Assembly (NCBI GenBank): GCA_903865745.1
Contig: CAIPKV010000021.1
Coordinates: 1-32,235 of the forward strand
Length of the DNA: 32,235 bases
Reading direction: 5' to 3'
Source of the DNA: an uncultured Verrucomicrobia subdivision 3 bacterium
GTDB lineage: Bacteria; Verrucomicrobiota; Verrucomicrobiia; Limisphaerales; UBA11358
Position 1 is the stretch's first letter. Every line of letters begins with the position of its first letter. Made by a program: the position numbers and the translations under genes. The notes under the pieces are model-generated. The model was not told where the DNA came from. It did not search any database and saw only the letters and a list, made by a program, of their open reading frames with translations. Below are positions 1-32,235 of the stretch, piece after piece.

Positions 1-62
1 ACCCGCAGAGCCTCTTTTTTGCCTGCACCCGCTGGTTTTTCCGTTTTTTGTTGTTTCAACAT
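1..62 (-). CDS. Possible N-terminus of an unidentified gene cut by the left edge
   Basis: An ATG at 62-60 on the minus strand opens a frame that stays open to the window edge, about 20 codons. The peptide begins MLKQQKTEKPAG and is rich in Lys and Gln, which would suit a cytoplasmic N-terminal tail. It lies about 120 bp downstream of the stop of the preceding minus-strand gene, in the same direction. An AAAGG lies roughly 10 to 14 bases before the ATG, too far for a convincing Shine-Dalgarno. The product cannot be identified from 20 residues, and a chance open frame is quite possible. Confidence 0.3.
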   Translation of the reverse strand, partial: MLKQQKTEKPAGAGKKEALR

Positions 63-184
63 AGAGGAAAGCCTTTGTTTATGCGGCTTTATTGTAGGTC
101 AATAACTTCAGCTTGCAAAGTTAATCTGGGAAATATGGGATAGAATGTCTTCATAGATTTCAGATTTCTTTGTTTGGTTAACCA

Positions 185-2161
185 TCAAGCTTTCATCTTC
201 ACAGTGGTCCCTTTAATACGCTGGCGAATAAACGCGAACCAGAGCTTTCTTGTTCGGCAGAACATCACCAGACACGCCATCGCCAAAAGAGCTAGACCAA
301 TCAGGATATTCTTCAAAGGCCTTTCCCGCCACTCGCTGCTGATTTTTTTTCCGTCCACCTCGACCTCCGTCTGGTACACTTTGCACAAGACCTGCCATAC
401 CGAGAGATTCTTGCCGGTACTCTTTTCCCGCCACTTACCAAGTTGGTACCCATAGCTCTGAGTTACTTTTGCCGCCTCGATCACTGACAAGAAATGGTCA
501 AAACTGCCGTGCGTTTCACGATTGCCCACAACCACAGCCCACAGTTGCCGGCCGTGGTTCGCGTCGGAAAAGTAATACGATTCCTTGTCTTTTGTATTGG
601 GATCTAAACGGTTAGTGAGAGTCTGATCGCAGAGGACAGCGATATAGCTATCCGCTTTTCTCCCGACCACCCACTGCCCGAGCTCCCGCGTCTCATCGAA
701 TCGGAAGGTGGGCCAGTATAAGAAGACATCCGTCGCAAAGGTCTTCCTGCCCAACATCGAAAGCGCCTGAATTTCGAGGTTAGGGAAGTAGGTGATCAGA
801 GCGACGTTACCGTCCTGCTGTATTTTGGGCAGGTGGGTATTTTCGCGCATTCCGCTCAATCCGGACTTTGTTTTTATATTGCCCTGCAGATCGCCCGATT
901 GGGTCCACACTGCAAAATCATTCACCGTGGCCGCCCAGGGCCACTGTTGATAACCAACATAGCCCGGATAATAGTCATCCAGGGAGCTGAGCACCACACC
1001 ATGGTTTTTATAGATCTTCACCGTCGCCTGTGAGAGGTTTGAACTTTCGGAAAAAGTTGAACCAAGCCAGGCAATAAAACTGAAAAACCTTTCCGGCAAG
1101 ATTCTGATAAAGGGTTTCAAATACTTAATAAAGGGATTATTATCCATTCTAAATTTCTTGATGACATAGATCGTGTCGTCCGCCATTTGCGGGTTGAAGT
1201 AGTCACCGGCACTGAACTGAAAGAAGGTCTGATCCACACGTGTCAGGCCGGCATGGACCTTATCCATAGCGGCGACACTGTGTCCGCATTGATAGGTGAT
1301 GTTCAAGACGGGCTGCCAGGTGTCGGCGACATCGCTGAGATCAATTTTGCTGGTAGCCAGGAATGAGCCAACGTAGTCCGGCTGTTCATCCAGAGAGCCC
1401 AGTCCCCGGGTGATCCATCCGATGGATTGTTGGCCCGGCGGCTTGTATTGGCGCATGTGGTTACGACCGGCCGCGGGATAGAATGCGCCCTGATCGTTGA
1501 CTTGGAGCAGCCAGTCCTTCACCAGCCGCTTCGCTGCCAAAGTGGCCTTTTCGCGCACCTCGGGGTTCTCCGCGAAGTCGGCTAGATTCAACAGTCCGCT
1601 AAGCGTGACGGGCCAGTAGGTCGTGGAGAAGAACTCGTAGTAGCCATATTTTATTTTCAGGTCCAGATAATGCATCAACCTGCGGTCCAGGTCGTCGCCT
1701 ACCCGGAGATTTTCCCCCGGCATGAGCTGCCGGGCAAGATAGGCCGATGACATCCACATCAACATCAGGTTTTCGGATCCATAGCCGTTACGGAATTCCC
1801 CGGGCTCCTGCCAATAGATTTGTTGCTTGATTGCCGCCAATATTTCTTCTTTGTGGGTGCGGGATAAAAAAGCCGCCCGCAGCACGACGGGAATCCGAAA
1901 GCATGCACCCGCACCCTCGCGCGCGTCCTTAATGGTGCTATCAAACAGGTGTTGGGGAATCGGACGATCTTCGTAGGCCAGAATGGGTATGAACCCCCAT
2001 TTATCGACCTGCTCGGGCGTGTGTGCCTGTACGTAGGCTACGGCATTATCACGATAAGAGGATTTTCGTTGCTCGATAAGCTCCCGATCGTACGCATAAG
2101 CTGTGTGCAGGAACAACCAAGGCAGGAATAGGACTGCAAATATTCTGGTTCTGGTTGTCAT
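185..2161 (-). CDS. Secreted, C-terminally membrane-anchored protein resembling (alpha/alpha)-toroid polysaccharide lyases
   Basis: 658 residues. Residues 1-23 form a clear signal peptide (MTTRTRIFAVLFLPWLFLHT, then AYA). The N-terminal half is helical and rich in aromatic residues, with GYGSENLMLMW near 125 and TTYWPVTLSGLLNLADFAE near 200, as expected of an (alpha/alpha) barrel. The middle has NHGVVLSSLDDYYPGYVGYQQ, a phrase I associate with heparinase/alginate-lyase-like beta-sandwich halves. A hydrophobic segment at about 619-635 followed by an Arg/Lys-rich tail suggests a single C-terminal membrane anchor. Toroid plus sandwich is the layout of heparinase II/III and PL8-like lyases, but I cannot point to catalytic residues, so activity is only a suggestion. 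It is the last complete gene of the leftward series. The start is fixed by the signal peptide; there is no Shine-Dalgarno. Confidence 0.7.
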   Translation of the reverse strand: MTTRTRIFAVLFLPWLFLHTAYAYDRELIEQRKSSYRDNAVAYVQAHTPEQVDKWGFIPILAYEDRPIPQHLFDSTIKDAREGAGACFRIPVVLRAAFLSRTHKEEILAAIKQQIYWQEPGEFRNGYGSENLMLMWMSSAYLARQLMPGENLRVGDDLDRRLMHYLDLKIKYGYYEFFSTTYWPVTLSGLLNLADFAENPEVREKATLAAKRLVKDWLLQVNDQGAFYPAAGRNHMRQYKPPGQQSIGWITRGLGSLDEQPDYVGSFLATSKIDLSDVADTWQPVLNITYQCGHSVAAMDKVHAGLTRVDQTFFQFSAGDYFNPQMADDTIYVIKKFRMDNNPFIKYLKPFIRILPERFFSFIAWLGSTFSESSNLSQATVKIYKNHGVVLSSLDDYYPGYVGYQQWPWAATVNDFAVWTQSGDLQGNIKTKSGLSGMRENTHLPKIQQDGNVALITYFPNLEIQALSMLGRKTFATDVFLYWPTFRFDETRELGQWVVGRKADSYIAVLCDQTLTNRLDPNTKDKESYYFSDANHGRQLWAVVVGNRETHGSFDHFLSVIEAAKVTQSYGYQLGKWREKSTGKNLSVWQVLCKVYQTEVEVDGKKISSEWRERPLKNILIGLALLAMACLVMFCRTRKLWFAFIRQRIKGTTVKMKA

Positions 2162-2235
2162 TCCGGTCTCGCTATGATGGTTGACAGAATAACGGGCGTG
2201 AAAATATCCGCAAGCGGACTTCGATGGATGGATGG

Positions 2236-2252
2236 TCGAGCCTGAAGCTCGA
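2236..2252 (-). terminator. Stem-loop just after the DUF1573-cytochrome gene
   Basis: TCGAGC and GCTCGA form a perfect 6-bp inverted repeat around a 5-base loop. It begins about 5 bases past the stop codon of the minus-strand DUF1573-cytochrome gene. No run of T follows on the transcribed strand, so it is not a canonical intrinsic terminator. It could act as a 3'-end stabilising hairpin or a pause site. Confidence 0.3.
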
Positions 2253-2257
2253 ACGGG

Positions 2258-3271
2258 TCACTTCGCCGCCGGCGGCGGGACGCGGGATGGAATCACGGCA
2301 TTAAGGTAGACCGCGAGCGAGGCGATCTGCGAGTCGCTCAGCGGACCGCCCTGCGACATAGCGAACGCCGGCATGAGCGAACCGTCCTTGCCCGCCGTGA
2401 TCCAGGTGCGCCAGAAATCTTCGTTGGTCGGCACGGGCAGATTATGCAAGTCCGGCACCATGGTGGCGCGGTTTTTGGCCTCATGACAGACGGAGCAAAC
2501 CGCGTCATAAAGAGGCTGGCCATATTTACCCTCGATTTTTGGGACGTGGCAACTGACGCAGTCCCCCCGGAAAACGGCCTGCCGGTCCACTTTCGCGGCG
2601 GCAATGCCAGCGTCACGTTGCGCCTGGGTCATTTCAGGCATAGTCGGCGGCGGCAGGACGTTGATGCGCAACATCAGGTTTTTGGTGCCATGATCGGTCG
2701 TGACGGCAACCTGCTTGAACAACGTTCCATCTTTGCCGGCCAAATTGACGCTCAATTTAATCTGCCCGGTGGCACCACCGGGCAATGTCCACGGCACCGG
2801 CGGCAGTTCAGCCGTGGTGCATCCGCAGGACGGGTGTACGTTCATAACCGTGACGGGCAGCGGCGTGATGGCATTGGTGACCGTGACAGTGTTGGTGGTG
2901 CTAGTAATGTTGGCCACGCGGGTCGTTTTTTTGCCCCAAAGTCCGGCCCAAAAACCGGTGTTGGTGATTACCGTGAAGTTGGTAATGAAGGTGATGTTGG
3001 TGGCCAGTCCAAGGTCAATTTTTTGGGCGATGTTGGTGAAGTTGAAAACAAACCGCGCGAAATCCTGTCCGTTGGTGGCGTCGAGGGTTTTTAGCAGCGC
3101 GTCCCAAGCGATGATACCGTCCGGCAAGGGTTGATTCGCTTGGGAAGTGTCCGGCACATTGACCGGGGCACTGGTCACGGCGGCCCTGTTGGATTGGGCG
3201 GTGACGGCGAACAAGCCGACAAAAAAACATCCAAACACCGCCACGGCGAAAATGGTCTGACGCAGTTTCAT
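2258..3271 (-). CDS. DUF1573 domain protein fused to a C-terminal diheme c-type cytochrome
   Basis: 337 residues with a signal peptide or N-terminal anchor (about 1-26). Residues 75-135 are an unusual stretch rich in Asn, Thr, Ile and Val (for example TNITFITNFTVITNT). Residues about 140-207 match DUF1573, with the signature S-C-G-C-T at 148-152. The C-terminal third carries two haem-attachment motifs, CVSCH at 238-242 and CSVCH at 259-263, with Met300 and Met305 as possible axial ligands. Cytochrome c domains act in the periplasm in electron transfer; the role of DUF1573 is unknown. It is probably an exported redox protein. Several other secreted proteins lie nearby, but there is no clear operon partner. 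The start is the only sensible Met before the hydrophobic segment; the leader lacks a Shine-Dalgarno. Confidence 0.8.
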   Translation of the reverse strand: MKLRQTIFAVAVFGCFFVGLFAVTAQSNRAAVTSAPVNVPDTSQANQPLPDGIIAWDALLKTLDATNGQDFARFVFNFTNIAQKIDLGLATNITFITNFTVITNTGFWAGLWGKKTTRVANITSTTNTVTVTNAITPLPVTVMNVHPSCGCTTAELPPVPWTLPGGATGQIKLSVNLAGKDGTLFKQVAVTTDHGTKNLMLRINVLPPPTMPEMTQAQRDAGIAAAKVDRQAVFRGDCVSCHVPKIEGKYGQPLYDAVCSVCHEAKNRATMVPDLHNLPVPTNEDFWRTWITAGKDGSLMPAFAMSQGGPLSDSQIASLAVYLNAVIPSRVPPPAAK

Positions 3272-3302
3272 TGGATTAGAAAGCTAGCATTTAAATGGTT
3301 TA

Positions 3303-3427
3303 CAGGGGGCGGAACAAACCGTGCACGATTTTACGCGCGGCAACGTTCGTTCCGTCGCCTGACGCTGCGCTCGGCGACGGGGACGGCGCAGCGCACCGTC
3401 CCTACCCACTTCGGAGTTCGGGTTTAA
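3303..3427 (+). repeat. MITE/REP-like dispersed repeat, copy A (left arm missing)
   Basis: About 125 bp matching the right-hand two-thirds of the repeats at 4588, 12009 and 15720 almost base for base. It includes CCGTCGCC...GGCGACGG (8-bp stem) and GGGACGG...CCGTCCC (7-bp stem). The left arm, which in other copies carries the AACCCGAA...CCGAAGT end, is absent, so this copy looks 5'-truncated. The short sequence GCATTTAAA just left of it (from 3288) is the inverse complement of TTTAAATGC just right of it, so an internal deletion that kept the outer end is an alternative. The remainder of the 3272-3561 gap shows nothing recognisable. Confidence 0.85.
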
Positions 3428-3561
3428 ATGCGACTATTCATAGATGCCGGGTTCACCTGACTATTCGTCCCAGCTGTTTAGTATCAGCTTCGAAACTGAA
3501 ATCATGAAGGCAGCTCCTGCTGGACGCATGTTCCCGTCACTCATCCAATCAATCCGGGGGC

Positions 3562-4521
3562 TTAGCGAGTGGGATTACTGATCTTGGCGGAAGTCTTGGA
3601 CTGGAGCCAATCTATGTCCACATTGTCGGGAGAAAACCATTGAAAGGCAGCAATCTGGGCAGGCGTGATATTGGCGGTTCGGGAATCAAGCCATCTGTGA
3701 ATTTCGGAATGTCCGTCGGCAAAGGAAAGACTCCCACATTTGCCATGGTAGGTGGCCGGGGCGTCGATCCCTTGCTTCGCAGACCAGTCCAGCGGGTCAT
3801 ACCCGCCCATAAACATCCAAAAAAAACCATCATTAATGGTCAGGCCTTCGTCAAGGAAAACAAAGGTGTTGGACGGTCCAGGCCGAAGCATATTCGACAG
3901 TTTCCCATATCCATAGAAGGAGTTATCCACATATGCCAGCCCGGTTGTGGGGTCGATGCCGATGTGGCTATTCATGGAATAGCTTCGGCAACATGGCGAG
4001 CCAGCGTATTTTCCTATCAACGTGGATTTTCGTTGGTCCCCCGGGCAATGAAAGATGGTCGCGACCCCCGGGTTTGATTTATAACTGAGATAGGGAGCGA
4101 GCGGGGCGGACTGAAGCGTGCGGTTATAATCGATGAATTCTTGACTGCCGGGATCCCGGACGTCATTGGTGGACGCCCAGCTTTTGCAATCGGCGACCAG
4201 ATCGTCGTGATCGCCCGCATACATGATCCAGGCCAAAGTCAGCTGCTTGGTTTGACTCATACACTTCACCCCCTGGGCCTTAGACTTCGCCGCTGCCAAA
4301 GCGGGCAGAAGCATCGCCGCCAGGATGGCGATAATCGCAATGACCACGAGCAACTCAATCAGGGTGAATCCGGCAGGTTTGCGGCCGCGCGGGGCTGGAC
4401 AGGGGATACAGGGTGGTTCAGACATGCGCAGGGCAGGTAACCGGTTATACAGTTCGCCAGAGTAAGCGGACGGCGTCATTTGGCAAAGCCAAGACTCATC
4501 ATGCAGGGGCGACGATTTCAT
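3562..4521 (-). CDS. Prepilin-like protein (type II secretion/type IV pilin N-terminus, HG-x9-DGH tail)
   Basis: 319 residues counted from the longest start. The class III signal GFTLIELLVVIAIIAILAAM starts at Gly51, with Phe52 as the mature N-terminus and the conserved Glu at +5 (Glu56). It is followed by a hydrophobic helix that would be cut by a prepilin peptidase. The C-terminal part has H259-G...D269-G-H271 with a nine-residue spacer. This tail marks the large prepilin-like family expanded in Planctomycetes and Verrucomicrobia, often associated with DUF1559. Met33 (coordinate 4425) gives a 19-residue leader of normal length, so it is a better start than 4521. The function of these expanded pseudopilin-like proteins is not known; a surface or secretion role is inferred. 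It lies between repeat copies A and B. Confidence 0.85.
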   Translation of the reverse strand: MKSSPLHDESWLCQMTPSAYSGELYNRLPALRMSEPPCIPCPAPRGRKPAGFTLIELLVVIAIIAILAAMLLPALAAAKSKAQGVKCMSQTKQLTLAWIMYAGDHDDLVADCKSWASTNDVRDPGSQEFIDYNRTLQSAPLAPYLSYKSNPGVATIFHCPGDQRKSTLIGKYAGSPCCRSYSMNSHIGIDPTTGLAYVDNSFYGYGKLSNMLRPGPSNTFVFLDEGLTINDGFFWMFMGGYDPLDWSAKQGIDAPATYHGKCGSLSFADGHSEIHRWLDSRTANITPAQIAAFQWFSPDNVDIDWLQSKTSAKISNPTR

Positions 4522-4587
4522 AATTGTTAGTATCCGTTTTCGCCTTGCTGAGGGGAAGGTCCACTGAACCGTTCTGTGCTCTTTTTT

Positions 4588-4786
4588 TCAACCCGAAAAC
4601 CGAAGTAGAGGTAGAGGTCAACGGGGTTAAGGCCGCGCGCTGCGCTGTCTCCATCCATCCAGAGGGGCCGGGACAAACCGCGCACGATTTTACGCCCGGC
4701 AACGTTCGTTCCGTCGCCTGACGCTGCGCCCGGCGACGGGGACGGCGCAGCGCACCGTCCCTACCCACTTCGGAGTTCGGGTTCAA
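4588..4786 (+). repeat. MITE/REP-like dispersed repeat, copy B (full length)
   Basis: About 199 bp. The left end TTCAACCCGAAAACCGAAGT pairs with the inverse complement of the right end ACTTCGGAGTTCGGGTTCAA (17 of 20 positions by eye), so the element has terminal inverted repeats. Inside are an 8-bp stem CCGTCGCC/GGCGACGG and a 7-bp stem GGGACGG/CCGTCCC. The left arm also holds a GCGCTGCGCTGTC segment that can pair with GACGGCGCAGCGC in the right arm. No target-site duplication is visible. It fills much of the 405-bp gap 4522-4926; I see no gene in the flanking 66 and 140 bp. Confidence 0.88.
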
Positions 4787-4926
4787 GGTGTCCGGATTGC
4801 GGTGTGCCAGTTTCATAAGACAATATACAGAGAACTGGCAGACGCGCAACCTCGTTGCCACGTCCGCCAGCGCCTGTTTCTTTTATCGATTACAGTATCG
4901 CACAGTTTTCTTTCCGGCGGCCGTGA

Positions 4927-7900
4927 CTATTGGCCCGCGCGGTAGAATTGTTGATTAGGTCCGGCCGTTTTGGGATTCACAATAATGCTCTGGACGGACA
5001 GGCTCGTGTACGGCCCGGCTACGTTGGCGGATGAATAGAGCGTGCTGCCCACCGACGCGGAGACGGTGTAGGTGCCGTCGCCATTATTGGTTATGCTCAC
5101 GGTGGGAGGACCACCCAAGTCCGTCAGCATAATTGCATTGATGACCGGGTTCAGGGAGCCGACCGTTTGGAATTCCCCTGGATAAGCCCCAATCCACAAA
5201 CTATTGCCGGTGGCTTTGAATGGGTAGGTGAATATCTGGCCCTGGCCGGATGACTGGGTCAGATAGACCTTGGCCACCAGGTTTGAAGACTGCCAAGCAT
5301 TGAGGGCGGTATTGCCCGAGATACTTGCGGCATTGCCGACGGAGAGGTTGAAGTTCCGAGTATCGCCCGAGAACATCAGCACTTGCAGCTTATAGGTATG
5401 GCCGCTGACGATGTTCAACTGCGAGATTCTCGGCGTTGAGCTATCATTTCGATCGGTGCTCATGACCGCGTCAAGGCCAGGGTCGCCAGAGAGTAAGCTC
5501 GGGGCACCACCGATGTTGTTCAAGCCCGGATACCATCCCGAAGTCAGTTGCGACATCCAAGTGCCGGGCTGCCCAGGCAGCTGGTCGGTGTTTTGGTGCA
5601 CGTTGCCCAAGGCCGAGGAATTGGTGTTATCGGCAGAGAACAGAACACTTCCCACGGTCTCGCCGCCCGGCCCACCGAGGTCGATGGCATAGGCAAAGGT
5701 CCCGGTGAGATCCAAGTCACCCGGACCGCTTAGGGGATTCAAAGTGCCGTAGTCTATGAAGATATTCACAGTACTCGACACCGGCGGATTGACGCCATCA
5801 TTGGCCGTCAACCGGAGCGTGTAGTTCCCGCTGTTGGTGAACGTGGCGGACGACGTCAGACTGGACGGAGTACCAAACACGACCGAGCCAGGCGCACCCG
5901 GGTCAACCGACCAGGTGGTGGTGACCGGACCGTAGCCACCAATAGCGGTGCCGGCCAAGCTGATGGTAACGGTGCCGCTGGAGAGGGACGCACTCTGGGG
6001 CGCACCAGCATTCACCATGGGCGGAGGCGTGGCGGCGGAGGAATCCTGCAGCATGATCCCATTGACAACCGGGTTCGGGTCCCAGCTCGCTCCGTTCGTC
6101 CAAGTCACCGCCGGGTAAGCATTAATCCATAGCTTATTGGTGGTGGCGGTGAAGGAATAAGTATAAACCGTTCCGGCTGTTTCATTCAACTCGGGCACCG
6201 CCAAGTTATTAGTATCCCAGACCGCAGTCGAGTCGGCCGTGGCCATGCCGATCGAGAGGCTGAAACGACGGTCATGAGAGGGATCTCCGCCATACGCCAG
6301 GACTTGGAGCTTGTAAGTATGGCCGCTGATGATATCCAACTGTGAGATCCGGTTGGGGTTGCTGTCTGACCGGCCATTTTTCATGATGGTGTCAAGAGCA
6401 CTGTCGCCGGTTGAAAGAGGAGTCCCGGCAACTTCGGAGTTGTTCAAGCCCGGATACCACCCGGGAGTCAGCGGCGACGCCCACGTACCGGGAGCACCGT
6501 CGTTTTGAGTCTGATTACCCGAAGCGGAAGTATTGACATAATCCGCCGAGAACGGAACCGATCCTCCCACGATCTCGCCGCCAGGCCCATTGAGGTCGAT
6601 GGCATAGGGGAAGTAGCCGGTTAAATCCAAGCTGCCAGGACCGGTCAGAGCGCCCAAGGTGCCAAAGTTTAGGAAGGTGACCGTGACTTTGAGTGTGTCG
6701 AACGTGGTTTGATTGAGATTGTCGGTGGCCGTCAGCTTGAGAGTGTAGGTACCGGCGTTGGTGAACGTGGCAGTGGTCGCCAAGTTGGTGGCATTTCCGA
6801 AGGTCACCGTGCCAGGGCCCGAGACAACGGACCAAACGCTGGTGTACGGACGCGCGGAGGTCACGCTGCCACTCAGGCTGGCGTTGACGCTGCCGCCTTG
6901 AGAGAGGAACAGACTTTGGTCCGGTCCGGCAGTCACTGTGGGTCCGGTGGTTATATCCTGCAGGATAATCCCGCTGATGAGCGGGTTGGAGGCCTGGTTT
7001 CCGCCCCCCGGAGTCCCGATCCAAAGCGCGTCGGCGGTGGCCGTGAATTTGTATTTGTAGACAACCGGGGTGCTTTCATTGAGCAAAGCCGCCGGGTTGG
7101 CACTCTGCCAAGTCTGAAGATTGCCCTGACCAGTTACTCCCGTGCCTGCCCCGACCGAGAGGTTGAAACTAACAGCGGAGTTCGCGTTCTGCCCACCCGC
7201 GTATGCCAGGATTTCGAGCAGGTAAGTGCGACCGGTATGGACGTCCAACTGCGTAACTCTCGCAGACCCGCTATCGCCGCGCGCGGTACCCATGATGGTG
7301 GCAAGGTTCGTATCGGCACAAATAGGGAACAAAATCTGCCCGTTTTGACCGCTACCGCTAGGGGCGACATAGCCAAAGCCACCATTGGCAGTGGGAGTTT
7401 TAAAGTAATCGTTCTGGGACTGGGCGTAATTGAGTTGGTTCAAGCCCGGATAATAACCAGGGGCAGTTGGGTCTGCCCAAGTGCCGGGGGAGCAGCTCGT
7501 GTTGGCACCGTTTCCGCCGTCGGTATTTTGGCCGATACTGTTAGCGCCACTGCCATTTTGATAATCCCCAGAAAAGGTTACTCCCCCCAAGGTTACGCCG
7601 CCATTCCCACCGACACTAATGGCATAAACGTTGGTACCGGGAAAATCCAAGTCGCTAGGACCGGTCAGAGGGATGACCGTTCCGAGGTTGATGGCGTTGA
7701 CCGTCAAGGTGTTCGTCATGGACACGGAAGTGGCGCCAATGGTGCCCGTCAGCTTGAGTTGGTATGTTCCGGTGTTGGTTATGGTGACGGTGGTCACCGC
7801 ACTGTTAGCATTTCCGAACACCACCGTACCGTTCGACGAGACCACAGACCATCGGGCGGTAGCGTTGCTAGCCGTAAGCACGCTGCCTACCTTGCCATAG

Positions 7901-9033
7901 AGGTGCGCGGTCAGTACGGTATTGGGTGCCAAGCCCAAAGTCTGATCCGGACCGACGGAAACACTGGGAGCGGGGTTGGCCGGGCCAAATGCGACGCCGT
8001 AAATTCTCCAAGCACTACTGTTAAGGGACGTATTATTCGCACCCAGAGAAAGCATGGTCTTTGTCGTAAAAGAAGTGCCGGTGACTGGCTTCGCGTAAAC
8101 AGCATAATAATATTGAGCCAAGCTGGTGGGCTGAATGTTGGGAATGCTACCGGTTTGGCCGGTAACGCCCACGACGTCGTTCGAGCCGAAATAATCGTTG
8201 GGCCTCTGGCCGGTATTTACCAGTTGCCAGCCATCGTTGATGACCCACTGGGCCGGATAAAGCGTCAGGGGAACCGGAGGATTCCCATAATTCCCGTTGG
8301 TATACCCCACGGGATCTAGCGTAGCCAACGTGTTTGTTGGGACCACAGCAGCGTAATTGGGATTCGGGGGGTATTGGAAGTTGTTGCGTGTGCCGAGGCC
8401 GCTGGCGCCTCCACCGAGGTTGTTGGTAATCCCCACACGGGTGTCCACGAAAAGGTAGGCGATGCCCGGGCCGTCGGTGGTGACGGTGATATTGAAGTTG
8501 GTGCTTGCGGGGAATTGAATGTTTTTGTTGTTATTTTCCGTGATGACATAGTCGAGGCCCTGCAGGTAACTCGGGAAATTGGCGGCAATGCCGGGAGTAT
8601 TATTAAAAATACCAAAGCCATAGTAAACGTTTACGGCGTCGCTAACAGAGTAGTTTGTGTTGCCTATTCCTGTCCCCGAGTTACCCAGCGTTGGAAGCGG
8701 ATAATTCGTAGCGGCGATATTGTTGACAGGGGTCAACGATCCATTCTGCAACACCAATGAGTAGTTAAGGCCACTAAACGTGCTGAAGGTGCCGGTAAGG
8801 CTGGGGTTGAGGGAGATGGGACCGAAGCCAACGTTCGTGTAGCTGTTAGCTGCCACGGCGGACACGATATGCGCCGCAGAAGCGCCAAACGGCAGGGCGA
8901 CGAAAGCCGCCATGATAAATGACATCAGGGTTTTCATAAGAATGTGACGGTTTTGAGTGAGACGGTTTTGGTTTTGCTCGGGCTGCTTGCGCAGGTCGGC
9001 GGAGGCTTGGGGGGATTTCGCAATTTTGTTCAT
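4927..9033 (-). CDS. Giant secreted protein with three tandem PKD plus beta-sandwich modules
   Basis: 1368 residues from the longest start. A signal peptide begins at Met33 (coordinate 8937), MKTLMSFIMAAFVALPFGAS, so that ATG may be the true start; neither has a Shine-Dalgarno. Residues about 55-355 are a unique Asn/Thr/Gly-rich region. Then come three repeats, about 355-700, 701-1007 and 1008-1307. Each begins with a PKD/Ig-like domain (V-x-GPDQ-like start, TFTNAGTYTLKLTATD-like end). A second domain follows, starting L-(T/S)-GP-x-DLD and YAI(D/S), with the repeated phrases PGTW, YYPGLN or WYPGLN, ISQLDI-SGHTYKLQVL and ending in IMLQD. The second domain loosely resembles malectin-type carbohydrate-binding sandwiches. 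The C-terminal 60 residues match the short Verrucomicrobia 'GPYT...FYR' tail. Probably a cell-surface or exported adhesin or binding protein with no visible catalytic motif. It is divergent from the sensor kinase. Confidence 0.85.
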   Translation of the reverse strand: MNKIAKSPQASADLRKQPEQNQNRLTQNRHILMKTLMSFIMAAFVALPFGASAAHIVSAVAANSYTNVGFGPISLNPSLTGTFSTFSGLNYSLVLQNGSLTPVNNIAATNYPLPTLGNSGTGIGNTNYSVSDAVNVYYGFGIFNNTPGIAANFPSYLQGLDYVITENNNKNIQFPASTNFNITVTTDGPGIAYLFVDTRVGITNNLGGGASGLGTRNNFQYPPNPNYAAVVPTNTLATLDPVGYTNGNYGNPPVPLTLYPAQWVINDGWQLVNTGQRPNDYFGSNDVVGVTGQTGSIPNIQPTSLAQYYYAVYAKPVTGTSFTTKTMLSLGANNTSLNSSAWRIYGVAFGPANPAPSVSVGPDQTLGLAPNTVLTAHLYGKVGSVLTASNATARWSVVSSNGTVVFGNANSAVTTVTITNTGTYQLKLTGTIGATSVSMTNTLTVNAINLGTVIPLTGPSDLDFPGTNVYAISVGGNGGVTLGGVTFSGDYQNGSGANSIGQNTDGGNGANTSCSPGTWADPTAPGYYPGLNQLNYAQSQNDYFKTPTANGGFGYVAPSGSGQNGQILFPICADTNLATIMGTARGDSGSARVTQLDVHTGRTYLLEILAYAGGQNANSAVSFNLSVGAGTGVTGQGNLQTWQSANPAALLNESTPVVYKYKFTATADALWIGTPGGGNQASNPLISGIILQDITTGPTVTAGPDQSLFLSQGGSVNASLSGSVTSARPYTSVWSVVSGPGTVTFGNATNLATTATFTNAGTYTLKLTATDNLNQTTFDTLKVTVTFLNFGTLGALTGPGSLDLTGYFPYAIDLNGPGGEIVGGSVPFSADYVNTSASGNQTQNDGAPGTWASPLTPGWYPGLNNSEVAGTPLSTGDSALDTIMKNGRSDSNPNRISQLDIISGHTYKLQVLAYGGDPSHDRRFSLSIGMATADSTAVWDTNNLAVPELNETAGTVYTYSFTATTNKLWINAYPAVTWTNGASWDPNPVVNGIMLQDSSAATPPPMVNAGAPQSASLSSGTVTISLAGTAIGGYGPVTTTWSVDPGAPGSVVFGTPSSLTSSATFTNSGNYTLRLTANDGVNPPVSSTVNIFIDYGTLNPLSGPGDLDLTGTFAYAIDLGGPGGETVGSVLFSADNTNSSALGNVHQNTDQLPGQPGTWMSQLTSGWYPGLNNIGGAPSLLSGDPGLDAVMSTDRNDSSTPRISQLNIVSGHTYKLQVLMFSGDTRNFNLSVGNAASISGNTALNAWQSSNLVAKVYLTQSSGQGQIFTYPFKATGNSLWIGAYPGEFQTVGSLNPVINAIMLTDLGGPPTVSITNNGDGTYTVSASVGSTLYSSANVAGPYTSLSVQSIIVNPKTAGPNQQFYRAGQ

Positions 9034-9324
9034 GGCGATGGTTGAATCGGTTAGTTGTTTTTCTGGGGACGGTGATAAATTAACACAACGCGGATAATTT
9101 TCATGTCATCTGTTCAGACGACAAGTCCGCAGTTGCGTCGGGGGGTGGATCAGGGTTATTTTTAATTTCGCCCGCCACAAAATGTGGCTACACGCAATAG
9201 TGTCCACCGCAACATTTGTGCGCCCGACCCAAGGCCAATAAGGCGTAAAAATTATAGATCAATGCGCTGCGAGAAAACCCAGTGTGGCATCCGGTCGGCG
9301 CCGATTTGACCATCCCAATTTGCA
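9034..9324. promoter_or_regulatory. Divergent promoter region with two related palindrome-like sites
   Basis: This 291-bp gap separates the minus-strand giant secreted protein from the plus-strand kinase/regulator pair, so it must hold both promoters unless the genes are transcribed from elsewhere. At 9175-9187 there is CCACAAAATGTGG, a 5-bp inverted repeat. At 9209-9222 GCAACATTTGTGCG reads on the other strand as CGCACAAATGTTGC, so the two sites share CACAAA(A)TGT on opposite strands. An AT-rich ATTATAGAT at 9251-9259 is a candidate -10 for the plus-strand operon. Site function is inference from symmetry and position only. Confidence 0.4.
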
Positions 9325-11094
9325 ATGCAACCCTTTTCGTTCATTTTAAAGCACAGCGGCGGAAGGAGTTTTTTTTCACTGATCATAGGCTTGGGGAGTC
9401 TCGCCGCGGCCGCAAGTCCGGTGAAGGCGGATTTGGCTGCCAAAGGGAACGGGGCACTCCCAACCGGACAAGTGCGGGGTTCCGAGAACAGCGATTCGGC
9501 GTTGAGTCTCCAGTGGGTCACCTACCGCGACCGGACATTGCCCATTGTGAACGAGGCAGTGACCTTGTCATCGCACCCCGGCGCGACCACTTTCAAGTTT
9601 GGTCTCGATCAGGGGGTATCGAATGGCCCAATCCGGTTTCGATACCGGCTTGATGGATATGAGCAGCGATGGCATGAGCGCACCGTTCTGATGCGGATGG
9701 TGATCCGGTTCATTGATGCGAATGATGAGGACTTAGCGGAGCAGGAGTTTACAGTAAGTGGAGTAAGCCCTGGCTGGACCGGCAGCTACGCTGATTCTCC
9801 GTGGATCCACCGGAAAGAGACCGTCACTGTCCCCCGCGGCGCGGCACATTTCTACGTGGTGATATCATCGGCGGGGCCGCCCGACGCCGTGGGTTTTTTT
9901 GCGATTCGCAACCTGGTGGTGTTCCCGTCCCAAGGCGCCACGAATGGTTTATGGCTGATGCCGCCGGTGAAGCCGGCGGGCAGCGAAGTGGTACTGGAGG
10001 ACGTCAAGGATACGTTGGCGGGGTGGGTACGGGCGGGCACCCGGCCAGCCAATGCACGGGTGTTGCGATACGGTTCGGGTCCGGGTTCGGGAGTCGCCCT
10101 GGCCATCCTGGATGATAATCCACAGGGTCACGCCGACTGGAATACGATCAAGAGTCAAGCGCCCGAAGTCATGTCCGGAACGAAGTTGACGCTGGAATGG
10201 GACGAGGTTTACAGCATTGGCACGGCAGTTAACGGGGAGGAGACTTACCCGGATCTTCCGGTGGGATTATACTCGTTCCGCATGGAAGATTTGACCGTCA
10301 TGGGAGTCCCGACGGGGCGCCAGATTTCGGTGCGGGTGACGGTGCCGGTCGCCTTTTGGCAGAATGGGTGGTTTTGGATCGCACCGGTTTTGCTGTTATT
10401 CGGTTTTGTCGTGGGCACCTGGCGGATGGTCGAGTGGAAAAGGATTACCCGGCAGGTTCGGAAGCTGGAGCGGGAGCGGGTCCTGGAGCAGGACCGCACG
10501 CGGATTGCGCAGGACATCCATGATGATCTGGGAGCACGGGTCACCGAGATTGCGCTGCTCAGCTCATCGGCACAACTAAAGCCCAACCTGCCGAGCGAGG
10601 TGCGCGCCGATTTTCTGGCGGTTTTCCGCCTGACGCAGGAACTGGTGCAGGCGTTGCATGAGACCGTCTGGGCGGTGAGTCCAAAAAACGATCATCTCGA
10701 TGCGCTGACCAGCTATATCGGCCAAATGGTCAACCAGATGTGCGCCCAGGCAAAGTTGGGATGCCGGCTGGATATCCCGGATATTTCGGCCGAGGTTCCG
10801 GTGACCAGCCAGATGCGGCATCACATCGTCATGGCGGTGAAGGAAATCATTCACAATACGATCAAGCACGCGCGCGCAACTGAAATTCAGGTCTGTCTCC
10901 GGTGGGCCGAGAGAGCTTTGACCATTCAGATGAGCGACAACGGTTGCGGGTTTGACCCCGCAGTCAATGCCCGGGGGAACGGCCTCGACAATGTCGAGCG
11001 CCGGTTGCATTCGCTCGGCGGGAGCAGTTCGCTGGAAAGCCGGCCGGGGGCTGGAACCCGGGTAACCCTTGAGTTCCCATTGCCGGTCTCGTAA
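9325..11094 (+). CDS. Membrane sensor histidine kinase (HisKA_3/LiaS-NarX type)
   Basis: 589 residues. An N-terminal hydrophobic segment (about 14-34) acts as signal or anchor. Residues 40-340 are an extracytoplasmic sensor region containing FRYRLDGYEQRW (105-116), similar to Y_Y_Y-type sandwich domains, and VSPGWTGSY (147-155). One transmembrane helix lies at about 347-367, followed by a short coiled-coil linker (372-395). The dimerisation domain carries the phosphoacceptor His399 in IAQDIHDDLG. The ATPase domain has the N-box Asn511 in EIIHNTIKHA, DNGCGF at 538-543 and the GNGLDNV glycine box at 551-557. It should autophosphorylate and pass the phosphate to the response regulator that begins a few bases after its stop. 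It is the only sensor here; a carbohydrate or surface signal is a guess from the sensor fold. The start has no Shine-Dalgarno. Confidence 0.9.
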   Translation: MQPFSFILKHSGGRSFFSLIIGLGSLAAAASPVKADLAAKGNGALPTGQVRGSENSDSALSLQWVTYRDRTLPIVNEAVTLSSHPGATTFKFGLDQGVSNGPIRFRYRLDGYEQRWHERTVLMRMVIRFIDANDEDLAEQEFTVSGVSPGWTGSYADSPWIHRKETVTVPRGAAHFYVVISSAGPPDAVGFFAIRNLVVFPSQGATNGLWLMPPVKPAGSEVVLEDVKDTLAGWVRAGTRPANARVLRYGSGPGSGVALAILDDNPQGHADWNTIKSQAPEVMSGTKLTLEWDEVYSIGTAVNGEETYPDLPVGLYSFRMEDLTVMGVPTGRQISVRVTVPVAFWQNGWFWIAPVLLLFGFVVGTWRMVEWKRITRQVRKLERERVLEQDRTRIAQDIHDDLGARVTEIALLSSSAQLKPNLPSEVRADFLAVFRLTQELVQALHETVWAVSPKNDHLDALTSYIGQMVNQMCAQAKLGCRLDIPDISAEVPVTSQMRHHIVMAVKEIIHNTIKHARATEIQVCLRWAERALTIQMSDNGCGFDPAVNARGNGLDNVERRLHSLGGSSSLESRPGAGTRVTLEFPLPVS

Positions 11095-11120
11095 CTTATT
11101 TATTGCCCATCAAAGCATTA

Positions 11121-11819
11121 ATGCCCATCAAAACATTCAATATGACCCAGCAGAAAAGTAATTCAGAATCATTGCCGGTGGCCGTCGTAGAAGACGACAG
11201 CGGGTTACGAGGCCAGCTGCAGAGGATCCTGGCATCCGCGCCCGGGTTTTGCTGTGTGGGCGCCTACAAGTCGGCGGAGCAGGCTTTGGAGGGGATGGTC
11301 GCCGCGAAGCCCAAGGTCATCCTGATGGATATCAACCTGCCGGGAATATCCGGCATCGAGTGCGTGGCGCGGCTTCAGAAACTCCTGCCAGACGCGCACA
11401 TCATCATGCTGACGATTTACGAGGACAGTGATCTGATTTTTCAGGCCCTGCAGGCCGGTGCCGAGGGTTACCTGGTCAAGTCGAGTGCGACCGATGTGTT
11501 GCTTAAGGCCATTGACGATGTCCATCAAGGAGGGGCGCCGATGTCGAGCCACATCGCCCGGAAAATGCTACGGTTCTTCCGTTCGGCGGATTCAACCCCC
11601 GCGACGGAATTGGAGAGCCTATCGGCGCGCGAGCTGGATGTCTTGCGCTTGCTGGCGGAGGGTCTGGTCAACAAGGAGATCGCGGACCGCCTCAGCCTTA
11701 GCGCGCCAACCGTGGCCACCTACATCCGCCGTATTTATGGCAAGTTGCATGTGCGGTCGCGCGCCGCCGCGATCGGCAGGTTCAGCTCGCTGGTGCGCGG
11801 CAAAGACGCCGGACTGTAA
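11121..11819 (+). CDS. NarL/FixJ-family response regulator
   Basis: A receiver domain followed by a LuxR-type helix-turn-helix. Numbered from the upstream TTG at 11103 (238 residues): acidic pocket Glu30-Asp31-Asp32, phosphoacceptor Asp76 in VILMDINLPG, Thr104 and Lys125. The DNA-binding domain at 171-230 has LSARELDVLRLLAEGLVNKE and the recognition helix around SAPTVATYIRRIYGKL. Three in-frame starts exist: TTG 11103, ATG 11121 and ATG 11142. I prefer an ATG because the receiver fold begins only at about residue 25. The first two starts sit in an 18-bp tandem near-duplication containing GCCCATCAAA. It is cotranscribed with the kinase (8-bp gap or less) and is the obvious phosphorylation partner. 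Targets are unknown; the divergent secreted-protein gene is a candidate. Confidence 0.92.
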   Translation: MPIKTFNMTQQKSNSESLPVAVVEDDSGLRGQLQRILASAPGFCCVGAYKSAEQALEGMVAAKPKVILMDINLPGISGIECVARLQKLLPDAHIIMLTIYEDSDLIFQALQAGAEGYLVKSSATDVLLKAIDDVHQGGAPMSSHIARKMLRFFRSADSTPATELESLSARELDVLRLLAEGLVNKEIADRLSLSAPTVATYIRRIYGKLHVRSRAAAIGRFSSLVRGKDAGL

Positions 11820-12008
11820 CGGCGGTTGAAAACCGGAGCCGTTAGCCGCGGCTTGGCGGGATGGGGCAAGAAGCAGGGATTATTTTTTGCATCGTTGCAA
11901 TACGATATTTTTCAGCTCGCAAAAGGATGGTTGTTGAGGTTGGCGTTTGCCGTAAAATTCTTTGCCCACGAGTTTCTTCCAAATTTCTGGCAATTTGGTT
12001 TTGATATA

Positions 12009-12204
12009 AGCCCGAAAACCGAAGTAGAGGTAGAGGTCAACGTGGTTAAGGCCGCGCGCTGCGCTGTCCCCACCTATCCAGAGGGGGCGGAACAAACCGT
12101 GCACGATTTTACACGCGGCCACGTTCGTGCCGTCGCCTGACGCTGCGCCCGGCGACGGGGACGGCGCAGCGCACCGTCCCTACCCCCTTCGGAGTTCGGG
12201 TTAA
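12009..12204 (+). repeat. MITE/REP-like dispersed repeat, copy C
   Basis: About 195 bp, the same orientation and structure as copy B: left end GCCCGAAAACCGAAGT, right end TTCGGAGTTCGGGTTAA, and the same two GC-rich hairpins. It sits in the only convergent gap (11820-12217), ending about 14 bp from the stop of the redoxin/copper-monooxygenase fusion. The hairpins could therefore serve as a bidirectional transcription barrier, which is inference. The rest of that 398-bp gap (11820-12008) is AT-richer and shows no supportable gene. Confidence 0.87.
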
Positions 12205-12217
12205 AGACATCCTAAAG

Positions 12218-14095
12218 TTAGTTTGCGGCAGATTTCTCTGCAGTCGTCGTCGCGGGCAGATCATCCGCCACGGTCATGAAACCCATGAACATTTCGTTCC
12301 AGCTTTGCAGGCCCCAGCCGACGGTTTTGGTCGCGTCGGGGTTGTTGGGATTGGTCGGCGAGTTGTCATGCGCGCCGGTGCAGAGCATCCAGGTACCGGC
12401 GGGAACATGCTTGGGTTCGGCGAGTCGATAGCTGGTTTGCCAGTTGAAGTCGTAATGCGGCACGGAGAGCAGCGTCTCGCGTTTTCCGTCCGGGTAGAGC
12501 AGCTGGAACTTGAACCACGACCCGCGAAAGTGCAGGTGCGGACTGAGGGCGTAGATCACCGCAGCTTGCTTGAAACAGTACAAGCAGTAGTGCTCGGCGT
12601 TCTGGTCACCCGGTTGGATTTCAAAATCGCGCACTTCGCTCGCCCGCACTTCGAGGCGACGTTGCGCCGGTTCTTTCGCAAGATAGAGTCCGATTTCACT
12701 CTGATCAGTCGCGGCCTCGCCCATGGTCGTGTAGTGCAACTCGAAGTTGAACCGTGAACCTTTCGGGAGAAACACGCCGGTGCCGGCCGGGAATTCGCTT
12801 GCGGTCAGACCCGGCACCCAGGTTGTAAACAGGTAAGCTTCGGGCGATGCGTTCGTGTAGCCTTCGGGATAGCGAACGCGCACGATTATGTGATGAACCA
12901 CTTTCGGATTGTCCGCGCGACAAACCGCCGCGCGCAGCCAGCTGTCTTCCGGCATGGTAAAATCGGAATCGAGGTAGATGTATTTCATCGTGCCGGTGGC
13001 GGGAATATTCTGTTTTTTCGGAACCGGCACGATGTAGTCAGGTTTGCCGAGGGTCCACTCAACCGCCGGCGGCGCGGCATTGGTGAGCGGATCCTCCCCA
13101 TCGCCGCGCGGACAGCCTTGTTCAATCCAACCCAGCAACGAGTGCGATTCCGCCGAGGTCAGCGCGCGGTCGTTGGTGAACTTTCCGAAATGCGGATCGG
13201 CATGCCACGGCGGCATGCGGCGATCCAGCACCACCTCCTCGATCATCGCCGACCAACTTTTGACTTTATGGTAACTGGACATCGCGAACGGCCCGATCTG
13301 TCCCGGGCTGTGGCAGCCCACGCAGTTTTTCTGCAACAGCGGCGCGACCACGCGGCTGTAGGAGATCGGGTCTTTTGGCATTTCGTTTTCAAACGTGATG
13401 CGGCAACCATGCACCTGGGTCCTGGGATTCGAAACGGGCTTGCCGGCGAGAAATTCGCCCAGGGCGGTGGCCAGATAATTGGTCGTCGCCTCCGGCTTCT
13501 GGGTGCCCTCCGTGTTTTGGTCATCGAGCGCGCCACGATAAATAATCGTGGAGGTTTTTGGATCAATCGCGATCACTTCGCAGGTGCGGTTGACCCCAAG
13601 AGATTGGGCGACCAGCTGGTTTTCATCGCGCAGAACCGGAAGATTACCCACGGCGGCCTTGAGCATTTCCAACCTCATGACTTCGGTGTCTGTAAACGCT
13701 GTGGCAGGCGCGAGGGGGTTCCGCCGAGACATCATGAGCATCTGGATCATCATATCATCAGGGTCATCGGCGGTGCAGGAGTTGACCAGCCAGAGATCAA
13801 CCCCTTTGCCGCCAAAGTCTTTGATCAATGATTTCAACTTAGGCAAACTTTGGCGCGCAATGGGACAGTTGAAGCTCGTGAAGAAAAGCACCACCACGCG
13901 CGCATCGCTGCGGCGCAGCTCAAAATATTTTCCCTTGTAATCAAGCAGGCTGAAGTTGATGACTTCTTCCGCTTTATATTCCTCGCGGCGCGGCGAACGC
14001 TCGTCAGCGGGTTCACCTGCCAAACCCGGCAGGACCCAGGCAAGGGCAATTAAGAGGGCAAGTTGGCAACGTGATTGGGACAGGCATGAGATCAT
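12218..14095 (-). CDS. Redoxin / cytochrome c / copper type II monooxygenase-like fusion protein
   Basis: 625 residues with a signal peptide (about 1-27). Residues 45-220 are a thioredoxin-fold redoxin domain with a single active-site-like Cys77 in FNCPIARQ; the resolving Cys of CxxC is absent. A haem motif CVGCH lies at 258-262 in a small cytochrome-like domain with MPPWHAD at 294-300. Residues about 345-610 match the copper type II ascorbate-dependent monooxygenase fold, with candidate copper ligands His401-His402 (VVHHIIV), His454, His520-x-His522 (SPHLHF) and a Met in SWNEMFMGF (602 or 604). This three-part fusion recurs in Planctomycetes and Verrucomicrobia, where its substrate is not established. 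It probably acts in the periplasm. It follows the sulfatase gene by 50 bp on the same strand, so cotranscription is likely. Confidence 0.88.
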   Translation of the reverse strand: MISCLSQSRCQLALLIALAWVLPGLAGEPADERSPRREEYKAEEVINFSLLDYKGKYFELRRSDARVVVLFFTSFNCPIARQSLPKLKSLIKDFGGKGVDLWLVNSCTADDPDDMMIQMLMMSRRNPLAPATAFTDTEVMRLEMLKAAVGNLPVLRDENQLVAQSLGVNRTCEVIAIDPKTSTIIYRGALDDQNTEGTQKPEATTNYLATALGEFLAGKPVSNPRTQVHGCRITFENEMPKDPISYSRVVAPLLQKNCVGCHSPGQIGPFAMSSYHKVKSWSAMIEEVVLDRRMPPWHADPHFGKFTNDRALTSAESHSLLGWIEQGCPRGDGEDPLTNAAPPAVEWTLGKPDYIVPVPKKQNIPATGTMKYIYLDSDFTMPEDSWLRAAVCRADNPKVVHHIIVRVRYPEGYTNASPEAYLFTTWVPGLTASEFPAGTGVFLPKGSRFNFELHYTTMGEAATDQSEIGLYLAKEPAQRRLEVRASEVRDFEIQPGDQNAEHYCLYCFKQAAVIYALSPHLHFRGSWFKFQLLYPDGKRETLLSVPHYDFNWQTSYRLAEPKHVPAGTWMLCTGAHDNSPTNPNNPDATKTVGWGLQSWNEMFMGFMTVADDLPATTTAEKSAAN

Positions 14096-14145
14096 AAGTT
14101 TATAAATATGGGATAAGTTGTACCGAATATCATCATGGATTTTTA

Positions 14146-15666
14146 TTAGTCTCCGTTTTTTCGAAGGATTTCGTCATCGGGTTGGCCTTCCTTCCAGAGT
14201 TTGATGGCCGCGTCGTTTTTCTGGGGTGCTCCGGGCGTGCTGCGACCGTCGGCAATGTATTTCTCCAGCAGCGTGGTCAACTGGGCGACAATTTCCGGAT
14301 GGTCCCTGTATTCATTGGTGCGTTCACCGACATCCTGGGTCAGGTCGTAGAGCTGGACCGGCGGGAGTTGCTTCGCCTCCCTACAGCCGGGCCCGGGTAC
14401 GCTCCAGCCGCCAGAGCCAGCGCAGAGTTCAAGCTTCCATGGTCCCTGCCGGATGGCGAAGGAGCCATTGATAGAATGATGCACGACCGCATCACGCAGA
14501 GGCGGTTTGTCCGTGCCGAGCAACGCCGGCAGGATGCTCACGCTGTCTTCGGCGGCGTGGTCGGGAAGTTTCAGGTTCAGAAGGTCGGCGCAGGTGGCCA
14601 TCAAATCCACGAGGCAAACCAATTGACTGCTGCGGGAACCCGCTTTGATCTTTTCCGGCCAGCGCACGATGAACGGAATCCGGTGCCCACCGTCCCAGAT
14701 ATCGGACTTGTAACCACGGCGAAATTCACTGGGGTAATGGCCTTGTTTCTCCAATTCAGCGACGCCAATGTAGGGTGCGCAGCCGTTATCGCTGGTCACG
14801 ATGACAATCGTATTCGCGCCCACGCCCGACTTATCGAGAGCGGCGAGCACTTCGCCCACAGCCCAGTCCGTCTCCATCACAAAGTCGCCATAGACTCCGA
14901 GACTGCTCCGGCCCTGCCATTCCTTGGTGGGAACCAGCGGTGTGTGCGGTGAGTTCAACGGCAGGTAGAGAAAGAAGGGCTGACCCGTCTTCGCCTGCTT
15001 GCCGACAAACTCGACCGCCTTCCGCGTCAGCGTCGGCAAGACATCCAACGCTTCAAAACCGGCTGCCGCTGGTCCGCTACGCGTCCATTTTCTGGCCGTG
15101 GTCAGCGGCTCGGTTAAATGATCATTCTCGATGAAGACAAACGGCGGCATATCCAGCGAGGCACTGATGCCAAAAAAACTGTCAAACCCGCGCGTGGTCG
15201 GGCCGTTCTTGATCACCGGCGACGGCTGGTTCATTTCCAATCCCATTCCCAGATGCCATTTTCCGATGCAGGCGGTGGTATAACCATTCTGTTTCAACAA
15301 CGCCGGAACGGTCAATCGATTGGCAGCGATTAAAGGCTCGCTGAAACCATTTAGCACCCCTTTCTGCAAATGCGAGCGCCAGTTGTAGCGTCCCGTCAGT
15401 ATGCTGTAGCGGCTCGGCGTGCAAACCGCCGAACTGGAATGCGCCTCGGTGAACGTCATGCCCTGTGACGCAAGCCGGTCAATGTTCGGCGTGGCGATTT
15501 TGCTGCGTGCGCCACCAAGGCAATGCACGTCACCGTAACCCAGATCGTCGCAAAGGATATAGATGAGGTTGGGTTTATCGGTCGGCTTCGGCGCATCGGC
15601 GGCGAGCAACACGGCCAGCGGCGCGAAGAGCAGGAGGCTAAGCGTGAGCGAGGTGGTTTGGTTCAT
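14146..15666 (-). CDS. Secreted type I sulfatase (arylsulfatase family)
   Basis: 506 residues with a signal peptide (1-23, cleavage after LAA or ADA). The type I sulfatase signature C82-T-P-S-R86 followed by SILTGRYNWR is present; Cys82 would become the catalytic formylglycine. Calcium ligands Asp40 and Asp41 are in YILCDDLGYGD, and Lys136 and His138 in GKWHLG. A later TSDNGC supplies the second Asp/Asn pair. These enzymes hydrolyse sulfate esters, mostly on sulfated polysaccharides when found beside glycoside hydrolases. The formylglycine-generating enzyme it needs is not in the window. It lies upstream of the redoxin/copper protein and downstream of repeat copy D. The substrate sub-family cannot be assigned by eye. 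Confidence 0.93.
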   Translation of the reverse strand: MNQTTSLTLSLLLFAPLAVLLAADAPKPTDKPNLIYILCDDLGYGDVHCLGGARSKIATPNIDRLASQGMTFTEAHSSSAVCTPSRYSILTGRYNWRSHLQKGVLNGFSEPLIAANRLTVPALLKQNGYTTACIGKWHLGMGLEMNQPSPVIKNGPTTRGFDSFFGISASLDMPPFVFIENDHLTEPLTTARKWTRSGPAAAGFEALDVLPTLTRKAVEFVGKQAKTGQPFFLYLPLNSPHTPLVPTKEWQGRSSLGVYGDFVMETDWAVGEVLAALDKSGVGANTIVIVTSDNGCAPYIGVAELEKQGHYPSEFRRGYKSDIWDGGHRIPFIVRWPEKIKAGSRSSQLVCLVDLMATCADLLNLKLPDHAAEDSVSILPALLGTDKPPLRDAVVHHSINGSFAIRQGPWKLELCAGSGGWSVPGPGCREAKQLPPVQLYDLTQDVGERTNEYRDHPEIVAQLTTLLEKYIADGRSTPGAPQKNDAAIKLWKEGQPDDEILRKNGD

Positions 15667-15719
15667 GGTTGACTGAAGTTTGACAACCGGATGAGCAGGG
15701 TGGGTTCATCATTTCCGGA

Positions 15720-15919
15720 TTAAACCCGATCTCCGAAGTAGAGGTAAAGGCCAACGTGGTTAAGGCGGCGCACTGCGCTGTCCGCACCCATCCAGAGGGG
15801 TCGGAACAAACCGTGCACGATTTTACGCGCGGCAACGTTCGTGCCGTCGCCTGACGCTGCGCCCGGCGACGGGGACGGCGCAGCGCACCGTCCCTAGCCA
15901 TTTCGGAGTTCGGGTTAAA
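15720..15919 (+). repeat. MITE/REP-like dispersed repeat, copy D
   Basis: About 199 bp between the sulfatase start and the stop of the third GH2 gene. The left end TTAAACCCGATCTCCGAAGT is nearly the inverse complement of the right end CCATTTCGGAGTTCGGGTTAA. It contains the same 8-bp and 7-bp internal stems as the other copies. Differences from copies B and C are scattered substitutions (for example GGCGGCGCACTGCGCTG for GGCCGCGCGCTGCGCTG), as expected of old copies of one family. The flanks 15667-15719 and 15920-15960 hold nothing I can name. Confidence 0.87.
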
Positions 15920-15960
15920 GCCAACGGTTTGCCCGCATCTAAGTTTAGGCCGGACGTGAT

Positions 15961-18900
15961 TCAAGGTTCCGACGGTTTTTCAGTGGCAAATTGAAGTTTG
16001 GGGAGGAAACTCAAATCGGAACAGCCAAACTTGCCGGCAAACGCCCAGGCACCGTTTCCCTGAATGACTTTGATCACAAGCTGATTCCAGCCCAACTTGA
16101 GCAGCAGCGGGTTTTGTGAAAACATATCCGGATCCAGCGGGCCTTGCCGTTCGTGCGTGGCGAGCAGTTCCCCGTTGAGCCATAATTCACAGCCATCATC
16201 ACTGCCGTAGGTGAAGGAAAGCTTGGGCAGGTTCGGTTCAGAAAGCAGATCGTCCAACGGCTTGGGCGATTTGATCCAAAGGGCCACATAAGCAAAGGCG
16301 TTATCCTGCGGGCCATCGGTCAACCCGCTTTTGAAATCAAACACGCCATTTTTACCCGCGTCACCGACCCGCCATTTTTTACCGGCCAGCGCAGCGTCCT
16401 GCTTGATTTCGCCCGGGGGCAATTTGCCGCTGTAGGCTTCGCTGGGATCAGAAAAACCAAAACTGCCGCAAACGAGGGCGCGTATGAGCCGCCCTCTCAA
16501 ATCAATATATCCGTCGGGCGAAGCAACTTGACCAATTTCAACACCTTCATTGCGGAAGAGGTGTGCGATCAACCCCGCCTTTTGGGGCGAACCCATTTCA
16601 GGATCAAGATTACAAAGAATCACGCGGCCCTGATTCATGGGACGAATAACGATGACCGCCCGCGAGGCCGGGTTTTCAACTTCCGAACGGTAAAGCGCCG
16701 CCGTTTTGACCGGCTCGCCTTTATAATTCCAGCGCCGCCAATCCGCGGGACACGCTTCCAACACGACTTGCGCACCTTGGACAAATTCACCTGCCAAGCC
16801 AAAGTTCATCTGCTGCCAATCGTCAGCTTCGGAAAAATACAGGCTGGCGTCATCCAGTCCGGCGAGCAACCGGTCGCCTTGCTTGATGACGAAAGAAGAA
16901 CTGACGCGCGGTTCCACCGAGATCGTTTTGCCAAGCAATTTGCTTAACGCGGCCGCGCCTTCGGGCCTGAGGTTCCACACCCAGACCGTGCCGCCGTGCG
17001 CGAGCGTTTTATCCACGGCGTTTTTCAAAGCGTCCGCCAGCCCTTGGGCGGGTTCGCGGGAACCGTCCACCAGGAGAAAATCAAAATTCGTCACAGCGGA
17101 ATACACGGAAGCTTTAACCCCTGCCAGGCTCAATTCTTGCGCGAGAAGATTTCCGTTTTCCGGCAGATAACCGACCGTCGCATTGCCTTGATTGGCGGGC
17201 GCAGCCGACCCGGCCGGGGTCGCGATGCCAGGACGATTTTTCCACGGCGAGTTGTGAACTTTCAAATTCGCATCACGGATCGCATTGAACATGGGCCACG
17301 GACGATACAGAGGCAGCGATGGATCATAACCGGGATTCAGGGTGGTGACATAAGGCCCCAACCGCTCCGGCTGCATTCCAGGCACGCCTTCATGGTAGCT
17401 GCCAAAAAATATGCCGTCATCCAAAGAAGGAGCTTTGGTCACATCGGCCTGGCCCAACGGCAAGGGTTGAACGGCATACCAGACGATGTTGAAAACGCTT
17501 TGATAGTTCGCCCCGTGTTTTTGCTGGCTGGCCAACAGGCCGTAACATTCACCAGCCACCCCCTCCATGCGTCCAAGGTCAGACGCATAGGCACGGGGGC
17601 CGTTGAATTTAGAGACCTGTTTTGGCGTGCCGTAGTAGGCCATACTGGTTTCGCCGACAGCAAAGGGCTTGCCGGATTCAGCTGCGCGTTGCAAATCAGC
17701 GTCTCCGCCGTAGTGGATGTTAACCACCGGCAGCCGACCGGCGGCATCCCATTCGCCATCGCCGGAAATCCAGGCGCGCGTCGGATCGTTTGAGCGACAG
17801 AGGTCCACCCACGCCGAGACTTCATTGAGACAGTGATCAATCATGTTGGTTGGCGCATGCCAGACATTGCGCAACACCGGCAGGATTTCATTGCACACAC
17901 TCCAGCCGAAAACAGAAGGATGATTGCGATCACGCTGAACCAACTCCGCAACATTTGTCCGGCAATTGATCCAGAATAAATCACTATCGACTTTTGGTCC
18001 TCCGTCGCTCAACCAGATCGCGCTCTCGTCCAAAATCATGATGCCCATTTCATCTGCCAGGTCGTGATAAAACGAAGGAAACACCGAGGCGTGCAGGCGG
18101 ACGGCATTGGCGCCGGCGTCTTTGAGCAGACGATACCAGGCATAGGCGTAACGGCGGGTCATTTGCGGAACGCCCATGAAATGCCACGAATCACCCCGCA
18201 ACGTGATGGGCTGCCCGTTCAAGCACTGCTGGTTCCCGACCAGAGTAAATTGCCGCCAGCCAAAGCGCTGATATTTGGTGTCAACGATCTTTCCCGCGAC
18301 CTCCAAATGCAATATAAGGCCGTAAAGATTGGGCGCATCAGGACGCCACATTTTTAACCGGCCCTTGGGGTTAATGGTCAGCGTAACGGTTTTAGATTCG
18401 CCGGGCGCAAGCTCAATGGAGTGCCCGGAAAGTTGCAAACTGGGGTTATCGGCAAGTTTCCATTTCACTTCGGGAGCATCCAAAACAGAATTGCCGGCTT
18501 CATTGATCCACTCCCGCACATCGCCAGATATATTTACCTTTTCCGGAGTAAGGGCATGATTAGCCAGCGTGGCCACAATACTCAATTCATCCCGGTCTAC
18601 CCAAGGCTGAACAAAAACATCACTGACTGCGACCTTGGGTTGGGCAAGCAAAAACACATCCTGCCAAATGCCGGCAATCCCGGTACCCCAAAACGAACCG
18701 GAAAGGTATTCGCGGCGACCGAATTGACCCGGCTGGTCAAACACCTTCGGGGCAATGACCTTGACCAAGACTTGATTGGTGTCGCCAAAACGAATCCATT
18801 TTGTCACATCGAATTCCTGATTGAAGAAAATATCAAATCCTTCACCGGCGCGCTCTCCGTTCACATAAACCACCAGCTTGCCCGCAACTGCGCCGAAGTG

Positions 18901-19344
18901 CAGAAGTATTCGTTCATCCGCCCAAGCCATTGGCACGCTGAAAGATTTTTCCATCCAAGCTGCCGACATTTTTTCCCAACTGGCAGGATAAGAAGGATAG
19001 GTTAGAAAATCCCCGCCTTGCTCCTCAAGGTTCATGGCAAAGGAATTGACATTCCACGGCGACGGGATTTTGATGGCCGTGGCATCCCAGGCTCCCATGG
19101 ACGGCACACGATTGCCAGGAACGCCATTGTCCTGATCACCCTGAAATCGCCAGAAACCATTCAGACAGATTTCTTGACGGCAAGGCGCTTCATAGCGGCT
19201 TACCAAGCCTTCTTGCGGCGCAAAAGGGCGGCTAAACTCAACCCGTTCAGCAGACGCGACCATCAAATTGATCTGGAAGGCCAAAAAGCCAAACCATAAC
19301 GCCTGATGCCCGCCAACATTTTTGATTTTTAAGAAATGCGTCAT
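15961..19344 (-). CDS. Large secreted glycoside hydrolase family 2 enzyme (beta-galactosidase/glucuronidase type)
   Basis: 1127 residues. The N-terminus is hydrophobic, with a likely signal ending near 32. An N-terminal jelly-roll sugar-binding domain (about 40-225) and Ig-like domains precede the TIM barrel. The acid/base is Glu486 in NHPSVFGWSVCNEI; the likely nucleophile is Glu565 in VGETSMAYYG. Residues about 715-945 resemble a non-catalytic class I glutamine-amidotransferase-like fold (for example GGTVWVWNLRPEGAAAL), an accessory domain seen in some GH2 proteins. The last ~150 residues form a PA14/galactose-binding-like sandwich ending GNGAWAFAGKF. GH2 enzymes cleave beta-galactosides, glucuronides, mannosides and related bonds; the specificity here is not evident. 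It is downstream of the xylose symporter with a 158-bp gap, so it may share the pentose operon or have its own promoter. Confidence 0.9.
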   Translation of the reverse strand: MTHFLKIKNVGGHQALWFGFLAFQINLMVASAERVEFSRPFAPQEGLVSRYEAPCRQEICLNGFWRFQGDQDNGVPGNRVPSMGAWDATAIKIPSPWNVNSFAMNLEEQGGDFLTYPSYPASWEKMSAAWMEKSFSVPMAWADERILLHFGAVAGKLVVYVNGERAGEGFDIFFNQEFDVTKWIRFGDTNQVLVKVIAPKVFDQPGQFGRREYLSGSFWGTGIAGIWQDVFLLAQPKVAVSDVFVQPWVDRDELSIVATLANHALTPEKVNISGDVREWINEAGNSVLDAPEVKWKLADNPSLQLSGHSIELAPGESKTVTLTINPKGRLKMWRPDAPNLYGLILHLEVAGKIVDTKYQRFGWRQFTLVGNQQCLNGQPITLRGDSWHFMGVPQMTRRYAYAWYRLLKDAGANAVRLHASVFPSFYHDLADEMGIMILDESAIWLSDGGPKVDSDLFWINCRTNVAELVQRDRNHPSVFGWSVCNEILPVLRNVWHAPTNMIDHCLNEVSAWVDLCRSNDPTRAWISGDGEWDAAGRLPVVNIHYGGDADLQRAAESGKPFAVGETSMAYYGTPKQVSKFNGPRAYASDLGRMEGVAGECYGLLASQQKHGANYQSVFNIVWYAVQPLPLGQADVTKAPSLDDGIFFGSYHEGVPGMQPERLGPYVTTLNPGYDPSLPLYRPWPMFNAIRDANLKVHNSPWKNRPGIATPAGSAAPANQGNATVGYLPENGNLLAQELSLAGVKASVYSAVTNFDFLLVDGSREPAQGLADALKNAVDKTLAHGGTVWVWNLRPEGAAALSKLLGKTISVEPRVSSSFVIKQGDRLLAGLDDASLYFSEADDWQQMNFGLAGEFVQGAQVVLEACPADWRRWNYKGEPVKTAALYRSEVENPASRAVIVIRPMNQGRVILCNLDPEMGSPQKAGLIAHLFRNEGVEIGQVASPDGYIDLRGRLIRALVCGSFGFSDPSEAYSGKLPPGEIKQDAALAGKKWRVGDAGKNGVFDFKSGLTDGPQDNAFAYVALWIKSPKPLDDLLSEPNLPKLSFTYGSDDGCELWLNGELLATHERQGPLDPDMFSQNPLLLKLGWNQLVIKVIQGNGAWAFAGKFGCSDLSFLPKLQFATEKPSEP

Positions 19345-19443
19345 AAATTACCAATTCATTCCAAAGCCATCCCATAGCAAACAAACAAAGGCCATTGAGC
19401 TATTGCGGTCCTGAACAATGGGGTGCGGAGCATTATCGATTAA

Positions 19444-19476
19444 CACCCCGGAACCCGCCGCTATTTTTGCGGGGTG
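19444..19476 (-). terminator. Hairpin between the xylose symporter and GH2 genes
   Basis: CACCCCG at 19444-19450 and CGGGGTG at 19470-19476 form a perfect 7-bp inverted repeat with a 19-base loop. An overlapping CCCGC/GCGGG pair offers an alternative fold. It lies within 30-60 bp after the symporter stop codon on the minus strand. A TTTTT occurs inside the loop rather than after the stem, so this is not a textbook intrinsic terminator. It may be a weak terminator or a processing site. Confidence 0.3.
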
Positions 19477-19502
19477 ACCATCATATACGCCGGAGGCAAT
19501 GT

Positions 19503-20933
19503 TCATTTACCACCGGGCTTGAGCCAGAGTTTTTCCATTTGTTCGAGGGTGCGGCCCTTGGTTTCCGGCACGAACTTCCACATGAACAGCGCCGCCAGCA
19601 CACTCATCACGCCGTAAATCCAATAAGCAAACCCGTGATGGAAGGCGTTCAACAGATACGGATTGTCGTTCAGGATGGGGAACGTCCAACTGACGATGAA
19701 ATTGGCAATCCATTGCGCCGCCACGGCCACCGCCATCGCCTTACCACGCACCTGATTTGGAAATATCTCACTCAACAGCACCCACACCACGGGCCCCCAG
19801 GAGACTGCGAAACCGGCGATGTAGAACAGCATGCATAATAATGCCAGCACACCTTTGATTTGCAGGGCAAATGCACCGCCTAGCGCAAACATGGCCACCG
19901 CCATCACCAACGCACCGATGATTTGCAGCGGTTTACGGCCCAGCTTGTCCACCGTCAGAATCGCCACCACGGTGAAGATCAAGTTCACCGCGCCAACAAT
20001 GATGGTCTGAAACAACGAGGCGTTGGTGTCGAAACCCACGTTCTTGAATATTTCCGGGGCGTAATACAGCACCACGTTGATGCCGATGAACTGCTGGAAC
20101 ACGGACAGCATGATGCCGATGAAGATCAGCATCGCACCGAAGGAAAACAGCCGGCCCGAGTGGTGCTCCGACAGTGAGGCGCGAATCTCGGTGATTTCCC
20201 GTTCACCTTCCTCAACGGTTCCTATCTTGGCCAGGACGGCCCGCGCACCCGCCTCGTCGCCTTTCAGCATCAGATAGCGCGGGGTCTCAGGCACAAAGAA
20301 AAGTAGCAACAGAAACGACGCCGCCGGAATGGCACCCGATAAGAACATATAGCGCCAGCCGATGGTGTTTAGCCATGCATCGCCGCTGCCGGCTTTGGAG
20401 ATACCGAAATTGACGAAGTAAATCACCAGCATCCCGAAGATGATGGCAAACTGGTTCCACGCCACGAGATTGCCCCGAATGCGAGCAGGGGCAATTTCCG
20501 CGATATACATGGGCGAGAGCATGGAGGCCAACCCCACGCCGATGCCGCTCAGGATACGGTAGAAAACAAAATTCCACATATAGCCCGGCCCGCCCTGCCC
20601 GACCGGCGCAAACGGAAATTCCGGAGCGGCGGCACCGATGGCGGAAACCAGAAACAGCACGGCGGCGATGACCAGTCCGCGTTTACGCCCGATGCGGGTG
20701 CTGACCCAGCCTCCGATGCAGCCGCCAACAATACAACCAATGAGAGCGCTGGAATTGACGATGCCCCACAGCGAATTGGCGTCGTTCGGGTCGCTCAAAT
20801 GCCGCGGATCAATGAAATAAGCCTTCAGGCTGCCCACCGCGCCAGAGATGACGGCGGTGTCGTAACCGAATAACAGCCCACCCAACGTGGCAATCAGGGT
20901 GAACAGAACGATGTAAGGATTGATGCGTGGCAT
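19503..20933 (-). CDS. xylE: XylE-type D-xylose/H+ symporter (MFS sugar porter)
   Basis: 476 residues with 12 predicted membrane helices. Sugar-porter signatures are GGLLFGYDTAVISG (18-31), IGRKRG (81-86), PETPRY (215-220) and PETKGRTLEQME (457-468). Residues lining the sugar site of E. coli XylE are all present at a constant offset of 7 to 8: Gln161, Gln280-Gln281, Asn286, Trp384, Gln407 and Trp408. The phrase WVLLSEIFP and the helix AVAVAAQWIANF are very close to XylE as I recall it. It would import xylose with protons across the inner membrane. It starts 34 bp after the stop of xylA, so the two are almost certainly cotranscribed. A broader pentose or hexose specificity remains possible. 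Confidence 0.92.
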   Translation of the reverse strand: MPRINPYIVLFTLIATLGGLLFGYDTAVISGAVGSLKAYFIDPRHLSDPNDANSLWGIVNSSALIGCIVGGCIGGWVSTRIGRKRGLVIAAVLFLVSAIGAAAPEFPFAPVGQGGPGYMWNFVFYRILSGIGVGLASMLSPMYIAEIAPARIRGNLVAWNQFAIIFGMLVIYFVNFGISKAGSGDAWLNTIGWRYMFLSGAIPAASFLLLLFFVPETPRYLMLKGDEAGARAVLAKIGTVEEGEREITEIRASLSEHHSGRLFSFGAMLIFIGIMLSVFQQFIGINVVLYYAPEIFKNVGFDTNASLFQTIIVGAVNLIFTVVAILTVDKLGRKPLQIIGALVMAVAMFALGGAFALQIKGVLALLCMLFYIAGFAVSWGPVVWVLLSEIFPNQVRGKAMAVAVAAQWIANFIVSWTFPILNDNPYLLNAFHHGFAYWIYGVMSVLAALFMWKFVPETKGRTLEQMEKLWLKPGGK

Positions 20934-20967
20934 ATACTTTGAGTTTGTAATTAAATTTGGTGGTTAA

Positions 20968-22281
20968 TCAGATGAACTCATTGATGAGGTTTTCGAGATA
21001 TTCCTGCCGACCACTGGCGCTGGCGTCGGCTTCGCCCTTCTTGAGCATATAAGCCTCCAATGCCTTGAAGTCGGCTTTGCCCGCTTCAATCTTCGCGCCG
21101 ATGCCGCTGTCCCAGGAGGCGTAGCGATGCTTCACGAACTCGGCTAACCGTCCGTCCTTGCGAATCGCCGCTGCAATCTTCAGGCCACGCGCGAAGGCAT
21201 CCATACCCCCGATGTGTGCGTAGAATAAATCAATCAGCTCAAAGCTCTCGCGACGAACCTTCGCGTCGAAGTTCACGCCGCCGGTCTTGAACCCGCCGTA
21301 TTTCAGGACGCTCAACATCGTGTAGGTCGTCAGATAAATGCTCGTTGGAAACTGATCGGTGTCCCAGCCCAGCAGTTCGTCGCCCGTGTTCGCATCAATT
21401 GAACCGAGCGCGCCAGCGGCGCCGGCCGTTTCCAGTTCATGCTGCATGGTGTGGCCCGCCAGCGTCGCGTGATTCGTCTCGATATTCAGCTTGAAGTGCG
21501 GCAGCAGATCATATTCCCGCAAAAAGTTAAGGCACGCCGCCGCATCGGAATCATATTGGTGCTTGGTTGGCTCCTTGGGCTTGGGCTCGATGTAAAATTG
21601 CCCTTTGAATCCGATGGCTTTCTTGTGCGCCACGGCCAGGTGCAGGAATTTCGCCAGATGCTCCTGCTCGCGCTTCATGTCGGTGTTGAGCAGCGTCATG
21701 TAACCTTCGCGACCACCCCAGAAGGTGTAGCCTTCGCCGCCGAGTTCGTGCGTCACTTCCATCGCCTTCTTCACCTGGCAAGCGGCAAAGGCGAACACAT
21801 CCGCGTTACAGCTCGTGCTCGCGCCGTGGACAAAACGCGGATGCGAAAAGGCGTTGGTCGTGCCCCAAAGGAGCTTCACGCCGGTGCGCTTCTGTTCTTC
21901 CTTGAGGACCTTGGCAACGGCGTCGAGATTCTGGTTTGACTCGGCCAGCGTTTTGCCTTCCGGCGCCACGTCGCGGTCGTGCCAGCAGTAATACGGCGCG
22001 CCCAACTTGCTGATGAATTCAAAGGCCACGCGGGCGCGGTTCTGGGCGTTGCTGATGGAAGGGCTGCCATCATCCCACGGGCGTTGCATCGTCCCCGCGC
22101 CGAACGGATCGCTGCCGGTTCCGCGGAAGGTGTGCCAGTAAACCACCGCGAAACGCAGATGGTCGCGCATCTTCCTGCCTTCGACGATTTCGTCGGCGTT
22201 GTAATGCTTAAATGCTAGCGGGTTCCTGGATTTCGGCCCTTCGTAGCGGATGGTATTTATATTTTGGAATGTTGATTTCAT
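20968..22281 (-). CDS. xylA: Xylose isomerase
   Basis: 437 residues, class II (long) xylose isomerase, about the usual 440. It converts D-xylose to D-xylulose in the cytoplasm. All expected active-site residues occur at the E. coli numbering: His101 and Asp104 ([13 protein letters not shown]), Glu232 and Lys234 (YIEPKPKEP), Glu268, His271 ([12 protein letters not shown]), Asp296, Asp307, Asp309 and Asp339. These cover the two metal sites and the ring-opening His-Asp pair. The start fits the family N-terminus; the leader is AT-rich without a Shine-Dalgarno. The next gene is the xylose symporter, which confirms the role. Xylulokinase, its usual partner, is not in the window. Confidence 0.98.
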
Positions 22282-22454
22282 ATTATTGATGTAACTGCCA
22301 GATTCTTAAATTTATATTGCCGCCACGGTTTCGATTCCTTCGGGAATAAAACCACGCACGCAATGTGCACGGCCTTCTGGGACGGCATAAAATTCATTCT
22401 ATGTTCTTTCAATGCAAAAACGTGCAGCTTGTCTCGCAACCGAATGCCGGACGG
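22282..22454 (-). promoter_or_regulatory. Upstream region of xylA with a small palindrome
   Basis: This 173-bp gap between the GH3 stop and the xylA start is the longest within the right-hand gene run apart from the relic region, and is a natural place for an xylA promoter. On the plus strand, 22334-22347 reads ATTCC-TTCG-GGAAT, a perfect 5-bp inverted repeat, lying about 55-65 bases before the xylA ATG. It could be an operator half-site pair or a small RNA hairpin. I see no LacI/XylR-type longer palindrome and no convincing -35/-10 pair. Confidence 0.3.
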
Positions 22455-25400
22455 CTACGGGCCGACTTTCAGGCCGCCGGTGGCTGAACCTTTCGACCAT
22501 TCGCCAACCGTGGACCAGCGCAAGCTGTCGCTCGGTCCAGTGAGGAGGGCCCCGCGGAGCAAGGGCAACCCGCCCCACTTGGAGGAGGTCAGTTCAGCGC
22601 GCAAGCGCACCTGCGCGCCGGGCTTGATTCCCGTCAGCGCCACTTCCCGCTCGCCGGATTGCAGGGTGAAGGACTTGGAGTCAGTCACTTTAAAGCTTTT
22701 GTCGGCCGTTTCCACCGTCACTTTGATGGCGGCCCTGGAAGGAATTTCCGCCCAGGTTTGGAGGCTGGCGAGGGCAGAAGCGGCGGAGCGCCATTCAGTG
22801 GTCAGGCTGCCAGTACGCAGGCTCTCCACGCCCCGGGCGGCCAGTTCATGAATCGCCCGGCTGTCCATGGTGCTGCGGGTCACCAGCACCTCGTCCATGG
22901 CGAATTTGCCGTGGTAAAGTTCCGGCGCGCTGCCGATCATTTCGAGCGGGCCGGCGTAAGGCGGTTGCGTTTCCGTGTGGTCGAGCTCGCCATCGAGATA
23001 AACGGCGCCCTGCTCGCGCTCGGCGTTGTACGTGTAGGCCACATGGATCCAGTGGCCCAGGGGTACCGAGTTGCGGCCCTGGGTATCCCGATTGCGGAAG
23101 GTGAGCAGGAGCCGGTTGTCGAAGACCGAGGCGGCGAGGCTGGTGCCGATCACGTCGATATCGGCACCCATCGGAGCGGCGCCGCCGAAGAAAGTAGCCT
23201 GCTTGTTTTCCAATGACTCGATATTAACCCAAGCCGCGAGCGTGAAGGACTTGCGGTAAAGATCCAGGCTTCCGGCCTTGATGAAGGTTTGCTTGTCGTC
23301 GGTTCTAAACGCCCGGCCGTGTTTGCCGGTGACAAAGCGAGGGGCGCCTTGAACCGGCAACACGGTCCCGGTCACCTCGTTGCGCACACCGGCATTGTCC
23401 GGAGAGTCGAAATCGAGATAGACCAACGGGTCGCGGAGGGCGAGCCCGATGCCGCCCGGCACCGTCATCGGTTGCCCGGCCCCGTCGCCGATTTTGACCT
23501 GGAAAGTGCCCGCGAACGGGAAGGGGCAGTCCAGCTTGACGGCACAGTGTTCGCCCACTTTGAGATCCAACGCCTGGGTGGCGGCCACCTGGTCATCCAC
23601 CGTGATGGCGAAGTCTTTTTTGTAAGGCTGGCTCCCGGCATTGAAGGCCTCGGCCGCATAGTGCAGCACGCCGTCGTCGCCCAAGGCGGTGCGCACATGG
23701 GAGAGCAACAGGTTGACGGGCACGTTGGACACCTGGAGGGAATGGTAAACCACCTTGCCGTCCACCATGGCCAGAAGGGTTTGCTGGCCGCTTTCATAGA
23801 GGGTCGTCTCGAAAGTGTGGGAGCGGCTCTGGCCCGGCTCGATTTCAAAGCGATGGGTGTCGAGCAAGCGGTTGCAGTATAATTTGACATCAGCCACGTC
23901 GAGCAGGTTGCCCTGGTTTGTGACCGTGACGGTCACCGCCAGCGGCTCGCCGCCGCGCGCCTGGTCCGGAGCTTCCAGCGCGCAGACGAAGTCGGCCTGA
24001 TATGGCCGTGTGACTTCAAACTCACCGGACACACCCTCGGCGGGGTCTTTGAAGCCGATCCGGTTTTTTTGCTGGTCGCCGCTATCAAGCGCCTTGGGGC
24101 TCGAGCCGCCAACGTGAATCCTGAACTTGGCCGGGGCGACCTTGCGCACCAAATCGGCATCGAGGAACGACAGCTCATAGGGCGTCAATTCAAAATCGAC
24201 CGTTTTAGTTTCGCCGCGCTTGAGTGAGACATGCTGAACGCCCTTGAGTTCAATGACCGGTGTAATCACCGGAGCCAGCATATCGGTCACATAGAGCTGA
24301 ACCGCTTCATCGCCATCGCGCTCGCCGACATTGGCCACGTCCACGCTGACGTGGACAAAACCCGGATCATCGGTCTTGGGCGTGATCGTCAGATGGGAAT
24401 ACTGAAAGCGGGTGTAACTGAGCCCGTAGCCAAACCGGTAGAGCGGGGTAAAAGGCATGTCATAGTAACGGTAGTTGCGGCCCGAAGGCAGGTAGTCGTA
24501 GGTCAGCGGCAGCTGGCCCACATGCCGCGGGAATGTAATGGGCAAGCGGCCCGAAGGATTGCGGTCGCCGAAAAGCAAATCGGCCGTGGCGTTGCCGCCC
24601 TCCTCCCCCGGGTACCAGGTCTCCAGAATCGCCATAATATTATCGGCCTCCCAAGGCAGCGTGAAGGGTTTGCCGTTGACCAGCACCAACACCACGGGCT
24701 TGCCCGTGGCTTGAACTTCCTTGATGAGCTGGCGTTGGACGCCGGGAATCTCCAGCGTGGCGCCATCGGTGTTTTCGCCCGTGGTGGACTTGCCGCCTTC
24801 CGGACGGCTGCGATCCCCGACCACGAGAATGACGACATCCGCCTGTTTGGCAATATTGACGGCCTCGGCAATGCCCGACGTCGAGTCGGAGGTTTGGTCA
24901 CAGCCGCGCGCATAGAGCACCTTGGTCCCTGCGCTCACGTGCGATCTGACGCCTTGGAGCACCGTCACTAACTGATGGTCCAGGGCCTTGGGCGAATAGT
25001 CGCCGGTCTGGGCTTCGTCGGCGTTGGGTCCGATGACCGCCACCTGCCTGATCGTCTTGCTCAGCGGCAGCAAATGGTCGTCGTTCTTGAGCAGCACCGA
25101 GCTTTGCACCGACACCTCGCGCGCCAGGGCGCGATGCTCGGGCGTGTCGTAGGCCGGCAGCTTGTCCCAAACCATTTGCGCGGAACCGGGATTCTCAAAG
25201 AGGCCCAGGCGAAACTTGGCGCGCAGCACCCGGCGCACGTTAAGATCCAACTGGCTCTCTTGCACGAAGCCGTCATGTACGGCCTTGGCCAGCGCTTGAT
25301 TGAAAGTCGAGCCGCACTCGATATCCACGCCGGCCAGAACCGCCTTGGCGGCCGCTTCTTCGGTGGTTTGAACCACGGACTGCTTGGTCAGGAAATTCTC

Positions 25401-26162
25401 GGGACCCCCGCAATCCGAAACCACGAAACCGTCAAAGTCCCACTCCTCGCGCAGGATTTTTTGCAGCAATTCAGTGGAGCCATTGTCCGGGACCCCGTTC
25501 CAGGTGCTGTAAGCGGCCATCACGCCTCCAGCATGGGCTTCTTTGATGGCGGCGCGGAAGCTCACCAGGTGAGTGCTGCGCATGGCCCGGTCGGAGAGCT
25601 GGGCATCGTGGCTGTCGCGGCCGCCCAGCGGCTCGCCATGCCCGGCAAAGTGTTTCGGCACGGCGATCATGTTCTCGCCTTGGAAGCCGCTGATCCAAGC
25701 CACGCCCATGCGGCTGACCAGATAGGGATCCTCACCGTAGGTTTCCTCGACCCGGCCCCAGCGCGCATCGCGCGCCACGTCCAGCACCGGCGACCAGGTG
25801 CAGCGCAGGTTGGCCGCCTTGGCCTCCTCGGCGGTGGCCTTGCCCACGCGCTTGACCAGCTCCTGGTCAAACGTTGCGGCCATGGCGATGCTCTGGGGGA
25901 AAATCGTCGCCCCGCTCGAGTAGGATTGCCCGTGCAACCCTTCAGTCTTGAGCATGGCCGGGATCTTCAACCGCGGAATGCCCTGGGAGCCCCAGCTATC
26001 GCTCAGCTCAATGACTTTTTCTTCGAGGGTCATCCGCGGGAGCAAATCATCAATTCGCTCCTCGATGGGGACCTGGGGGTCCAGATATTTGGGGGTGGGT
26101 TCAGCGGCCCGGATAATTCCAGGCAGTAATCCAAGAGTGATGATGGCGATCAGCGTTTTCAT
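22455..26162 (-). CDS. Secreted GH3 beta-glycosidase (xylosidase/glucosidase) with added LamG-like C-terminus
   Basis: 1235 residues, far longer than the usual 750-850 of GH3. Signal peptide 1-19. The GH3 N-domain (about 30-330) has WGRVEETYGEDPYL (135-148), PKHFAGHGEPLGGRD (169-183) and the nucleophile Asp250 in GFVVSDCGG. The GH3 C-domain spans about 345-590 and the fibronectin-III-like domain about 610-690. Beyond the normal end come two CARDB/Ig-like sandwiches (about 725-905, with VTVTNQGNLLDVADV) and a LamG/concanavalin-like domain (about 915-1110, FTLAAWVNIE and VPLGHWIHVAYTYN). A further beta-rich tail of 120 residues follows. It removes terminal sugars from oligosaccharides; beside xylA and xylE, beta-xylosidase is the leading guess, beta-glucosidase the alternative. 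Start 39 bp after the upstream gene's stop, so the two are likely cotranscribed. Confidence 0.93.
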   Translation of the reverse strand: MKTLIAIITLGLLPGIIRAAEPTPKYLDPQVPIEERIDDLLPRMTLEEKVIELSDSWGSQGIPRLKIPAMLKTEGLHGQSYSSGATIFPQSIAMAATFDQELVKRVGKATAEEAKAANLRCTWSPVLDVARDARWGRVEETYGEDPYLVSRMGVAWISGFQGENMIAVPKHFAGHGEPLGGRDSHDAQLSDRAMRSTHLVSFRAAIKEAHAGGVMAAYSTWNGVPDNGSTELLQKILREEWDFDGFVVSDCGGPENFLTKQSVVQTTEEAAAKAVLAGVDIECGSTFNQALAKAVHDGFVQESQLDLNVRRVLRAKFRLGLFENPGSAQMVWDKLPAYDTPEHRALAREVSVQSSVLLKNDDHLLPLSKTIRQVAVIGPNADEAQTGDYSPKALDHQLVTVLQGVRSHVSAGTKVLYARGCDQTSDSTSGIAEAVNIAKQADVVILVVGDRSRPEGGKSTTGENTDGATLEIPGVQRQLIKEVQATGKPVVLVLVNGKPFTLPWEADNIMAILETWYPGEEGGNATADLLFGDRNPSGRLPITFPRHVGQLPLTYDYLPSGRNYRYYDMPFTPLYRFGYGLSYTRFQYSHLTITPKTDDPGFVHVSVDVANVGERDGDEAVQLYVTDMLAPVITPVIELKGVQHVSLKRGETKTVDFELTPYELSFLDADLVRKVAPAKFRIHVGGSSPKALDSGDQQKNRIGFKDPAEGVSGEFEVTRPYQADFVCALEAPDQARGGEPLAVTVTVTNQGNLLDVADVKLYCNRLLDTHRFEIEPGQSRSHTFETTLYESGQQTLLAMVDGKVVYHSLQVSNVPVNLLLSHVRTALGDDGVLHYAAEAFNAGSQPYKKDFAITVDDQVAATQALDLKVGEHCAVKLDCPFPFAGTFQVKIGDGAGQPMTVPGGIGLALRDPLVYLDFDSPDNAGVRNEVTGTVLPVQGAPRFVTGKHGRAFRTDDKQTFIKAGSLDLYRKSFTLAAWVNIESLENKQATFFGGAAPMGADIDVIGTSLAASVFDNRLLLTFRNRDTQGRNSVPLGHWIHVAYTYNAEREQGAVYLDGELDHTETQPPYAGPLEMIGSAPELYHGKFAMDEVLVTRSTMDSRAIHELAARGVESLRTGSLTTEWRSAASALASLQTWAEIPSRAAIKVTVETADKSFKVTDSKSFTLQSGEREVALTGIKPGAQVRLRAELTSSKWGGLPLLRGALLTGPSDSLRWSTVGEWSKGSATGGLKVGP

Positions 26163-26201
26163 TTATGTGTTTTAATATTTCAAATTTAATAGGGTAATTA
26201 A

Positions 26202-27524
26202 TCAAGGGGAGTCATCTGTGAGCAGTTGCCGTGGCACGCTCGGGGACGACGGCAGTTCGCCACGAATCATCCGGGTGGCCGCCCCGGTCAGTTTCAAGTA
26301 AAAATCTGATGGCAGGCCATCGTAGGTGACGAAGTATTTACCCACGGGAGTGACATTGGCCACTTTGTAAATCGCCGTCCCTTCGTCAACCTCATCGAAC
26401 ATGCCCACGAATACCGTGCGGATGCCCAGATCCCGAAAAATCGCGAACTGGCGCCAGTAGAACTCGCCCTGGCGGCGGGGGATCAGCGTGGTGCCCGGCT
26501 TCGTCTGGCGCAGGTTGTCCCAGGAAAAACCCGGAAAGGCGGTCGGCATATAGCCCATTCCCCGCGGTTTCAGCTCGGCCAGGTCCGCTTCCCAAACGTT
26601 CTTTCGAATTCGATCCATGGAGGCGGGATCATGGTAGCGGTCGGCGTCCCAGGGACTGATGGCATCGAACGAACGATAGACTTTGGCCCAGGCATCATTC
26701 GTTCGTGAGGAGCCGGCCAAGGTGCGCCAACGGGGATCAACTCCACCAATGAGATATGCTCCACCGTACTGAGGGTCATCCTTGAAAAAGCGGATGAGTT
26801 CCCCGGCTTGCTCGGGAGACCAGGAGCGGTCGTTTAACCCCAAACCCCAGAGCAGCACCACCGGCTTGTTCTGTTGATGGAGATAGCGCGAGTCCTCGCG
26901 GACTTTGACTTTGTCGCAAAGGAACTTCCAGTCGTTCATGACAATTGCAGTGGTGGCGTCCGGGCCGGCGGTCACATCCAGCATCATTGCCCAAACGCGT
27001 CCCTCCCGGTGACAGCCTTCCCGGACGTTTGCGAGCACCTGGTTAATATGGCGTAATCGCGAGGGGTTGGTTGTTTCGCCGATGAAACGGCTAAGGAAAA
27101 CACCATCAATTCCGTAGTGCCGCATCCATTGAAAGTGCAACAATACGGGTCCTTTCCGGAACGCACTGTAGAGAAGCGCAGGCGAGCCATCGGGCATTTT
27201 CAAACCCGGCACCTGATGCAGGTCTTCCGGGGCGTATTCCGAGACATCCGGCCACATGTCCACAGTAAAGCGCCCGCCGTTGGTGCTTTCAAGCCCCTGA
27301 CCCCAGTGAACGAAGCCAAGGTCACTACCGTCCCCCGGCGTGTTAAACCACCCCTGGTAACCGCACAGAACTTTCCCATCCAGGGTGCCAGGATCGATAT
27401 CGTCGCGAGTGGGGCCTGAGTAGGGATGGAGCCATGGTTCGGGCGGATCAGTGTTTTCTTCCGCGGCACAGAATGCTCTTGCGCACAGAAACAGAAGCGC
27501 CAGCAGGAGGTTTTTTGAAATCAT
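26202..27524 (-). CDS. Secreted glycoside hydrolase family 71/99-like protein
   Basis: 440 residues with signal peptide 1-20. The opening LDGKVLCGYQGWFNTPGDGS and VHWGQG, then DMWPDVSEY, YSAFRKGPVLLHFQWMRHYG and DGVFLSRF are characteristic of the bacterial GH71/99-like proteins, often labelled xylosidase/arabinosidase in databases. The acidic cluster MFDEVDEGTAI near residue 380 sits where GH99 enzymes carry their catalytic carboxylates. The fold is a single TIM barrel. Characterised GH99 enzymes are endo-acting on alpha-mannans and GH71 on alpha-1,3-glucan; the substrate of this subgroup is not known to me. It precedes the GH3 gene by 39 bp and follows the rhamnosidase-like relic. Confidence 0.85.
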   Translation of the reverse strand: MISKNLLLALLFLCARAFCAAEENTDPPEPWLHPYSGPTRDDIDPGTLDGKVLCGYQGWFNTPGDGSDLGFVHWGQGLESTNGGRFTVDMWPDVSEYAPEDLHQVPGLKMPDGSPALLYSAFRKGPVLLHFQWMRHYGIDGVFLSRFIGETTNPSRLRHINQVLANVREGCHREGRVWAMMLDVTAGPDATTAIVMNDWKFLCDKVKVREDSRYLHQQNKPVVLLWGLGLNDRSWSPEQAGELIRFFKDDPQYGGAYLIGGVDPRWRTLAGSSRTNDAWAKVYRSFDAISPWDADRYHDPASMDRIRKNVWEADLAELKPRGMGYMPTAFPGFSWDNLRQTKPGTTLIPRRQGEFYWRQFAIFRDLGIRTVFVGMFDEVDEGTAIYKVANVTPVGKYFVTYDGLPSDFYLKLTGAATRMIRGELPSSPSVPRQLLTDDSP

Positions 27525-27574
27525 AAAAGCATTTTAATCAGGAGTTTTGTTAATAAATTATAGATGATCAATTA

Positions 27575-27895
27575 TTATGTTTCAGTCGCCTTAAACTGAC
27601 TGGCGCCTCGTTTTGTCTTTTTTGGCACGCAGCGGGTTACCTGCACGGCGGGACCGAAAAGTCCGGAAGGCAGCAATCTCTCCTGCGCCGAGACCAGCCC
27701 CGGGCGTTACTGGTCGATAACCACAAAGGAAAAACGCTTTGGCTGGTCCAAAGGCAAAAGCAGGTCGGCGAGGATTCGGCTCACAAGCAGATTGGTGACC
27801 CGAATCTTGAGTATAAACTTGCCTTTCTTCAACGCGCCACTGGCGTCCAGTTGATGCGACGGTTCCCACAGCAACAAAAACAGGTGGAAGTTTGT
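27575..27895 (-). pseudogene. Decayed C-terminal remnant of a GH106-like (alpha-L-rhamnosidase) gene
   Basis: One reading frame holds 107 codons with no start codon and a single internal TAA at 27707-27709. Before that stop it reads WEPSHQLDASGALKKGK, ILKIRVTNLLVSRILAD and PLDQPKRFSFVVIDQ. After it, in the same frame, it reads RPGLVSAQERLLPSGLFGPA. These match the closing beta-sandwich of GH106-type enzymes as I know it (LD-x-T-x-ALK-x-GxNxLxIRVTN-x-W-x-NRLIGD, then LLPSGLLGPV). The frame is closed on its upstream side by TGA at 27896-27898, so the ~900-residue remainder is gone. The overlapping 105-codon frame in another phase (27591-27908) is an artefact. The gap is 27525-27935. A GH2-type C-terminal sugar-binding sandwich is the alternative source. 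Confidence 0.65.
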
Positions 27896-27935
27896 TCATG
27901 ATCATCAAGTGTTAGTAAGCTCCGCTGACCCTTTT

Positions 27936-30719
27936 TTATCTCATTTCAATAAACGACGCTTGGATCCGCTGGTCGTCGGAGGTCACCGGCTTGCGCTCCA
28001 TGGGATAACCCAAAACTAGGTACTCGCCCGGATGAGTGGGCGATTCGTAGGAGTTGGCGTCCTTGCCGGCAAGACCGGTCTGGCGGCGCCAGGTAGCGTC
28101 GCGCTTGAATTCCGGCGAGCCGTCGTCCTTTTCGAACAGGATCACCCCTTCCTTATCTCGCAGGTAGAACCCCGACAGCCGGGCCGATTCGAAAGAAATG
28201 CCGGCGGGATCAGCAAGGCCGGGGGTCAGGCACCATAAAGCATCGTCATCTTGATTCACATTTCTATCCAATTGAGTGACGTCTTTTCGCTCCCTATCCT
28301 GGCTGTTATGTATGACAAAACCGTTCTCGTTGACCGGTCGCAAGCGGACGAATGGATTGATGACCTGAAGACCGGCAAACCGGGCATTGGCGGCAGTTGC
28401 TCGGACACCGATGGCGCCGACCAGCGAGCAGTAGTTGGTCACTTCTATCGACGGCTTAGCCATGTCCCCGCAATACACACGGATGGTGCCGCCGAAAGCG
28501 GCTACCTTGAGATGGTGTTTCCCGTCCGCCGTGGAGTCCAGCGGCACCGATTGGAGCGGAGTCCAGGCGCCCCGATTGGCATAGCTCAAGGTTAGGCCGG
28601 TGGTGGTTGAAATGCTGGCGCAGTAGCCACTGATTTTCTCGCCCTGAGCAGCGTCGCCCGAGCAGCGGAACAGCAGGCCAGCCTCACCGGTGGCAGGCAC
28701 GGTGATGTCTGCCTCGGCCAGGAGGTTATTGAAGTGAGAGGCCGCCAGGGCCAATCCGGGGGTACTATTGGCGTAACCATCCGGTGTGGCAGTCCACTTT
28801 CCCTTGCGTGGAGACCAGACCCCGGCTGCGGCGAACTCATCGTCCAAGACTTTGGAATAAGGTTGTCCCAATTGCTTTGAGGCCGCAACCAGGTCATCGT
28901 GGGCGGCCTTCATGGCGGCCATGTCAGCCTTGAAGACCGCGCGGTCGTAGGTGAACAGTCCGTTGCGCTCGCCCTCCACGTCGGTGATCTGGGTGAATAA
29001 GGCATAGCTCAGGCCGGGACTGTAGAGGAAAGTTTTGAGGCGTCCGATCTTATCGACGTACCAAGCGGTGAAGTCCTCTTTGGTACGCTCGTCCCGGTCG
29101 GCCGGTAGCCAACTGTGATCTTTGATGACGTACCCCATCCCGCCCCACTCGCCCTGCCCCGCAAAACGGGTTTCCAGCGGCGGCGGTGAACCCGGGCCGG
29201 GATAAGTATGCCAGTCAATGACGTCGCCATTGGTCGCCGGGCCGGCGGCGGTTTCCACCGCAAGGAATCGGGTCGGATCGTAAGCCTTGATTCGATCCCC
29301 CAAGGCCATGATCTCCTTCGCATCATGGTATTCGCCCCAGCCCTCGTTGAACGCAATCCATCCGATGATCGAGGGCGAACTGCGAAATTGGCTGATCATC
29401 TCTTTGAATTCAGTCTCGAACTGTTGCTTCCACTCGGGGGGTGCCTCGGGACGACTCTGGGCAATCGTGCCGTCCGCTCGAATGCTTTCGTTAACCATCG
29501 CCGGCATATCCTGCCAGACCAAGATGCCCAACTTGTCAGCCCAATAATACCAGCGGGCGGGCTCCACCTTAATGTGCTTGCGGATGGTGTTGAACCCGCA
29601 TTTCTTTGTCTGCTCTATGTCAAACTTAAGCGCCTCGTCCGTCGGCGCCGTGTAGAGACCATCGGGCCACCAGCCCTGGTCGAGCGTGCCCATCTGGAAA
29701 ACGAATTTTCCGTTCAGTAGCGGACGCGTGATGCCCGCAACCTTGCCGACGCTTACGCTGCGCATGCCAAAATACCCGGTGACAGTATCCATAATCATAT
29801 CCCCCTGCTTGAGAGACACTGTTATGTCGTAAAGAAACGGATCGTCGGGCGACCAGGGATGGGCATTGGGGATTGCGATCTCGATTTCCTTTCCCGCCGC
29901 ACCTGTCCCGCTTGCCACCCGCTTGACTTTGGCGGAGACGAGAGCCTCCACGGTCCGGCCTTCGGCATCCCAGCCCTGAACGGTGAGCCGCAGCATCCCG
30001 TTCGCCACATCCGGCGTCATGTCCAGTAGTGTAATGTAAGATGCGGGTACGGGTTCGAGCCAAACGGTCTGCCAGATGCCGGAGTTTGCCGTGTACCAGT
30101 AGCCGCGCGGCTGCAGCGTCTGTTTACCCGTGGCCTGGTAACGGTCGGTTTCATCGGTGGAATCGTAAACATTGACGATCAGTTCATTGTCCCCCGGTTT
30201 CAGATACTGGCTGATATCAAAGCTGAATCCACAGTAACCGCCTTTATGCCCGCCCACCTCCTGGCCATTGACATAAACAGTCGTCTGCCAATCGACGGCG
30301 CCGAAATGCAGCAGGACGTGCTGACCGGCCCAATCCGATGGCACAGTGAAATTACGGCGGTACCACATTCTTTCTTCGTGCCGCATGAGGCCGGAAAGCG
30401 CCGATTCCACGGGATATGGAACGAGGATCTTTTCAGGCAGAGTCTTGCCCGTGGGCACCGCCGCATCCTTGAGAGCGGCTGAGAACTCCCAAAGCCCGTT
30501 CAGATTAAGCCATTGCCGCCGGACCATCTGCGGCCGCGGATACTCGGGCAGCGGATTAGTCACCGATACCTGGCTCGACCAACGGGTCATGAGCTTGGCT
30601 GTTTTTATCTCGTAGCACGCGGCGTTGCCAACAGCGGCAATCGCCAGGCCCGTAACCATAACAGACAGAAGTTTTGGCATGACTTGGTTGATTACGCGTT
30701 CTGGTTGTTTGCTGTTCAT
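27936..30719 (-). CDS. Secreted GH2 enzyme with LamG-like and AbfB (CBM42)-like C-terminal domains
   Basis: 927 residues. The start codon is followed by a short polar stretch and a hydrophobic segment (about 14-35) that fits a signal peptide. The GH2 N-domain (about 60-220) has MWYRRNFTVP, VLLHFGAVDWQTTVYVNGQE and GYWYTANSGIWQTVWLEPVP; an Ig-like domain and TIM barrel follow. The acid/base is Glu459 in IGWIAFNEGWGEY and the likely nucleophile Glu524 in GQGEWGGMGY. Residues about 615-780 are a LamG/DUF1080-like sandwich. From about 785 to the end an AbfB-like beta-trefoil is recognisable (SFESARLSGFYLRDK, FKRDATWRRQTGL, YESPTHPGEYLVL), a fold that binds arabinofuranose side chains. This supports an arabinoxylan or arabinogalactan substrate. 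The gene starts 24 bp after the upstream GH2-like gene ends, so they are likely cotranscribed. Confidence 0.92.
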   Translation of the reverse strand: MNSKQPERVINQVMPKLLSVMVTGLAIAAVGNAACYEIKTAKLMTRWSSQVSVTNPLPEYPRPQMVRRQWLNLNGLWEFSAALKDAAVPTGKTLPEKILVPYPVESALSGLMRHEERMWYRRNFTVPSDWAGQHVLLHFGAVDWQTTVYVNGQEVGGHKGGYCGFSFDISQYLKPGDNELIVNVYDSTDETDRYQATGKQTLQPRGYWYTANSGIWQTVWLEPVPASYITLLDMTPDVANGMLRLTVQGWDAEGRTVEALVSAKVKRVASGTGAAGKEIEIAIPNAHPWSPDDPFLYDITVSLKQGDMIMDTVTGYFGMRSVSVGKVAGITRPLLNGKFVFQMGTLDQGWWPDGLYTAPTDEALKFDIEQTKKCGFNTIRKHIKVEPARWYYWADKLGILVWQDMPAMVNESIRADGTIAQSRPEAPPEWKQQFETEFKEMISQFRSSPSIIGWIAFNEGWGEYHDAKEIMALGDRIKAYDPTRFLAVETAAGPATNGDVIDWHTYPGPGSPPPLETRFAGQGEWGGMGYVIKDHSWLPADRDERTKEDFTAWYVDKIGRLKTFLYSPGLSYALFTQITDVEGERNGLFTYDRAVFKADMAAMKAAHDDLVAASKQLGQPYSKVLDDEFAAAGVWSPRKGKWTATPDGYANSTPGLALAASHFNNLLAEADITVPATGEAGLLFRCSGDAAQGEKISGYCASISTTTGLTLSYANRGAWTPLQSVPLDSTADGKHHLKVAAFGGTIRVYCGDMAKPSIEVTNYCSLVGAIGVRATAANARFAGLQVINPFVRLRPVNENGFVIHNSQDRERKDVTQLDRNVNQDDDALWCLTPGLADPAGISFESARLSGFYLRDKEGVILFEKDDGSPEFKRDATWRRQTGLAGKDANSYESPTHPGEYLVLGYPMERKPVTSDDQRIQASFIEMR

Positions 30720-30743
30720 TTTGGATGTTGCGCCATATCCCTT

Positions 30744-32235
30744 TTATTGAATCGCATTGCCCAGCATTTTGAGGGCGATCCAGTGGTTGAATCCCCACCC
30801 CTCGGCGCCGCAGGCGCGCACAAACTGAGGCATATCGATCATGGTCAGGGGAACTCCCTCATAGGTCCAGGTTGCCACCACGTGGCCGGGGTTGCTCTGG
30901 TGATCGGCGCCGACCGCCACGGCCACCTCCAGATTCTGGGCGTCAAACACATGTCCCCGTCCCGGCGCCCCCCCCATGTCGGCGTAGAAATGATCCTGTC
31001 CATAGGTCGCGGCGGCCTGGTATTTCCAGTCCATCACTTCCCCGACGGGCAACCCCTCGAGCAGCTTGTGCTTTCGAGTGAAATACCAGCCGCCCATCCA
31101 GGGCTCATGCGCCGTGGACCCGTCGCTGACATTCTCTTTGCCAGGCAAACTGGCACGTTCTTGGGCACGGTCGTGATCATAGATGGCAATCAAAGGTATG
31201 TGGTGTTGCTTCGCCGCTTTCATCAGATCGTCGAGTATCCTTTGCGGATTATATAACGCCCCTTTCCAGACATTGCCGTCCTTGTCCGTGATGTCCTGAT
31301 AATCACCGGCGTAACGGTGCACGCCGCCCTGAGCATCCGTGATCTTCACCGCCACCAGGAAATTCTGCGGATCCAGGTCTCCTCCCGGCCCATTGATGTC
31401 GACGTAATTGCGCTGAATCACCTCGCTACGATTGACCTCCGCAGCTTTGATCTGGATTTTGCCGTCCGTCACTTCAACTTTGACCGTATTTGTGATGAGA
31501 GCTATCTCGTGCGCCTGCGCCGCTGCTTGCCGATCATATGTTAGATCTTCCACCACACGCTTTCGGTTCACGTCTATGTTTATCCGCGGTCTGATCTTTT
31601 CCATTTTCGGAAAAGTGAATTCAATTTCGGCCGGGCCGTTGGGAAAGCCCTCCAGCTTGAAATAGGTGCCCATGAGATTGGCTTCAGCATACTTTTTGAA
31701 CACTCCGCCAGCGATGGGCTTATTCTCGATGTTCGCACCAATACTCGTCTTGGTGGAGAAGATGATGACATCCGCCTGGTCGAGAGTATCGACTGTCCGG
31801 ATGCCCAGCGCATCCAGCCCTTTCTTCACTTCGTCCTCATCTTCCACCAGATATACTTTCTTATCCGTTTGGACACGACAATCGACAACCTGCAGTGGCA
31901 CCACCCGTTCAAGCACGGTCTTTCCATCCCTCACCAGTTTCGCCTCAACCGTGGCCAGGCCAGCCTCCGGCATTTCAAAATGAGCGTTTTCAAGCAACAG
32001 CTGGCTGAACTTGATTCCGCCTTCCAGGCTAACTTTCTGTTCAACCGTTCCGATCAGCTTCCCGGAAGGGGTCTTGGCCGTCGCCTGAAGGGTAAAATCC
32101 CCTTTCAGATCCTTTTCATTGAGGATCCAGAAGTCAACGACGGCTTCGCCGCCCTGGGGGATAATGAGATGACGGGGCATGATGGAGATCATCAGCGGCT
32201 GAAGACCTTCGGCCATCAGCTTCGGGTCGCCCTTG
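30744..32235 (-). CDS. C-terminal part of a GH2 beta-galactosidase-like protein (cut by the right edge)
   Basis: The frame is open to the window edge. The first Met (32216) is internal, because the codons before it (KGDPKL) continue the family phrase K-G-x-P-x-L that precedes the post-barrel domains. AVVDFWILNEKDLKG (about 25-40 from that Met) is the typical Ig-like domain after the GH2 barrel. Then come a flavodoxin/amidotransferase-like segment (VDTLDQADVIIFSTKTS, and later DDLMKAAKQHHIPLIAIYDHD) and a malectin-like segment (NYVDINGPGGDLDPQNF, near 270) lying between its halves. The closing block has HKLLEGLPVGEVMDWKYQ and WGFNHWIALKMLGNAIQ. The catalytic barrel lies outside the window, so activity and substrate cannot be judged. 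Confidence 0.82.
   Translation of the reverse strand, partial: KGDPKLMAEGLQPLMISIMPRHLIIPQGGEAVVDFWILNEKDLKGDFTLQATAKTPSGKLIGTVEQKVSLEGGIKFSQLLLENAHFEMPEAGLATVEAKLVRDGKTVLERVVPLQVVDCRVQTDKKVYLVEDEDEVKKGLDALGIRTVDTLDQADVIIFSTKTSIGANIENKPIAGGVFKKYAEANLMGTYFKLEGFPNGPAEIEFTFPKMEKIRPRINIDVNRKRVVEDLTYDRQAAAQAHEIALITNTVKVEVTDGKIQIKAAEVNRSEVIQRNYVDINGPGGDLDPQNFLVAVKITDAQGGVHRYAGDYQDITDKDGNVWKGALYNPQRILDDLMKAAKQHHIPLIAIYDHDRAQERASLPGKENVSDGSTAHEPWMGGWYFTRKHKLLEGLPVGEVMDWKYQAAATYGQDHFYADMGGAPGRGHVFDAQNLEVAVAVGADHQSNPGHVVATWTYEGVPLTMIDMPQFVRACGAEGWGFNHWIALKMLGNAIQ

Follow-up and report, generated by a model that had tools for sequence, protein, structure and literature searches.

The DNA analysed here, referred to as the window, comprises 32,235 nucleotides of an uncultured Verrucomicrobia subdivision 3 bacterium and carries genes for saccharide degradation on the minus strand. 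A glycoside hydrolase family 2 (GH2) enzyme with a C-terminal AbfB domain (residues 799-901 of 927) is encoded in an intact frame at 27936-30719, with its stop codon at 27938-27936. Downstream, at 26202-27524, lies another intact frame whose protein has a weak, below cut-off similarity to the Pfam GH99 family. Genes for a GH3 enzyme, a xylose isomerase, a sugar transporter, a second GH2 enzyme and a sulfatase belong to the downstream set. The GH2-AbfB and GH99-like genes are separated by an interval that contains a relic of a GH106-type gene. The relic is oriented as both flanking genes and as the entire downstream set.

The preliminary description placed the relic inside a hemicellulose locus. 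This is supported by the xylose isomerase (TIGR02630, 714.9 bits at a cut-off of 533), by the AbfB domain and by the GH3 enzyme, which is closest to beta-xylosidase models, yet remains under their cut-offs. A role in the utilisation of xylan or arabinoxylan is plausible. The sulfatase does not fit the assignment as well and suggests that the scope of the locus may be wider.

At its right end, from 30723 to 32235, the window is nearly duplicated elsewhere in the genome: the 4031-base contig C51 opens with 1513 bases that share 92.6% identity with this part. A 496-codon ORF leaves the window at this end and C51 starts within the same ORF; therefore, the assembly apparently broke at a repeat. The protein encoded at 30744-32216 is similar to the C-terminal portions of two longer frames, one on contig C32 (1092 codons) and one on C20 (1202 codons), both of which also show GH2 similarity. 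Judged by these matches, it could represent the end portion of a GH2-like enzyme truncated where the contig stops.

Read through on the minus strand, 27895-27575 yields 62 codons, a TAA, 43 codons and a closing TAA (27577-27575). The frame with a single internal stop, as first described, was thus reproduced, with the in-frame TAA at 27709-27707. An in-frame TGA (27898-27896) precedes the frame immediately. The frame had been described as lacking a start codon, which holds for ATG; the alternative start codons TTG and GTG are present. Family-like residues had been reported on both sides of the stop, and the alignment agrees: IRVTNLLVSRILAD 5' of the internal TAA and LLPSGLFGPAV 3' of it are both GH106-like and match the C-terminus of GH106 proteins. 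The similarity does not cover the full extent of the frame. The alignable core spans about 75-80 codons at 27874-27644, corresponding to positions 61-130 of a 140-position profile and also matched in tblastn by the GH106 gene on contig C32. The approximately 22 residues from GPAV to the closing TAA show no recognisable conservation. At the other end, the 61 nucleotides at 27935-27875, from behind the GH2 stop codon to where recognisable GH106 residues begin, have no assignment and no similarity to GH106.

The C-terminal profile was built from 17 intact GH106 C-termini, leaving out the relic. Against it, the relic scored 51.2 bits, and the best of 2000 residue shuffles reached 5.5 bits, which places the similarity to a GH106-type C-terminus far beyond chance. 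Four of the five other frames of the same DNA were reported, each below 0 bits. In a six-frame translation of the window, the relic ranked first with an E-value of 2.7e-14. The sole further match above 0 bits, at about 30165-30368, is the sugar-binding domain of the neighbouring GH2 enzyme. This is a related domain; the jelly-roll model rhamnoside_JR matches the GH2 protein as well. The same NCBIfam model (NF045579) aligned its positions 83-119 of 123 with relic residues 8-44 (E 6.1e-5). This is the last third of the domain only, and the 23.2 bits are under the curated cut-off of 50. A search of the PDB yielded a weak match (E 0.088) of relic residues 9-83 to 6q2f, a 'Glycoside hydrolase family protein' that is a GH106 rhamnosidase of Novosphingobium; the aligned residues, 1070-1136 of 1151, are at its C-terminus. 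The 6q2f chain is long and includes the rest of the protein, whereas the relic is the tail alone. A Pfam search of the relic gave no match, since the GH106 model PF17132 ends ahead of the C-terminal part.

The genomic context of related sequences connects this tail to GH106. The nearest gene, with 45% identity (tblastn, E 1.3e-13), is a 1272-codon GH106 ORF that the same genome carries on contig C32; here, the PF17132 match is at 20436-23042 and the relic-like part behind it at 23799-24032. At each of 15 loci in relatives that matched the relic, the longest ORF scored as GH106, with 263-744 bits to a profile made from the four GH106 proteins of the window's genome. Six relic-like matches in G014, G028, G119 and G160 had PF17132 on the same contig and in an open frame of equal length. 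This also applied to the own paralogues on C32, C59 and C68. The relic aligns to the ORF ends of these three genes. Each of them is an undamaged ORF (963-1272 codons) that includes a PF17132 catalytic region, in contrast to the relic with approximately 80 codons, an internal stop and no such region. Thus, the relic has the tail that is found behind the GH106 catalytic region and lacks both this region and an intact ORF (internal TAA, upstream TGA and no ATG).

The remaining nine tenths of a GH106 gene are absent from the window, as searched by tblastn with four full-length GH106 proteins. Below an E-value of 0.1, only the relic stretch was found, by three of the four queries and not by the C53 protein; no other GH106 piece, such as an intact N-terminal part joined to the relic, is present in the window. 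A genome-wide PF17132 search revealed no match on contig C21 and four other genes, on C32, C53, C59 and C68. Every one has its own C-terminus, and therefore a detached N-terminal partner does not exist elsewhere in the genome.

Codon usage and residue conservation characterise the state of decay. With a codon table trained on the window's own genes, the relic frame scored 0.28 bits per codon. The other five frames scored lower, and the value falls inside the range spanned by the window's genes (minimum 0.051, median 0.408 in 348 overlapping 75-codon windows). The residual codon bias is accompanied by a loss of conserved residues. Out of 14 positions that are invariant across the 17 intact C-termini, the relic retains 10 and has lost a proline, two asparagines and a valine. 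In the same leave-one-out test, 16 of the 17 intact rows lost at most one invariant position, and the divergent row of C32 lost 3 of 17; the loss is a moderate signal because an intact gene also shows it. C32 is also the only one of the 17 intact rows that has, like the relic, NLL replacing NxW. One stop and no clear frameshift in approximately 80 codons amount to mild decay, which counts against reading the stretch as a decayed relic. Still, homology to an intact family, truncation together with a stop and the loss of conserved residues, the characteristics of a pseudogene, are all present.

Standard ORF calling reports a wrong frame at this place, as had been described. The 105-codon ORF with a TTG start at 27591-27908 on the minus strand has a non-coding codon usage (-0.277 bits per codon) and no Pfam or NCBIfam match. 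It is unsupported as a gene and drops out of the annotation.

The stretch is best explained as the decayed 3' stub of a GH106 gene that formerly lay between the GH2-AbfB and the GH99-like gene, was mostly deleted and has no function today; we consider this quite probable. An intact gene of the alpha-L-rhamnosidase-like family would have been located between the two genes, with the orientation they share. Its promoter, N-terminus and entire catalytic region would have been lost through at least one deletion, with a deletion junction expected in 27875-27935. What was left, about 80 codons from the jelly-roll tail at the C-terminus, would then have acquired the stop codon and the substitutions at invariant positions. 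The survival of the tail could be due to a putative sigma-70-like promoter at 27585-27557 on the minus strand (CTGAAA-17-TATAAT, 10 of 12 bases), which overlaps the end of the relic frame, precedes the GH99-like gene and may have been worth keeping for it. An additional enzyme, encoded and then lost, had been proposed for the locus. The non-functional GH106 relic without its 5' nine tenths agrees with this proposal; an intact gene at exactly this site, its removal by deletion and the compounds it degraded are inferred. Rhamnose-containing glycans would be the substrate going by the family name. Pseudogenes of this sort are common in bacterial genomes. The relic looks like ordinary gene loss in a bacterium; nothing points to a working product, and no new mechanism is demonstrated. 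Among the literature titles listed, none dealt with GH106 pseudogenes; this is no claim of absence in print.

An intact GH106 gene at the syntenic position of relatives, the comparison proposed in the preliminary description, was not found. Nor did the search reveal any orthologous locus, and a former intact gene is compatible with this result. The best 80 of 126 loci with GH99-like relatives were inspected, many on short contigs and with flanks of at most 10 kb, often shorter. Neither the GH2-AbfB gene nor the relic was present in these 80 loci, and two profiles detected no GH106 gene there or in an enlarged region of G070:C41. At E <= 1e-60, the GH2-AbfB protein was matched in 48 genomes of the 97, its own included. 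Matches from other genomes stop at or before residue 690 of 927; therefore, the AbfB part is not shared. No GH106 gene was seen adjacent to close relatives of the GH2 gene when the match lists were compared by eye. Where GH2 and GH106 occurred on one contig, they were about 14-34 kb apart (G039:C274, G056:C201 and G062:C155). On C32 of the window's genome, the ORF that comes after the intact GH106 gene is GH2-like, sharing 24% identity with the GH2-AbfB protein. Hence, GH106 next to GH2 does occur in this genome, as a loose parallel. Since neither an orthologous locus nor a syntenic intact GH106 gene was found, it is the anatomy of the locus that argues for a loss in place.

Alternatively, recombination or transfer placed a fragment from the 3' end of a GH106 gene between the two genes, and an intact gene never existed here. 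The missing syntenic copy is in line with an import, as are the orphan GH106 tails in other gene contexts of G001 and G009. So are the relatives of the GH99-like gene with 69-77% identity: these 11 among the best 80 of 126 loci belong, by record title, to Planctomycetota and Verrucomicrobiota and do not have the window's glycoside hydrolases beside them, and the locus therefore looks like a mosaic. The relic has, however, the orientation of both flanking genes, and neither direct nor inverted repeats were found around the segment. A recent partial copy would also show a DNA match, but a search of 97 genomes at E <= 0.01 yielded, besides the stretch itself, only four chance-like matches of at most 38 bases. 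An import is an unlikely origin. Under either origin, the saccharide locus probably once held, or received part of, a GH106 gene. The identity pattern of the GH99-like gene is an observation in its own right. Other matches within the same taxonomic order (E <= 1e-100) share 42-48% identity, save one at 72%, and this sequence comparison suggests a transfer between phyla.

A present role, as a small protein encoded by the 105-codon ORF or part of the relic frame, or as a leader or promoter of the downstream gene, is highly improbable. The promoter-like match at 27585-27557 speaks for such a role, with two sites in the scanned region, one per strand, versus 0.3 expected. The non-coding codon usage and missing family match of the 105-codon ORF stand against it, as does the lack of DNA conservation in the 97 genomes. 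Rfam gave a single chance-level match of 14.5 bits, far from the gathering score of 50, and the sole terminator-like site is at chance level. Equally improbable is an assembly artefact, with the TAA or the truncation created by a base error or misjoin. The draft status of the genome (87 contigs) and the near-duplicate stretch at the window's right end speak for it, but this stretch starts about 2.8 kb away, truncation, stop and four lost invariant residues would all need to be errors, and the genome has no orphan GH106 N-terminus as a partner.

A phylogenetic tree of 21 C-termini left the decayed stub unplaced. Its branch length was 3.9 in comparison to a median of 0.29, and its position beside C32 carries a long-branch warning. 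From 14 added C32-like rows, L147, L153 and L155 were included in the tree; the 11 left out were ten genes on the strand opposite to the frames that were read and L157, which had no usable C-terminus. L017 matched initially, was missed by the local search and is outside the 17 intact rows.

GH106 fragments are also present in other genomes of the genus. A first set of 17 genomes, searched with the C-terminal model and with rows paired by eye, had 92 matches, and 54 of these reached position 130 of 140. In 48 of the 54, PF17132 was detected in the same gene. Five had no PF17132, namely the relic, G001:C18, G009:C24, G009:C28 and a weak match on G009:C29 (25.8 bits), and one, on G009:C78, had an N-terminal PF17132 fragment only. 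The stubs on G009:C24, G009:C28 and G001:C18 are, like the relic, C-terminal ends (about 65-190 codons) without a catalytic region. They differ in their gene neighbourhoods and in their profile scores of 66-158 bits versus 45 for the relic. A second set of 14 further genomes, searched at the stricter E <= 1e-8, had 85 matches, including 67 that reached position 130. Seven of the 67 are in frames shorter than 700 codons, and a comparison of contig and frame lengths shows all seven to be cut by contig ends; internal orphan tails were not seen among these short frames, and the other 60 matches are in longer frames. An eighth short frame, on G058:C308, is also a contig-end cut and falls short of position 130. 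Contig ends also account for two catalytic matches that lack a tail, on G018:C16 and G009:C18, and for the partial match on G018:C54. N-terminal GH106 fragments occur as well (G020:C77 and G009:C78).

In a 936-position model, the six fragments of the first set start at positions 771, 842, 857, 857, 866 and 895. The starts at 857, 857, 866 and 842 belong to fragments of G000, G001 and G009; those at 771 and 895 are both from G009. The clustering is suggestive, but the fragments are few. The clustered starts lie near W-x-x-P, a conserved motif in the jelly-roll domain. This domain has a relative in the GH2 proteins and, judging from this relationship, could serve as a recombination site. A preferential break of the genus' GH106 genes just ahead of the last 70-95 residues, leaving a recurrent 3' stub, is nevertheless very doubtful. 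The second set had no internal orphan and four of the six fragments originate from G009, a genome with an estimated contamination of 7%; such a hotspot is therefore insufficiently founded. The presence of GH106 fragments in at least three genomes of the genus means that enzyme counts based on short C-terminal matches alone would be too high.

Individual fragments differ in their surroundings. In G009:C24, an orphan GH106 C-terminus (L161:2993-3367; about 112 codons, no catalytic region) is flanked by sigma-factor-like and sugar-kinase-like ORFs, as labelled by eye. The orphan end in G001:C18 (L166:1628-1858) has about 71 codons and shares 59% identity with the gene on C68 in the window's genome; the sole PF17132 match of G001 is weak and under the cut-off. 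The stub in G009:C28 (L163:2452-3441), a C-terminal end of about 190 codons, has a TGA near its end, and a catalytic region was not detected within 7 kb. On G009:C78 (44500-54500, L171), an intact-looking GH106 gene has GH106 fragments on either side. One of them consists of an N-terminal piece directly followed by a C-terminal piece in one short frame. This layout would fit a loss through recombination of neighbouring copies.
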